Origin: Spironucleus salmonicida
Lineage: Eukaryota > Fornicata > Diplomonadida > Hexamitidae
Length of the DNA: 64,000 nt
Reading direction: 5' to 3'
NCBI GenBank assembly: GCA_000497125.2
Contig: CM035316.1
Location: 1,676,001 to 1,740,000, forward strand
Within the stretch, counting starts at the first letter, position 1, and each line of letters starts with the position of its first letter. The notes under the pieces were generated by a model. That model had not been told where the DNA came from, ran no database searches, and was given only the letters and a program-made list of their open reading frames with translations. This document shows, piece after piece, positions 1 to 64,000 of this stretch. The position numbers were made by a program, and so were the translations under genes.

Positions 1-488
1 CTAAATATGTAATATCCAATACTATAGGAGCATAGTTTAAATTTGGTAAAATATTTTCTAAAATCTACTTTTAATTTTTACCTATTATGATAACTTTAGA
101 TTAAGTTATCTCTAGACAATATTAAATGTTAACATCTCCTAACGTATCATATAAAGAAACAGAAACACCATTTAAATATTATACTGATAATTCAGATATC
201 CATACCATTGGGCAATTTTTAGAGAAAATTGCTACTCGATCATTTACATTTATATGTTAAGACAAATAGAAAGATAAAGTTTATACATACTTTTCCACCT
301 CGATAAAGGACAAATATCTATAAGATTAAGTAAGCTTTGATTCTCCAGAAAGACCATTTCTTGATCCTAACATATTGTCATCTTAATAATTCGTAACCAT
401 TTGCTAAAAGGCTTACACCATAGTTAAATTAGGATTTGGTTCTTTATTGGAAATGAGTTCTAACTATGAGTGCAGAGAAAAATCATGA
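1..488 (+). CDS. Unrecognised protein, 3' part of a gene cut by the window edge
   Basis: The frame beginning at base 3 is open from the window edge to TGA at 486-488, about 161 residues with TAA/TAG read as Gln. In-frame ATGs at 87 and 126 could be internal or real starts. No domain is recognised. The 3' end is uncertain: removing a possible 19-nt GT..AG intron near 436-454 would move translation to a second frame that ends in an AAA-TGA context near 510. Translation is supported by length and composition only. Confidence 0.5.
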
Positions 489-782
489 CGCTTGGCGAAC
501 ATTTAAATGAAGTGGCAAAACCTATAAATTTTAGTAACAAATACTCTAATTTATATAATTTAATAAAATTCGTATTGATTAATAAATTTTATATTTGAAA
601 GTTTACACCAATTATTGATAATTTATGAAACTTATTTAATACTTTACATAAACTTTAAGTTATAAAAGACCGAAGATATTATATTTCTATAGCTTTATGA
701 AATTTATAATTTATGTTTTTTATTAGTTTTACTTCAAATTAATAATTATTATATATAATAAATTATGTATGAATTTCTAAAA
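489..782. other. Intergenic, AT-rich
   Basis: This is AT-rich sequence between the rightward partial gene and the leftward gene ending at 783. It is unusually long for a convergent junction in this window. A short frame from about 485 hints that the left gene may have another 3' exon here. I see no RNA gene or repeat. Confidence 0.4.
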
Positions 783-3700
783 TCATTTGAGCCTCATTGG
801 ACCATAATATATATCGCTTGTTTAATAACCTCCTGGATCAGCTTATAATAAAATCCAACTATTAAGTTCTTCCTCAAATACACGAACTGTTGGTATTCTG
901 CCTGCTTATATAGAAGAAGCTTCTTCTTCTGCTGCTCTTATCGCAGCAAAAGTTCTACTTAATACATTTCGAGCACCTTCTGTTATTTACGATTCTGTTT
1001 ATTCCTTAATAGCGTAATAGCCACAGCCAATTGCTTCTGATATAACTTTTAGCACTTACAGTCGTTATACTCTGCTTTAACTTTTATTAAAATATCCTAG
1101 TAGATTTTCCACAATATCACGACCAACTAAACAGCCAGCTGAACATCTACTGCTCATACGTAAGCAAAAAGATCCAATCCACTCTTCACCTGTTGAATAT
1201 GGGACGGTAGTCAATGGACCTAGCTCCGGGGCAGCTTATTAAGTAGGATCATGATTTGAAGATTCATCAGTGGTATAGCTGCTTATACGCTTATAAGAAT
1301 TAATACAAGTCTTTTCTAACGCAGGTTAAAAACTAGCATCAATAAAAATATCACCTTATTTGTAACTATCCTTTGTATATCTTAATTATTCGATTATAGG
1401 TTGAAATTCATCTTTTTATCTGTTAACTCTTGTACAGGTACATGATCCTCCCAAGTAGCAAAACTAACAGTCGTATAATATATGAAATTAATTTTCCACA
1501 ACCTGATGCGTATTTCTATATGCATCCCGAATTAACCAATCCAGTGAAGGACTTATTGATAAACAAGACAAAGAATGCATAGACTTGCTCAAAATTTAGT
1601 CTCCTGGACGTGCTAAGATAAGTAAAAATTCAGGATCAATATATGACATGAAAAACGTATTTTAATCGTAAGATGGGATATGAGACATAAAAAGCCCTCT
1701 AAGCGAAAATAACACACTTTCACGTAATTCTGGATAACTATCAGCCATTTACAAGAAAAATGTTATTATAATGCTAAAATCAAATCTACATATGCTGCAA
1801 TCACAATTAATAACCTATTCAGTATGGTCAAATACCTTGAGCATTATGTGGATTTTCTCATAATCTAAGCTAACACATAAAAACCCAAGTAGATAAACAA
1901 TACTTTAGCGTACATATCCAGAATTATTAATATTTTGTAAAATTGCTTTAAAAGTTTCAAAAGCTTTCAAATACACCTCCTCATTACGTGTAAATGTACT
2001 ATTATCATGCTACTAAAGCTACCAGGCTATCCCTTATAATGCACAACAACTTACTACGTTATTTTAACTTTAAACTCCATAATCCCACTCAATGAGCTAA
2101 TAAAAAATATCCATGTTTTTGATAGAAATATATCCTAAAAGTGTAGCAGTGAGTGCAAGAACTCCTTCATCCATACCTTACAAATTTCGCTTGAAATAAG
2201 TCTAGTCAAATAAGCAGTTCAGAGCAAATATCACATCTTAAAATGGAGATTCTAGTAACTAAAAATGCTCCTAGATAGCAATCTATAGAGATTTTTCTTG
2301 AAACTTAAAACTAGAATATGTAGAGAAAAATCGATAAATTCCAATAATTCCGGTTTCACGAATTCTAAAATCCTTTGAATTTAAAATTTCAAAGAGTCTT
2401 GGAAGAAGAGGCTCATAATAATACTTTGTCAGGGTAAAAGCCCTATGGATTACCGAAATATATGGAGTTTATGCATCTGAATCTGGTTTTATTTCAGAGT
2501 CTAATATGTTGACAACATGGGGGAGCTGTTACTAGTCAGATTGCATCCATCGAGACCAAGAAAGGAATGGTAGAGACATTTTAGGATCCAAACATGGCAA
2601 TACTGAGTGATTGTTGTTGATTGCACAAATATCAATCGTGCTGAACATCCTTGAAGTATCTTCCTAACCGTAAACACGAGCTTGTGATACTGATGATTTC
2701 TCAAATTTGTCAATTTTTTTGTCAATAATTTGAGCACCATCAAAGATTTATAGTTTCTGTTATATAAAATCTGCAAACATATTACTTGGAGAATAATTGG
2801 TCAGATTAAGCTTAAACTATGTTTTTTTATTGCCGCCAGATTAGTCTGTTACTTCTTATATTATAACTCTCGGGGCCTGCAGGCAATAACCTAGTTGCCC
2901 AATAATTCCAGTAAGCTGTTATGTTTTTTACTATGTATGCGTTTTAGCTGCTTAAACATTTTAAAATTAATGATGCTAATCATGGGATACATCAGGTCCT
3001 GCCCCGACTGCTTAAGTACTACACAATTATGAATTTTGCAGTTCATCTAGTGTTTGAAGAAATGCTTGTAATGTAAATTCTCCATTTTAATAGTATTCGC
3101 ATAAAATTGAGTCAGTATCTTCAGTATTATTAAAAATTGTTAAGGCAATAATTTTTGCCCGCAAGCGTAACATTTTGAGCCCAAAACCATCATCTTAATA
3201 AGGATAAGATTGATCTTAAAATAAATAATCTTCTGCAACCCAGTCATCAAAAATTGGTTACTAACCAATTTTATTGATTATCGTATTTGTTTCGATCGAA
3301 ATTTCAGATTAATTATCATTAAAATCTTTTTGGCGTTGAAGACGATCAATGTCAAGTTTCTTCTCCTAATTCATTTATGTAAGTGCCTCATCGCGCAAAA
3401 ATACTTTTGGAATATTATTAAAAACATTCAAATTCAGACTTGACCATTTCACATTTTGGACAGTTTTAGGACGCTATCGGAATCCTAATTTAAGCATTTA
3501 GTCAACCATATCAGCCGTAACTTCCCTTTACTCAAAAATTGCTGAAGACCAAAGCTGCGGCATCGATGCGTTACAAAAAACGCTGAAACTTGTTTAAGTT
3601 TAAACGAAGTCCCAACTTATTTCAGATTAGGAGAGATATTACTGATCAAGTTTGATTTTAGATAGTTCTTAGAGAATAAAACAAGATCTTTTGTTAATAA

Positions 3701-4535
3701 GAGAATTTGTTGACAAATTAAATGATACACGAGAAATAGCTTCTGCACAAATTTGGTATAATTCTAGTGTTTTTCTAGTTGTCATTTTTTCCGTATTGAT
3801 TAATGGAACTACTGCCCAACTCTAAAATGAATGAATTTCGGTAATTTGAGAATCTACTAATATATTAAGTTCTTTTTTAAGATTCAAATACTGTGAAAAT
3901 TCAGTAAAAAGTTATGCATAGTCTGTTGGTTCAAAAAGTTTAAAAGCTGTTGGCATCCATATTTTAATGTGCTTAAAATATACGCCTAAAATGTCACCAA
4001 TAGCGAAAAACCAATCATTTAATAAACATGGTTACTGAGTAGAAACTATATTGAATTTTTCAATTTTAGACTTCACAAAAACTTGGATGTTAGTTGAAAG
4101 CAGAAATGAAGGTACTGGGATAATATTGGATATATCCCCTGTAAGCCTTCTAGCATAGTTTGAATTAAAGTAAATATCTGATGAATTAGATGTTGTAAAC
4201 ACGAGTGTAATGCTCTCAAGCTGAATAGGGTGGTGTAGTTATATTTGGTAATCCCCAAATTTAGCTCTCATAGCATTTTTGGTGAACTCTTCGTTCTGTA
4301 GTTCAAAAACGGAATTTTATCTCGATTATGAGGTTACTTCAGATTTAAAAATTTAGTTTAATGGTAATTGTGCAGAGTTAATATATATCTAATGAAAATT
4401 TGTAAATTTAGACATGATGGGGATTGATGTGCTTTATAATAATATTGGTTGAATAAATCTATAAATAGCAATAATTTAAAGCTACTTTTCTCCAAACACA
4501 GGTGAAATAGATAACGTTAGAGTAACATCGGTCAT
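783..4535 (-). CDS. Large helical-repeat protein, possibly TAF2-like
   Basis: A frame of 1250 residues runs without TGA from ATG at 4535 to TGA at 783-785, with many TAA/TAG codons. A further TGA at 4566-4568 closes it upstream. The N-terminal 350 residues look beta-rich. The last 500 residues are helical with HEAT-like pairs. A segment near residue 760 has a DPKMSLPFLSW stretch that loosely recalls the DP-M-W region of TAF2, a TFIID subunit of similar length (about 1200 residues). That resemblance is weak. An alternative start is ATG at 4415. It shares a 76-bp divergent spacer with the next gene. I am confident it is a gene and unsure of its function. Confidence 0.8.
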
Positions 4536-4611
4536 AATATTTTGAAGTGGGGATAGATTATTATTTCATTATTATTTTATGATAATAGTCTTAATTTTTT
4601 GAAGCAGCAAA

Positions 4612-5232
4612 ATGATTACTCCAAATTAGTTTGAATTAGAAATGTAAGGGTTTTATGAATGCCATAAACTTGAATCATCTATCAATATCCTGCAGATTTA
4701 AAAGATACAACTTCAAGCATAAATTCCGTTTGATTTTGAAGTGGCACCTGATTTAACTAAAAGAGTACGGCGCCTTGAAGATCCAGAAGTTGAAGTAGAT
4801 TATAGTACCCTTTTAAGTAACTTTATCAAAGAAATCAAGTCGCTTTAAGCAGCTTCCATCCAATATACTGAAACTATAAGATAGATTAAAATTAACTAAA
4901 AAATTGCTCTTTAGCTTACAAACACTATTTAAGATGATTCAATGATAGCAGAATTGCATGACTAATTTAACCAGTAAATAATCTTGGTGTAGTCTATTAG
5001 CATAGCGTAAACATGCCCATAGTCAGATCAAATCCTAATGAAATCACCAAAAAAACATACAGACCGTCCATCTAACAGTCTAAGAGAAGAAGAACTGGTC
5101 GATTTTGATAAAAAGCAACTTATTCAGAAAGTACTTTTCGGCTAATCTGCTCGCTCTATGTACTCTCCAGTTAGAACAGATTCTCCACTCAGTCTACCAA
5201 TATTAGACCAAGACCAGTTCGCTTTTGAATGA
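4612..5232 (+). CDS. Coiled-coil protein, unrecognised
   Basis: A 206-residue frame runs from ATG 4612 to TGA 5230-5232 and uses TAA/TAG repeatedly. It is predicted to be mostly helical with Leu/Ile/Gln heptads in residues 10-150. A Ser/Pro-rich tail follows (RSMYSPVRTDSPLS), which looks like a phosphorylated linker. It starts after a 76-bp AT-rich divergent spacer and ends 11 bp from the stop of the opposite-strand UTP15-like gene. I do not recognise a family. Confidence 0.8.
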
Positions 5233-5243
5233 ATTAAGTAACT

Positions 5244-6614
5244 TCACATCGACCTTTAAATTTCAGCCAAATCTCCTTCCATTTAGTTCCACTCTACAGC
5301 CATTTTTACAACTTTCTACTGCCACTGCCCTACCAGGCCTTGCTCAATTCCTAAATGTTTTAGCTAGTACAAAACGGCAGCAGATAAAACACCAAATTCT
5401 TTTTAACCAAAACTGTTCATAACAAGTTTGTAAAAGTTTATTTTACTATCGTCTGCGAGATAGAAAACTGTACTTGCTAAAGCCTTTTCGTTACTAGATA
5501 CCACATCAAACAATATTTACATTACTATATTTTATTATATATATAAATCATCATTTGATAATGCAAGATCCAGAGCCTTGCCGTATGCACGGTTTTTCAT
5601 CAGAAGTTCAATGGATTGGGGAAGAATTTAAGGTTTTGGAAGTGTAATATGCTAGCTGTGTGGCTGGTTAGTTAGGTTAAACTTTTTAAGTACTTATTTG
5701 ATGATTTGTGGTGGTTATTAACCTAAAATATAGACTATTGGTTTACTGGTAGAAACCGAAAAAAATGTTTATTCACCGATTAAAAAACGAGATAAAAATA
5801 GGAGTGGATGCTTGAACCGCTCAAGTACTTTAGAACTAGTTAAATCAAGACCACATGACCTTATGCTACCATCTAAGCAAGCGAAAAATAATTCATTATT
5901 AACGTTAATGGCTTGAGAAACTCCTTTAATTATCTAACAGCTAGCTTTAATGAAATTCTATTTTATATCAGCTATTTACATTCCCAAATCAGTACAGATA
6001 AGTATTTCATTTTGACTGATATAATTGACTGATATAACTCTGCCTTTATATTCACCTACCTTTTATTCAAATTCAACAACACTTTAATGTTTTTTAGCGC
6101 TGAATTATACCTCCCTAGATTCGACATTTAACGCAATTATCTAGTTTTGGCCTAATACCACAAGTTTTTCACCTACTTGAAGACAACAGTTTAGTTCAAT
6201 TTTTAACTAAATCGCAAAAATAATTTCACCAATTGCGATATCCCAAACTGTTACATGACCTTATTTTGTTATAGCAGCTATCTTTGTTGTTCCAAGAAAA
6301 CAGAGCTAAATAGGAGCAGCAATAGTCTTAAACTGCTTCAAAACAGATTTTGTGCGGATTGCTGAAATTGAAATAGAATTAGAATGAGTAGCAGCTAGAA
6401 GTTAATTATCTGCACGGATAGTTGCTTGGATAGATGGCTATGCGAATTTAGAAACTTTCTCAGAACTGGAATGCTTCAAAGAGAGTATTTGAGAGCCAAC
6501 AATGGCATAATTAAGTAAAAGAGCAGATGGAGATAGTGATGTTGAAATTTCGTGCTTATAAGTAAAAAATTAAGTTATAGGCTCAAAATTTGAGAATTAA
6601 TATGAGGGTTGCAT
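5244..6614 (-). CDS. UTP15-like WD40 protein of the SSU processome
   Basis: This is a 456-residue protein. The first 300 residues are WD40-like blades; one reads HVTVWDIAIGEIIF. The C-terminal 150 residues form a helical domain with LLMKNRAYGKALDLALS, which resembles the UTP15 C-terminal domain (pattern F-h-KALD-AL followed by helical hairpins). UTP15 belongs to the t-UTP/UtpA subcomplex and works in nucleolar pre-18S rRNA transcription and processing. The protein is shorter and more divergent than yeast or human UTP15, so this is a family-level call. The start is the first ATG after a TATA-like spacer shared with the next gene. The stop lies 11 bp from the convergent neighbour. Confidence 0.6.
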
Positions 6615-6654
6615 TTCGAAATGAAAAAGAGAAAGGATAGCTAAATATTTTATC

Positions 6655-6672
6655 ATATATATAAATAATATT
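6655..6672. promoter_or_regulatory. TATA-like element in an 85-bp divergent spacer
   Basis: A TATATATAAATAATATT block lies between the divergent starts at 6614 and 6700. Similar blocks occur in most divergent spacers of the window, so it is a candidate core promoter element. The call is by position and recurrence only. Confidence 0.4.
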
Positions 6673-6699
6673 TACTTTTCTGTTTTCACTCCTTGATAA

Positions 6700-9498
6700 A
6701 TGCAATATTCGCTAGACACGAATCCTCCAAGTTTTCCCGGAGGCGTTACGATGGAGAACATAATACAGCTTATTCAAGATTTAAAAACAAATTTTGATCT
6801 CTCCGTTCAGCTGCTTCCTTAGGCAACTCTGACATACGCCCTTTCTGTAGAAGACCCACTAATTGCCATCTAAAACATCTAGGATTTAATCAACATTAAC
6901 ATCCCCATTGATTCGATGCGATACCTCGTCTATGCCATCGTTTTTTCGACCCCAACAATTTCAACACTCCTGCAGCCAGTGCTTTTCGCCGCATATCATG
7001 CTTATATCCTAGTGAACTTTAACGACTCAATAGACAATCTTTTTGCGCCAAAATTCGACTTCGACGGTCTCACAGAATCGGAATCGTAGGTACAAGAAAC
7101 GTCGATTTTTACGTCATTCCCAGGGTCTTTCCTAGTATCTAAATAGATTTTAGACAGGTTTCAACAGCCAATGACCATCAATTAGGCCCGTTTTGTGTTG
7201 CACTGCTTCACCAAAATTGACAGCAGCTTTTACAGCATCGCTGAAGTGCAGGAAACTGCAGTTTTCGTGCTCGCTAAACTAGCGATTTCAGACTGCGGAA
7301 TGAGCGATTTCTCGCGCGCCTGTGAAGCAGTTTTCGATCAGATTGATAGCGCGATGGCAGTAACGTAGACAGCAAATTCAATGTATGAGGCGCTCGACGC
7401 GCAGCTGCTCGAAAATTACACAAATTTCGACGTGTTTGCAGAGAACCTCATCGCGCCCAAAAGAACAAGTTTGGGAACCGATAAAATTTTCCGCATTTTA
7501 ACGAATATAATCAATATTTGCAATTTGAGCGTAAACAATATTTTCAGGCTGACTTGTTTTTTGTATGAAAGCTGCAAGGAAGAGAGCGTTTTCTCGTTCA
7601 TTAAAAAATTAAGCTTTGGATCGCCTGAAATGACTGCCGAATTCAATAATCCGTTCGTTGAGGAAGGAATTTTAGACGAGGAAATCATGGATTAAGTTGA
7701 CCGTGTCGTAAATAGCTTTTCTAACGAATTAGTTGATAAGCATATTTAGGCTGTTAATTCGTCTAAGAGGCTTAATTTTGTTTAGACATTCTTTTCTCTG
7801 CGTATTTTGACTATCAACGAACGGAAAGTCAATTTAAACATTACTGAGTATATGAAAAACAATAAATCAGATGCACTCAGTCTATATTTCTTAGCCTACG
7901 ATAAGTAATTTCTCAATGTCAAGTTCATCACTGAAGCAAATATAGAACAATATGTTATAATTTTGTCTCGCTTTCTGTTAGAAAATTATAATGAAAACTT
8001 AAACTAGCAACTTGAATAGATAATAACTCACATTTAATAAACAAATGATCCAGTTTTGATCGCGTACGGTGACTAAATTATTAAAAATTTCCTCAAGACC
8101 AATGAAGAAATCGAACTTAATCTCCAAACTTACAGAAAGCTTTTTAAACGCAACGATAATCTCGTTTTGGCGTTAGCAGATGCATTCAATACTAAATTTA
8201 ACGATGATAAACTTGTCGAATTGGCTCTAGAAACACTCCCTCATTGCGAGGAAATTGAACGCGAAATAGTGTAAAAACTAGTAAAATCTCTATTCCATTA
8301 CCTTTTATAGTTCATTAATAAGCCTGTTCAAGAAACTCCAGTTTAAGCAATTGCTGTTTTGACTGCTTTTTATTATTCTTTTGATATATCTCCAGCATTC
8401 TGTGGAGTTGTTAACTCAATGAAAGCTGATTTTGTGGATGTATTCGAAACATTAAATTAAAGTAACGTAAACGGAGCTATTTTACCTGGATTCTTGCTTA
8501 TTTTGACCTCCCTATTTGAGCTTCCAATAAATAATAGTATTGATATGCTTCTGAACCACGTCGAAAAGACACAACCTGCTGATTTTTGTAAGCAATGTAT
8601 GTACTTTTCTGCTGATTTCAACTCCTACTTGTTCGTGCATTCAGCAGGTCCTAGACTTATAATTTCTGCAGGTCCGAAAGAATAAGAAATTGCATCCGAT
8701 ATGCAATAAAAAATGTAGAAAATTCTTCATTATTACGTTCAGTCTGCTGCAAATTTGGCTGAGATTTCTATTGGAATCGTTTAAATAATTACCGAAGCTT
8801 TTTAGGATGAATTTTCAAGCATTGATGTAGTTTTCAACTGCATTGGATAATTCACACGCACGATAGGTAAATTCGATTATAAAGATTGCAAATTATACAA
8901 ATAAATGCCAATTGGTTTCGAAATTTATGCACTGGCAGTTGCAGGGTTGCTAACTTTCGAGCATGGGGCTTAGTGGTCTAGCTCGAAGTATGTTAACAAA
9001 ACTTTTATCACCCTTTTGCTTGAAGAGGCATTATAAAATACTGATTTCAGTATTCCATCACAAATTTTAAGACTAATCTTTGCAATTAAATATGTTAGAA
9101 ATTCGTTTATGGGTGAAAAATCAGCTACAAATAACTTTTACAAGTCGTTTATTTAAGTAGTTAAGTAACATATTTAGAAACCTATACATACGAATTTAGA
9201 GAAGGAGTACTAGTAACTTTAGCAATCGTGCGTGTCATTTTATATTTTTGCGCTATCTGTGCCCTCCGGCGCTAAATTTGACGTTAAAATAACAAATCCG
9301 ATTACGATTTCCATGCTCGAATTGTGCCAAAAACTCCAGTGGGAGGACTAAAACTCACTTGAAATTTCGTTTTCGGTGCTAAATTCACTTTATGAGTAGA
9401 GGAAATTGAACGGGAAAGTGCTCGGAATCGCTGAAAAATCACTTTACTTCATGGAGAAGTTCCTAGACGAAGAGGAAGAAGACAGCGAACAAGAGTGA
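6700..9498 (+). CDS. Large alpha-solenoid protein, unrecognised
   Basis: A 932-residue frame runs from ATG 6700 to TGA 9496-9498. It is almost entirely helical with HEAT/ARM-like hairpins and ends in an acidic tail (DEEEEDSEQE). Length and style recall karyopherin or other trafficking solenoids, but no signature fixes the family. Base composition is mosaic: the first kilobase and the last 250 bp are GC-rich, while the middle (about 7700-9200) is AT-rich and heavy in TAA/TAG. The stop is 6 bp from that of the opposite coiled-coil gene. Confidence 0.85.
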
Positions 9499-9504
9499 GT
9501 CTGG

Positions 9505-10533
9505 TCACTGCTGGTTGAGTATCTATTCGGTGGTCAGCAGCTCGATGTCGTTGATCGCCTGGAACTGGAAAAGTGGTTATTTGATCTAAAGAATGTCCTC
9601 CACATTACCGAATGAGCTGTTATTTTCCAACTAGCAAATCTACTGTTTAGACATTGATGCTAAAATCTGTGGTGAGCACGGCTCGAACTCTGGATCCATA
9701 GACGCCGTGATGGGGTTCTCCAACTGCTTGATTTACTGCCTTAACTCGTACGCTGTTTCCTTGTAAATACTCTAGTTCCGGGTGATCTAGAATTGGAGCT
9801 CGTATATCTGGTTCTGTAGAAAATTATTCTCCTCGATCACCTGCTTTTAGTCCGTTGTAATCGAGCTCTGGGTCTCTGCAAGCTGCTGCTGCAGAATGCT
9901 GATCTGACTTCTTAGTTGTGTGTTTTCCTCGAAAACGTGTGCAAATTCGGCCAGCGTGAAATCTTTGGACTTAACATCGATAATGCGTGCGTAGAATTCT
10001 GTCTGCTGCTCCAAAAGTTTGATTCTCTCTGTGAGGGCAGTATAATCGTTTTTGTTCGATACCTGAAGTTTTAATTTTAATAATTAATAATCAGACTTAA
10101 GTTGAGTTTTCTCTTACTCAATTGCAAGAATGTTGGACTTCAGCTAGAAAACAGTTTAATTTAGAATGTGAATTTTTTTAATATATACTAGATGATCTTA
10201 TTCCGGGATACTAAGTTTGATTATTTAATTTTTCTCTTTTAACTATCGTATGGGATCATAAATATCATCTAACAGACGATTTTAATACTGCTATATTTTT
10301 TACTTCAGGAATAAGTTAATTGAATTGGCGGAGTCCAGTTAGACTTATTAGTTATCAAACTTCGTTTACAGTTTTTTTAACTATTCGTAAAATAAAGTTT
10401 CTTGGGTTATGCTATATTATATTTTGGCTTTCAGTTACGATGATTACATTAAGTTGTTTAACGCATCCTTCCCTATAATTTTTGTTACTGCAGATAAAAA
10501 CGTCTCATATTCGTATGAAAGGTCATCGATCAT
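9505..10533 (-). CDS. Coiled-coil protein, unrecognised
   Basis: A 342-residue frame runs from ATG 10533 to TGA 9505-9507. It is a nearly continuous coiled coil, with Gln/Glu/Leu heptads such as LLEQQTEFYARIIDVK and ISILQQQLAETQ. The 3' half is clearly more GC-rich and mixes CAG with TAG/TAA, while the 5' half is AT-rich. Ciliary or cytoskeletal scaffolds often look like this, but no family can be named. It converges on the solenoid gene with a 6-bp gap and shares a 44-bp divergent spacer with the small gene at 10578. Confidence 0.85.
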
Positions 10534-10540
10534 TTTAATC

Positions 10541-10560
10541 TATAAATATATATAAATATT
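10541..10560. promoter_or_regulatory. TATA-like element in a 44-bp divergent spacer
   Basis: The block TATAAATATATATAAATATT sits between ATGs at 10533 (minus) and 10578 (plus). The spacer is so short that both promoters must share it. Confidence 0.45.
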
Positions 10561-10577
10561 GTGACTATTATTTCAAA

Positions 10578-10778
10578 ATGCAGCCAGAACACATATTGAA
10601 AATGAAATTTTACGTAAATAAGAATCACCCAAATCTTTAATTTTAAAAGATAGATTCATTTAATGAGATAGATGACAAAATATACCTCAAGGCATATTTT
10701 TCTGACTAAATTACAACAACTATATTTTCTAAAGAAAACTCTGAATTAAGAGTTGAGGCATTTCTTTTAAATGAATGA
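10578..10778 (+). CDS. Small hypothetical protein
   Basis: A 66-residue frame runs from ATG 10578 to TGA 10776-10778 with three TAA glutamines. The sequence is mixed and soluble-looking (MQPEHILKMKFYVNK...), with no known motif. It is supported by its position: it fills the space between a shared 44-bp divergent promoter and a convergent neighbour whose stop is 9 bp away. That is the spacing of the surrounding genes. Its function is unknown. Confidence 0.6.
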
Positions 10779-10787
10779 ACAGTTTAT

Positions 10788-11405
10788 TCACTAACCAGAA
10801 CACCCTTTTAAATTTGTTGTATGTTTATCCCATATTTCGAAAAACTCAACAGGATACAATTCTGCTAATGAAGATGCCTATGCAAGAATAATCTAATAGG
10901 ACTATGCATCATATTCCTAAAATTCTTATAATCTAAACCCTTTTTTCAGTATCATTTTCTTTAGTTCTAGAGCCTACATTTTATATGTCCTATTTCCTCT
11001 AATACTAAACACAAATAAACTAGGCCTTGCTTCTGAAAGCATAATACAATCCGCAATATTACTAAGAGTTTTTAATTCTGTCTATTTTGGGCGAATGCTT
11101 GTATTAAGGGTGTATATGGTATTATAAATGTCATCAATAACTTTCATCACAAATGTTATGCTATCTATGTTATCTTCATGGAAAAATAATAAAGCTGAAA
11201 GAGGTGCTATTTTAATTACTTCATGACGGCTAAATTTTGTCTACAGATTAAATAGTTTAACATTAAGGTGCCTCCCTTTATCTTCTCCATTAAGTGTTAG
11301 ATATTTAGCTGAGGTTGTCTTTGTGTCAAAATTAATATACTAATTAATATATTAGTAAAATTCATTAATACCTGAATTTTCTTGGCCTAGTAATATGAAA
11401 GTCAT
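10788..11405 (-). CDS. Hypothetical protein with a weak small-GTPase look
   Basis: A 205-residue frame runs from ATG 11405 to TGA 10788-10790. It opens with MTFILLGQENSGINEF, which resembles a degenerate P-loop (G-x4-G with the Lys-Ser/Thr replaced). The beta strands and helices that follow are spaced like a Ras-fold protein, but no DxxG or NKxD is present. It could be a GTP-binding-dead Rab-like or dynein-associated protein, which is an inference. It is convergent with the small gene at 10578 (9-bp gap). About 210 bp of AT-rich spacer lies upstream. Confidence 0.7.
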
Positions 11406-11615
11406 ATTATATTAAAAATTTGTTGCCTTTTATGTCTCTTTCTTGGCATCTAAAGTTAGAATATAATCTAAAACTTACGGTTTTATTTACTACATTTTAC
11501 TTATTAATAATAAAAATATTATATAAAATAGTATTAATTAATAAAAACTAAAATAAATATTTCATTTGGAATCATAACTAAAATTATAAGATTTTATGAT
11601 ATAGTAAGTTAAATT

Positions 11616-12506
11616 TCACATATATTTTATTATATATTCAGGTAAGTTGTGCTTTAACTATGTTAAATATATACTCCATTAGAAAGCTTAAAATTGCGCA
11701 TCTTCTAAATCCATTAACTCAAACCTTGGTATAAAAAATCCTAATAATGCTCGTTACCAACCAAAGCTTAAATAATTGAAATAAATATTTGAATTAAATT
11801 TATCAATAAGTTCAATTTATACCTCATCTAAAAAGTTATTAGCTCTAAGAATATTAGATTTTGCTAGACTTTTTAGGTCATGGTCTGTTTTTAAGTATAA
11901 TTTTGTAGTTAAATTATTTTTGAGTAAAAAATTATGATACTAAATCATATTAACACTAAAACCAATTCCAAAAAATGAAAAATATTACAAATATGGACAG
12001 GTAATGAATATTTACAAATGAGTATTTATTATACTTATTTTTAGAAGATAAGTCGCCAATATAAAACTTGAAATAAAAAATAAAATTTATACTCTTAAAA
12101 TTATTAAAAATAGTAAATAATTTCTAGCACCTATATCACATGAAAGATACGAACAATGATGATCAAACATAAAAATACAGCTATTACATGCACCACAATG
12201 AGTAGTAAATGTAGGTAAAATAATTTAGCATGTTTAACAATACTACGATTAAAACTAGGTGTAATCTGAATATTGGAATAATTTTTAAAGCTTATATTCT
12301 CTGCTTCTTATTATAGGTTTACGTAATCTACCTGGATCTCTAAAAGAAATACAAATTGCTAAAAATATAAATAATACTCCTGTAACTATTGATATTAAAG
12401 ATAAAACGTGAACTATACTATAAACCTATGTCAGATATAAGAAATACTAAATTATTACTAGTATAAAAGACAAAACTGCTAATATGATAGATAGTCCTAT
12501 CTTCAT
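11616..12506 (-). CDS. DHHC palmitoyltransferase, divergent
   Basis: This is a 296-residue S-acyltransferase that transfers palmitate to protein cysteines at membranes. Two N-terminal TM helices (residues 4-26 and 33-54) precede a DPG motif at 57-59. The DHHC cysteine-rich domain has CxxC at 90-93, HCxxCxxC at 103-110 and DHHC at 115-118. Two more TM segments follow at about 128-152 and 165-185. The usual Pro-Trp after DHHC is replaced by Ser-Tyr, and the TTxE motif is only TTK. It differs markedly from the second DHHC gene at 50723. One catalytic-domain residue is a TAA glutamine inside CQTC. Confidence 0.9.
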
Positions 12507-12628
12507 CAATTCTAGTAAATTTATTATTATTATATAAATATATTAAATAATAAATTAAATAGAAAATGTATGGTTAACTATAAAAATTTAAATAACTTTA
12601 AGATATTTCACTTAGAGAAATTTAGAAT

Positions 12629-13789
12629 ATGAGTTTTGACATATTTGCATAGATTTCCTTTGTATTAGTTTAAGGAATTAATTTAAAACCAAGACTAGTA
12701 AAATTATACAATGATTGTTCCTGCATTTTATTACCAAAAAGAACGTCACTAAGTGAATCTTAGCGATACGAAATTTTTACCAGAGAAGATTATGAGGAGA
12801 AATTTTTTGAGCTTTTATAATTTGATACTTAAATCTAAGCAGGAAATCTTAAAATATAATAAGAACGTGAAAAATACATTTTATAATTGATTAAAGTTTA
12901 CAATAATGATACATTTATTAAATATTAGCAATCTTTAAAAACTTAAGCAAAAGAAAGGATCGTTTAAAAACAACAAGAAGCAGCCAATTAACTAGAAACT
13001 AAATATACATAACCTCAAGTACTCGAAAAACATATTGAAAAATAAGCTGCTTAATCTAAATTTTAACCAAAATCTATTCCGCCAAAATCATTGAACACAC
13101 GACCTTCTTCTTAACCATAACAATTAAATCAGCTAGAATAATAATTATTACAAACCAATTGCATACTTTAAAAACTGCCAGATTTTTATCAAGCACATAT
13201 GAGAAAACTAAATATAAACACATAAAAATAACCTTTATTGTATCTTTCAACTAAACAATTAGTGGTTCTATTGGATCAACTTATGAATTAAGAAAAATAA
13301 TTTATGATATTAAAAACACATGTTTAAAACTCAAAACTAAATTTCGAAAATTTATCAGAGAAATTACTTGGTCTAAGAAGAATTTCAGTTCAGTTTAATA
13401 AATTTTTAGAGTAGACTACAGAGTTGCCAAAAGAGTGTAGAACAATTTTGCTAGACGCGGGTAACAGACTTAAATTAGCGGATTAAGCTGCAGAAAAGAT
13501 CTAAAAAGGTACAAAAATTGATGTTGATAATTTAGTTTCTATAAGCGAACAATAAGAAAGAAGTATAATGAAAAACAACGAACTTAGATCTATAAGGTAT
13601 ACCGAAGATTTAGTAGATATAAGTCAGTAATTAAGGCGTATGCTATCGAAATAACGGGAAGGTGAATAAGTAGATTTGGAAGAAATACTTATAGATTTTG
13701 AGTAGAAACTCAACTAATTCATTTACAAACAATTGAATTGCAAAAATGATTAGGTAGAAAAGAGTATAATATAGACTATGTTTGAATGA
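12629..13789 (+). CDS. Gln-rich coiled-coil protein, unrecognised
   Basis: A 386-residue frame runs from ATG 12629 to TGA 13787-13789, with dozens of TAA/TAG codons. The N-terminal 60 residues are mixed. A Gln-rich disordered segment covers residues 75-150, and a helical region with coiled-coil heptads covers 180-370. No family is recognised. Convergent with the kinase gene, 9 bp between stops. It shares a 122-bp divergent spacer containing TATATAAATATATT with the DHHC gene. Confidence 0.8.
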
Positions 13790-13798
13790 ACAGTTATA

Positions 13799-15457
13799 TC
13801 ACTATTTCCCAAATACTGACTTAAATGCTGGAATATTTGATTTATAACCAGGTCTTGGTATACTCCGGAATGTACTTTATAGTGTATAACCTCCTCCTCC
13901 TGTTTCTACATATTTTCTATGAGGCGATACAGACTTTTTCTAATTTCGCATACGTGCATATCTATCTTAAGCTTCATTATTTCTTTTAATTTAAGCTTAT
14001 AAACCAAAATCCTGTAAGATACTGTTTTCGACATAATTTTCTTTTGGATCTATAACATTTTATTTTTCAACATCCCAATCCCAAATATTCTTTGAATGTT
14101 TCTATTTAAATCTTTAGGATTAAATTAGCTCTTCTCTAATAGGTGATGGAATACTTTATTTACCAATAACATCTACGACTCGCGTTTACTCCTCACCTAT
14201 GTCATATAAAGTATCACTAAATTAGCTTGCAGATCTACTATTTCTCCCACTTCGTTGGGAATATTCAGTATTACTATATGCTCGCGAACTAGATGGTCTA
14301 TTTGAAATTTTAGTAATCATAATACTTTCTTAAGTTTAATCTTGCATTTCTAACATTCTATCTTATAGCAGTTCACTACTATTCTTAATAGCTCCACCAT
14401 TGAGACAATTCAGCTGATGTAGCGATGAAAAAGACCGTGAAACTACATCAGCGGCAGTTGGGCGTTACCATTAATCTTAAAGCATTTTCATCAGAAACAC
14501 ACGCAAGTTCATTTCGATGCTTGCGAATTCAAAGTCTCTAACTTCACTATATTTCTTTAAAAATAACATTTCAATAACTACTAGAGCTAATGAATAAACA
14601 TCTGTTTTTTCGTTAAATTTTCCCTTGACTTACTCATTAGACATATATGCTGGCGTCCCGCACTTAGTCAGTTCAAAGTTTGTAACTTCTAATGTAGTAA
14701 ACTAGCGCTTTGGTGATCTAGAAACTGTATAAATTTATCCTGATTTGATTCTATCCTTGTCCGGTCGATTTTCATTAAATGATTTTTCAATTTTTTTTGC
14801 TGCAAAAACATTATTAATCTTATCATTTTATGAGTCAAACGAATAAGATGAGACATTTTAGTTAACAGGATTTTACTCTAAAAATGGAGTTTGAGATAAC
14901 TGACAATGACCAAAATCTGTTAAAATAAAATTGATATTGCATGACCTAGAAATATCATCCTCATCTATAAAATTTATATCTGCTGCCTTAGTTTCTGTAT
15001 ATATATCCTCCTCTAGTACAATATTGCCTGGTTTTATATCACAGAAAATAAACCCTTTTTTATGTATATGATCTAAGGCTTTTGAAATATGATACAGAAG
15101 ATACCAAGCATGATGAGTTTAAAACTTAAAATTATGCTTTCTATATCTTTAAATCTAATTTTTAAGATCACCAAGGGGATAATATCTTAGGGCTATTATA
15201 GACCGCTTTTCAAGGTATTTAAAACCATAAAAAACCGCTATATGCCCATGTGGTCCTAGTTATAGATATATTTTGGCCTCTTATGACGATTCTGATTTAT
15301 TAAGCTCGGAAGTAATGCGATATTTAAGAACTACAAAAGCACGTGTTGGAATGTGTAATGAAAATGATACCTTTCCAAAATTAGTTAAGTTATAGCTTCG
15401 TATCTCTCTAAAATCAGCTAATGAGGTAATTTTAAGTGAGTTAAATCGAATTTGCAT
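13799..15457 (-). CDS. Protein kinase with a variant catalytic loop
   Basis: This is a 552-residue Ser/Thr-type kinase. The nucleotide-binding loop is degenerate (residues 24-30), with VLK lysine 45 and helix-C Glu near 60. The catalytic loop reads FCDIKPGNIV (D140, K142, N145), so the HRD His-Arg is replaced by Phe-Cys. DFG is at 181-183. An insert of about 60 residues precedes the activation segment (KCGTPAYMSNEQ). The C-terminal 250 residues are disordered and basic. The start at 15457 is chosen because it follows a TATA-like block. An upstream ATG at 15550 would overlap the preceding gene. The kinase group is not assigned. Confidence 0.88.
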
Positions 15458-15509
15458 TTTCTGGAAAAATAAAATATTATAAATATATAATAACGTGTTT
15501 ATTTCATTT

Positions 15510-16040
15510 TCAATTTCTGTAAAAACTATCCAAAATTCTATATAATACACTTAGCAAACCAACTAATCCGCCAAAAAGTATCCCAATAAATAACGACTTG
15601 CCTGTAAATGAAGATGCTAGCATTCCGATAGTCGCCGCTATAATAAGACTTTCATACGGCATTCTCTATCTTTTACCAACTATATCTGTCTTAATGATAT
15701 ATTATGAATATGCAGCTAGCCCTAAAATTGTCCCAGGCCATGCTATGATAGAAAACCCTGGAGAATGTATATTAAAGAAAAATGCACTTAGAACTACTAA
15801 AATACATTTTGCAGTAACAACTCTTTTTTAACTAACAATAAGAGTCTTACTAGAAGCAGCTTTTCTAATATCCGAAATGTTGGGCATTCTTCTATCATTC
15901 ATGGCTTTACAAACAACATTTGCCTCCTCAGATAAAAATTTATCAATACGATTACCTAATGACATGAACTCTAGTTATGTCTTCTTTAATATTTTTTGAG
16001 AACCAGCCTATAAATTTTAACTTAAATCTGAAACCGACAT
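15510..16040 (-). CDS. Small multi-pass membrane protein
   Basis: A 176-residue frame runs from ATG 16040 to TGA 15510-15512. The N-terminal 70 residues are amphipathic (QKILKKTQLEFMSLGNRIDKF). Hydrophobic segments follow at about 80-97, 100-117, 130-146 and 148-166, the last two Gly-rich (GILFGGLVGLLSVLY). This suggests a hairpin-type ER or mitochondrial membrane protein, but no family is recognised. It sits 48 bp downstream of the stop of the 1684-residue gene on the same strand and 52 bp before the kinase start. Confidence 0.75.
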
Positions 16041-16088
16041 GATTAAAAAGAAATGAAAAATTTATATAATATTATTGAGTAAATACAA

Positions 16089-19000
16089 TCACTTCATTCC
16101 ACTACGACGTGCCGCAGAAACTTTCAGTGCACTTCCTATTCCTTTTGTACCAACCGTGCTATAAAATGAACTCATAAGATCATTTTTTGGAAGCTTTCCT
16201 TACCGTATTCCAAGTAAGTCTTATCTAAATGTTGACTATCTTCTATTTTAAATTAACTGAGTCTCGAAAAATTTATTGCCATAACCCTATAATATTCCCA
16301 GCTATTCGATCATGTCCTTTAATGTATCTTTACTTTATGCATCTCTATATAATTAGACTTATTCGATTTCACCAGTCATTAATTCTACTGCCTATTAAGA
16401 TAACATCATACTAGTTAGACTATCGTCCTATAACTTAGACTATTAAGATCTTAGCATTATTTCAGATAATAACTAGTCGTTTAACTTTTGTTTATCTGTA
16501 ATACCTGTGTAATTTTTATTAGGCGATACCAGTTTTTATTGTTAATTCATTTCTTCATTATGTTTATTATATACAATGCCATTTAAATTATTGAATGATT
16601 CAACATCCTATTGTAAATTTTATTATGTATCCTTATAGCTAGAAAATTCTAATGAATCAGGTCTTGAAACGAGTTCATTTAAGATTTTATCGTCAGATAA
16701 TGTATTATTATCTCCTTATTCTTCTAATTTATCTTCTCTAATATTTAAATTTGCCACGGTATCGCTTTTAGCAACTTTTCCAAGTAATTTACTTAAAAAT
16801 GATTTCTTAGCAATATTATTACTAGCAATTTCGGCTAAATTTTTCTCGCTGGCGTCAGAAGTGGTAGCAGTTTAACCATTCTGGTTCTTACCACTGGCAT
16901 CAGAAGTGGTAGCAGTTTAACCATTCTGGTTCTTACCACTGGCGTCAGAAGTGGTAGCAGTTTAACCATTCTGGTTCTTACCACTGGCATCAGAAGTGGT
17001 AGCAGTTTAACCATTCTGGTTCTTACCACTGGCATCAGAAGTGGTAGCAGTTTAACCATTCTGGTTCTTACCACTGGCATCAGAAGTGGTAGCAGTTTAA
17101 CCATTCTGGTTCTTACCACTGGCATCAGAAGTGGTAGCAGTTTAACCATTCTGGTTCTTACCACTGGCATCAGAAGTGGTAGCAGTTTAACCATTCTGGT
17201 TCTTACCACTGGCATCAGAAGTGGTAGCAGTTTAACCATTCTGGTTCTTACCACTGGCATCAGAAGTGGTAGCAGTTTAACCATTCTGGTTCTTACCATT
17301 GGTGTCAGAAGCGGCAGTATTAATATCTTTTTACGAATTCACAGTCATAACTATATCAGATTAGTCTAAACTGGACACAGTGTTTTTAATACCACTAACT
17401 TCACATTCTAATTCATACAATTCATCTTACAATTTTTATTTTAATTACGCATCTTACTCTAAAGATTATAATTGACCTGAATAAATCGTTGTGGTTTCTA
17501 GTTATTTTTATTCAAGTGTAATTTATGGTTTCGATAGCTATTCAACGGTAACCAAATTTTAATTTCCTGTCTACTCTTACATATTTTCTTGTTATTACTT
17601 TTACAAAATATCCTCTGAAATTTAATTGTTAATAATATCTTTTTGAATATTATTCTAAATACTAGGAATTTCAGGCTAATGTTAGTTGACCTTACTTTAT
17701 ACTTATTACATAGATGGCGATTTTAACACATTTTTCTTACTGCTTTTAGAATCATCATTTATACCTGAAATATCCGGAGACTTCATATCTTAAACAAGCT
17801 ATGATGAATCTTTCCTAGATGGTGACTTTGGTACTTTAGTGAGCCCTAATTCTTCAAATACTATTTTATTAATAATTTATTGCGAAATTTTATTCTTTTT
17901 AACTACAAAATTTTCAGAAATTCTTTTAATCAAATCTTAAACAATTTTTTCTTAGTCAAATTTACTTTTTATTAATTAAATATTCGCATACTTTGGATTT
18001 TATTTTTATATTCTTATCATTACTGGCAAAATAATATCCTTATAATTAATTGCTAAAGGAGAATCATCAATAAATTAAATCGAATCTTATTATTGCGCCT
18101 ATAAAATAGGTGATTAAATATCTACTTAAGGTTCGTGTAAATTTAAATCTTCTTATTTGAGTGATTCTTTTAAAGGTTATTTAGGTGGTCGTTGGGGTAA
18201 ATTAAGATCAATCGGTACTCTTTTCTTTTAGTTTTCATTTAATTCTAAATCAACACTATTTTCTTTTTCAGTATCAGTATCATAATACTCTATAATCTCC
18301 TCTTCGATAATATCTTCTGTAACGTATTCTCCATCTTCGTCATCATTATCTCCACGAACATGAAATTCAATAAATTCATACTAATCCACTTTATTATTAG
18401 GATCATTATCTTCAAATATTTCTACATGTTGTGAAATATCCTAAACTTATTCACCATCATGTGTTTCATCTTTAATTAACTTTTAATGCTATGAAGATAT
18501 TACCGGATCTGATACGGTCTAGATAGGTTAATAATTTGAAATATTAGTATGATCCATAATTCTTTAAGTGTCAATAATACTATTGTTCTTCGTAATATCA
18601 ATTCGTGAGTTATCAGTTCTAACTGATTCAATAATTGGTAGGCCACTAAGATCAATTTAGTTGCTTAATAATTTCTGTTCGATATCATCAAAAACTTTAA
18701 ATTGTTTTTCGCTCTCCTCTTATAAGTTTTAAAGCATTTACCCTAAATTTTTACTAGAAAATGAATCCAAACTTGAAGATGTATCAGATTTATTTTGTGA
18801 AGTCATTGACTACATGCTATTTGGGTTTGTTGGTTTAATAGCTTACATTAAAGCTGATAATCCTCCAACCTAATAAAGGCAACATTTTTAAAAATAATCT
18901 ACCATTTAATCAATCTTTACACTCAATAAATCCATTAAACTCATATTCTTATTTACCTCATCTTGAAGCTCAATTTCTAATACTTCACATATTTTGGCTT

Positions 19001-21143
19001 CCGAAATTTCTAAAAAATTAATTTAAGTATCCAAAAGGTGATGCATTTATGATAAAAATCTAGTTTCTGTTGATTTTGTAGAAAAGAATAACCGTATTGA
19101 ATCAATTTGGGAAAAATCTAAATTAAACTCATCTCTAACTGATCCAAATAGTTATATTAATTTAGGATTAATAAAAGAAATCTCATTATACAAAAATTCT
19201 ACACTACCTAAGTCAAAATTAGCGCCTTATTAAGAAATTCTAATATTATCAACGTTAACACGCATAAAATTAACTAATTCTTCATCTAAGTGAGAAATTT
19301 CTTCATCTGGAATATTAATATTAATGCATAATAAAATATACTCATCAATTGTTCTCATAATTTTATAATGATTAAAATAAAGCTTGAACTTATCTTAAAC
19401 TTCTCTAATTTATACATTGCTTAACATAACATCAATCGGTTTCATTGACTTGCTTAATGTTTCAAACGTTTATGACTTATTTACAATGCTTGTTAAAACC
19501 CTACTAGCTGATTCAGCTTTCGGACTAAATAAACTATTCTGCATAAAATTTTCTATATTTGGTATTCTAGTTTAAATTTTTCGTTTGCTTACATCATTAG
19601 TATCAAAATGTACTGATTTATTCATGGATTTATCCATTTCTTTAATACTTAAACTCTGATTGACTTTTCTGTCTTATATCTTATCAATTTTTGGTAGGTG
19701 TAAGGTTCCAAAATTCTCACCACAATATATGCTAACTGGTGCTGTATTTTAGCTAGTATCTTCATTATACGTATAAACTTGATCTTCAGCATCTAACATA
19801 ACTAGCCAATTAGGAGAGGATAAAATTGATGTCATCTTCGCTCCAGCGTTTGGATGAACTATTACCTTGGAATGAGCAAGTGAAAACCCATTCTTTTCCT
19901 ACTCAATTCGGAATACTGTTAACAAATTAGATTCTGTGGAACCAACAAATGCATATCTATTACATTACGATAAAGTGATGATATCAGGTCTATAATCAAC
20001 TTTCGCAGCGGCCATAAACTTTTTAGTTGAGAACAAAAATACATTATTCTCTGTAAAAACACTGGTTGGCAGAGAGCTAATAAGTGAACTATCCATTTAC
20101 TTTTCTGGAATATTTATGAATGATTCATTTAGTACAGGATTGAAAGAAATAGAATAAATGAACAAAAAATGTTCGTCTCCCGATTTTGAAGATTTGAACT
20201 AAATAGGCTAAAATTAACTAAACAAAACATCTTAACCTAATTTTAACTATTCTGGTACAAATTATAAAGGAAACAAATTTTTTAAATATGAATAACGCGA
20301 CTTGATCTATCCTAAGTTAGGACTTAATTCGCGCAAATTAAGGAAATTTTATTATTTTCCAGGCATAAAATATTCCCAAATATCTATTCCTGCATATCTA
20401 TCATATACTAGCAATACACCGCTTTTATTAGGTTAAACTGATTGCAAAATACCACTCGTTTTACTAAAAATTGCACCTCTTCCATCGATACAAATTTTTT
20501 ATGGTTCCAGCATCCTTGAATGCTATACACTCGTATGTTTGAACTTCTAAATCGGCTGATGGATTTCTGAATAATTGAACACACAAATTGATTGTGTTTT
20601 ACGATCGAACCCAACAAGATAATCAAAAGATATAGGACAGATGACTGACATATCTTTAAACTAGTCAATAAATCGTGTCATTTATGGCAGCTCATTTGGG
20701 CGTAGCGCGAACTAAAAATTTTGGATTTGGTTATCTTTAGAAACTTAAAACTAAAAATATTTAAGTGGTATTCTGAAAAGCTAATTGTCTACTCCATTAC
20801 TAATAGTAACGTAGAATGCCTCTTGCTTTGTTTAACGTGCAAAATGAACTGCTTAGATTTTACATTGGTCAACTATTGGTGTATGAAATTCAATTATGAA
20901 GTCCTTTGTTGCCAAGGGGGTTTGAACAAGTGCTTAGGATGACTAGATTTGTTTAGTTGCTAAAGAACGCTAGAGTGCCCTAACATACAATTTGTTATCT
21001 TGATAGTGAATAATAAATTCTGAAGTTGTAGTTGTATGTACTGGTGATATATCTATTAATAGCATTGGTTTATAGTTTTATACCAACTATGAATTGGTGA
21101 TTTACTGCAATCTTGACATAATTGACTCCGCAGTCTTACTCAT
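16089..21143 (-). CDS. Giant scaffold protein with ten 15-residue repeats
   Basis: A continuous frame of 1684 residues runs from ATG 21143 to TGA 16089-16091, with over a hundred TAA/TAG codons and no TGA. The first 430 residues look like a beta-propeller (repeated short strands such as PNKSGVLLVYDRYAGIDIWE). A long helical middle follows, then an acidic disordered region near residues 880-960 and ten copies of GKNQNGQTATTSDAS (about residues 1278-1428). A helical, Gln-rich tail ends it. The architecture recalls scaffold nucleoporins or ciliary giants, but nothing identifies it. Next downstream is the membrane protein at 15510. Confidence 0.85.
16861..17310 (-). repeat. Ten tandem 45-bp coding repeats
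   Basis: Ten head-to-tail 45-bp units (starting at 16861, 16906, 16951 and so on to 17266) are almost identical. The differences are mainly GGCAT versus GGCGT, plus a diverged last unit. They lie in frame in the 1684-residue gene and encode GKNQNGQTATTSDAS, with one TAA glutamine per unit. The near-identity points to recent expansion or homogenisation. The array is likely to vary in copy number between strains and is vulnerable to assembly collapse. Confidence 0.97.
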
Positions 21144-21352
21144 AATTTTTAAGAAGCAAAAATTTGAAAATATATAATTATAAATAAATAATTTAGTTAA
21201 TATAGTTTAATATATTGAATGTATTATTATTATTATATATGAATAAATGAATGGAATTAAAATATAATATAATATGTTTCTAATTTAATAATAATAATTT
21301 TTCTGTAGAAAGTTACCAAGATATGTAATATAATATTAGAAACACTAGTTGT

Positions 21353-22024
21353 ATGATCAGTAAAATGTCATAATCTCCTGCCCCAAATACCTACTCGTTA
21401 CCAAGTACAGCTAATCCAAAAAATATCACACTCTCTGGACGGCATGATATATTATATAAAAATGAATATCCTAGTCCAACAGCCTATACATTATCATCTA
21501 CTCTTAATACTACAAAAGCATCTACACTAGCCTCAAGAACCAACTAAATTATAAAGGCAAAGTCTCCTGGTCCTACTGCATATTATCCAGTAAAATAAGG
21601 AAGATCTTCATCACCAACACTTGGCACTAGAACTGCTTATCCTGGTACCCTTGATTGGGACTTGAAGAGTAGAATCAGCAATACTTCCTAAAATTTTTAC
21701 GATATATAATCAAAGAGATCGACTATCTCTTCCAGTTTTGGGAAAAGAGTTACTCTTAAGTCAGATGAAACTGGGCCTGGTCCAGCAAAGTATAGTAATA
21801 GAGATGTAAATATAAATGTTATTAGACCATAAAGTCCTAGTTACACTCTAAGAGGACGAATGCGAAATATTGAATTTGAAAATACTCTCAAAAACAGTAA
21901 TGTTGGTCCAGCAAGTTATAATGTTAGTGGGAGGAATAGTAGAGGAAAAGATTCCATATCTAAAAATTAAAGTATTAGTTTAAAAGGAAGGCCAACTAAT
22001 CGTGGTATTATGGTGTTTGTATGA
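21353..22024 (+). CDS. STPG/SHIPPO-repeat (ODF3-like) axonemal protein
   Basis: This 223-residue protein is built of sperm-tail PG-rich repeats. It has SPAPNTYSLPS, SPGPTAYYPVKQGRSSSP, TGPGPAKYSN and NVGPASYNVSGR, the PGPxxY plus downstream basic pattern of SHIPPO/ODF3/STPG proteins. These bind microtubules, many of them in or on the axoneme. The start is ATG 21353, with ATG 21365 equally possible. It lies after a 209-bp AT-rich divergent spacer. A second family member is at 45351. Confidence 0.82.
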
Positions 22025-22166
22025 TTTTCAACTCATGTATATTTTAAGTTTTGATAATATATTTAAAATTACCTTCTATTATATTTGTGATTTAACCAAT
22101 TTATATATGCAATATATTCTACTAATATTCTACTGTATATTTAAAATTAAATCAACCACTTCATTA

Positions 22167-23498
22167 ATGTTTACTCAGCATCGTGATAATTTATATAAAG
22201 CCATCGGTACTGAGTGCGCTTTCCTATCATCCGGAGTATCACAGTGTAGATATGATACAGATAGAGATATTTAATTCCGCTAGGAATCCAATTTTTACTA
22301 TTTCACTGGTTATACAGAACCTGATTGCTTTGCGTTATTTAATGGTGAGGCCAAGTCTGCTACATTATTTATTCCTAAATTAGGAGCTGACCATGCTCTT
22401 TGGGTAGGTAAAATAGAACCAAATGAATCCATAGAAGCCAGACTTTCTATTAAGGTATTGTTTATTGAAGAATTAGAGAAAGAACTCGGCACTCTTTAAA
22501 ATAAAACTTTTCATATTATACAAGATATACCAACCATTCCTAATTATAAAGTACCTAACCCAGTAAACGATCTTAAATCTATCTCTGGGGAACTTAGATT
22601 AATTAAGGATTCTGAAGAGATTAAAAATTTAGAATTATCTTCAATCGCCAATAAAGAAGCTTTTACTTTTATAATGTCTAACTTTAAAGCTGGTATGTAT
22701 GAATATGAAGTAGAAGGTATGCATAAGTATATAGTTGCCAAGCATGGATGTAAAGTGGAAAGCTTTGAGTGTATTACAGCTACTGGTTCTAATGCTAGTA
22801 CACTGCATTGGGTTAATAATTCTTTTTAATCTAAGGCGGGTGATACGTTTTTATGTGATGCTGGATGTGAATATAATCTGTATGCATCGGATAATACTAG
22901 AGTTTTCCCAGTTTCCAAACGTTTTACTTAGAAGTAGGAAAATTTATACGAAACTGTTCTTACTTCAAATAAGGTAGCAATCGCTTCTATTAAACCAGGT
23001 ATTAAAATGGAAGAATTACATTTGATAGCGTTAGCTGAAATATTAAAGGGTTTAAGAAAGCATGGTCTTGTTAAAGAAGAACTAAGCTTTGATGAGTAGA
23101 TGAGTATTGGCATTCCATGTATATTTTAACCTCATGGGTTAGGTCATCTTATGGGTTTAGATGTTCATGATATTGGAGCCTTTACCGATTAATTTAAGAG
23201 AAGTACAGATCCCAGGTGTGCTAGACTCAGAACTACCAGAATAATGGTCGAGGGTATGGTTATTACTATTGAACCTGGTCTCTATTTTATTGATGGTTTC
23301 TTAGATGCTGCTAAAGTTGACCCTAAAAAATCTTAACATTTAAACTTTGATGTTATTGAAGAATATAGAAAAGAATGTGGTGGATATAGAATCGAAGACG
23401 ATATATTAGTTACTAAAGATGGTCACTATATCTTCCCTTCTGCTGTTAAAGAAATTTAGGATATTTATAAGCTTAGAGATTAAGCTTTTTCTGAATGA
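22167..23498 (+). CDS. PEPD: Xaa-Pro dipeptidase (prolidase, M24B)
   Basis: This 443-residue cytosolic metallopeptidase cleaves dipeptides with C-terminal proline. The N-terminal creatinase-like domain (1-160) contains the SNFYYFTGYTEPD segment typical of prolidase. The pita-bread catalytic domain follows with all five metal ligands visible: D231 and D242 (DAGCEYNLYASDNTRVFP), H323 (PHGLGHLMGLDVHD), E369 (TIEPGLY) and E410 (YRIEDD). Length matches the family. Conserved positions include several TAA/TAG glutamines. The stop is in GAA-TGA-ATG, with the next gene's frame directly continuous after it. Confidence 0.95.
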
Positions 23499-23576
23499 AT
23501 GAATCCATTATTATTTCAATATATTAAAAATCTAAATTTTATTTTAATTAAAATTACCTATTTAAATTATACTATT

Positions 23577-25049
23577 ATGATATATTTTTTATATTATCAA
23601 TAAATGAATTGCATTTAGATAAATTATGTTGCCTTCTTTTTGTTTAATAGTTCATTTGAACTTTAGTTTAACTTATTGGAAACCTGTAATAATTTATAAG
23701 TAGCATCAGGATTAATTAGTCTTCAAAGTCAGCGCGACTTTCCATTAGTAACAATAGAAGTAACTTCCTAATTTTTCTAACTCGGCGATAACAAGCTATA
23801 TTTTACACTTGCACCGAATTAATTTTATTATTTTCAATCAGCCTCGCTATTTCTTTTTTCGCCTTTGGATAATACAAGTTATTCTAGTAACTTTAATGTT
23901 AGTAAATATTATGACAAAAAAGGCATTTTTAACATTACTATGTTGTAAATTTAACCAACAATTTCTATTAGAATATAACTTAGCTTTTTTGGTCTTAGTG
24001 GTTTTACATTATCACGAATTCTTGTTGGTGATGTCTAGTTGGATAATACTATTTGTGTTGGATTTGGGACAATTACATCCTTGGTTGATATTACATGCAA
24101 TTTAGTAGCTGCTAGTTTTTAAATATCATAAGCGCTATAACATTTGCTAAATTTTCCTTTTATTCCTATACTTATTACAGCTACAAAAGATAAACTTATT
24201 TTCGAGGATAGTATAAAATCATAATTAATATCAGATTAAACAGGAAATTGTTTGTCTAACCCAATATTTTTAATAACAAATCAGAACCTTTAAGTATTAG
24301 TTGATACATAGCCAACTTTTAAGTGTAAGGAGCAGGTAAAATCAGCGTATGTTTAAATTAATATAACTGGGACTTTAGATATTATTACTATCAGCAATAC
24401 GTTTTATTCATTTAAACCATTTACAATTGATAATTAAGTTTCCTTTTTCTTCTCTCTATCTCGAGAATAATCATTGGTATTAACTAGTCTATAATAATTT
24501 CTAACTACAACATTGTTGATCAATTATAATTTTCCTTTCGAATAATAATAATTCTATTAAGTTATCAACATTTAAAATATAACTGAGGCAAGTTTATTGT
24601 TTTATACTATGAAATTTAATAAATAAAAAATATAGATTGTATATGAAAATGGGTTGCTAATACAGTTAGCTAAAGAAATATCTGTTATGCTCTTTTTCAA
24701 TTCTAGCTAAGATCCTTATATATTTCTAAACTAATCGGCGTCATTATATAGAACAAATGTTTTAACCTTTAAATAAGAAAATATTCATTTAAAATATTCA
24801 ACTACGTAGTAATATATCAATAACATTGATATGAAGATAATTAATAATAAAATATTATCAGCAACAAGTTTGCTAGTTGGTATAAATGGTGCTGGAGGTG
24901 TTAATGTAGTATCCACAATTATAAATTTAAATTAATACTTGAATACAGATCTATTAATATTAATCCTATTCATAGCTATTATTCAATTATTATTCTGCTT
25001 ATTATATTTTGCAATAAATAAAAATAGTTATTTGTATATTAGAAACTGA
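23577..25049 (+). CDS. Single-pass membrane protein with a large ectodomain
   Basis: An open frame ends at TGA 25047-25049. I start it at ATG 23577 (490 residues); ATG 23604 and even ATG 23499, abutting the previous stop in the same frame, are possible. A hydrophobic N-terminus that could be a signal peptide precedes a beta-rich, Asn/Thr/Ser-rich ectodomain of about 430 residues with few cysteines. A C-terminal TM helix (LLILILFIAIIQLLFCLLYF) is followed by a short basic tail. It is a surface-type protein of unknown family. Confidence 0.75.
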
Positions 25050-25059
25050 GCAAATTAAA

Positions 25060-25770
25060 TCACTCGTAATAATTATACTCTGTTTGCTCATTTTTCATCC
25101 ACTTATTCGTAATATTTTATTTCTGTTTTACAGTAGTATAAAGGTCTTTAATCCTTGTTAATTCAAATTAATTTTTATGAAGATCTTTATTAACAGATAA
25201 GTATGTTATTTTTTAATATTCTGATTTTTTTGTAAAATTTAGTTTTCTATTAGCAAACCTATCCTCATAATCTTTTATTGACTCAAATTATTGTTCATAG
25301 CTTTCTATATCAGACAAATTATTTTTGTTAAAATAACTATAAATAATTCCGCCATTTTATTTCATTTTGGAAAGGACTCACTTGAGATGAAAATATACAC
25401 GTGATTAAACGCTTTATTTTGTAAATGGGCTTTTATAGTTCGAAGGATCTTCTATCATTATCAAATTATCGTTATTAGTTCTGATTGACTGATATTGATT
25501 CTTGTTAAGATAACTTAAGTCATTAAACACTGTTTAACGATTTATGTGATACTTAACTTATTCATCTATACGAAGATAGTTATTTTACATATGTTAAGCC
25601 GGGATAATTTACTACTTAATCTATTATTATAAACAAAATTATATTGAACTTTTATCTTTTTTAATATCACATAAAACACCTTTATCTTGTGTTTAAATAG
25701 CATACTTTTTATACTTTTTATGTGATAATTCTACGCTTTGCTTAGGTATTTTTATTTAGCTAATATTCAT
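25060..25770 (-). CDS. Hypothetical protein with an in-frame TGA or small intron
   Basis: From ATG 25770 an open frame of 130 residues meets TGA at 25378-25380. The same frame then continues for a further 105 sense codons to TGA at 25060-25062, with equally coding-like composition (DIESYEQQFESIKDYEDR). Only 12 nt separate the TGA from the next ATG, too little for a promoter. The best readings are one gene with a GT..AG intron over the TGA (24 nt at about 25375-25398, or 45 nt at 25337-25381), or UGA recoding. The 45-nt option gives 221 residues. The basic, helical product is unrecognised. Confidence 0.6.
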
Positions 25771-25955
25771 TTTTCTAATAAATATATATTGTTATATATA
25801 GTTATTACATTTAAATAATAGTATAACAAATCTAAACATACACGATATTTTTTAAAATCATCTTGTTAAATGTGAAGTTTATTTAATTATATAAAAAGTC
25901 ATATTTTCTATTAGTAAGTAAATGTTTATTTGTTATATTCTTAATTTAGTGAATT

Positions 25956-26524
25956 ATGGGTTAATATAGTTTATAAATATTAAGTTTAAAATTTTGTTTC
26001 GATACTATTTTTGAAAAAATAAAATTTACTGTTAATATCTTAACAATTACAGCCTTATATCACTTATCAAGTATTGATGATTACCTTATATTATCATATT
26101 CTAATCAAATTAATTTATATGTAATAAAACTAATTTGTAGCCAATATTTTTCACACTAACTAAACTATTATCATTATATGTTAACATTATTATGAAATAT
26201 TTATGCATTACTTAGAATGAAGTTATGCTCAATAATAAAACTAAAATAATTTTGCACAGCAATGTAGTTATCTTTTCTTTACAAAACAGTAATAAAGATA
26301 GTTTAAATTATGGATAAATAAAATTTTTATGTATAAAAAATGATGGTGAAAGCTTTAGAGACTTTCAAATATTTATTTTTCCTGAAATAGATAGTGTAAA
26401 ATAAATTGTATCAAATAATAGAACATACACTAATATGATTTATAAATAACGTTGTTTAAGAACTTAGAATTTCTTTATAAAATTATTATATATATATATA
26501 TTGATTTTAACACAGTTTAAATGA
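25956..26524 (+). CDS. Hypothetical protein with a 20-nt intron
   Basis: Two frames join across a candidate intron at 26121-26140 (GTAATAAAACTAATTTGTAG, exactly 20 nt). Exon 1 is 25956-26120 (55 codons) and exon 2 is 26141-26524 (128 codons with the stop), giving 182 residues. Without splicing, both frames are short and overlap out of phase. Exon 1 reads like beta strands (SSIDDYLILSYSNQINLY) and exon 2 contains NKDSLNYGQIKFLCIKNDGESF. It could be a WD40 fragment but is too short to be sure. The intron carries ACTAAT, a plausible branch site. Confidence 0.55.
26121..26140 (+). other. Candidate 20-nt spliceosomal intron
   Basis: GT..TAG borders with an ACTAAT box. Removing it, in phase 0, joins two frames that each look coding. 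It resembles the 21-nt candidate at 51608-51628 (both have an AAAACT core). Introns this small are known in ciliates. Confidence 0.5.
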
Positions 26525-26843
26525 CTCATAAAGGACATCATGATTTTTTAAACATAACGCTTATAGTTCTCCTAACTAAATTATAATTGTTGGTAAAATT
26601 ATAATTATTAGGGAATATGAATAATTTTTACAACATAAACATATTTCTAGGTTATATTTAGTATCTATTCATGATAATATAACTCAAATAATAAATAGAA
26701 TATTTAGAAATAAGAATTAGTTTAATAATAACTTATTCATCTAACAAATATAAATAATTAAATCCTATTATAGCAGTTTATAATTTAATTTTTAATATAA
26801 TTATGATTAACTTAAATATATTTAGTTATATATTATATTTAAA
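26525..26843. other. Intergenic, very AT-rich
   Basis: These 319 bp separate two rightward genes. Frame 1 is open across them without TGA (about 108 codons from ATG 26521), but composition is low-complexity Leu/Ile/Asn and such a run is expected by chance in a one-stop code. I see a TATA-like block at about 26813-26838 and nothing else. Confidence 0.4.
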
Positions 26844-27623
26844 ATGAATGAAATTTTTTAACTTTGCTTACAAGGATTTGAAAGAGATAATAGTATTATA
26901 ACTACATTAGATGCTTATTACATCTATATAATTTAAAAATGCCATTAAATATAACCGGAAGATCTAAATTTATTAAATATAATTATTAAAAAAACGAAAC
27001 TGATTTTATTAAACCAGACCTATCTAAGTAGTATGGATTAATTCTTATCACCATTATAAAAAACGTATCTAGGTATTAATTATTAAAGTAAGAAACAACA
27101 ATTAACTAAGCTTACTAAAGATTAAATTATTTTTGATTATTATCCAAAGTAATTTTATGACAGACTTATTTTTCTTATAAACTTACCACATAGGTCTGGA
27201 ATATTTTTAGAACCCTATTTATACTTTCAAATTTTCGGAGCTAAATATGAAATTGGTTTAGAAATATTAAATATGTTATTTGATAATTAAGTAAGCGGCA
27301 TTGTCTCTTTGAATGATAGATAGCAAACATTAATAAATAGATTTGATAAATTTCCATAATTATATTTTTCGGAGAGATTATCAGCAATGATAATAGATTG
27401 GTTATATAATATTTATGAATTTAAAGAAATTGAAAATATTAAATAAATGCACAAATTTATAGATTTGTAAATTTATAATCATTTACCGACGTAAAACTAA
27501 TTAAAATTAGTCATATATTTAGCTACAGATTATGGCAGACTATTAGATAGGAATAAAGCATTATGTTAAATAAGTATTTTGTGGATTAATGATACATTAA
27601 ACTTTTTGAAGTTAATTTAGTGA
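26844..27623 (+). CDS. Helical hypothetical protein
   Basis: A 259-residue frame runs from ATG 26844 to TGA 27621-27623 with many TAA/TAG codons. It is all-helical, with hydrophobic stretches too short to be TM helices (FYDRLIFLINLPHRSGIFLEPY; LSAMIIDWLYNIYEF). No family is recognised. It starts after a TTATATATTATATTTAAA block and is followed 54 bp later by the kinesin gene on the same strand. Confidence 0.7.
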
Positions 27624-27677
27624 GGTATTTATTATACTTATATTTAATAATAATTATATTATTAAATTCCGCAAAGA

Positions 27678-29822
27678 ATGACAACATCACCACTTGAAGT
27701 ATTTATTCGTTTTCGTCCTGCACCAAAACCATCTAAAGAGATTATTGTTGAACCTAATTTGTAGAATTTATCAGTAATTAACCCTGTTAATTAATAAAAA
27801 CTCTCATTCACTTTCAATGAAATTTTACAAAATGCAACTTAAGAATAAGTTTATGATAAAATTTGTTCTAAATAAGTGTAGCATGCTATATAAGGATATA
27901 ATGCATGTGTATTTTCATATGGTATGACATCAGCTGGGAAATCATATTCTACAGTAGGAGATAAAGCTCTTACATACAAAACCAGAGGAATGGTTTCAAG
28001 AGCCATAGAAGACATATTCAAACATCAATAGTCATGCCCTGGCTTAGTATTTGAGGTCAAATTCTCATCAATAGAAATATTTAATGAAAAAATGATTGAC
28101 TTACTCAGACCATTGAACTCAAATATGTAATAACCTCAAATATAAGAAACAAACGACACTGTGACAGTTAAATATATGTCAGAAGTGTAATTACATAATT
28201 TATCAGAGGGGTTAGAGTTATTATTCTCAGCTGAGTCTTCACGAACAGTTGGAAATTCTTCACTGAACTCTAGTTCTTCAAGATCGCATGTAGTTTATAT
28301 TATAAATATCAAGTAGTCATCAAGGGTTGACGATTCTGCGTAGGCATTAACAAGTAAATTATATTTAGTCGATCTGGCTGGATCAGAAAAATAAGGTTCA
28401 GATGATTGTTCTGCATATATTAATAAATCTTTGGCATCATTAGAACTTTGCATTAATTCTTTAACTAAAAATAACACTCATATTCCGTTTAGATAATCAA
28501 AATTAACACATATTCTTAAAGATTGCTTAGGTGGATCTTCCAAAACTACATTATTAGCTTGTGTTAGACCCGATGATGAATTTATTTTAGAATCTATATA
28601 GACGCTTAGATTTGCATAAAGAGCAGTTAATATCAAAACGGAAGCATCTGTGAATGTAATTAATCGTATATTCGAACAAAAAGGTGATTAAAGAGGAATA
28701 AATTCTTAAGTTTCATAAGCATTAGCAGAAGCATTAGAAAGTCAAGGAGCTACAGGCTAATTACAGGCTAAGGTTTTACGATAATTAGAAGCAGAAAATA
28801 AAAAGTTGAAATAAGAAATTCTTATTCTTACTGGCAATGCAGCCCAATACGATACAACTGCAGACTAAGAAGGATTGAAAAGAAACTTAGATGGATGGTT
28901 ACAAGATGCTGCAAAATTACCTGATTTGTCGTCTAGATCTGATTTCATCTTCTGCTTGGAGTTTATGAAGTCTAAGTATCTTTCAGCGTAAGAAGAGAAT
29001 TTGTCAGCTTCTAGAAATTTAAGCAAATAGTCAAATAGGTAGCCATAATCTTAATTGTAGCAAATTGATTCTACAGCAAAGCCAGTTGAGGCTTAAAAAT
29101 AACCACCAAAAACCTCATCAAGATAGGAAAATATAACATAAAATTAGATTCTTGGAAAACTTCAGGAAACTGGTGTGTTATCAGTTTCTCGTGCACCATA
29201 AGGCATGTAAGTGGCTTCGACATTGACAAACTCCACACTCAATGCAAGAAACTTTTAACAAGATGATAATTTGATAGATAATTAGGATGAGAAGTAGAAA
29301 TTTGATGAATTTAGATAATCAGAGAGAGGAAGAACTCTAGCAACATAATTATCAGAAGCTAGAAACACAACTAGAAACTAAAAAGATGTTGCAAAATAAT
29401 TACAAAAAGAGATAATAGATATTAATGGTTAATTATAGTAAAAGTAGACTTCTTTGAAAGAAATAGCTGAAAAATTTTAAGAGGAACAATAAAATGAGAG
29501 TTAAAATATAGTTAATTATAAAGAGAATCAGCAAGCAACTATACATCTTGATGAGATGAAAGCCATAGCTTAAGATATTTAAACATTAGAATAAGGTAAC
29601 GAGAAATTACTATCGTAATATAATCAGTAAAGAGATGAGATTGATTAGTTGAAGGTGAATGAAGATTATTTGAGAAAAAAGTTAATGGTAGCATTTGAAA
29701 GTTATTGTGCAGGCTTAAATAAGAAAATGGATGAATATAGAGAGGATGAAAAAGAGGTATAAGAGAATGCATTATATACTAATGTTTTATAGAGGACTTT
29801 GGCTAAAAATAAAAGGCATTGA
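27678..29822 (+). CDS. Kinesin-like motor protein
   Basis: This is a 714-residue kinesin with an N-terminal motor, an ATP-driven microtubule motor. Motifs: P-loop GMTSAGKSY (82-90, usual GQTGSGKTYT), switch I NSSSRSH (197-203), switch II LVDLAGSE (229-236) and a INKSLASLELCI-type helix 4 with an LT motif near 265-280. After residue 350 come a Gln-rich linker and a coiled-coil stalk to the end, suggesting dimerisation. Subfamily is not clear. In the motor, several conserved Gln sites are TAA/TAG. The start ATG is preceded by CCGCAAAGA. It converges on DRG2. Confidence 0.95.
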
Positions 29823-29856
29823 TATTATGGATTATAAAAGTGAATGAAATGTAAAA

Positions 29857-30969
29857 TCATTATGTTACAATGCTAACTACATCCTCATCAGATAATACAT
29901 GTGCTTTGCCGACATGCTATCCCATATGCTTAGTACTTCTACCCCATACAACTGCATATTTCATTTTCGCAAGTAGATCCTTATGGATATTAAGCACAAA
30001 TTATTCCACTGTTGGTATCTGACGTCTTGTTCTTAAAATAACAGGTTCTTCTAAATCAGCTTATCCACCACGTGGACGTGTATATACTCTAATAATACCT
30101 AATTTTTACCATATTTTTTCTAATAATTCGTCAAGATTCCAACTTTGCTTGCATGATATAGGTACCCAATTGGGAAGTGAATCAAATAGATCCAATTCCT
30201 AAATTGTGATAGAGTCTATTTTATTCACAACATATAAAGCAGGTAAATATGCTCTGTTTCCTTCTACGACGTCAATTAATTCGTCTACAGTAGAATCAGG
30301 CAAATTAACATAGACATCTGCATTAAATATTTTATATTCTGCTAAAATAGATGCTACTAAGGCATCATTTAAATATTTAAGTTCGCAATTTGTTTATAAT
30401 GCTACTCCACCTTTATCACGCCTCTCAACTCTGATATCTGGTACACGCTTATTAAGTCTGATACCAAAACCTTCTAATTCATATTCAATTTTTCTCTTCA
30501 TTTCTAAACTCTTAGTAGCATCTAAGATAATTAACAGTAAATCAGAAGTTCTGGCAGTGGCAATAACCTATCTACCCTTACCTCTATTATCCTTAGCACC
30601 CTCTATAATACCTGGTAAATCTACCATCTAAATTTTTGTATCCTTATAGAAAATAGTTCCTGGTATGGCAGTAAGAGTTGTAAATTCATAAGCTGCGACT
30701 TCTGATTTTGCAGCAGTGAGCTTAACTAATAAAGAAGATTTACCAACAGAAGGAAAACCAACTAAACCAACTCTGGCATGACCAGTCTTTTATACGTCGA
30801 AGCCAACACCACCAGATCCAGATTTTTTAGTAGTTTACTAAATAAGGTCATTTCTTAGCTAAGCTAATCTTGCTTTTAATCTACCTACATGAAATTCTGT
30901 GGCCTTATTCTTTTGTGTGCGATTAATCTCATCTTCAATGTCTTGAATCCTACGCATAGTGTCAGACAT
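29857..30969 (-). CDS. DRG2: Developmentally regulated GTP-binding protein, DRG2 type
   Basis: This 370-residue Obg/HflX-superfamily GTPase associates with ribosomes and, with a DFRP partner, aids translation. N-terminal helices contain [19 protein letters not shown]. The G domain has G1 GFPSVGKSS (71-79), G3 DLPG (117-120) and G4 NKID near 246. The C-terminal TGS domain includes [20 protein letters not shown]. The N-terminal motif and the [11 protein letters not shown] region match DRG2 better than DRG1. TAA/TAG fall at normal Gln positions. The stop is 34 bp from the kinesin stop, and the upstream spacer is 56 bp. Confidence 0.96.
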
Positions 30970-31025
30970 TTTTCTAGGAGTGGTAATTAAAAAGCAAAGT
31001 GTTATTAAAATATAAAATTTTAACT

Positions 31026-31649
31026 ATGAAAATGAGCAAAGAAATAGAAATTAGATAGATTTTATAACATGAAGTACTTACTGATTTTTGTGAAAACAAG
31101 TACCAATTTGATTATTTATATAGTCTCAGAAATGAAATATAATTAATCAGATTTGATTTGTAAAATTTTAATCAAGTGTTAAAGAATGATTTAAAAAAGG
31201 AATAAAATTCAATATTATGTTTGATTCAATAAGTGAATGATGTATTTACTTGTTTTGTAGGAAAATAGAAACAGGTATAGCATCAAAACAAAAATGACGA
31301 AGAATTTTATCTTAGAAAAATTTATGAATTGTAGAAAAATGTACCTAAAGTGCTTATTGACTTCAAAAACTAAACTCGCTTCAATACTTAGTCTCATATT
31401 CATATAATTAAAGAATGTAATTTACTCCGGCAATAAATTTAAATCGTATAAAAAACTCTAGAATAATAAATTAATTTTCAGTAATTATCCTAGTCAATTA
31501 TTCCATATATTAAGGCTGTTGGCAAAGCAGCTTCTTAGTTGAATACTAAACCCTAGTTTATCAATTAAGAAATAAACAATCTATTATTATTAATTAAAAA
31601 TTTAAATATAGAAAATCAAATTTTAATTCAGTAACTAATAGATAAGTGA
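31026..31649 (+). CDS. Helical hypothetical protein next to tRNA-Sec
   Basis: A 207-residue frame runs from ATG 31026 to TGA 31647-31649, with about 25 TAA/TAG codons. It is almost wholly helical with coiled-coil stretches (LRNEIQLIRFDLQNFNQVLKNDL and a C-terminal NNLLLLIKNLNIENQILI). It could be a ciliary or mediator-like subunit, but no family is recognised. Its stop codon lies 2 nt from the 3' end of the oppositely oriented tRNA-Sec gene, so its 3' UTR must run antisense through the tRNA. Confidence 0.75.
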
Positions 31650-31651
31650 AA

Positions 31652-31736
31652 CGCCATCCAGCCAGAGTTGAACTGGGGGTCATAGACCAAACTGGAGTTG
31701 AAATCCAGCGCGAAGACCGCTTCACCACAAGATGGC
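31652..31736 (-). tRNA. Selenocysteine tRNA, anticodon UCA
   Basis: The 85-nt minus-strand sequence folds as tRNA-Sec. A 9-bp acceptor stem pairs GCCATCTTG with CTGGATGGC (one mismatch). The long 6-bp D stem is GTGAAG/CTTCGC with a CGGT loop. The anticodon stem is CTGGA/TCCAG with loop TTTCAAC, so the anticodon TCA (plus strand 31699-31701) reads UGA. The long variable arm is GGTC-TAT-GACC. The 4-bp T stem is CCAG/CTGG with loop TTCAACT, and the discriminator is G73. The 9/4 architecture, 6-bp D stem and G73 are the hallmarks of eukaryotic tRNA-Sec, charged by SerRS and converted via PSTK and SepSecS. It is not a UGA-reading tRNA-Trp, which would have a 7/5 fold. Confidence 0.93.
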
Positions 31737-31959
31737 AAAATCATCCACTTTTATGCTTTCCCTAGTAAATATTTTTAATTCTTGATATATTACTCGTTTC
31801 GAAGGTCTTTGTTTGTGCAGCAAAGCCTAAGTTACCAATTTATTACCTCGTACTTTCCTTTTATTGTTTTTTAGAGCTAACTTTCGATTTAACTAAATTT
31901 TCTGTTCATCACATTTCTAAATATCATACATAATTCAGCATAAAACCCTAAAAATCAAA
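31737..31959. other. Divergent spacer upstream of tRNA-Sec
   Basis: These 223 bp separate the tRNA-Sec 5' end from the ankyrin gene start. Eukaryotic tRNA-Sec genes are often transcribed from upstream TATA and PSE elements. A GATATATTA block at about 31783-31791 (45-55 bp upstream of the tRNA) is a weak TATA candidate. I see no coding frame. Confidence 0.35.
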
Positions 31960-32748
31960 ATGGAGGCTTGGTTAACTGCAGCTCGTATGAACGACATTCC
32001 AACGCTCACGCGCCTAGCCCCAATTTATCTATCTTCAACACACAATAACCAAACCGCTCTGATGCTCGCATGCCGATCCAACAACTTTGAGGCGGCAGAA
32101 TTTTTACTTGCCGAAAAGGACATTTTAGATGACCAAGATCGATCTGCGCTCTTCTACACCCAAACCCCGAGAATAGCGAATCTTCTGCTCTCGATAGCAT
32201 CGATTCCCGATCGTTCAGGGACCACTCCACCGCACCACTTCGCAGTTCAGCAAAACGTTCAAGTATGTCGTGTTTTTTTCGAGTATGCCCTCCTACGTGA
32301 CACGAAGGGACGGACCCCTCTGCACATCGCTGCAGAACTTGGAAACTTCGAGATTTGCGAGATTTTCAGCGAGGCGATCGGCGCGAAAGACGACGAGGGC
32401 AAAGCTGCGCTCCTGGGGGCCGTCGCTGGAGGTTTCGTCGAAATCTGCAGATTTCTGAGCAGTGAAGTGGACGAAATGAGTTTGCGATTTGCGAGTTTTA
32501 GCGATCAAGAAATACTCGAAATTTTGGTCGGCAAAATTGAGGATCCGATGGCAATAAGCGCAGATACCAGACAGTTAGTATTTGAAAAATTGGGCCTAAA
32601 GGGATGGGGCCAATTTAACGGAGAGCAAGATGGCGAAATCCAAGTTGACGAGGACGTTGAATTCGAGGCAATTCGCCGTTAGATAATTGCGAACTAAGAA
32701 AAATTAGATATGTAGGATTAAAGTGAATTTAAGGTGGAGTTTGAATGA
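31960..32748 (+). CDS. Ankyrin-repeat protein, GC-rich body
   Basis: This 262-residue protein has about five ankyrin repeats in residues 1-170; the clearest are NNQTALMLACRSNNFEAAEFLL and KGRTPLHIAAELGNFEICEIF. Ankyrin repeats mediate protein binding. Residues 1-240 are GC-rich and use only CAA/CAG for Gln. The first TAG (32680-32682, after two Arg codons) begins an AT-rich 22-residue tail with five TAA/TAG codons, ending at TGA 32746-32748. With standard code the gene would end at that TAG. The start is the first ATG after the spacer. Confidence 0.88.
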
Positions 32749-32750
32749 GA

Positions 32751-32780
32751 TAATATTATATATTATATAATATTATAATT
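32751..32780. promoter_or_regulatory. TATA-like AT palindrome
   Basis: A 30-bp run of TAATATTATA-type palindromes lies between the stop of the ankyrin gene and the ATG at 32788. It is one of the clearest examples of the AT-palindromic block found before genes here and is probably the core promoter of the small downstream gene. Confidence 0.45.
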
Positions 32781-32787
32781 GGTTGAA

Positions 32788-33027
32788 ATGGAGGTAGAAT
32801 GCCTGAATGGGCAAAAAGAATTATAGATAGTTTAGGAGAATGAGATACTAGAAATATTGATTTGTTAACAAAAATAGTTGCAAGAGGACCTTAAAAACTG
32901 TTTGTAGAAGCTAGAAAAGTAGAAAAGTAGTATTATTCTAAGTCGTGAAGAGTTAGCGTAACAGATAGTTACTAGTCTTATCAATGATCAAAATTCTAGT
33001 TAAAGCACTTCTTATGTGTTTGAGTGA
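32788..33027 (+). CDS. Small coiled-coil protein
   Basis: A 79-residue frame runs from ATG 32788 to TGA 33025-33027 with about a dozen TAA/TAG codons. It is helical, with a Leu/Ile/Gln heptad core (ENEILEILICQQKQLQEDL; NCLQKLEKQKSSIILS). It is only 39 bp downstream of the ankyrin gene, separated by a TATA-like palindrome. No family is recognised. Confidence 0.65.
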
Positions 33028-33224
33028 TTAGTATTTCAATAGGATCATGTTTTCTACTAATTCGTTTTTACTTATTAATGCATTAGTTGAGACTATAGGC
33101 GAAGAGTATTAAGCTCGAATTTTAATATATTCGACAAGTGATAAAGTTCTCCTCACTTTATAAAATTAAATTAAATATTTAACAATATTATAATACATTT
33201 ATTATAACTAAATAATTTACAGAA
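33028..33224. other. Intergenic, AT-rich
   Basis: These 197 bp lie between two rightward genes. A TATTATAATACATTTATTATAAC block near 33187-33209 could be the promoter of the next gene. I see no gene. Confidence 0.35.
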
Positions 33225-34102
33225 ATGGATATTTCAATATTATTACAGTAGTTGCACACATTCCCAATTCCACAGTCTATATCTAACCTATACAAACATT
33301 GTGCTGATCCAGAACTTCTTAAAGTTCATAATAATGACACAATCGGTATAACAAGCTACCCATAATCTTAACAGGCTAGCTCTTAGCTTCCACTTGCTAG
33401 ATTTTTCTTAACTTAAAAAAACTAGGAACAGACACAGCTTATTTTTCTAAAAAATATGAAGCTTTTAATGGATTTTATCAATATTTAGTTCTTCCCTTCC
33501 GATCTGTAAATCAAGCGTGAAACGCGATTTGCACTTGCAAAATAACAAGAATTTAGGGATGCTAGTGTCGATTTCGTGTTCAGTTCTCTCAAGCCTAGCT
33601 TTGACCGCGTAATTAAGTGGGTAGGTGACTACGATGAATTTAAAATCATTATCAGGGCTGCATTGTGGCTGTGCGTTGATAATGATGCCAGGAGGGAACG
33701 AGGAGAACCTGAAACTGCACTAGATGAGTTTATGAGTCTGAAAAAGTGAGTCAAATTCTTTCAGATTCATGACAGAAATCCAGAAACTAGACGTCCTTAT
33801 CACGCTGTTTTGGAATTTCACGGTCTACTAGCGTAGAATCGATTACAGCTGATAGAACCTCTTTTTTTGAATTGTCGAAAAGCTGTAAAAATGCTTATGC
33901 TGACCTTTTGAATGGAATTGTTCCTGGTATTATTATATTATATTCGCAAATTTCACGAAAATTGTTATCCTCAGCAGCTATAATCAGCTATTCGAAATTA
34001 TCAGATTCTGGTAGCAAATTTATTGAAAGTGTAGGCCAAAATTCACGTAAATTGAAGCAAAATGCAGCTAAATCCTTGAAATTTGATTATTTAGAAAAAT
34101 GA
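33225..34102 (+). CDS. Hypothetical protein interrupted by an in-frame TGA and a frame change
   Basis: Frame 0 from ATG 33225 is coding-like for 174 codons, then meets TGA at 33747-33749 in AAG-TGA-GTC. It continues in frame with convincing sequence (NPETRRPYHAVLEFHGLL). Near a run of seven T at 33862-33868, coding shifts to frame 2 (SFFELSKSCKNAYADLLNG) and ends at TGA 34100-34102. The TGA can be removed by small GT..AG introns (15 nt at about 33735-33749, or 30 nt at 33746-33775). The shift could be a missing T, -1 slippage at T7, or a 26-nt intron at 33823-33848. The helical product is unrecognised. Confidence 0.6.
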
Positions 34103-34294
34103 ATGATACAGATACACTAGTTCGATAAAATTTTTTCAAAATCATTATAGAACGTTAGAATAGCTAATTTATTTTACATTTTAAATAGAATATAGAATAT
34201 AAATTATAGTATAAAAGAACACTTTATTGTGAAATTAATATTTAAGTGGTAAGACTTATATTGAATATTATATCGTTTATACTATATTTGAATA

Positions 34295-34801
34295 ATGACA
34301 GAATAAGGATAATCATATAAGCGTTGGACCTCACAGGAGATTCTCACATTATTAGGTGCAGTTGAGAAATGCCAAGATATATCTGGACGGATTCAATGGA
34401 AATAAGTTACCGAGGATTTAAATGTTACAATTAATTAAGCAAAAAGGCAGTACAACAATATTAAGCATAGACATCCTGAAATAATAGAGTAATAAAAATC
34501 AATGGTCGAGACAGAGTCATGTGACCTCCTTAGACAATCATCACTTTCAAAGTCACTAACTCGTTCAAAAAAATAACTGGAAGAGTGGACTCCAAAACAC
34601 GAAGAAACGTTTAAACTATGCATTTCTAACTTTGGTGGTGATGTTGCAGCTATTTCTTAGTATTTTCCAGAATAACCAAGGCATACGATTGAAGAAAAAA
34701 TTGTAGAATATAATCATAAACCTCAACTATAGTTTACAGATAATTGTCAGGATGAGCAGTCTGAGGAGTTAGATTTTGATGTGCTAGATTTAGGGATGTG
34801 A
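34295..34801 (+). CDS. Myb/SANT-like protein
   Basis: A 168-residue frame runs from ATG 34295 to TGA 34799-34801. Two Myb/SANT-like three-helix units are visible: residues 9-57 (YKRWTSQEILTLLGAVEKC, Trp-spaced) and 95-140 (EEWTPKHEETFKLCISNFGG). Such domains bind DNA or histone tails. A nuclear transcription role is inferred; the second unit lacks the later Trp. The C-terminus is acidic. The upstream spacer of 190 bp has TATA-like blocks near 34200-34230 and 34268-34284. The neighbours are unrelated. Confidence 0.65.
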
Positions 34802-34985
34802 GAGTTTATTTCAAATGATCAAGATAATTTTTTTAAAGAAATATCTAAAATTATTTTAATGTTATACAACTATTTATAGAATTTCTAGTATAGTAAGATA
34901 AAGTATATGTTAAAACAAAAATTGTATTTTGTTACGTTATTATTTATTATTAAGTAATTAATGTATTTCCTTTTCACATTTTAAA

Positions 34986-37900
34986 ATGTTGATCCTTCTT
35001 TAACTTATTTCATAGTATCGTTATGACGGAGAGACGTTTAAAGATGAGTTTTGGAATGATCCTACCTATTCTATATTTTTAACCAAGTCTATTACTTTAG
35101 ATACTACAGTTAACGAGTTAAAAGCAAAAATCTATGGAAATGGTTTAGTTATTACTTGTACTGAAATCTGTTTTAACTCTATTTCATAGGATGCAGCTAT
35201 TATTAATGTTTCTTTTATTTTTGTAAATTAAGATGGCAGTAATACTATCGCTAAAACAATAACTGGTGGATATTTATATTAAGTTGGTATTTAAGGGAAC
35301 GGATTAGTAGCGACTACTATAACTTTATCTTCGTTAAACTATTGGTCTGGTGGAGTAATATGCGATGCAATTTCTCTGTCTAATATTACAAACAGCGACC
35401 TTAGTGCTACAATGGTTAAAACTGCAAATAAAATTAATATTGTCAATTCACGTTTAATTTATCCAACTGAAGTAAATTTATTCTGTACTGATGTTAGCTA
35501 ATGTATTATAAATATTATTTACAATAGTTTTATTCATTCCTTAATTCCAGTTACAAAAAGCATTTTTACTAGCGTAGCTACTGTTTAAAATTCTAATATC
35601 CTAGTTAAAGAGATGAGTGTTTCTATATTAGGCTCAGTTTAAAGTTACTTAAATTCGACATTTTAAATTATGACGTTAACTGGTAGCAATTAAGGCGTTC
35701 TTAGCACATCAATTTAATAAGTATTAATTAATAACTCCTATATTTTAATAGAAACCATGACTGCTTCGGAGGGATTTAGTCTTCTGACTGCTGGATTAAA
35801 TTTATAATCTTCTGTGTTGAATATTAGTAATATTAATTAAGCTGTTTTGTTCTAAACTTTATCATAACTTACTTTAAACAATTCTCTAATCTTAATTGAT
35901 AAATTTTAACTTACAGGTAGTTCTAGTTTATTTGCTGTTAGCTCAAATAACTGTAATCTACTTAATTCTGTTATAACAATATAAAACGGCTAGATATTAG
36001 GAGATCAGGATTAGTTAACATTATTTATACCACTTATTTAATCAATGGCTATAACTTAGTTTACTTTTAATTTGAATAATCTTACTTAAACTGGAAATAT
36101 CAAATAATTAAGCGTATTTAGTTAATAATTATAAGGTACCTATAATAATTGGTTTGTTAATTTGCATAATATATCTTTTTAAGAAGCGACAGTAACAATT
36201 ATTTCGAACAGTTAAGCATTTTTAACTAATGCATAAAATCTTACTATGAACATTCAGAATATGACATTTTCAAAATAAGGCTAGTAAATCTTTATTCTAG
36301 GTCAGGGATCCTATAATTTTGCATCTATTACATTCAATGCAACTAATCAAAAAATGCCACTAAAAATGTCTTTATTCTCAGATAATTCTAATTTAATAGG
36401 TGGTCCAAATCTCTTTTTAAACGTAATTTAACCTATAATTCCAGTAATTATTTTTGCTTTCAAAGAAACATTATGCCCAAATTGCGTTAATCTTTGTTTC
36501 ATTAGAGGAGTGACAACCACTTCTTAACAATGTACATCATACAATAACCAGCCTTTAGCATGGTATAACACGTAATCATTTGAACCTATTTTGAAGATAG
36601 AACCTATCCTTAATTTCACACTAACAAACAAAGTATTCTACATCTACTCCTTTACCGATTAATTGTAATTTTAGTGTGCCACTCCAAACTGTGACAATAT
36701 GGGAATAAATTAACTAAATTGCTAAAATTTTGCTTGTTCTTATGATTTTTGTGACTGTATATAATGTACACCAAATTTGATTTGTTAAAAATCTGAAAAT
36801 CGTGAAAAATAGGGGACAATTTAGCTTGCAAACTTCACTTTTTGTGATTTGCAATATGAGCTTAAAGCGAAATAATGCGTTGTAAATTGCTAGATTTTGA
36901 CTGTTACAGAGTCAAACTGCAATAATGTAGGGACTTAAAATTCAGTCTGCTAATAAAATTCTATAACCGAGCGATTTGGATGCATTTGTCCATCAAATAT
37001 TGATTTCTTAACGTCTCCAGATCTCACGTGTCAGGAGGGATGCCAGAATATCAATTCCACACAGGGTATTTGTTCAGGTATTTAATAGTCGATTTGTAAG
37101 CTTAACTATTTTAACAGCAATGATTAATATCTTTGTGACTTAAATTTCTGTGATTTCAGTCCAATCGGAGCGGCCTGCTCCTACCCAGGAAGCCAATTTA
37201 AACCCTCTTAGACTCTTAATTATCAGTGCTATAATATTATCCCAGATCATTCCAGATGTTACTCACCTCAAGTATTCACGTATTGTTCAACCTGTGAGCA
37301 ATTTAAAAGTGGAAAATGCTAAGTAGTAAACTATAATGAATAAACTATTAATTAGACGCTCAGCTAGAATATTGTGATGGCGTAGCTTTCATGTAACTGC
37401 ATTAGAACTGGATACACAGGTTAGTTTTGTTAAAATTATAATTGCAATGACGCTGGAAATTTAAAATGTGAATCTCATGGGATTTGCTTATAATCTGGGA
37501 AGTGCTAATGCGACAAATACACATTTTAAGAAAGCACCGGAAACTGCATTTTGGGCTGCTCAAATCAGATAATTTTCTATGGATAGTGTGTTGGGTAGAA
37601 TCTACTTAATTGCTACGGTGTGAAGAGCATTATTTTAGGTGCTAAGCCTGGTGCAAACTGTGCGGATTGTAGATAAGCCAGATTGTTGAACGTTGACCAA
37701 TGTGGGAAGAACGGCGTCTGTTCAGATTTTACTGGGCTTTGTGTTTGTAATTAAGGACACTTTTTATACAAAACTGGATTTTGCGAGCCCCCAAGAAAAT
37801 GTGGTAGTGGTAAATTCGTATATGATCCAATAATGTTCGAATTTTCATGCGATTGTGGAGGGCTGAACAACGTGAATTCAGATGGTAGCTGCCGCGTTTT

Positions 37901-38063
37901 TGTTGGTGCAGTGGCTACTATATCAGTTATTTTCAGTTTGCTTGCTATTGGTATTGCAGTATTTTTAATAGTTTTCTTCGTCCGGAGGGCAAGGAATTCA
38001 AAGGTCAAGGCTTCGCGGATGACAGTTACAGGGAAGTCAGTTGCGCGTTACTTTGTTGAGTGA
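34986..38063 (+). CDS. Cys-rich type I membrane protein with beta-helix-like ectodomain
   Basis: This is a 1025-residue surface-type protein. Residues 1-480 are Cys-poor, Ser/Thr/Asn-rich short strands repeating about every 20-25 residues, like a right-handed beta-helix. Residues 490-930 are Cys-rich with EGF-like units (CKCDKYTFQESTGNCILG; CVCNQGHFLYKTGFCE). One TM helix (ATISVIFSLLAIGIAVFLIV, about 37915-37980) precedes a basic cytoplasmic tail of about 28 residues. The layout resembles high-cysteine membrane proteins of diplomonads and adhesin-like proteins of other protists. The ligand is unknown. The first residues may be a signal peptide (MLILLQLIS). Confidence 0.85.
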
Positions 38064-38075
38064 GATAAATATAAT

Positions 38076-38477
38076 TCATACATATTACAGCAGCTACCGT
38101 ATTGTCTCTTCTAGGACTTCGTTATCTAATACACGGGATTCTGCTTCGCAAAGTTCATCTAGGAGACCATAAGCATCGTTTTTTGATACAGGAAGATTAA
38201 GGGCCTTGAAAATAATTAGCACTTATCGCTAATCAAAAAATGGACGCATATTCGTTAATATTTAGTAATTATAAGGGTAAGCCTTTGCCTGGTCTATGAG
38301 GTCTAAAATTGTATCCTTATTGATAGATATAATTTATTTTAGTTCCATATAGGCTAAAATAATTTCTTTTTCGAGTTTGATCTCATGTTTTGTAATAAAA
38401 TTCATAAGATCGTCAATGTTAATATTAGAATATGGGAGCTTTCCTAAATCTACATTATACTGTAATTCCCATTCCAT
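38076..38477 (-). CDS. Small helical hypothetical protein
   Basis: A 133-residue frame runs from ATG 38477 to TGA 38076-38078. It is helical and acidic, with leucine-rich amphipathic segments (DAYGLLDELCEAESRVLDNEVLEETIRQLL). It uses TAA/TAG four or five times. No family is recognised. Convergent with the Cys-rich membrane protein, 12 bp between stops, and divergent from the next gene over 106 bp with an ATTATATTATATAG block. Confidence 0.75.
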
Positions 38478-38583
38478 TTTCAAAGTGATTGATAATTTAT
38501 ACATATAAATAATAGAATAATTGTCAAACCTTTTCTCATTATATTATATAGTTATTATAAAATCGTAATATAGTCCTAAGTAA

Positions 38584-39546
38584 ATGGTCAAAATATTTCC
38601 TGATCCATCTACTTATAAATACCTTTATAAATGCCATCATCCTGTTAAATTTTAACCATAGTACGTTGAAATATTAGAAACGAGAACAAATATTTGGAAA
38701 GAATTCCTACCCACTATGAGAAAGAGAAAAGAATTTTACCCTAATATTTCCTACGTATTCTTATCAAATAATAAGGACTTCGAAATAAAAGGATTTTTTG
38801 AGCTATATCCTGATTTAAAAAGTATATATAATGTTGTTGAATACACTTCTTCAATGTATGCAGTGTTAGAAACCAAATAGTATCCTTTTTGTATTGTTGT
38901 ATCTCCTAACAATAAAATATTATACTAAGGCTCCACTATGGAGACATTAAAACTTTAACCACATCTTCATAAGTTAAATGTAATGGCATCAAGATTAAGT
39001 TTAGAATAATTTAAGATTGAAGAATTATTCAAAGAGGATAAGTAGTTATCATGTTATTAGTTATCAATGTCTTTATCAGGAATCACTAAGGGTGGTGCTG
39101 TATTAGCAAAAAAGTAATAAAACTATAATGATATTTTTTAGTCGAGATTAGAAAAATCATAAAATGATGGGTTTCTTCCTGCAGTATCTAGACAAATATC
39201 ATCATTAGGAATGTCTAGAAGTGCATCAAGTGGATTTTAACGATAACAAGAAATAAATATATTTTAGTCTTCTGGAGGCTTGAGCGAGAAAATTAAGTCC
39301 TTAGGAGGATCAACTTCGGATAATTTATATACAAATGCCTTTATTGGAGTTGGAGAATTTTAGTAGCAACGACATCTGATGGGTATTAAAAATTTAGGGC
39401 CAACAGCAGAATAGTTACGAGTAGCTGAGGAATCAATTAACCCGTAATTGAGTAGATAAAAGTTTCTATTAGGTTTAGTTAATGAAAATGATGATTTAGA
39501 AATAGAAAAAAGAAAGTTAACTTTTATTTAAAAAGGACATTAATGA
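38584..39546 (+). CDS. Thioredoxin-like hypothetical protein
   Basis: A 320-residue frame runs from ATG 38584 to TGA 39544-39546. The first 130 residues alternate strands and helices with a YPFCIVVSPNNKILYQGS segment, which resembles the cis-Pro/last-strand half of a thioredoxin fold. No CxxC is present, so it would be redox-inactive. The rest is Ser/Gln-rich and probably disordered. The fold call is weak. The stop is 2 bp from the opposite-strand neighbour's stop. Confidence 0.7.
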
Positions 39547-39548
39547 TT

Positions 39549-40208
39549 TCATTCATTTTAAGTTGTAATATCAACCGTATAAGTTTTAAATGAATCGATA
39601 ATCTGTTAAACAACTAACCTAGCTTTTACAAGAGGATGCAATCCACCTACAAATATATATTCTTCTTCTATAGATTAGTCTATGATGATTGGAATTTATA
39701 AATTTTTTAGACCAATAAAACTCATACCATTATGATCTGCACCTGTAAGATCTTTTGCTATATGCTCATCCGCAAATTACCATTTATAGTTAGACTTTGT
39801 ATTTAACTTATACAATTGACTCTTTCTTGCTTCATTTTTTACAAATTGGTTAAACTTTGTCATCGAAAACTTTCTTGAATATTAAAAGATGAGAATATAG
39901 TATCTAGAAAATTCCACGTCAAATAAATCTATAGGGGCAAATCTATTTTCATAGATTATAGCCTTAGTAAGCTGATTAGTATTTTTGCAGTATGATCCTA
40001 TAAAATTCGGGCGTTCTTAAAGTTCTAAGTTATAGTAATGATCATGAACTTTAATTGCGTAAACTGATTTCAGCTTGTGTCGGTAAGCTTAGGCTAGACA
40101 ATTAATAACATCATCGTCATTTTAAATCTGTAAATACTCACATAGCTTTTCCATTTTTGATTCAATATTCTAATTCATTAGTTTTAGATTAAATTGTCTA
40201 TTTTTCAT
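39549..40208 (-). CDS. Hypothetical protein
   Basis: A 219-residue frame runs from ATG 40208 to TGA 39549-39551. It is mixed alpha/beta with a basic central region (SRKFSMTKFNQFVKNEARKSQLYKL) and a C-terminal GADHNGMSFIGLKNLQIPII segment followed by a helix. That segment loosely recalls a KH-type RNA-binding end, but I cannot support a name. Its stop is only 2 bp from the convergent gene's stop, the tightest protein-gene pair in the window. Confidence 0.72.
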
Positions 40209-40244
40209 ATTAAATATGTAAAATAAAAGTTCAATGCAAAGATT

Positions 40245-40268
40245 ATATTAAGTATATTATATAATAAG
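40245..40268. promoter_or_regulatory. TATA-like element before the CorA-like gene
   Basis: A TATTAAGTATATTATATAATAAG block lies directly before ATG 40269 in a 60-bp divergent spacer. Same class as the other AT-palindromic blocks. Confidence 0.4.
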
Positions 40269-41306
40269 ATGTTAACTTAATAAATGACAGAATAAATATA
40301 GATACATACATTTCATAAAGTAGAACAAAATAATTAAGAAACCGTTTTGTCATTAGGTAATGATCCGATACAAACTTCAAATCAATATGGATTATCAATG
40401 AGAGACTTTCGCTAACTATTAGTAGATGTATCATTGATTGAGCCACGTAATAATGTAATTATAGCATCACTTGGTCCTCTAAATTGTATATTTACATAAT
40501 AGCATGCTCATATACTTGTTTCTCTTGCATCTGCAAGATTCATATAGTTCTTTAAGCAAATTTTTAATTAGACTGATTAGTTTAAAGATTTTGAGTTGAG
40601 ATGCTTGGAAGCACTTTTAATTTTTGTAGTAGAGACATTAGAGTAACAACTTAAAGATATTGAAAAGGCCTTTGAAGTATAGTAATCTCATTCTAAATTA
40701 GCTCAAACCAGAAAGTCAATTACATAATTATTAAATGATACTTCCCGTGCACTAGATGCCTTAGATTAATTAATAGATTCTAATTAAGATGTTTTGGCAT
40801 TATCATTTTAAAATTAATAGTTTTTGCCTAGGTTTTCTTCATAGTTAGCACCTGAATTTGATTACTAAATCAAATTTCTTAATGAAAATAAAAATATTGA
40901 TGATTTTTAAAATATGTTTAAGATATCACTGTAGCAACTATTATAATTTTTGGAAAATTTTATCTTTTAGCTAGAATCAGTTAAAACATCAGCAGATTAA
41001 TTAGAATCTTATATTCATGCATCCTTTGATGTTTTAAACCTTCACCTTAATTCACAATAAAATCAAATTTTAAAAATCTCAGTATTTTCAGAAATAACTG
41101 CTGCTGCAATAGCCATACCTAATCTATTATTTATTATTTTTGGGCAAAATTTTGTAAATCCATGGTGTGCTGACCCTCAAGGTGTATTGTATATGGATGG
41201 TGATGGTCCAGCAATTTTTATTGGAATAGTAGGTGGTATACTGTGCTTTGTTTATATTTTTGTATGTTGGAACTTATTTAAAAGAGGGCTTAGAAAATAT
41301 TCGTGA
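40269..41306 (+). CDS. CorA/MRS2-like magnesium channel protein with GQN motif
   Basis: This 345-residue protein resembles the MRS2/ALR branch of CorA Mg2+ channels. It has a beta-alpha N-domain (LRCLEALLIFVVETLEQQLKDIE recalls the MRS2 FEFRALE... helix), long coiled helices and two closely spaced TM helices at the end. TM1 (ITAAAIAIPNLLFIIFGQN) ends in GQN where the family has the near-invariant GMN selectivity motif. TM2 is IFIGIVGGILCFVYIFVCW. The Q is CAA. The loop between TMs is acidic (PQGVLYMDGDG), as expected. Transport by the variant is uncertain. Start at ATG 40269 or 40284. Confidence 0.8.
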
Positions 41307-41333
41307 CTCAGAATTAGTGATTATAAGTGAGTG

Positions 41334-41732
41334 TCATTCCTTAAATTAATTTTTATACCATGAATCAAAGACTTTTTATACCTACTTATTAAAAGATGGA
41401 GTAACTTTATGTGGAAATGAGAATGCAGTATCTAGTTCTGTTTGAACTGTCTCTTTAGCAAGTATCTCAAGATTATCGTTAGTCAATACAAGCTAACAAG
41501 ATAATATTTACTAGCTAATCTATTATAAAGGTTTCAATACAAAAATTCTTACTATTGCTTACTAGTCATTATCTTAAGTAGTAGCTAGTGTTAGGAAAAT
41601 TCGTTATTCTCTAACATAAACAGTAGACAATAAATCTGACTCATATATAAATCTATAAATTGGATCAGGGATCGTGAATAGATTAGTCTTCTCTTTATCT
41701 CTGTCAAATTTGATTCTAATTTAGTTAGTCAT
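41334..41732 (-). CDS. Small hypothetical protein
   Basis: A 132-residue frame runs from ATG 41732 to TGA 41334-41336. The first 80 residues look like beta strands (VREQRIFLTLATTQDNDQQAIVRIFVL), followed by a helical tail. About 14 Gln, several as TAA/TAG. No family is recognised. It is convergent with the CorA-like gene (27-bp gap), and 40 bp downstream of the 205-residue gene on the same strand. Confidence 0.72.
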
Positions 41733-41772
41733 TTTCAAAGAATATATAAATATAAAATAATAAGTATATTAA

Positions 41773-42390
41773 TCACTTTAATCCTTGATAAACTTTTTAT
41801 AGGGTATCAAAATAGTCAGGATTGAGACTATTTTATTTTACATTATTTATACCAACGACATGCCTTTGTTTAGTTATAGCTACTGGGACTTAATAGTCAC
41901 TTTTAACAAGGCTTATAATATTGTTTATTCCATGCTTATTCTTCGAAATATGACTTTGAATAGCCTCTTATTGTACTCTTTTATTATTTTCCTAAATCCA
42001 ACGGTTTCTCTATAGTATTGATTCTTTTCTATCTATTATAGAATGAGGAGGTACATAAGTTGATTATTTATATTACTTAATAGCAGCATTCTATGGATTT
42101 AACGTAGGTGGATAATTTATATATTAAGATGCTTCTGGAAATAAGCCATCGTCATCTTTCTTTTTTGCCCTAAGTTAAACTGAATTAAGCTAATCAGTAG
42201 GTTATTTATTTTTAGCAAACCTTGTAGTATTATCCCATAAAATTTCTTGATACAGTCCAGTTTCATTATTAAATTTAGAGCCTTAATATTATTTAGGAAG
42301 ATACTATTTCTTATTTTTCTTATTTTCGATATTTTCATATGGCTTTGGCGATCGTGGCCTTACTTATGTATTCCAGTCTGAGGTAAACAT
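41773..42390 (-). CDS. Basic hypothetical protein, possibly ciliary
   Basis: A 205-residue frame runs from ATG 42390 to TGA 41773-41775. It is rich in Asn, Gln, Lys, Tyr and Pro, mostly without stable hydrophobic core segments (WNTQVRPRSPKPYENIENKK; NYPPTLNPQNAAIKQYKQ). It resembles low-complexity microtubule-inner proteins in style only. No named family. It is divergent from the ankyrin/TM gene across 89 bp of AT-rich spacer. Confidence 0.7.
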
Positions 42391-42479
42391 TATAAATAAG
42401 GAGAATTCGAAATTACGCGGTTATACTATTTAATAATAATAATATATTATTATTGAATATTAATTATAAATTCATTGAA

Positions 42480-44471
42480 ATGCATTTGCTTAACTTCTGC
42501 ATTTTATGTATAATCTCTAGAAAATCTCTTTTAAAACCAATATCCTATCAACAATCTATCATTAATTATTTTGATCCTCTTATTATTATTGGCTTATCAA
42601 ATATTGAAGCAAACAAGTTGGAATATTCCATCACAGCCATAATTATATTCGTAATTTGTAGTTACAACTTAGTAACTTAAAATAACACAGTAGTATCAGC
42701 ATCGAATATTTTTAATCTTTATTGTTTGTTGTGTTTTCGTATTCGGGAATTTCAGATGTCATAGGTAGAAATAACTTAGTTAGTAATAATAATATCCTCA
42801 CGAATTATATAAACTCAATATAGCTCACTAATTGTCAATCTTTCGAGTGAAGCATTCATGCTTATATTAGTTTGGCTCTAAATGGATGGCCATTTTACTG
42901 CTAACGAGAGTCTGCTAATATCCTTTTGTTTTTTATGTGTTTTTAAACTTAAAGATTACATTTTAAATCCACCAGAAATCATTCTTAGGAAAATATTCTA
43001 ATCAATTTCTTTGTTTGGACTTATTTAAATTATGATTCATCATATAAATTATTTACGACAATTCATGTCAATTATGCTTCTCCTTACCGCACTTATCGCA
43101 ATGAATGATCTTCCAGATGCAAATTTCGATGATGAAGGTCAAATTGTTCCCAAGCTTGATATCGATGCTGAGGAGCCGTTTTCTCATACGGAAAGGATGA
43201 TCCGTAAATCAGTTTTTTTACTAGATAAAGTTATGCTATATTTCACTACAATGCACGGTTTTTACTATTTTTCATAAGGTAGCATCATTATTTTCACATT
43301 ACTGTTTATCATTTTCAACATATTTATGTTTTTAATTTCTATCTACACAAATAAAGAACAATATCTATAAGATAATCGTATTTTCGGTTGCACTATCCTT
43401 ATAACAGTTATTTTCGTCAAATATCAACAATATTTGCAGTACTTTACCCTATTTACTGCTATTTTAACTTTTTTGCTGTTTGTTAAAAAGCTTATTACAT
43501 TGACATAAGACCAACAAAATCTTAACAACGATGCTGCAAGATAAGCTTAGTCTGACTTCTCAAATTACTTCTTATTGTGCATTGTTATTTCTTTGGTGTA
43601 CCTTTCGACCTGCACCTCCACTCTATCATATTACTCATTTGCATCTCTTTCATTATTCATTTTTTATATGCAAATTTTATCAGAAATGACAGTGAATGGC
43701 CCAGAGAGCTTTTTAGCACTTTTTGGTTTGTACAACTTGCTAGAAAGCCTCAAAAAGTATAATTTTACGACTGAAAGAGGTGTTTATCATTGCCTTTTGA
43801 CAGCTGCAAAATCAAATCAAATTCGATTTTTCATATCTTTAAAATCTTAAATCTCGATTGCTTAAAATTCTGGAAAAGAGTCAATTGCGCATGCAGCTTC
43901 AGAATATGGCTCATTATAAATTCTAAATTTTCTTATCAAAAATTAATTATACCAACACTTTGAGAAACAAAAATTTGAGGGGAAAACACCTCTAGATATG
44001 GCAGCTGCATTCTCAACACCTAGAATAGTAAAATTGTTGCTTTAATAAAATACTAGAACGTTTGAAGTAAATTTACCCACACCACTGCACTTCGCTTCTA
44101 ATCATGGAAATTATCGTGTAATTTTTTTATTAAATAAATTTGTTGGACGAAAAGACCACAATGGTCGCACAGCACTTCAATGTGCTGCTATGCATAATTA
44201 CTGGAAGATGATAAAATATTTAGACACAGAAATTCTAATTAGAGACGATTTTGGAAGGTCTGCAAGGCAGGTTGCCGCATTGTATCAGAGTTGGAAAATT
44301 ATGAATATGCTTCCTAGTGGAAATTTGGATTTGGTCGGAAATGGTGATGAGTATTACGAATTTAACAAAATTGGGAATTATTTTACTGATGGAAAGTAGG
44401 ATGTTTTCGGTCGTAACTAAGAGATTATTTAGACGCAACTTGATAGGATTGAATAAAATTTATGGAAGTGA
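42480..44471 (+). CDS. Multi-pass membrane protein with C-terminal ankyrin repeats
   Basis: This is a 663-residue protein. Residues 1-400 contain about eight to ten hydrophobic segments. Residues 430-620 form about five ankyrin repeats (KTPLDMAAAFSTPRIVKLLL; NGRTALQCAAMHNYWKMIKYL). Ankyrin-plus-TM layouts occur in TRP-like channels and DHHC enzymes, usually with the ankyrins N-terminal. No pore or DHHC motif is seen here, so the function is open. The start is ATG 42480, the first in frame after an AATATATTATTATT block. Convergent with the MORN gene, 10 bp between stops. Confidence 0.82.
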
Positions 44472-44481
44472 AACATGAAAA

Positions 44482-44952
44482 TCATTGTATACTTAAGCCT
44501 GGTCCAACACCATTTCTAAAAACAGCAGGGTCTGCACCATTTACAGAACCAACTCCATGGATTTAAGAGTTACGGAACTCACCTGAGTATGAAACTTTGT
44601 CAGGGAATGTGTAAGTTCCCCCTGATACGAAATTGGTGTCTTCTAGTTGCCCACTGTACGTAGAAAAATCTGCAAATGTCAAGACGCCTTCAGAAAATAC
44701 ATCTCTTGCCCATTTGCCTTCAAATTTGATGATATCATGTTTATTATGAGTAGGAACAAACTAATTTTTTAGGTCTTCATGCATAGATTCATCATCTTTT
44801 AGTTCTTCAGAAAAGCATATATAAACGCCCTATCCATCCCGAAATTTAATTGAATTTTCTTCAATAAAATCTCCATTATAAATATCTCCATTCGGGTAAA
44901 CAAACTTTCCATTTCCAGTGGTAGATACTGGGACTACGACTTTTGGCGGCAT
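44482..44952 (-). CDS. MORN-repeat protein
   Basis: This 156-residue protein has MORN-type repeats: GNGKFVYPNGDIYNGDF (14-30), FEGKWARDVFSEGVLTFADF and SGGTYTFPDKVSYSGEF. MORN repeats pair with membranes, tubulin or radial-spoke partners. Short MORN proteins such as MORN5 and small radial-spoke subunits are axonemal, in keeping with other cilium genes in the window. Its start codon is 44 bp from the stop of the next gene on the same strand, with a TATATATACATATATTAATA block between. Confidence 0.85.
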
Positions 44953-44996
44953 TATGAAAAAATTATATATACATATATTAATATATAATATACAAT

Positions 44997-45305
44997 TCAT
45001 TAACATGATTGAATTTCGATATCTGACGATGAACTGTCAAAAAATTACTGGCTTAGACTTTATCTTACAATATCAATATCATAAATCTCAGTGCTTTTGA
45101 AATTGGTAGGAACACCTTTTGAGTAGTCTAATTTATATGAACTTTGATACATTTGTTGAAATTAGTTAGATGAATTGCTTTCCTAAGTATTTGTACTGGA
45201 ATACTTAGTTATCCGTAGTCTTGGAGGTTTGGCTACATGTTTGATCTATAATTTTAGTGACTTCATCTCGATAGATTTCTTACTTTCGTGGTTTTATTTC
45301 TTCAT
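44997..45305 (-). CDS. Small hypothetical protein
   Basis: A 102-residue frame runs from ATG 45305 to TGA 44997-44999. It is basic at the N-terminus (SLKLQIKHVAKPPRLRITK) and Ser/Gln-rich after that. A competing frame on the same strand is open from about 45295 to 45100 but lacks an ATG near its start. The 45-bp divergent spacer shared with the next gene, and the flush fit between neighbours, support this frame. No family. Confidence 0.55.
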
Positions 45306-45350
45306 TATAATAATTTATTTATATATTTAACTAAAATATTTACCGCACAA
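45306..45350. promoter_or_regulatory. 45-bp bidirectional promoter region
   Basis: The whole spacer between divergent ATGs at 45305 and 45351. It holds a TTTATTTATATATTTAA block and CCGCACAA directly before the rightward ATG. The same CCGC-plus-A motif precedes the ATGs at 27678 and 57054. Confidence 0.45.
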
Positions 45351-46469
45351 ATGGCATCCATACCTTATAAACCAAGAGGTTCTATTAATTAAGATATTGG
45401 GCCCACATATTACAATGCTTCAAGACCATCTGGTGATACTAAAGTTAAATATTCAACATCAAGTAAAGGATCTTCTTGTATGGCTTCGGCTGTTGATAGG
45501 TTCCCTCTTAGACATTCTCACTGGGGAATGCCAGAACCAGGAAAATATGATCCTCAGCTATCTTTAAAAAAGATGACTTAATCTTCTTTAGCATGCAATC
45601 CCGATGTATATTCAGCAACATTTTAAACTACATCAAGAGACAATTACGTTTATCAACCCCAGATTACACTGACACCAGGACCAGGTGCTTATAATAAGGT
45701 TTCAACAATTAAATAAAATTAATTATATTAGAAACAGCAGTCATATAAAAAGTTGAAGGAAAAATCCTAAGTGTAATAAATGATTAGGTAGGCAGCGTAA
45801 GCTTAGAAATCTTTATCTTAATTTACTATTGAAAATGATGAAAACTATATCCCTATGAAAGATCCTATGAAATTGGAAACTTTAGATAGAAGACCACTAG
45901 AAAATCCGTTAACAGATAAGATGGCAGTAGATCTACATAGATACGAAGAATTCAGAAAAGTTGAAACTCTTAAAGATAAGTATAAGATTGAAACTCAGCC
46001 ACCAAATACTTTATTAGGTAATGAAATCTAAGCTGAAATAGAGGAGTCAATTAAGCATTATCAAGAGTTATAAGGTTAACCTATAGTTACTAAACCAATT
46101 AATGCTTAGTAAATGCGTGAATTAGTATAGGAACATTTAAAACGTATACCGTTTAATCAAACTGGGATTGCATTCGGTACTAGAGAAACCAGTGAAATGA
46201 TTGATTAAGTGAAATAGCAAGAGTAGGAATAAAAATCTTTACTTGGGCCTGGAAGATACGATGCCTAGATAGATTTTTAAAAAGTTAAACGTGATGGATA
46301 GGTTCCCTTATAAAGATAATCTAGTAGAAATAAGCTAGAAGTAATCAATGATATTTCCGGATCAATATTTAAAGTTGGTAATGATAAAATACCGCCTGTG
46401 GGTACTTATAACATTAAAGTTCAGGGGCCAAAAAGTTTTTTATTAAACGAAGAATAGAAATGGGTGTGA
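45351..46469 (+). CDS. STPG/SHIPPO-repeat axonemal protein, larger paralogue
   Basis: This 372-residue protein has PG-rich repeats at both ends: DIGPTYYNASRPSGD, MPEPGKYDPQLSLKK, TPGPGAYNKVS, LGPGRYDAQIDFQKV and PPVGTYNIKVQGPKSF. Between them is a helical, Gln-rich segment (about 125-275). The pattern is that of STPG/SHIPPO proteins that bind axonemal doublets. Conserved positions read with TAA/TAG as Gln. It converges on the UTP14 gene with a 13-bp gap. Confidence 0.8.
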
Positions 46470-46482
46470 TGTATATATTTAT

Positions 46483-47997
46483 TCAGTCAAAATGATTTTT
46501 TCTTAACCCTCCAGGAACCATCTATCCTTTAATAAGCTTCTTCTATTCTGCAAACTATCGCTACAACTTTTACAGTTATTAAATATTTTATTCAATCTTC
46601 CTCTACTATATTGCTTGCTCTCCTCTTAATGTAGTAAACTATTCTTAAGTTTAAAATTTAATATTATTAATACTTTAAAATTCAGGTAATAATGACTATT
46701 TGATATATTTTTCATAATTTTAATCCGAAACTCTAATTCCTTTTGCTTAATATTTATCTAGAACATCTTAATTAAGTTTTTAATTTTAGTAATATCCTTG
46801 ATTGTCTATATCTGTTCTAATATTCATTTATTCAGTAAATTTTTCTTTTTGCTTCATTTCAATTTTTTAAACTCTATCTTTAAATTTTTTCTTGTCCTGA
46901 GTACTCGCTCCAGAGCCAGCCCATTCACCCCAGCCTTCCAAAACTACTATTTTGTCAACAACAATTTCTTATTCTTTCATTTCTTTTATTTCGTCTTTCT
47001 AGAACATAGTTGCAATAACTCTTTATTATTCATCATCGCTAGCAACTTCTAACGCATCAACTAATAAAACTTCCTTTTAAACATAGTTTGATGTCAGTTT
47101 TTCAGGTAATTTCATAGTATCTTCTTCGATTACAAAAGGATTTTCACCATAGTCATCTAAAATATTTTATACTTTATTTTTCTACATTGATAGTTCAGCT
47201 TTCTGTAATAACAAATTATTATTATTTTCACCCCTTTTTAGCTCATTTTATATAAATTTAAGTGAATTTAATGCCGTTTTAGGTTGGACTAAATCTTATT
47301 CTTCTTATAGTAACTCTTATTCTCGCAACCTAACGTAGTTATCATTTTCATCGTTCAAAAAAGCATTTTTATCACTGATAAGTTAATTAGCTAAATCGTT
47401 CAACCCAGCAATTTTAGCAACTTCAGATGCGTTATAAAGTTTATCAGTAACTCTTTACATCTTCTCTATTCTTCGTTCTCTATTATGTATCTTTCTGAAG
47501 GTTTTTGATTTTATTTTTGCCCATCTTTGCAATTTAGTTGCATTTTACTTAAGTTTTAGTCTAAGACGAATGATGTCATCTGACTATAGTTTAATTGTCT
47601 ATTAATTATTCAAAATATCTTAAAAATCGATTTCTTCTGAGTCTGATGATTCAAAATTAGTTCTTTTTTCTGTAGCAGTAGTTGGCAGTTAATCTAGTCC
47701 AGCTTTCTATAAGGCTACCTAAATATTATCTGATGGTACAAAAGTAGATTTAAATTCTTATTAGGATCCTAGAACCATAAGTGCACCAGCCTCTTGTTAT
47801 GCCTGTTATAAAGGAAGATGTTAATTTAATTGTTACTGTGCTGTTTTTTTAATTTATCTATTTGTAACTTTTTCTATATCTCCTAGTTTAGTTTAAACTT
47901 TAGATGTAAACTATACTGGAGCTTCTTTCTACTCTGCAACCTAAGCCATGAACTATTCATAATCTAAGGGATTATCTTCATTAAACTAATTATCCAT
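46483..47997 (-). CDS. UTP14: UTP14, SSU processome component
   Basis: This 504-residue nucleolar protein activates the DHR1 helicase during 18S rRNA maturation. Recognisable UTP14 signatures: WAKIKSKTFRKIHNRERR (about residue 200) and, after an acidic Gln-rich middle, VVLEGWGEWAGSG near residue 345, the GWGxWxG motif. A lysine-rich C-terminal region follows. Length is shorter than yeast UTP14 (about 900), mainly through a reduced N-terminus. With the UTP15-like gene at 5244 this makes two SSU processome genes in the window. Start is 56 bp from the kinase stop on the same strand. Confidence 0.85.
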
Positions 47998-48053
47998 TTT
48001 GGGAATGAAAAAAGGAATGTGTATTATCGACACATGTGGTATAAATTACAAAA

Positions 48054-49178
48054 TCACTTTTCTTAAAAATACCACTATTTAAATTCTGCTAAAGAAACGT
48101 CCCCGTCAACAAGTCTCTATACTACAAGTTCCAAATGAGAATTAACTTACACCTATTTTGAATCTTTTGACACCTCCATAAAAAACGGATGTTCTAGTGC
48201 TTATGATGACGAAATTCTAGCCTGTGGATCCCATTGAAGCATTGATTTTAAAAGATGAATAAAGTTATACTTAAATCCTTTTAATTCTTAATCAATAGGT
48301 TACAGCGCATTGTAAGAGACTATTTCTTCATTGGCCGAATCAAGCGGGACTTACCATTACCCATCAATATAGCTTTCCCCATTTTTCGTAATTTAATCTT
48401 CCATATGTAAGGGCATTCCACCAATTAATTTTTCTATCATTGCTAAATGTATAGCTGATGAATGTGTTCTAAATAGAGTTTTCCCTGTTGAGATTTCAAA
48501 TATAACACACGCACAGCTCCAAATATCTATTTTTTCGTTATATTATCCACCTATAACAACTTCTGGAGGTCTATATTATCTTGTACAAACTAACTAAGGT
48601 CTTGGTTCTCGAAATCTAATAACTGAACCTAAATCTATTAAAACTAGATTTGCTCCAGGAGGATGGACAAAAATTCTATCTCTAACAGTTGATTTAACAG
48701 GCTAATGGCGCGATACTATATTTTCTGGTTTAATATCAGTATGTATTAAATTCATGTCATGTAAACATTTAACTCCCGACATAAAAATTCTTGCTAATTC
48801 TCTTGTCCAATCCAGATTATAGCCTCTGTAAGAGTTTAATTTTAGTAGGTCTAATAATGATACACCATATAATGGAAAAACTATAACTAAATGATCATTA
48901 AACATAAATGAGTCTAGTTATTCTGCTAGATTTAATTTATTTCTATGCCTAGATTTAGATATTTCTGATAGAAACTAAGATTCTCTTTAGCCTGCTGCTG
49001 TATACTTTGGTATAGCTCTAATAATTTTTAAAGCTACACCTTCTTATATTTAAAGATCTTTTGCTGAGAAAACTGTTCCAAATGTACCCTTTCCTAATCT
49101 AGCTACTATCTAATACCGGCCTATTATCTTTTCACCAAGAACAGGAACATAATGGAACTCGTGATCATCTTCGCCCAT
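48054..49178 (-). CDS. LAMMER/CLK-family protein kinase
   Basis: This 374-residue CMGC kinase is nearly all catalytic domain. Gly-loop LGKGTFGTVFSAKD (28-41), VALK lysine 51, catalytic loop HTDIKPENIV (D148, K150, N153; the His-Thr-Asp form is typical of CLK), and LIDLGS at 181-185 (DLG instead of DFG). Then CTRQYRPPEVVIGGQYNEKIDIW, and HLAMIEKLIGG (244-254), the counterpart of the EHLAMMERILG signature. CLKs phosphorylate SR splicing factors. The kinase fits a genome with spliceosomal introns. It is divergent from the next gene over 102 bp. Confidence 0.93.
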
Positions 49179-49280
49179 TGAGAATGAGCGGTATAATGAT
49201 GTCTATTATAAGTATAATATTATATAATCTTATTTTAAGATATATATTATTATATTAATATTGATATAGTTATCGCTGAG

Positions 49281-50696
49281 ATGAACTATGCATATTTAGA
49301 ATAAAGACTTTCTTCTAGTTCACTGAATCATCTACAATTAATAGATAAGTTATAGCCAATAAAATTATAAGAACACTACTTATATCCATATCTATAAAAT
49401 ATAGAGAGATATATTTAAAATGGAGATTTATCGAACTAATTAAGCGAGTTTATGAGTTATATTAATATAGACTGTAAATCTTTAACTATAGAAGGACCTA
49501 TAGGTATTGGTAAAACAGCAATTTTAAAAATTTTTACTTCAAACTAATTATTAGTTAAAGAAGGGTAAAACATCCCATTTTCCTGCTTGCTGGCCAAAGA
49601 GATCACAGAAAAATCACAATAACCGTCTGCAACACGGTAGCTAGTATTTACTAGTAGCTAGAGTACTATTTATTTGGAATAAGAAAAAGAAATTATCAAA
49701 AGGAAAATTAATAATAACAAAGGATCAATATTATCACAAATAAAATGTTTATCACCACCAAAGAGTGATATTGGTTAAAATAAAATAATTAGTCAATAAA
49801 AATAATTTATGGTTAGCAATTTCATATCACAATTAGCAATAGACGATTTACAATATTATAATTTTAAAGACTATAGCAATCTTTACAAGAATTATAAGTA
49901 ATAAAATATAAGATATATAATATTATCACATAACAGCTTTGTATACTCAAATTTTCGTTATCTAAATCTTAATCCACTGAAGATTTGTAATTTAACATTC
50001 ACTTTTTATAAAACAGTAAAAGAGATTTCTCAAATATAAGAACCTTGTTAAAAATAATATCCATAGAAGATATATCATATTAAGGAAACAAATTTTTCTA
50101 AATATAATTAAAAATAACAAATTTTTTTAAACGAATCTAAATAGGAATTAAATATGGATACTGTAGATAACGCAATTTAATTAAATTAAATTTTTTTAGG
50201 AAATTAGGTCATATTTCCTAGCTAAGTCTTGGTTAGCTTTTTCAGCTATAATCTTAATTTGCTCTAATCTATTCGAAATTTACAATAAAAATATTTAAAT
50301 ACTATTGCAAATTATTTTAGGTTTAATTATCTTACAAAAATCTATTAGAATAGAAGATCATCATTCCCATATTATATTGATATTAGAGGAGTATTGATGG
50401 ATATTGACTTTTGGAAAGAAAGCTATTAACCTTAGCTGTAATGTACATCATCATTTCAACGATTGATTAATTAGGAGAAACCAGTTTTCATGCATAAGAA
50501 CGCCGAAGATCTTTTTGTTGGTGATATTAATATATTAGAGAATTCTATTTATGATTAACCTGAATTCACCATTTCTCAAATCATATCGATAAATGTGCGA
50601 CTAAAAAACGATTTTAGTTAGGAATTTTAGCACGAAGACGGATTTTATTTTGCAGACTTGCTAAATTTTAAAATTTAACCTCAATATTTTCAGTGA
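49281..50696 (+). CDS. P-loop protein, unrecognised
   Basis: A 471-residue frame runs from ATG 49281 to TGA 50694-50696. A Walker A-like motif EGPIGIGKTAIL lies near residue 70, preceded by helical sequence, as in AAA or STAND NTPases that bind a peptide before the P-loop. No convincing Walker B or sensor motif is seen, partly because Gln-rich inserts (about 100-160) break the domain. ATP binding is likely, hydrolysis unknown. The C-terminal 250 residues are unassigned. Convergent with the DHHC gene over 26 bp. Confidence 0.75.
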
Positions 50697-50722
50697 TAAT
50701 TTAAGTATATGTCACTAATGAG

Positions 50723-51538
50723 TCATAGACCTGTATTGATAATATGCCTATACGCAGTCCCATCAATTTTTTATCTAGGTTGTATAAATGGAAACAACCA
50801 AACATAAAGCCAGTTTTCACCAAAAATTTCTTTTAAATTACCTGAAATTCCAAGATCATATGGATATTAAAATTAAATACCTAGTTATTTTGACCTTTTT
50901 GTTTCAAGTTCCATCTCATAACTTTCAACTGTTGTATAATTGTGCTTAATCTGGTTGAAATGACTGCTTATCATAATAAATGTACAGATGGCAGACATAA
51001 AGGTAAATATAAGTAAAATAATACTAGTAAAAATTCTAACTGTTAAATGCACTTAAAATGGTCCAAATTTGCCAAATACTGCTGAAATTAATCCTAAAGT
51101 TATTGAAATCATACTAGATATAAATCCAAACGTTATAAATTTGATAAAATGAGCGTAGTTTCTCATCCCTACACAGTTTGCTATCCATGGACAGTGATGG
51201 TCGTATCTTAAACAACAAATATCGCACATTGAACAGTGATGTGCACGAGGTGGTTTGGAAAAGGAACATTTTTAACAAACTGGATCGATCCCATCAGGAA
51301 GGGGTGGTTTTCCTGGTGATGTAAAGATAGCCATAATGTAAGATGAAAAATAATTAATAGCTGTGAAATAGTAAAATATATTGAAGAAAACCTATAGAGG
51401 TTTAGGGTACTATCTTATTGCTAAGTAATAAGTCAATACAACAACAGATGAAAGTGCAAGACATATACTAATAACCATGAAATGCATAAGACGAGTACCA
51501 CATTTTTTAAGACATTTAAATCCAATATAATTGTTCAT
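50723..51538 (-). CDS. DHHC palmitoyltransferase, canonical
   Basis: This 271-residue S-acyltransferase has TM helices at about 19-41 and 50-72. A textbook DHHC-CRD follows: [21 protein letters not shown] at 88-108 and DHHCPW at 113-118, then [11 protein letters not shown]. Two more TM helices lie at 130-152 and 165-190. A C-terminal region has [12 protein letters not shown], similar to the PaCCT-like region. This copy keeps the Pro-Trp after DHHC that the other DHHC gene (11616) lacks. The CQKC Gln is a TAA codon. Spacer to the next divergent gene is 51 bp. Confidence 0.95.
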
Positions 51539-51589
51539 TTTTACAATGTTAGTAAATAATATAAATTAGTATATGCAAAGTTTATATTA

Positions 51590-51928
51590 ATGGACATTAA
51601 ACAAAGTGTTAGAAAAACTTGATTTAAGTGTAATTTTGCTATTTATACAGCATTTAATGATGTAAGAATGATCACTAGTCACCAGATTGTTTAGAGATCA
51701 TCTATTCAATTTCAAGCTAATTTTTATATAATTAGCTCATTTATTATGGTATTTTCTGATTAGACTTTTCTTCTAATTAAAGCACCTTCAGGTAAAGAGT
51801 TTTTATAAGGTCTAATTGCTCAGATAACAAAAGCTTAATATCTTGAAGATCAGACATTTCTAAACGAAGTGGTGAAAATCAAAATTATAATAAAAACTAT
51901 ATAGTTTACTTAATATTATTAATTTTGA
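51590..51928 (+). CDS. Small hypothetical protein with a 21-nt intron over a TGA
   Basis: From ATG 51590 the frame meets TGA at codon 11 (51620-51622) yet continues in frame to TGA 51926-51928. A candidate intron at 51608-51628 (starts GTTAGAAAAACTTGA, ends TTTAAG, 21 nt, phase 0) removes the TGA and gives 105 residues. The product includes SDQTFLLIKAPSGKEFLQGL, a strand-turn that loosely recalls the E2F/DP marked-box region. I do not trust that. Its stop overlaps the next gene's ATG by one base (TGATG), so the two may be one gene with a missed intron. Confidence 0.5.
51608..51628 (+). other. Candidate 21-nt intron
   Basis: GT..AG, 21 nt, phase 0; removes an in-frame TGA from the gene at 51590. 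Has the same AAAACT core as the 20-nt candidate at 26121-26140. UGA recoding is the alternative. Confidence 0.45.
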
Positions 51929-52419
51929 TGAATGATTTATCGCCTGTTTTTTATACGTTTTAACCAGCGAATACACTAAGAAAGTTGTAGATATAACTTT
52001 GGATTTAAAAACTAATTTAATTTACCCATGATAATAAATAATTAGTAGTTACTATGAATTCTGAAATTTTTAGAAATGAAAAATTATAACGTACGGCGGA
52101 ACCACGATTAATTAAATCTATTTTTAATCATTTTATATAGAATTAGTTAGGTGTTAAGATAGATAATGGTATATAAATATAACTTTTATCTATATAAGAA
52201 GGATATGTAATTTTACAAAAATTGTTAAATTATTAAGGTCGGTAAAATGATATATTAGATTATTCTGAAATTTAAGAACTAATTTAAGATTCATAGTTAT
52301 CATTATTAGGCGAATATTATATTTTATAAGTCATTCAGTAGTTTATTTCTAATAAAAGATGTGAAAAAATAATAATTGATTAACAAGCTGCTTATAAATT
52401 TTGTGACATCCTAAAATGA
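51928..52419 (+). CDS. Hypothetical protein, possibly the 3' part of the preceding gene
   Basis: A 163-residue frame runs from ATG 51928 to TGA 52417-52419, with a dozen TAA/TAG codons. An internal ATG at 52052 is another candidate start. It is mixed at the N-terminus and helical from about residue 45 on (EPRLIKSIFNHFIQNQLGVKI; LLGEYYILQVIQQFISNKR). No family is recognised. The one-base overlap with the preceding stop, with no room for a promoter, is unlike other same-strand neighbours here (39 bp or more), so a shared transcript or single gene is suspected. Confidence 0.55.
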
Positions 52420-52472
52420 ATATAATTTATTTTTCTAATATATTAATTATATTTTATAATTTCACTTCTAAA

Positions 52473-55367
52473 ATGAAAGCGTTTTAATTTAAAGAAGAAT
52501 TTATAGCTGAGGATTTAAAAGTTTAATTTTATCAACATAATACTAACAATGCTAAATTTTATAAAGTATATGATTCTTATATTACAAAAGATTGTACTTT
52601 TTCTATATCGTTTTTTACTCCATCTTAAAATTCTAAAGGTATTTAGCATATTATTGAACATTCTGTTCTATGCGGTTCATAAAAGTATTAGTTGAAAGAA
52701 CCATTTACTACACTATTATAAACTTCATTTTAAACATATTTGAATGCAGGGACTTATTCAGAGCATACTGAATATCCAGTGTCATCAAGAAATGTAAAAG
52801 ACTTTTATAATTTAGTTGATGTCTACTTAGACGCTGTTTTTCATCCATTACTGTTATAAAATCCAGATATATTTTATTAAGAAGGTTTCCATTAAGAAAT
52901 AATTGATAATAAAGTTATCAATTCGGGAGTAGTTTATAATGAGATGAAGGCCGGATATTCTGACCCATAACAATTAGGTATTACGAAATTGAGGTAAATA
53001 TTGTTTCAAGATATGCATTTATAACATGATAGTGGAGGAGATCCTGAATAAATAGTTTAGTTAACATTCTAGGAACTAGTTAGTTATTATAGCAGATATT
53101 ATACTCCAGATAATGCAATTATAGTTATTCATGGTCCAACTTAGCTTTAAGATGATTTAAAATTATTAAATATATTTTTTTAAGAATTATTGCCATCAAA
53201 TGTTAATTTTTTATAGGATATCTAATAGTTAAATCTAGTATTTTAAAATGAATCTGAACAAATTTAGGAATTTGCTTCATAAGATCCTGATGCATAAGCT
53301 TACTAGATTATTGGTAGTCATTTATGTAATGTCGATGAACTTTCCCCATTATAAATATAGATATTTAATTTAATTAAATATCTCTTATTTGAAAGTGAAA
53401 CATCTCCTGTAATAGAATATTTTTAATCTGAATAGCTTGCTGATAGTGTAGAAGGTAGTTTTGTTTTCGAGGAATTTTATGGATATTTATACATTGTGTT
53501 GTAAGGTGTGGATGGAGAGTCAGATATCTCACTAAAAAATCATTTAATATCTATTATATAATAATGTATCGGATAATAAGAAGGAAAATATTTTAACTAT
53601 ATTTCTAAAGACATTTTATTATCTGCTATAAAATATTTAAAATTTGTATAATAAGATAGATAGGAAGAATATGGAGTGGAATTATGTGCAAATATTACTT
53701 CTGCCATATTATATAACTTAAGCCCAATATATTATTTAAATTAATCTTACCTGCTGAATGAGTTAGAAAAACTTAATACTACAGGTTAGTTGTTAATATA
53801 AGTTAAAAATTATATTTAATAGTATTTAGTCAATAATTAAATAACTACTTTACTTTTTAGACCATCTTAGTAAATGTATATTTAAAAATCTATTTAGCAT
53901 GATAATTATCAAAAGTAGATATTAAGTGAAGAATATTTAAAGGAAATTAATTTATAGACATCATAGTTTAAACATTATTAATCATAAAAAGATTCTGAGT
54001 AAGAATTAGATAAATTGCCTTAATTATAAATAGAAGAGATAGGGATAGAAAACATGAAATAAGATCTATAAAATAGCATGTTCAAATTAATTTCTTAAGA
54101 TTTAATTTTTATTAATAATAATGATAACTAGATTATTACATAAGACCTTTACTTTAATATTTCTAACTATAGTAATATAGACAACCTTTTGCAATGGAAG
54201 CTTCTAACATTTTTCTATTTTAATCTCATCACTGAATAATATTCATCCAGAAAATAGTTATAATTGATTCTAGACTCTACTTTAGGAGATTATGAATGTA
54301 ACCTTTAATATTAGGATCATCATGATCGAAATTCCGTATAGATTTACTTTAATTTGTAAATTAAATTTTTAAAGCAATCTAAAGAGGAAGCAAATACACT
54401 TTTAATGCATATAATTAGCTCTTTGTAGTATTCTATGGTTCATGATAGAGTAAAAATGTTGTCTATTTTATAAGATTATAGGTCTTAGTTTGAATCCGGA
54501 CTACAAGGTGAAGATGGTTATGATATATCAAAGAATTCCTCCTAGTCTAAATTTTCTAAAGCAAGTTAGTTATCATCATACACAGACGGTATACCAATGT
54601 ATGAATATCTATAAGCTTTAGATTATGAAGACGATGATGAAATTAGCAATTTTTTTTAATAGTTAGATAAGCTTTAATAAATTCTATTAACACTTAAACC
54701 GCTAATAATAGTTGGTTGTGCATCTTAATACTTTGAATAATCTAATTTAAAATAAATTATTGCAAAGTAATAATTTGGTATGTAATAATGCTTATCAGAT
54801 GAGATTATTTAGTTTGAATTTAATCCTATTAAATATATTTCGACATCAATAGATATCAATTATGTATCTGTGACATATGGATTATAAAAATATAATGGAT
54901 TTTGGATATTATTAGAACATATAATGAATAATACAATTCTTTGGGATGAAATGAGAGTAAAAAGAGGAGCATATGGATGTTCTATATAATCAAGTAGGAC
55001 ACATAGTACATTTAGTACTTATAGAGATCCCAATATACTTGAGACTATATCATTTTTTAAGGATATTTTAACATAAAAATAGTAGCTTGGTGAAATACTT
55101 ACAAATAAAAAGTTGAAAAAATTAAAAATTGGATGTTTCGCTGGATTATAATTACCATCAACATCATCATAATTATATAATGTTATAAAGCGGTACTATT
55201 TTAATAAACGAACATATAATTTTACGTGTACAATTTTTGATGAAATTTAAAAGTGTACAAAAGAAGATATTTTTGAAGCATTTGACTACCTAACTAAGTA
55301 ACACAGTCAAGCAGTATTCGGAACTTCACAAATTAATGATATTTTCCCTAATGCATAAGTAATTTGA
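52473..55367 (+). CDS. Presequence protease-like M16C metallopeptidase
   Basis: This 964-residue zinc peptidase of the PreP/Cym1/falcilysin type degrades short peptides inside a closed two-lobed chamber. The inverted zinc motif is HIIEH (59-63), in the family context EHSVLCGSQKYQLKEPF. The third ligand is E157 in VVYNEMKAGYS. FYNLVDVYLDAVFHP (111-125) is also diagnostic. Full length matches the family (960-1030). No clear mitochondrial presequence is seen, since the frame starts close to the catalytic domain. More than a hundred TAA/TAG codons, yet no TGA until the end. Confidence 0.94.
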
Positions 55368-55478
55368 TATGATTTACACATTTTAGTTATATTTTTAATA
55401 TTATATACATATGATATTATTTAAAAATAGTAAATATAATATTATTAGTCAAATTAGGTAGTATATATAATGATTGAA
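55368..55478. other. AT-rich spacer
   Basis: 111 bp between the PreP-like stop and the stop of the doubtful leftward gene. TATA-like runs occur at about 55400-55430 and 55461-55470. No gene seen. Confidence 0.3.
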
Positions 55479-55844
55479 TCAATTAGATATGTTAGCGATT
55501 TTAATGCTAACAAATTTGAAACTAAACCAAATTATATAATATTTTTGTTACAAAGTCCAATATTTAATATTAGAGGCTTGCATCCACAAATTATTATCAA
55601 TTGAAAAGTATTAAAATATATTGAACCTAAGACGGTGCAAATGAATATTTTACCTGTTTAAGATACTATTTATAACTAGTATATGATATTAATCTTTATA
55701 TTCTAGATTATCACTTTATCTGAAGGAATTTATAGAAATAACATTAGTGGTAAAGTGAACGCATTTTAGGTTTAGATAATATTTTAATTAGTTTGTACTA
55801 TTAGTAAATAATTAATATAAAATCTGTTTTTATACAATCTTCAT
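55479..55844 (-). CDS. Doubtful small hypothetical protein
   Basis: A 121-residue minus-strand frame runs from ATG 55844 to TGA 55479-55481 (MKIVQKQILYQLFTNS...). I prefer it over a plus-strand frame from ATG 55470 because that one is cut by TGA at 55602. This frame also leaves a 58-bp divergent spacer before the next gene, in line with the rest of the window. Composition is low-complexity Ile/Asn/Gln/Phe, so it could also be a chance frame. No family is recognised. Confidence 0.35.
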
Positions 55845-55902
55845 ATGCATTAAATTAATAATATACTACCTAATGATATACTAATTTATTCCGCTTCAAA
55901 AT

Positions 55903-56979
55903 ATGAGCATTTAAGCTTCTCTTTAAAAATCTTTAAATAAAACTGCTAAAAACATAGAACAATCATAATTACATTTTTCCTCACTTAATCTTAACTAAGC
56001 TATAAAATAGTAAGTATCTAAATGGAATCAAGACTGCAAGTATGCAGAAAAGATTGACTAAAATTTATAATAGTTAGATAAGGAAATATTGCAATAATAA
56101 TCTAGAGCTAATTAGCCAGATCATTTATCTATGGTTATGACCTCTTATCCTGATATTTAATAATAGTAATAATTAACTAAAGACAATTTTGAAACTGAAT
56201 TATCAAGATAATATTAAACTTTAAATGATAAATATCAGACCTAAGAAATAAAAGTGTCTTAAGAAATTGCCAAGTCTCAACAAACTTAAGAAATGGCCAA
56301 TATTCAAATTAAAGAATTTGTTACTTTTATTAGTTAATAACTTCAATAATAAATTTAAACCCTGTATGATAATTCATTTATCAATAAGCTCATGGATCCT
56401 AAAATAATCCTGAAACTCAAGAATACAATCTAGTAAATTTCTGTCAACTATGAAAATATAACTTCCTAAAGGAAATTAATATATGAACAATATAATATTT
56501 ATGAAAAAGAATTGGTTTAAGAAAATATATAATAACAAACCCCTTAAATAAGATCTCTGGCTAAAATGATGGAGTTGTAAAATAAATATTAACTTTTACT
56601 TATATAAAATTAAGCATATCTTACTAGAAATAATGCTTTAGAAGAAGAAAGAACATAATTACTTAGAAAAATTACTTAACTAGAAGATTATAATAAACAT
56701 AAAGGGACATTTACTGAATAAATCATATTAGCTTCTCAGTAAAATGGAATAAATGACTGTTTAAAGTGTAAGTATATCGATTCTATAGTTGAGGAAAACT
56801 AGAGGTTAAGATAATAATTAAATGATTCTGTTATAACTTAGTAAAATATGAAGTCTACAATTGTTGATTTATAAAATTCTTTATTTTAAAATGTTAATAA
56901 GTCATAAGTGCTAAGCCTTCATCATGATGTTGACGATGTAGAAGAGTTGTTAGCTACTGCTAGATCATAATTATAATGA
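55903..56979 (+). CDS. Gln-rich coiled-coil protein
   Basis: A 358-residue frame runs from ATG 55903 to TGA 56977-56979. It is almost entirely coiled coil with about 80 Gln, most of them TAA/TAG. A CLKCKYIDSIVEENQRLR segment near residue 285 has a lone CxxC. The C-terminus is acidic (HHDVDDVEELLATARS). It could be a ciliary or centrosomal scaffold, but no family is recognised. The ATG follows a CCGCTTCAAAAT sequence similar to that before the kinesin and p28 starts. Confidence 0.8.
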
Positions 56980-57000
56980 CCTATATTTTGAATATTTCAC

Positions 57001-57025
57001 ATATATTATATATAATTTAACATAA
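57001..57025. promoter_or_regulatory. TATA-like element before p28
   Basis: An ATATATTATATATAATTTA block lies 30-50 bp before the p28 ATG, and CCGCAA lies directly before the ATG. Same arrangement as at 45306-45350. Confidence 0.4.
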
Positions 57026-57053
57026 ATTTTTAACCACTCCATATAATCCGCAA

Positions 57054-57761
57054 ATGTCATAGCCTGTTAAAGAATCACTCATTAAGTATGATCCACCTCT
57101 CCAGGCTGCTGCTGCAAAAGAAAAATAGAAAAAAGCTCGTGCAGTTTAAGCTGCCGGTTAAGGTAAAAACTCTACTGCTGCTGCAGAGGATATTTTAAAC
57201 TCTTTATTATTACCTCGTGCCTTTGAGCAAGATGGGGAACAGTGGGTTTAGTTTGTATCATCACAACCAGCCACTCGTCTAGATGTATTAAATTTATAGG
57301 AAAAGCTAGATTAATAGCTCAAAGTGCGTTAAGCAAGAGAAATGGGTCTTTGCCCTATCCGTGAAGATATCTATGCATAATGTTTTGATGAGCTGATTAG
57401 ATAAGTCGCTGTAAATTGTATTGAACGCGGTGTGTTACTTACTAGAGTAAGAGATGAAATGCGTATGACAATCGCTGCATATTAAACTCTGTATGAATCC
57501 GCTGTTGCTTTTGGTATTAGGAAAACTCTTTTAGCAGAATAGGGTAAGACTGAGATGACGACTCGAATCAAAGAACTTGAAGAGGAAAATGAACGTATCA
57601 AGCGTTAGTTGGCTGAGCATAAAGCAAGATTAGATGCGGCTGAAAGAACAGAGGCCGAAAGAAGAGCTCTTGATGAAAAGAGACACGCTGAGGAAGTTGT
57701 ATTCCTCAAGAAATAAGTAATATAACTTAAATCATAGTTGGAAAATATTCTCAGTGTCTGA
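57054..57761 (+). CDS. DNALI1: Axonemal inner-arm dynein light chain p28
   Basis: This 235-residue protein is the p28/DNALI1 light chain of single-headed inner dynein arms. The family core is unmistakable: YAQCFDELIRQVAVNCIERG, LLTRVRDEMRMTIAAYQTLY and ESAVAFGIRKTLLAEQGK, followed by a C-terminal coiled coil rich in Arg/Glu. It is the best internal proof of the code. The conserved Gln at residues 109 (YAQ) and 144 (YQT) are TAA, and 163 (AEQ) is TAG. Length matches orthologues of about 230-260 residues. Same-strand gene follows after 37 bp. Confidence 0.98.
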
Positions 57762-57798
57762 AAGATTATAAAATTATATTATATAAAATGTATAAAAT

Positions 57799-58950
57799 AT
57801 GTCCTTTCACCATTCCTTCATGTTTAGTCGTCGTCGTCGCCCTTAGAGGAAAAGAAAGAATGTTGTAGTTAAGGATCCAGAAACCTTTTTCATTGATATT
57901 GAGGAAAGTTTTGAGCTTATGGAACCCGAAGATGTTTTCCATGAACTTTCTATTGATAATACTTTCCGTTAAAACGTAGTTCCATATTTAGATCAGTTTT
58001 GTGAAAGATGTTTTTGTGGAAGATATGGCCTTATTGCAGGTGATCGTTTATCAGATCCTCCCCTTGAATCATCATTTTTGGGTTGTAAAGAGGAGAAACT
58101 AAATACTTGGTTAGAGGAATTTGGTAAGCTTTGCCATTCATTTACTACTATTAAAAATAAAATGGATGCTATATTACCTAAATTTTTGTAGTCAGCTCTA
58201 TCTCTTCCTGACGAAATTCAGTAAAGAGTATTCAAAATTTCTGCTAAAATAGTATCTATGAAGATCTACAACAAATCACATTCTTAAGATTTCTATCTTA
58301 CTGCTCTTTTTATTATGCCACATTATGAATAAATTATAGCTAAAGCACTAAATACTTTAAAGAATGAGCTAAACGAATAAGAAATATTTACGTTTTGTTT
58401 GTAATATGAATTTGTTAAAACATTAGAGAACTAAGAACATGAAATTATATTTTAAGAATGTGATTGGTTCAAGATTGAGTACGAAAAATATCAATATCAA
58501 ACAATGATTGATAACCAAGTTATAAAGGTTGCATAACTAATCAAAGACGTCAATTTTGAACATTTTGAAGAAGAATTAGAAAACGTTAAAGATATATGCA
58601 AAGAATAGTTCTTATAAGTTGTCTAAAAAGCAATTTTTGTAATTCTAGGATAATTAAATAAACAAAACTTTAGCACAGACATTGATACCTTATTTGTTAA
58701 AATAATACCTTATATCTAATAATTAGTGTAGACCGTACCTCAATAAGCAGAGTTTATGGATGTTATCCAAAATTAATGTTACCAAAACCCATCGCTCCAT
58801 GACAATTTTAAATAAATTTTATTGCTATTTTATAAGAACTAAATCATTGACGGGAGAGTCATTATCGCATGGTTCGATAGAGCCGATGGCAAAGGTAAAA
58901 AGTCTTTCACGTAACAAATCAATCAGTTTTGTTCCTGGCTAAAAGAGTGA
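57799..58950 (+). CDS. W2-domain protein (eIF5-mimic or eIF2B-epsilon-like)
   Basis: This 383-residue helical protein ends in a W2 domain (about 300-383): ILLLFYKNQIIDGRVIIAWF followed by FCSWLKE. W2 domains occur at the C-terminus of eIF5, eIF2B-epsilon and eIF4G, and in BZW/5MP proteins that bind eIF2. There is no nucleotidyltransferase domain (as in eIF2B-epsilon) nor a zinc ribbon (eIF5). A 5MP-like regulator is the closest architecture, but the N-terminal 290 residues, with a Cys-containing CERCFCGRYG, do not match clearly. Convergent with the next gene over 12 bp. Confidence 0.75.
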
Positions 58951-58962
58951 AGTTTCAATTTA

Positions 58963-59922
58963 TCATTTCATGACGACTTTTCCTCCGCCTTGCTGCTAAC
59001 CCATTCCCATCTAGTTTTACATTTTCTTGGCTGCTTTAGCTTTTTCTTTCTTCTAGATGCTCTCTAACTTAGTCTAAATAGCTTTTCTGTCAGATTCTCT
59101 CAAGCTCTTACTCTATAATTTGCGTTCTAATCCAGCAATTTTCTTAGCAAAATTCTCCCCAGCTGCAATTTATTATTATTAAGACTTCTGCTACGAAAGA
59201 TACTTCTTAGCAATCAACGTATTTTTATCTATCTGCTTTTGCTGGTCCAATGTAGTTTGTAGTTCAATAAGCTTTTTGGCAACCTCAAAAACACTAGCCA
59301 AAACCTTCTCGGTGTGCTAAATCGCACACTAAACAGTCAATTCCCCGTTCGCGTAAATAACAAAATCGGCGTTTTCGATTTTCAAGTTTTGAGCCAAACT
59401 GGGGTAAGACTCATACGTCTAAAATGGCACTATCTGCTGCTTTGAGGGCTGGAACCAGCAGAGCTAAGATGAAAAAGCACTTTTAGCGGCCGAAACCTTA
59501 TTTTAGGAAATGAGTGCACCGTAAAGATTTTGAGTTAATGGGACCGTAACGAGCTAGATAGTTGAGGTAGGCTCAATAAAAAGTGCATAATCGAGCAATT
59601 TCTGAATCAAATTTGAACTGGAGGGAAATTATGAGATCATTCTAAAGCTTCTATATGAGGATTTTTAACCAAAGTTAGTACCCGCTGTTCTGTAGAGGTT
59701 AGCGGTAAGTTTTAAAGGCGTGCTGCTTGTAAGCTTGAAATGAGTGGCTACGTGGGAATCCAAGGCTGCGCTGATTGGGTAAAATTAGGTTTTGTATGAT
59801 CTACGGCAAAGAATAGAAAATATTATCGACAGAATATAAATTGTAGAAGTTAGTTAAAATTATTTATCAGTTAAAATAATAACAAGTAGCTGGTTAAAGA
59901 ATATTGTAGCTTCAGCAAGCAT
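58963..59922 (-). CDS. CCDC47-like ER membrane protein, tentative
   Basis: A 319-residue frame runs from ATG 59922 to TGA 58963-58965. A hydrophobic N-terminus (FNQLLVIILT; YILSIIFSILC) precedes a soluble alpha/beta domain. A basic coiled tail (ERKLQSKSLRESDRKAIQTK) ends in KKMQNQMGMGQQQGGG. The order resembles DUF1682/CCDC47, a PAT-complex subunit that helps membrane-protein insertion and also ends in a Lys-rich coil. Similarity is by layout and a few positions only. GC content is higher than neighbours over most of the gene. Convergent with the W2 gene (12-bp gap). Confidence 0.65.
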
Positions 59923-60004
59923 TTAAGTATTAAGGAAAGAAGTTAGTAATTTATTTATTTAGTATTATACTTTATATATATTTTAAATTTAATTTTTTTA
60001 ATTA

Positions 60005-61285
60005 ATGAAATAAAAGTATATTGTACGGAAAGCTTAGCTTATGTTGAAAGATTAAGTTATTAGAGAGTTTCTCTATGATATTATAGAATCAAATACGTAA
60101 TAGAAAATATTAGCGTTTCCATAATCATTTTTTAGATAAAATCTAACATTTTATCAAATGAAGAGAGATTTCTAAAGTTTTATGAAGCTTAACTAATAAT
60201 TTTAGTACCAAAATACATAATTGCTTTATTTACTAATTACACCGTTTGCTGAATCAGTTTGTCCTCATTATTATTCGAAAGCTATATTTTTTTGTAAGGA
60301 TTGCGAAAATTATTCACCATGTAAGATTTGTCATGAAATTTAATATGATCATAAACTTATTTGTGATCATATAGTATGTGTTTAATGCTAAATGAAACAA
60401 AATATTAGTTAGAAGTGTATTTCATGTAATATTTAATTTGGTGAATATATGTGTGATAAATGTGGGATCCTAGATCTATTCACTAGCGAAACAAAGCCTG
60501 GGTTTCATTGTGATTAATGTGGAACATGCTTATTAGGTTATACGGAAGATTTTATACATTGCAACACGTGCAAGTTTTGTAGACTAAAAGAACATATATG
60601 TGTTGATTTTTAATGTTTTCTCTGTTTAGAAGATTTAAGTAGTAGTCAATAAGGAGCTATAAAGCTCAATTGTGGACATTTTATCCATAAAAATTGTAAA
60701 TAAAGAATGTTAAAAAGCAACTAATTCACTTGTGGTATCTGTAGAAAATTAATGTTAAGTAAACAGTAATAGATAATTTATAATAATGCTATGAGAGATA
60801 AATACTAATAAGAACCAATCTCTTAATTACTTCTTAAAAAATTCTTCTGGTACCAATGTAATGAATGTAGTAGAGAATTTATAGCAATTCAACATCCCAT
60901 AGGAGCTATGTGTTGTAATTGTATTAGTTTTAATACATCAATAAAATAAATATGTGACGATGCTCTTAACTGCGATTAAATATACCAAGAGTAAATTAAA
61001 GAAATTCTAATATAAAACGAATGTGTCCTTCAAAATAATGTCAGTGATCTATAATACTATGAATAACTATTACCTAAACTTTTTAGTGCTGAAATCTTGA
61101 AAAACTATGGTGAATGTAATGAAAATCAAATATTTCAATACATACTTATTGAGCTCTGTTTAAATGAAATAGACGAGGAAGAATTGATTAATTAACTAGA
61201 AGTGGTGGTATAAGAATATCAAAACAAGATGACAATTTAAGAAGTAAGTCTAAAACTCTTAGAATACAATAGTAATATTTAGTGA
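60005..61285 (+). CDS. RCHY1: CHY/RING zinc-finger E3 ubiquitin ligase (RCHY1-like)
   Basis: This 426-residue protein has the full Pirh2/RCHY1 zinc layout. CHY finger from about residue 88 (CPHYYSKAIFFCKDCENYSPCKICH ligand spacing, then DHKLICDHIVCVQCQ). CTCHY unit GEYMCDKCGILD with FHCDQCGTC and FIHCNTCKFC. RING-H2-like FQCFLCLEDL ... CGHFIHKNC ... CGICRKL. It then continues with a zinc ribbon (WYQCNECSREF) and an extra acidic helical tail absent from short animal Pirh2. E2-dependent ubiquitin transfer is inferred from the RING. Convergent with the SUN gene over 13 bp. Confidence 0.92.
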
Positions 61286-61298
61286 AGTACATTTCATA

Positions 61299-63155
61299 TC
61301 ATTTCCTTTCAAGTTATTCATATCGGCCATACATACCCATGAAATAAGCACACATAGTTTAGAACTAGCTATTATAATTTACTCTAAATCCTAGAATAAC
61401 GTCATTTTCACTAAGTCCAAATTCATATAGATCGAAAACTTATTCTTTAGGGCCTTCAACATCAAAAGTAATAGGTTTTAGAACTAGTTTTTCATCTGCT
61501 GTCTCAGTCCGCTTTTTCAAAATAATATTAATTTACTAAGGTACAGAGGTTCTACCATTCTGAAGAGTCTTAGAATAAGGATGTCCAACAACAAAATACC
61601 TTGGCATCGCAGGGAACTTCAATGAGACTTCGAAGAAAGCTTAATTGACTGTAGGGTAGCAATTTCCAGGGTGATAGTTTCGCATAAACATAACATGCTT
61701 TTTATTTCTCTATAGAGCCTTACCAATTGATTTCTAAATTCTAGTTACGTCTCTGGGATCAGCATTAAGTAGAGTAAAGTTATCAGCTATTTGATCAACT
61801 AACGAAACTGTATTAACATTCATATTTTCAAACTACTTTTCTGCTTTGGTTAGGAATACTTGGATTGAATTGAAATATTATTCTAACTTTAAAATCTTGT
61901 CCTTATTCATATCTTAATTTTTAGTAAGTGAGTCTAAATTCTTTTAAAGATTCTGGAAATCTTCCTTAAAATCACCTAGATTCTACATATGGTCAATAAC
62001 CTAGTCTTTAGGGAGATTAGTAAGATTAAGTGATTTGTGCTATTCGATTTAAGCTTCTAGGTTTTATAATTTTTATTAAATAATAACAAAATCTTTAGAG
62101 ATATTGATATTTTTAATGGGTTATGCAAGCTGCTTGGTAATATTAGATATAGAAATATTATGGTTTAATAGGCTAGTCTTATATTCATTAAGTTGTGTCT
62201 GTAAATCTTGTAACTATTTACCGAATTTTTTACTTTAAGCAGAATCTCCTTATTATATTCCGGACCCTTGTCCTGTTAAAGCGGCTATTCCCATAATACC
62301 AATACCAAAACAACACTATAGCATCATCCATACCATAAACAGCAAAATGGACAGTATTAACAACAAAAGAAATATTACACAAAATTTAAAACATTTTTAT
62401 TTACATGTCTTTGATTCTTTAAATCTGATATATTCCGACCAATCTGTAAGTTCAACAAAATACTTTTTAACTCTTTCTGCCATAGTACTTTCTTAATCAT
62501 GTAAGTCATCAGTTTATGAAATCTATTTCTTAATTTAAATAGAATGCTCTGACTGAGGCAGTTTAACTTGCTATATTATTTCAGATTCTGAGGATTAACT
62601 AGGCGAGAATGATCTGCGAGAATGATGTGACATCTCTCTCACGGAAGGATCCTTAATAGAAATTTCTTTAATTGATGGTTCTCTAATAGAATGATGTGAT
62701 ATTTCGTGGATTGAAGGGTTTTTAATAGAATGTAAAGAAGGGTCGTGTATAGATGATTCAGCGATTGAGGTAGGTTCCTTTACAGAATGATATGAAGGAT
62801 TTTTCATAGAAGGATCAATAATTGCTTCATGTGAAGTGCTCTCCTACTATGTAGTAGATGAGGAAGATTCAGTTTACTCAGAATCTTCCGTCTCTGGTTC
62901 CTCTTCAAACTTAATAGGCTTAACACTAATAACAATTTTTGGGAGTTATGGAATTACTGGAATTTAAATATCTTTTTCTTCAACCATTAAATATTCCAAT
63001 AAGCGTTCTTATCCCTCATCTGTATTTCTTATCTTAGCAGCAGTTATAGGAGACAATTTCTCTAGAAGCTCTTTCTTCTCTTCTCCGTGCTTAGATTTTG
63101 TCATTTTATCTAAATAGGGCTTGTCTTCATTTTAAGGATTGAATTTTACACTCAT
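61299..63155 (-). CDS. SUN-domain inner nuclear membrane protein
   Basis: This is a 618-residue type II nuclear envelope protein of the LINC complex. The nucleoplasmic N-terminus (1-265) contains the SIKDPS-type repeats. One TM helix (VIFLLLLILSILLFMVWMML) is followed by a luminal coiled coil (about 300-450). The C-terminal SUN domain has NYHPGNCYPTVNQAFFEVSL, matching the PGNCW start of SUN, and FRVNYNSQFQTMCAYFMGMYG, matching the terminal YxCLYRxRVHG strand. Partner KASH proteins connect to the cytoskeleton. The start is the first ATG of a frame that stays open across the TM region. Confidence 0.85.
62590..62830 (-). repeat. Degenerate short repeats in the SUN protein
   Basis: About ten imperfect units of the type S-I-(K/H)-(D/N/E/)-P-S, for example SIHDPSLHSIKNPSIHEISH and SIKEISIKDPSVREMSHH. 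They are rich in Ser and His in the nucleoplasmic domain, candidate phosphorylation or chromatin-binding sites. The DNA is imperfect, so it is older than the 45-bp array at 16861. Confidence 0.8.
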
Positions 63156-63275
63156 TATTAAAATGAAAAGAGCGGAATGAAAATTTTAATAATATGGTAA
63201 TTATATATAATATTTAGTAGATTCAAAAATTAACTAACATATTTATATAATATATAAAATTTGTAGACAACTAGA

Positions 63276-64000
63276 ATGATTAAAATAACAAGATTTGATT
63301 TTATTTCAATCCTTATTTCTATAGTCATTTCACCATTAATTTTTATAAAGTATAATTCCTATGGAATTAATTAGGTCTCTTCTAATATGTAAATTTTTAA
63401 TGATACCCAATATTAATAAGTTAAATCAAATATTGCTTTCTTTTCCAAATTTGATAGTAAAACTAATACCTTCTAACCAGAGATTTTATTACCTGGATAT
63501 TATTCTGGCAACAATTCAATATCGGTCGATAGACTTTAATTTGTTTACTTATAAAATGAATTATTGTATGGATAAAGATATAGTACTCCCATACAGTAAT
63601 CAATTTACCTAGGATAATAATAATTATTTACAGAAACTAAAGTAGCATAAGAATCATCATTTAGTTAAAAATATAATATTAATAGTGTTCATTCAAACGT
63701 TTATGGAAAAATTGTTTATATGGAATCAAATGATTTGATGGTTTATGGAATAACTGATGAATATGGATTATTTATTTAAAATGAGTAGCAAACATTACTT
63801 TCCACATAAATTTTATAGAAAGAAGTATTAAGCTTTACTGAAAATTCTTTTATTAACAAGATTCATACTTCAAAAATTCATTTACAGAATAACTCACTAT
63901 ATGTTACTATTGCTGGAAATAATGATACATTTATTGGAATATTTTCTGCAAATGTAAATATTAATGGCACAATTTAATGGTAATAAACATAATTAATACC
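63276..64000 (+). CDS. Membrane or secreted protein, truncated by the window edge
   Basis: The frame from ATG 63276 is open to the end of the window (more than 240 residues). An N-terminal hydrophobic segment (FISILISIVISPLIFIKY) looks like a signal anchor. The rest is beta-rich and Asn/Ser/Gln-rich (KIVYMESNDLMVYGITDEYG; YVTIAGNNDTFIGIFS), suggesting a propeller-like ectodomain. No family is recognised. It shares a 120-bp AT-rich divergent spacer with the SUN gene. Confidence 0.7.

Follow-up and report, generated by a model that had tools for sequence, protein, structure and literature searches.

The window, a 64,000-nucleotide stretch of the Spironucleus salmonicida genome, contains a single tRNA gene, which ARAGORN called as tRNA-SeC with anticodon tca (31652-31736, minus strand). 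The only Rfam match in the window at the gathering threshold was RF01852 (tRNA-Sec), at 31653-31736 minus; it spanned the full model (positions 1 to 91) and scored 49.9 bits against a gathering score of 47 (E, 4.7e-07). An earlier note on this DNA had described a UCA-anticodon tRNA with a 9/4 fold, a 6-bp D stem, and G73, and had proposed a covariance search of the interval. ARAGORN, RF01852, and our own reading of the arms recovered all of these features, with one mismatch in the acceptor (Table 1).

Table 1. Arms and landmarks of the tRNA-Sec gene, in window coordinates
Feature	Position	Strand	Basis or remark
tRNA-Sec gene, 85 nt including discriminator G73 at 31652	31652..31736	minus	ARAGORN; Rfam RF01852
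Acceptor stem, 5' strand GCCATCTTG	31728..31736	minus	Pairs with 31653-31661, 8 of 9 standard pairs
D arm, 6-bp stem and 4-nt loop (GTGAAG CGGT CTTCGC)	31710..31725	minus	Arm reading
Anticodon arm, 6 bp including closing G-U	31691..31709	minus	Arm reading; Rfam alignment
Anticodon UCA, reads UGA	31699..31701	minus	ARAGORN, anticodon at tRNA position 36
Variable arm GGTC TAT GACC, 4 bp, 3-nt loop	31678..31688	minus	Arm reading
T arm, 4-bp stem, loop TTCAACT (RNA UUCAACU)	31662..31676	minus	Arm reading
Acceptor stem, 3' strand CTGGATGGC	31653..31661	minus	Arm reading

The D stem joins the anticodon stem directly, with no linker between them. The gene departs from the Rfam consensus twice: the eighth acceptor position is a U-U, and the variable region is short, with seven model positions deleted and a nonstandard first pair. 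We searched the whole genome (14,471,397 bases [14.47 Mb] in 37 contigs) with RF01852. Four matches had an E value of ≤0.001 among the 53 of 587 first-look candidates that were scored, and the gene in the window alone exceeded the cut-off. The other three were two copies of tRNA-Ser(gct), which scored 37.3 and so fell under the cut-off, and a tRNA-Leu(caa). We conclude that 31652-31736 minus is confirmed as a genuine tRNA-Sec gene of S. salmonicida.

The earlier note had also claimed that UGA is the only stop codon in this genome. Under translation table 6, the window has 208 ATG-started open reading frames (ORFs) of at least 90 amino acids, versus 4 under table 1, both counts including overlapping and antisense frames. 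The longest table 6 ORF has 1684 amino acids and 130 UAR codons, and the genomic match to SepSecS, described below, contains 21 TAA and 4 TAG codons and no TGA. A frame with 130 UAR codons and an enzyme match with 25 UAR codons and no UGA indicate that UAR is sense and UGA is stop, leaving little doubt that UAA and UAG encode Gln and that UGA is the only stop in S. salmonicida. Hence, the claim is borne out, and so is its corollary: since a real tRNA-Sec is encoded in a genome with UGA as its sole stop, Sec insertion and termination must be in competition at that codon. The gene beside the tRNA (window 31960-32748, plus strand) is a 262-amino-acid frame with just four UAR codons. Unlike its UAR-rich neighbors, it is open for 240 amino acids even under the standard code, and by eye it looks ankyrin-like and GC-rich.

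We searched the genome for the enzymes of the Sec pathway. A profile search for SepSecS returned one candidate and one match (PF05889, 261 bits), and the frame scored 372.6 bits against TIGR03531 (cut-off, 224.85). The best structure chains for the eEFSec frame, at C6:1246628, were archaeal SelB (4ac9; 4e-47) and human eEFSec (5izk; 5.5e-47). The best other elongation-factor chain reached just 3.2e-28, with EF-Tu chains far behind, and the score against the bacterial model TIGR00475 (158.8 bits) was below its cut-off of 242.25. Selenophosphate synthetase was found with TIGR00476 (281.7 bits; cut-off, 125), with no in-frame TGA in the match. At this locus, C1:1536303, we take the part before SelD to be NifS-like and the motif GCACK to be of the Cys type, in agreement with the fusion described in 2014. 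The protein is thus predicted to be a Cys-type NifS-SelD fusion, not a Sec-containing SPS2. Its NifS-like part lies N-terminal to SelD, an order also described for bacterial SelD fusions (PMC4561486); PMC3916229 places the NifS-like protein in the C-terminal end, unlike the order at C1:1536303. SepSecS, eEFSec, and NifS-SelD are all open frames.

Two further components were not recovered. For eukaryotic PSTK, TIGR03575 gave no candidates genome-wide, a negative limited by the loose first look. The only PF08433 protein in the genome carries the NCBI name KTI12; its best structure entry is 6qp0 (E, 1.2e-06), which we take to be the Kti12 structure, and it matches the archaeal PSTK model TIGR03574 weakly (28.5 bits versus a cut-off of 290.5). 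For SBP2, all seven PF01248 (L7Ae) matches at an E value of ≤10 read as other proteins, although a divergent domain could be missed by the loose first look: L7a, two Snu13-like proteins, two copies of S12, NHP2, and L30. Structure searches back the two Snu13-like proteins and NHP2; L7a, S12, and L30 are presumed identities, named by likeness. The two Snu13-like proteins are distinct (C1:833161 and C8:767868), and their best matches are Snu13 or L7Ae structures. One of them could bind SECIS in a genome that lacks SBP2. Such gaps have been described elsewhere: parts of PMC6627142 report a Cyanophora genome without SBP2 and two algae without PSTK. The complete set foreseen in the earlier note (PSTK, SepSecS, SPS2, eEFSec, and SBP2) therefore holds in part. 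SepSecS and eEFSec are present, selenophosphate synthetase is present but as the Cys-type fusion rather than SPS2, and PSTK and SBP2 were not recovered. The covariance score above threshold and the presence of both SepSecS and eEFSec, on which that note had made its identification depend, agree with tRNA-Sec.

The genome contains one gene with the expected UGA. At C4:620989-621216 minus, a frame beginning MEIKVVMCQSUGSMPRFKGL... has one in-frame TGA at codon 11, within a CxxU motif (CQSU, codons 8 to 11), and stops after codon 75. Read through the UGA, it scored 40.8 bits against PF10262 and 39.3 bits against TIGR02174. By these marks (the Rdx/SelW domain, CxxU, and the in-frame UGA), we assign it as SelW. 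The public protein record for this gene has 62 amino acids and lacks the first 13 residues; since it begins only with the Met that follows the UGA, the Sec residue is dropped from the record. A second locus, at C4:613425-613688 plus, holds a truncated, inverted copy ~7 kb from the intact gene. This copy keeps the C-terminal part, with no TGA in the match and without the CxxU start; an upstream reading frame ends with a TGA inside it. Family, DNA, and protein queries of the genome gave these two loci and no third. Two further 62-amino-acid relatives, 82% and 77% identical, lie on short ENA contigs. None of 74 pattern matches in viral contigs was confirmed as a SelW relative, and 1 of 25 in genome contigs was, as a partial match in a bacterial MAG. 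Other inverted copy pairs with equal scores, ~3 to 10 kb apart, occur at C5:818795/828538, C7:1120663/1125605, and C1:802238/805191 (among them tRNA-Ser, an EF-1-alpha-like gene, and a GC-rich stretch). The SelW pair (C4:613k/621k) is another such pair, diverged.

We looked for a SECIS behind the stop codon of the intact gene. The sequence directly 3' of the stop reads AAACUGAAGCU-GUGA-UGUGGGCAGGAU-AA-GCGCGAGCCCCUGCUAAC-UGAG, with the core of a hairpin, from GUGA to UGAG, occupying +18 to +57 after the stop codon. A published spacing rule for SECIS elements is NTGA-(10-13)-AA-(15-39)-GA (given in part of PMC2375036). The SelW hairpin obeys this rule, with spacings of 12 and 19, a helix II of 8 bp, and an energy of -9.6 kcal/mol, and it is the only negative-energy match of three in the 1000 nt of the SelW gene and its flanks (CC variant allowed). 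Its strength was equaled by 2 of 2000 dinucleotide shuffles of the 130-nt 3' region and by 4 of 1744 genomic windows of 130 nt, taken on both strands from the 64-kb window and six further genome regions. The truncated copy has a weaker hairpin at the same offset (19 of 2000 shuffles and 18 of 1744 windows as strong), with an AA-to-GA spacing of 14, one below the 15 of the rule, so that it needed a relaxed bound. Because the two copies are paralogs, their hairpins are not independent.

These figures should be read with the history of the descriptor, which was refined over four script versions. The first version found neither SelW copy, and the second found just the paralog. The third, tuned after the sequence had been seen, was matched by 0 and 2 of 1000 shuffles and by 5 of 1966 overlapping windows at -4.9 or lower. 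The last used the spacing of PMC2375036 but with an AA-to-GA lower bound of 14 rather than 15 and no CC variant, and it added a 7-bp minimum and a closing-pair rule that we set ourselves.

Genome-wide, the exact hairpin core is confined to the two SelW copies. One further match, at C6:46596, carries three mismatches and is at chance level; a reversed-pattern control gave five. In a 43-nt stretch that opens with the A preceding the stop codon and includes the stop, the copies are identical at 41 of 43 positions, compared with 144 of 168 aligned positions of the coding sequence with a 12-nt gap excluded (Fisher P = 0.12), and 43 of 56 third positions (P = 0.011). As the boundary of the 43-nt stretch was chosen by eye, this evidence for conservation around the stop is weak.

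Other measures did not single out the hairpin. Rfam SECIS_1 (RF00031) had no match near SelW, its genome best being 20 bits (E, 2.17) elsewhere, and no Rfam model matched either SelW region at an E value of ≤10. The 20-bit matches are twins, at C1:802238-802285 and C1:805191-805238, which we set aside as chance or repeat. Their surroundings, inspected in three frames around the first and as sequence for the second, are GC-rich by eye, and no gene ends convincingly ahead of the match. Plain folding of the SelW 3' region was no more stable than that of shuffles (z, 0.13 and 0.38; for the paralog, 0.04 and 0.99). The quartet UGAU/UGAG of the intact gene, with a G as its last base, misses the canonical UGAN/KGAW (a rule stated in part of PMC7409322), and the UGAC/UGAU of the truncated copy fits it. 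We conclude that the GUGA-type, SECIS-like hairpin behind the SelW stop is a candidate SECIS; it is not proof of one. The search for selenoproteins with SECIS that the earlier note had proposed thus yielded a SelW with UGA and a SECIS-like candidate, but neither a canonical quartet nor a SECIS_1 match.

The position of the hairpin conflicts with the 3' ends described for this organism. According to parts of PMC3916229 and PMC2874811, poly(A) in S. salmonicida begins ~14 nt after the stop, and the stop codon is part of the signal. With poly(A) at that distance, a hairpin at +18 to +57 would be absent from the mRNA. Hence, either the SelW mRNA has a longer 3' end or the hairpin is not a SECIS. 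We considered an unusual stop context through which SelW might escape the poly(A) signal. This idea was unsupported: the context score of the SelW stop ranked 13th of 39, and that of the paralog ranked 9th of 39. The 39 contexts come from longest-ORF genes in the window and three further regions, and at least one belongs to the frame ending inside the truncated SelW. Since the stop context of SelW is not unusual, sequence context alone does not decide the conflict. The context score of the Sec UGA was below all 39 stops, a comparison that is uninformative because the set contains no internal TGAs of other genes.

The conflict lends some weight to an alternative in which the tRNA is real but the SelW UGA is recoded with no SECIS in the 3' UTR, through a coding-region hairpin (SRE-like or bacterial-like) or by plain readthrough, 3' ends of ~14 nt leaving no room for a SECIS. 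We regard this as unlikely, if less so than the other alternatives below. Besides the reported poly(A) position (PMC3916229, in part) and the lack of an Rfam SECIS at SelW, it draws on a 2010 survey of S. barkhanus, the sister species, in which, as part of PMC2874811 states, ERPIN detected no canonical SECIS in the EST data set. A search that requires AUGA would miss a GUGA hairpin, which we infer may explain earlier null results. In the coding region, the 65-nt segment that begins with the Sec UGA folded more stably than its shuffles (z, -2.10; 5 of 200 as good), mainly through a CCAAGC...GCUUGG hairpin ~27 nt after the UGA on the minus strand (CCAAGC-G-UUCCU...GGAA-A-GCUUGG), but the first 42 nt from the UGA showed nothing (z, 0.02; 94 of 200 as good). 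The closeness of eEFSec to archaeal and human forms and the presence, right behind the SelW stop, of an element with the published eukaryotic spacing also argue against recoding of this kind. By eye, the truncated SelW copy keeps most outer-stem pairs of the coding hairpin, with one apparent G-C to A-U double change, one G-U, and one broken pair.

A second alternative is that the Sec system is decaying, with the tRNA and enzymes remaining while most SelW is produced in truncated form and PSTK and SBP2 are gone. The failure to recover those two proteins, the single intact UGA-containing SelW beside a truncated paralog with no CxxU, and a report that oxygen did not raise the expression of most Sec-synthesis and selenoprotein genes (PMC6397501, in part) are compatible with decay. 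However, the tRNA-Sec has kept its arms and scores above the family threshold, the SepSecS, eEFSec, and NifS-SelD frames are open, and the same part of PMC6397501 describes transcript changes for the eEFSec, SPS-NifS, and SelW genes; we consider decay improbable. That the gene is an ordinary suppressor-type or mis-called tRNA, such as a tRNA-Ser or tRNA-Trp variant with a UCA anticodon, is hardly credible: the acceptor U-U, the short variable arm, and a score just 2.9 bits over threshold point that way, but the 9/4 fold, the 6-bp D stem with no linker to the anticodon stem, the full-length Rfam match, the subthreshold tRNA-Ser copies, and the lack of TGA in the SepSecS, KTI12, eEFSec, and SelD matches all point to tRNA-Sec.

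We therefore favor, with high confidence, a Sec pathway that delivers Sec to the SelW UGA on mRNAs with a downstream signal, for which the GUGA-type hairpin is the best candidate. The tRNA, the code, SepSecS, eEFSec, NifS-SelD, and a SelW with UGA in its CxxU are all present in the genome. In the proposed pathway, SerRS would charge tRNA-Sec, a kinase step would make phosphoseryl-tRNA, and SepSecS would convert this with selenophosphate made by the NifS-SelD fusion. The Sec-tRNA would then be carried by eEFSec to the UGA at SelW codon 11. UGA would mean Sec only on mRNAs carrying the downstream signal, putatively the SECIS-like hairpin with its core starting 18 nt after the SelW stop, and would presumably mean termination elsewhere. 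The action of the hairpin as a SECIS, the identity of the protein that would bind it, and the insertion of Sec itself are the steps that we infer from sequence. A more specific version is possible but somewhat doubtful: a minimal GUGA-type SECIS may be read with no classical SBP2, perhaps by a Snu13-like protein or L30, on a SelW mRNA that bypasses the stop-coupled poly(A) signal. If so, 3'-end formation and recoding would together determine what UGA means. Should the hairpin be a SECIS, the system would be directly testable on a single short mRNA that has one UGA, one hairpin, and an expected clash with stop-coupled polyadenylation.

Much of this system is already in print. A putative S. salmonicida tRNA with anticodon UCA was annotated as Sec in 2007, with the remark that all 64 codons may code (PMC1805757). 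A 2010 study, mainly of S. barkhanus, described a "triple function of UGA" as sole stop, Sec codon, and poly(A) signal, together with a SelB-like S. salmonicida EST and a SelW with UGA in both species (PMC2874811). The 2014 genome paper listed one tRNA-Sec, pathway enzymes including PSTK, a SelD-NifS fusion, and three SelW paralogs, and suggested that Msr proteins may be selenoproteins; the word SECIS is absent from its main text (PMC3916229). Thus, the tRNA-Sec and its coexistence with a sole stop codon in S. salmonicida are not new, contrary to what the earlier note had implied; its mention of tRNA-Sec in some ciliates and in a hexamitid agrees with papers on Tetrahymena (PMC7409322, in part) and S. 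salmonicida. The open-access papers that we examined contain no prior report of a SECIS in Spironucleus or other diplomonads; subscription papers lay outside the search, so an earlier report may exist. The signal separating Sec from stop is undescribed in the open-access papers examined, and the candidate hairpin at SelW is what our analysis adds.

Compared with the published Spironucleus system (PMC1805757, PMC2874811, and PMC3916229, in part), ours agrees in tRNA-Sec, the triple use of UGA, SelW with UGA, the SPS-NifS fusion, SepSecS, and eEFSec. It differs in having a SECIS candidate, where no canonical SECIS was reported in 2010 for S. barkhanus; in two SelW loci, one truncated and with no UGA in the match, rather than the three paralogs listed in 2014; and in that PSTK, also listed in 2014, was not recovered. 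The hairpin itself resembles the SECIS of Ostreococcus in the unpaired apical AA and in the G that replaces A directly before the quartet, a G found in all but one O. tauri element; a long apical mini-stem is typical of nearly all O. tauri elements (parts of PMC2375036), whereas the SelW candidate shows no more than 2 bp in that place and is further set apart by a 3' quartet strand ending in G. The closest parallel in coding is Tetrahymena thermophila (PMC7409322, in part), which likewise reads UAR as Gln, has UGA as its only stop, and carries tRNA-Sec(UCA). It differs in being a ciliate and in having a reported SBP2-like L7Ae protein; its Sec-GPx12 has no detectable SECIS either. A single stop codon that also encodes Sec sharply tests the coexistence of recoding and termination, and Sec in a UGA-only code has a precedent in Tetrahymena.
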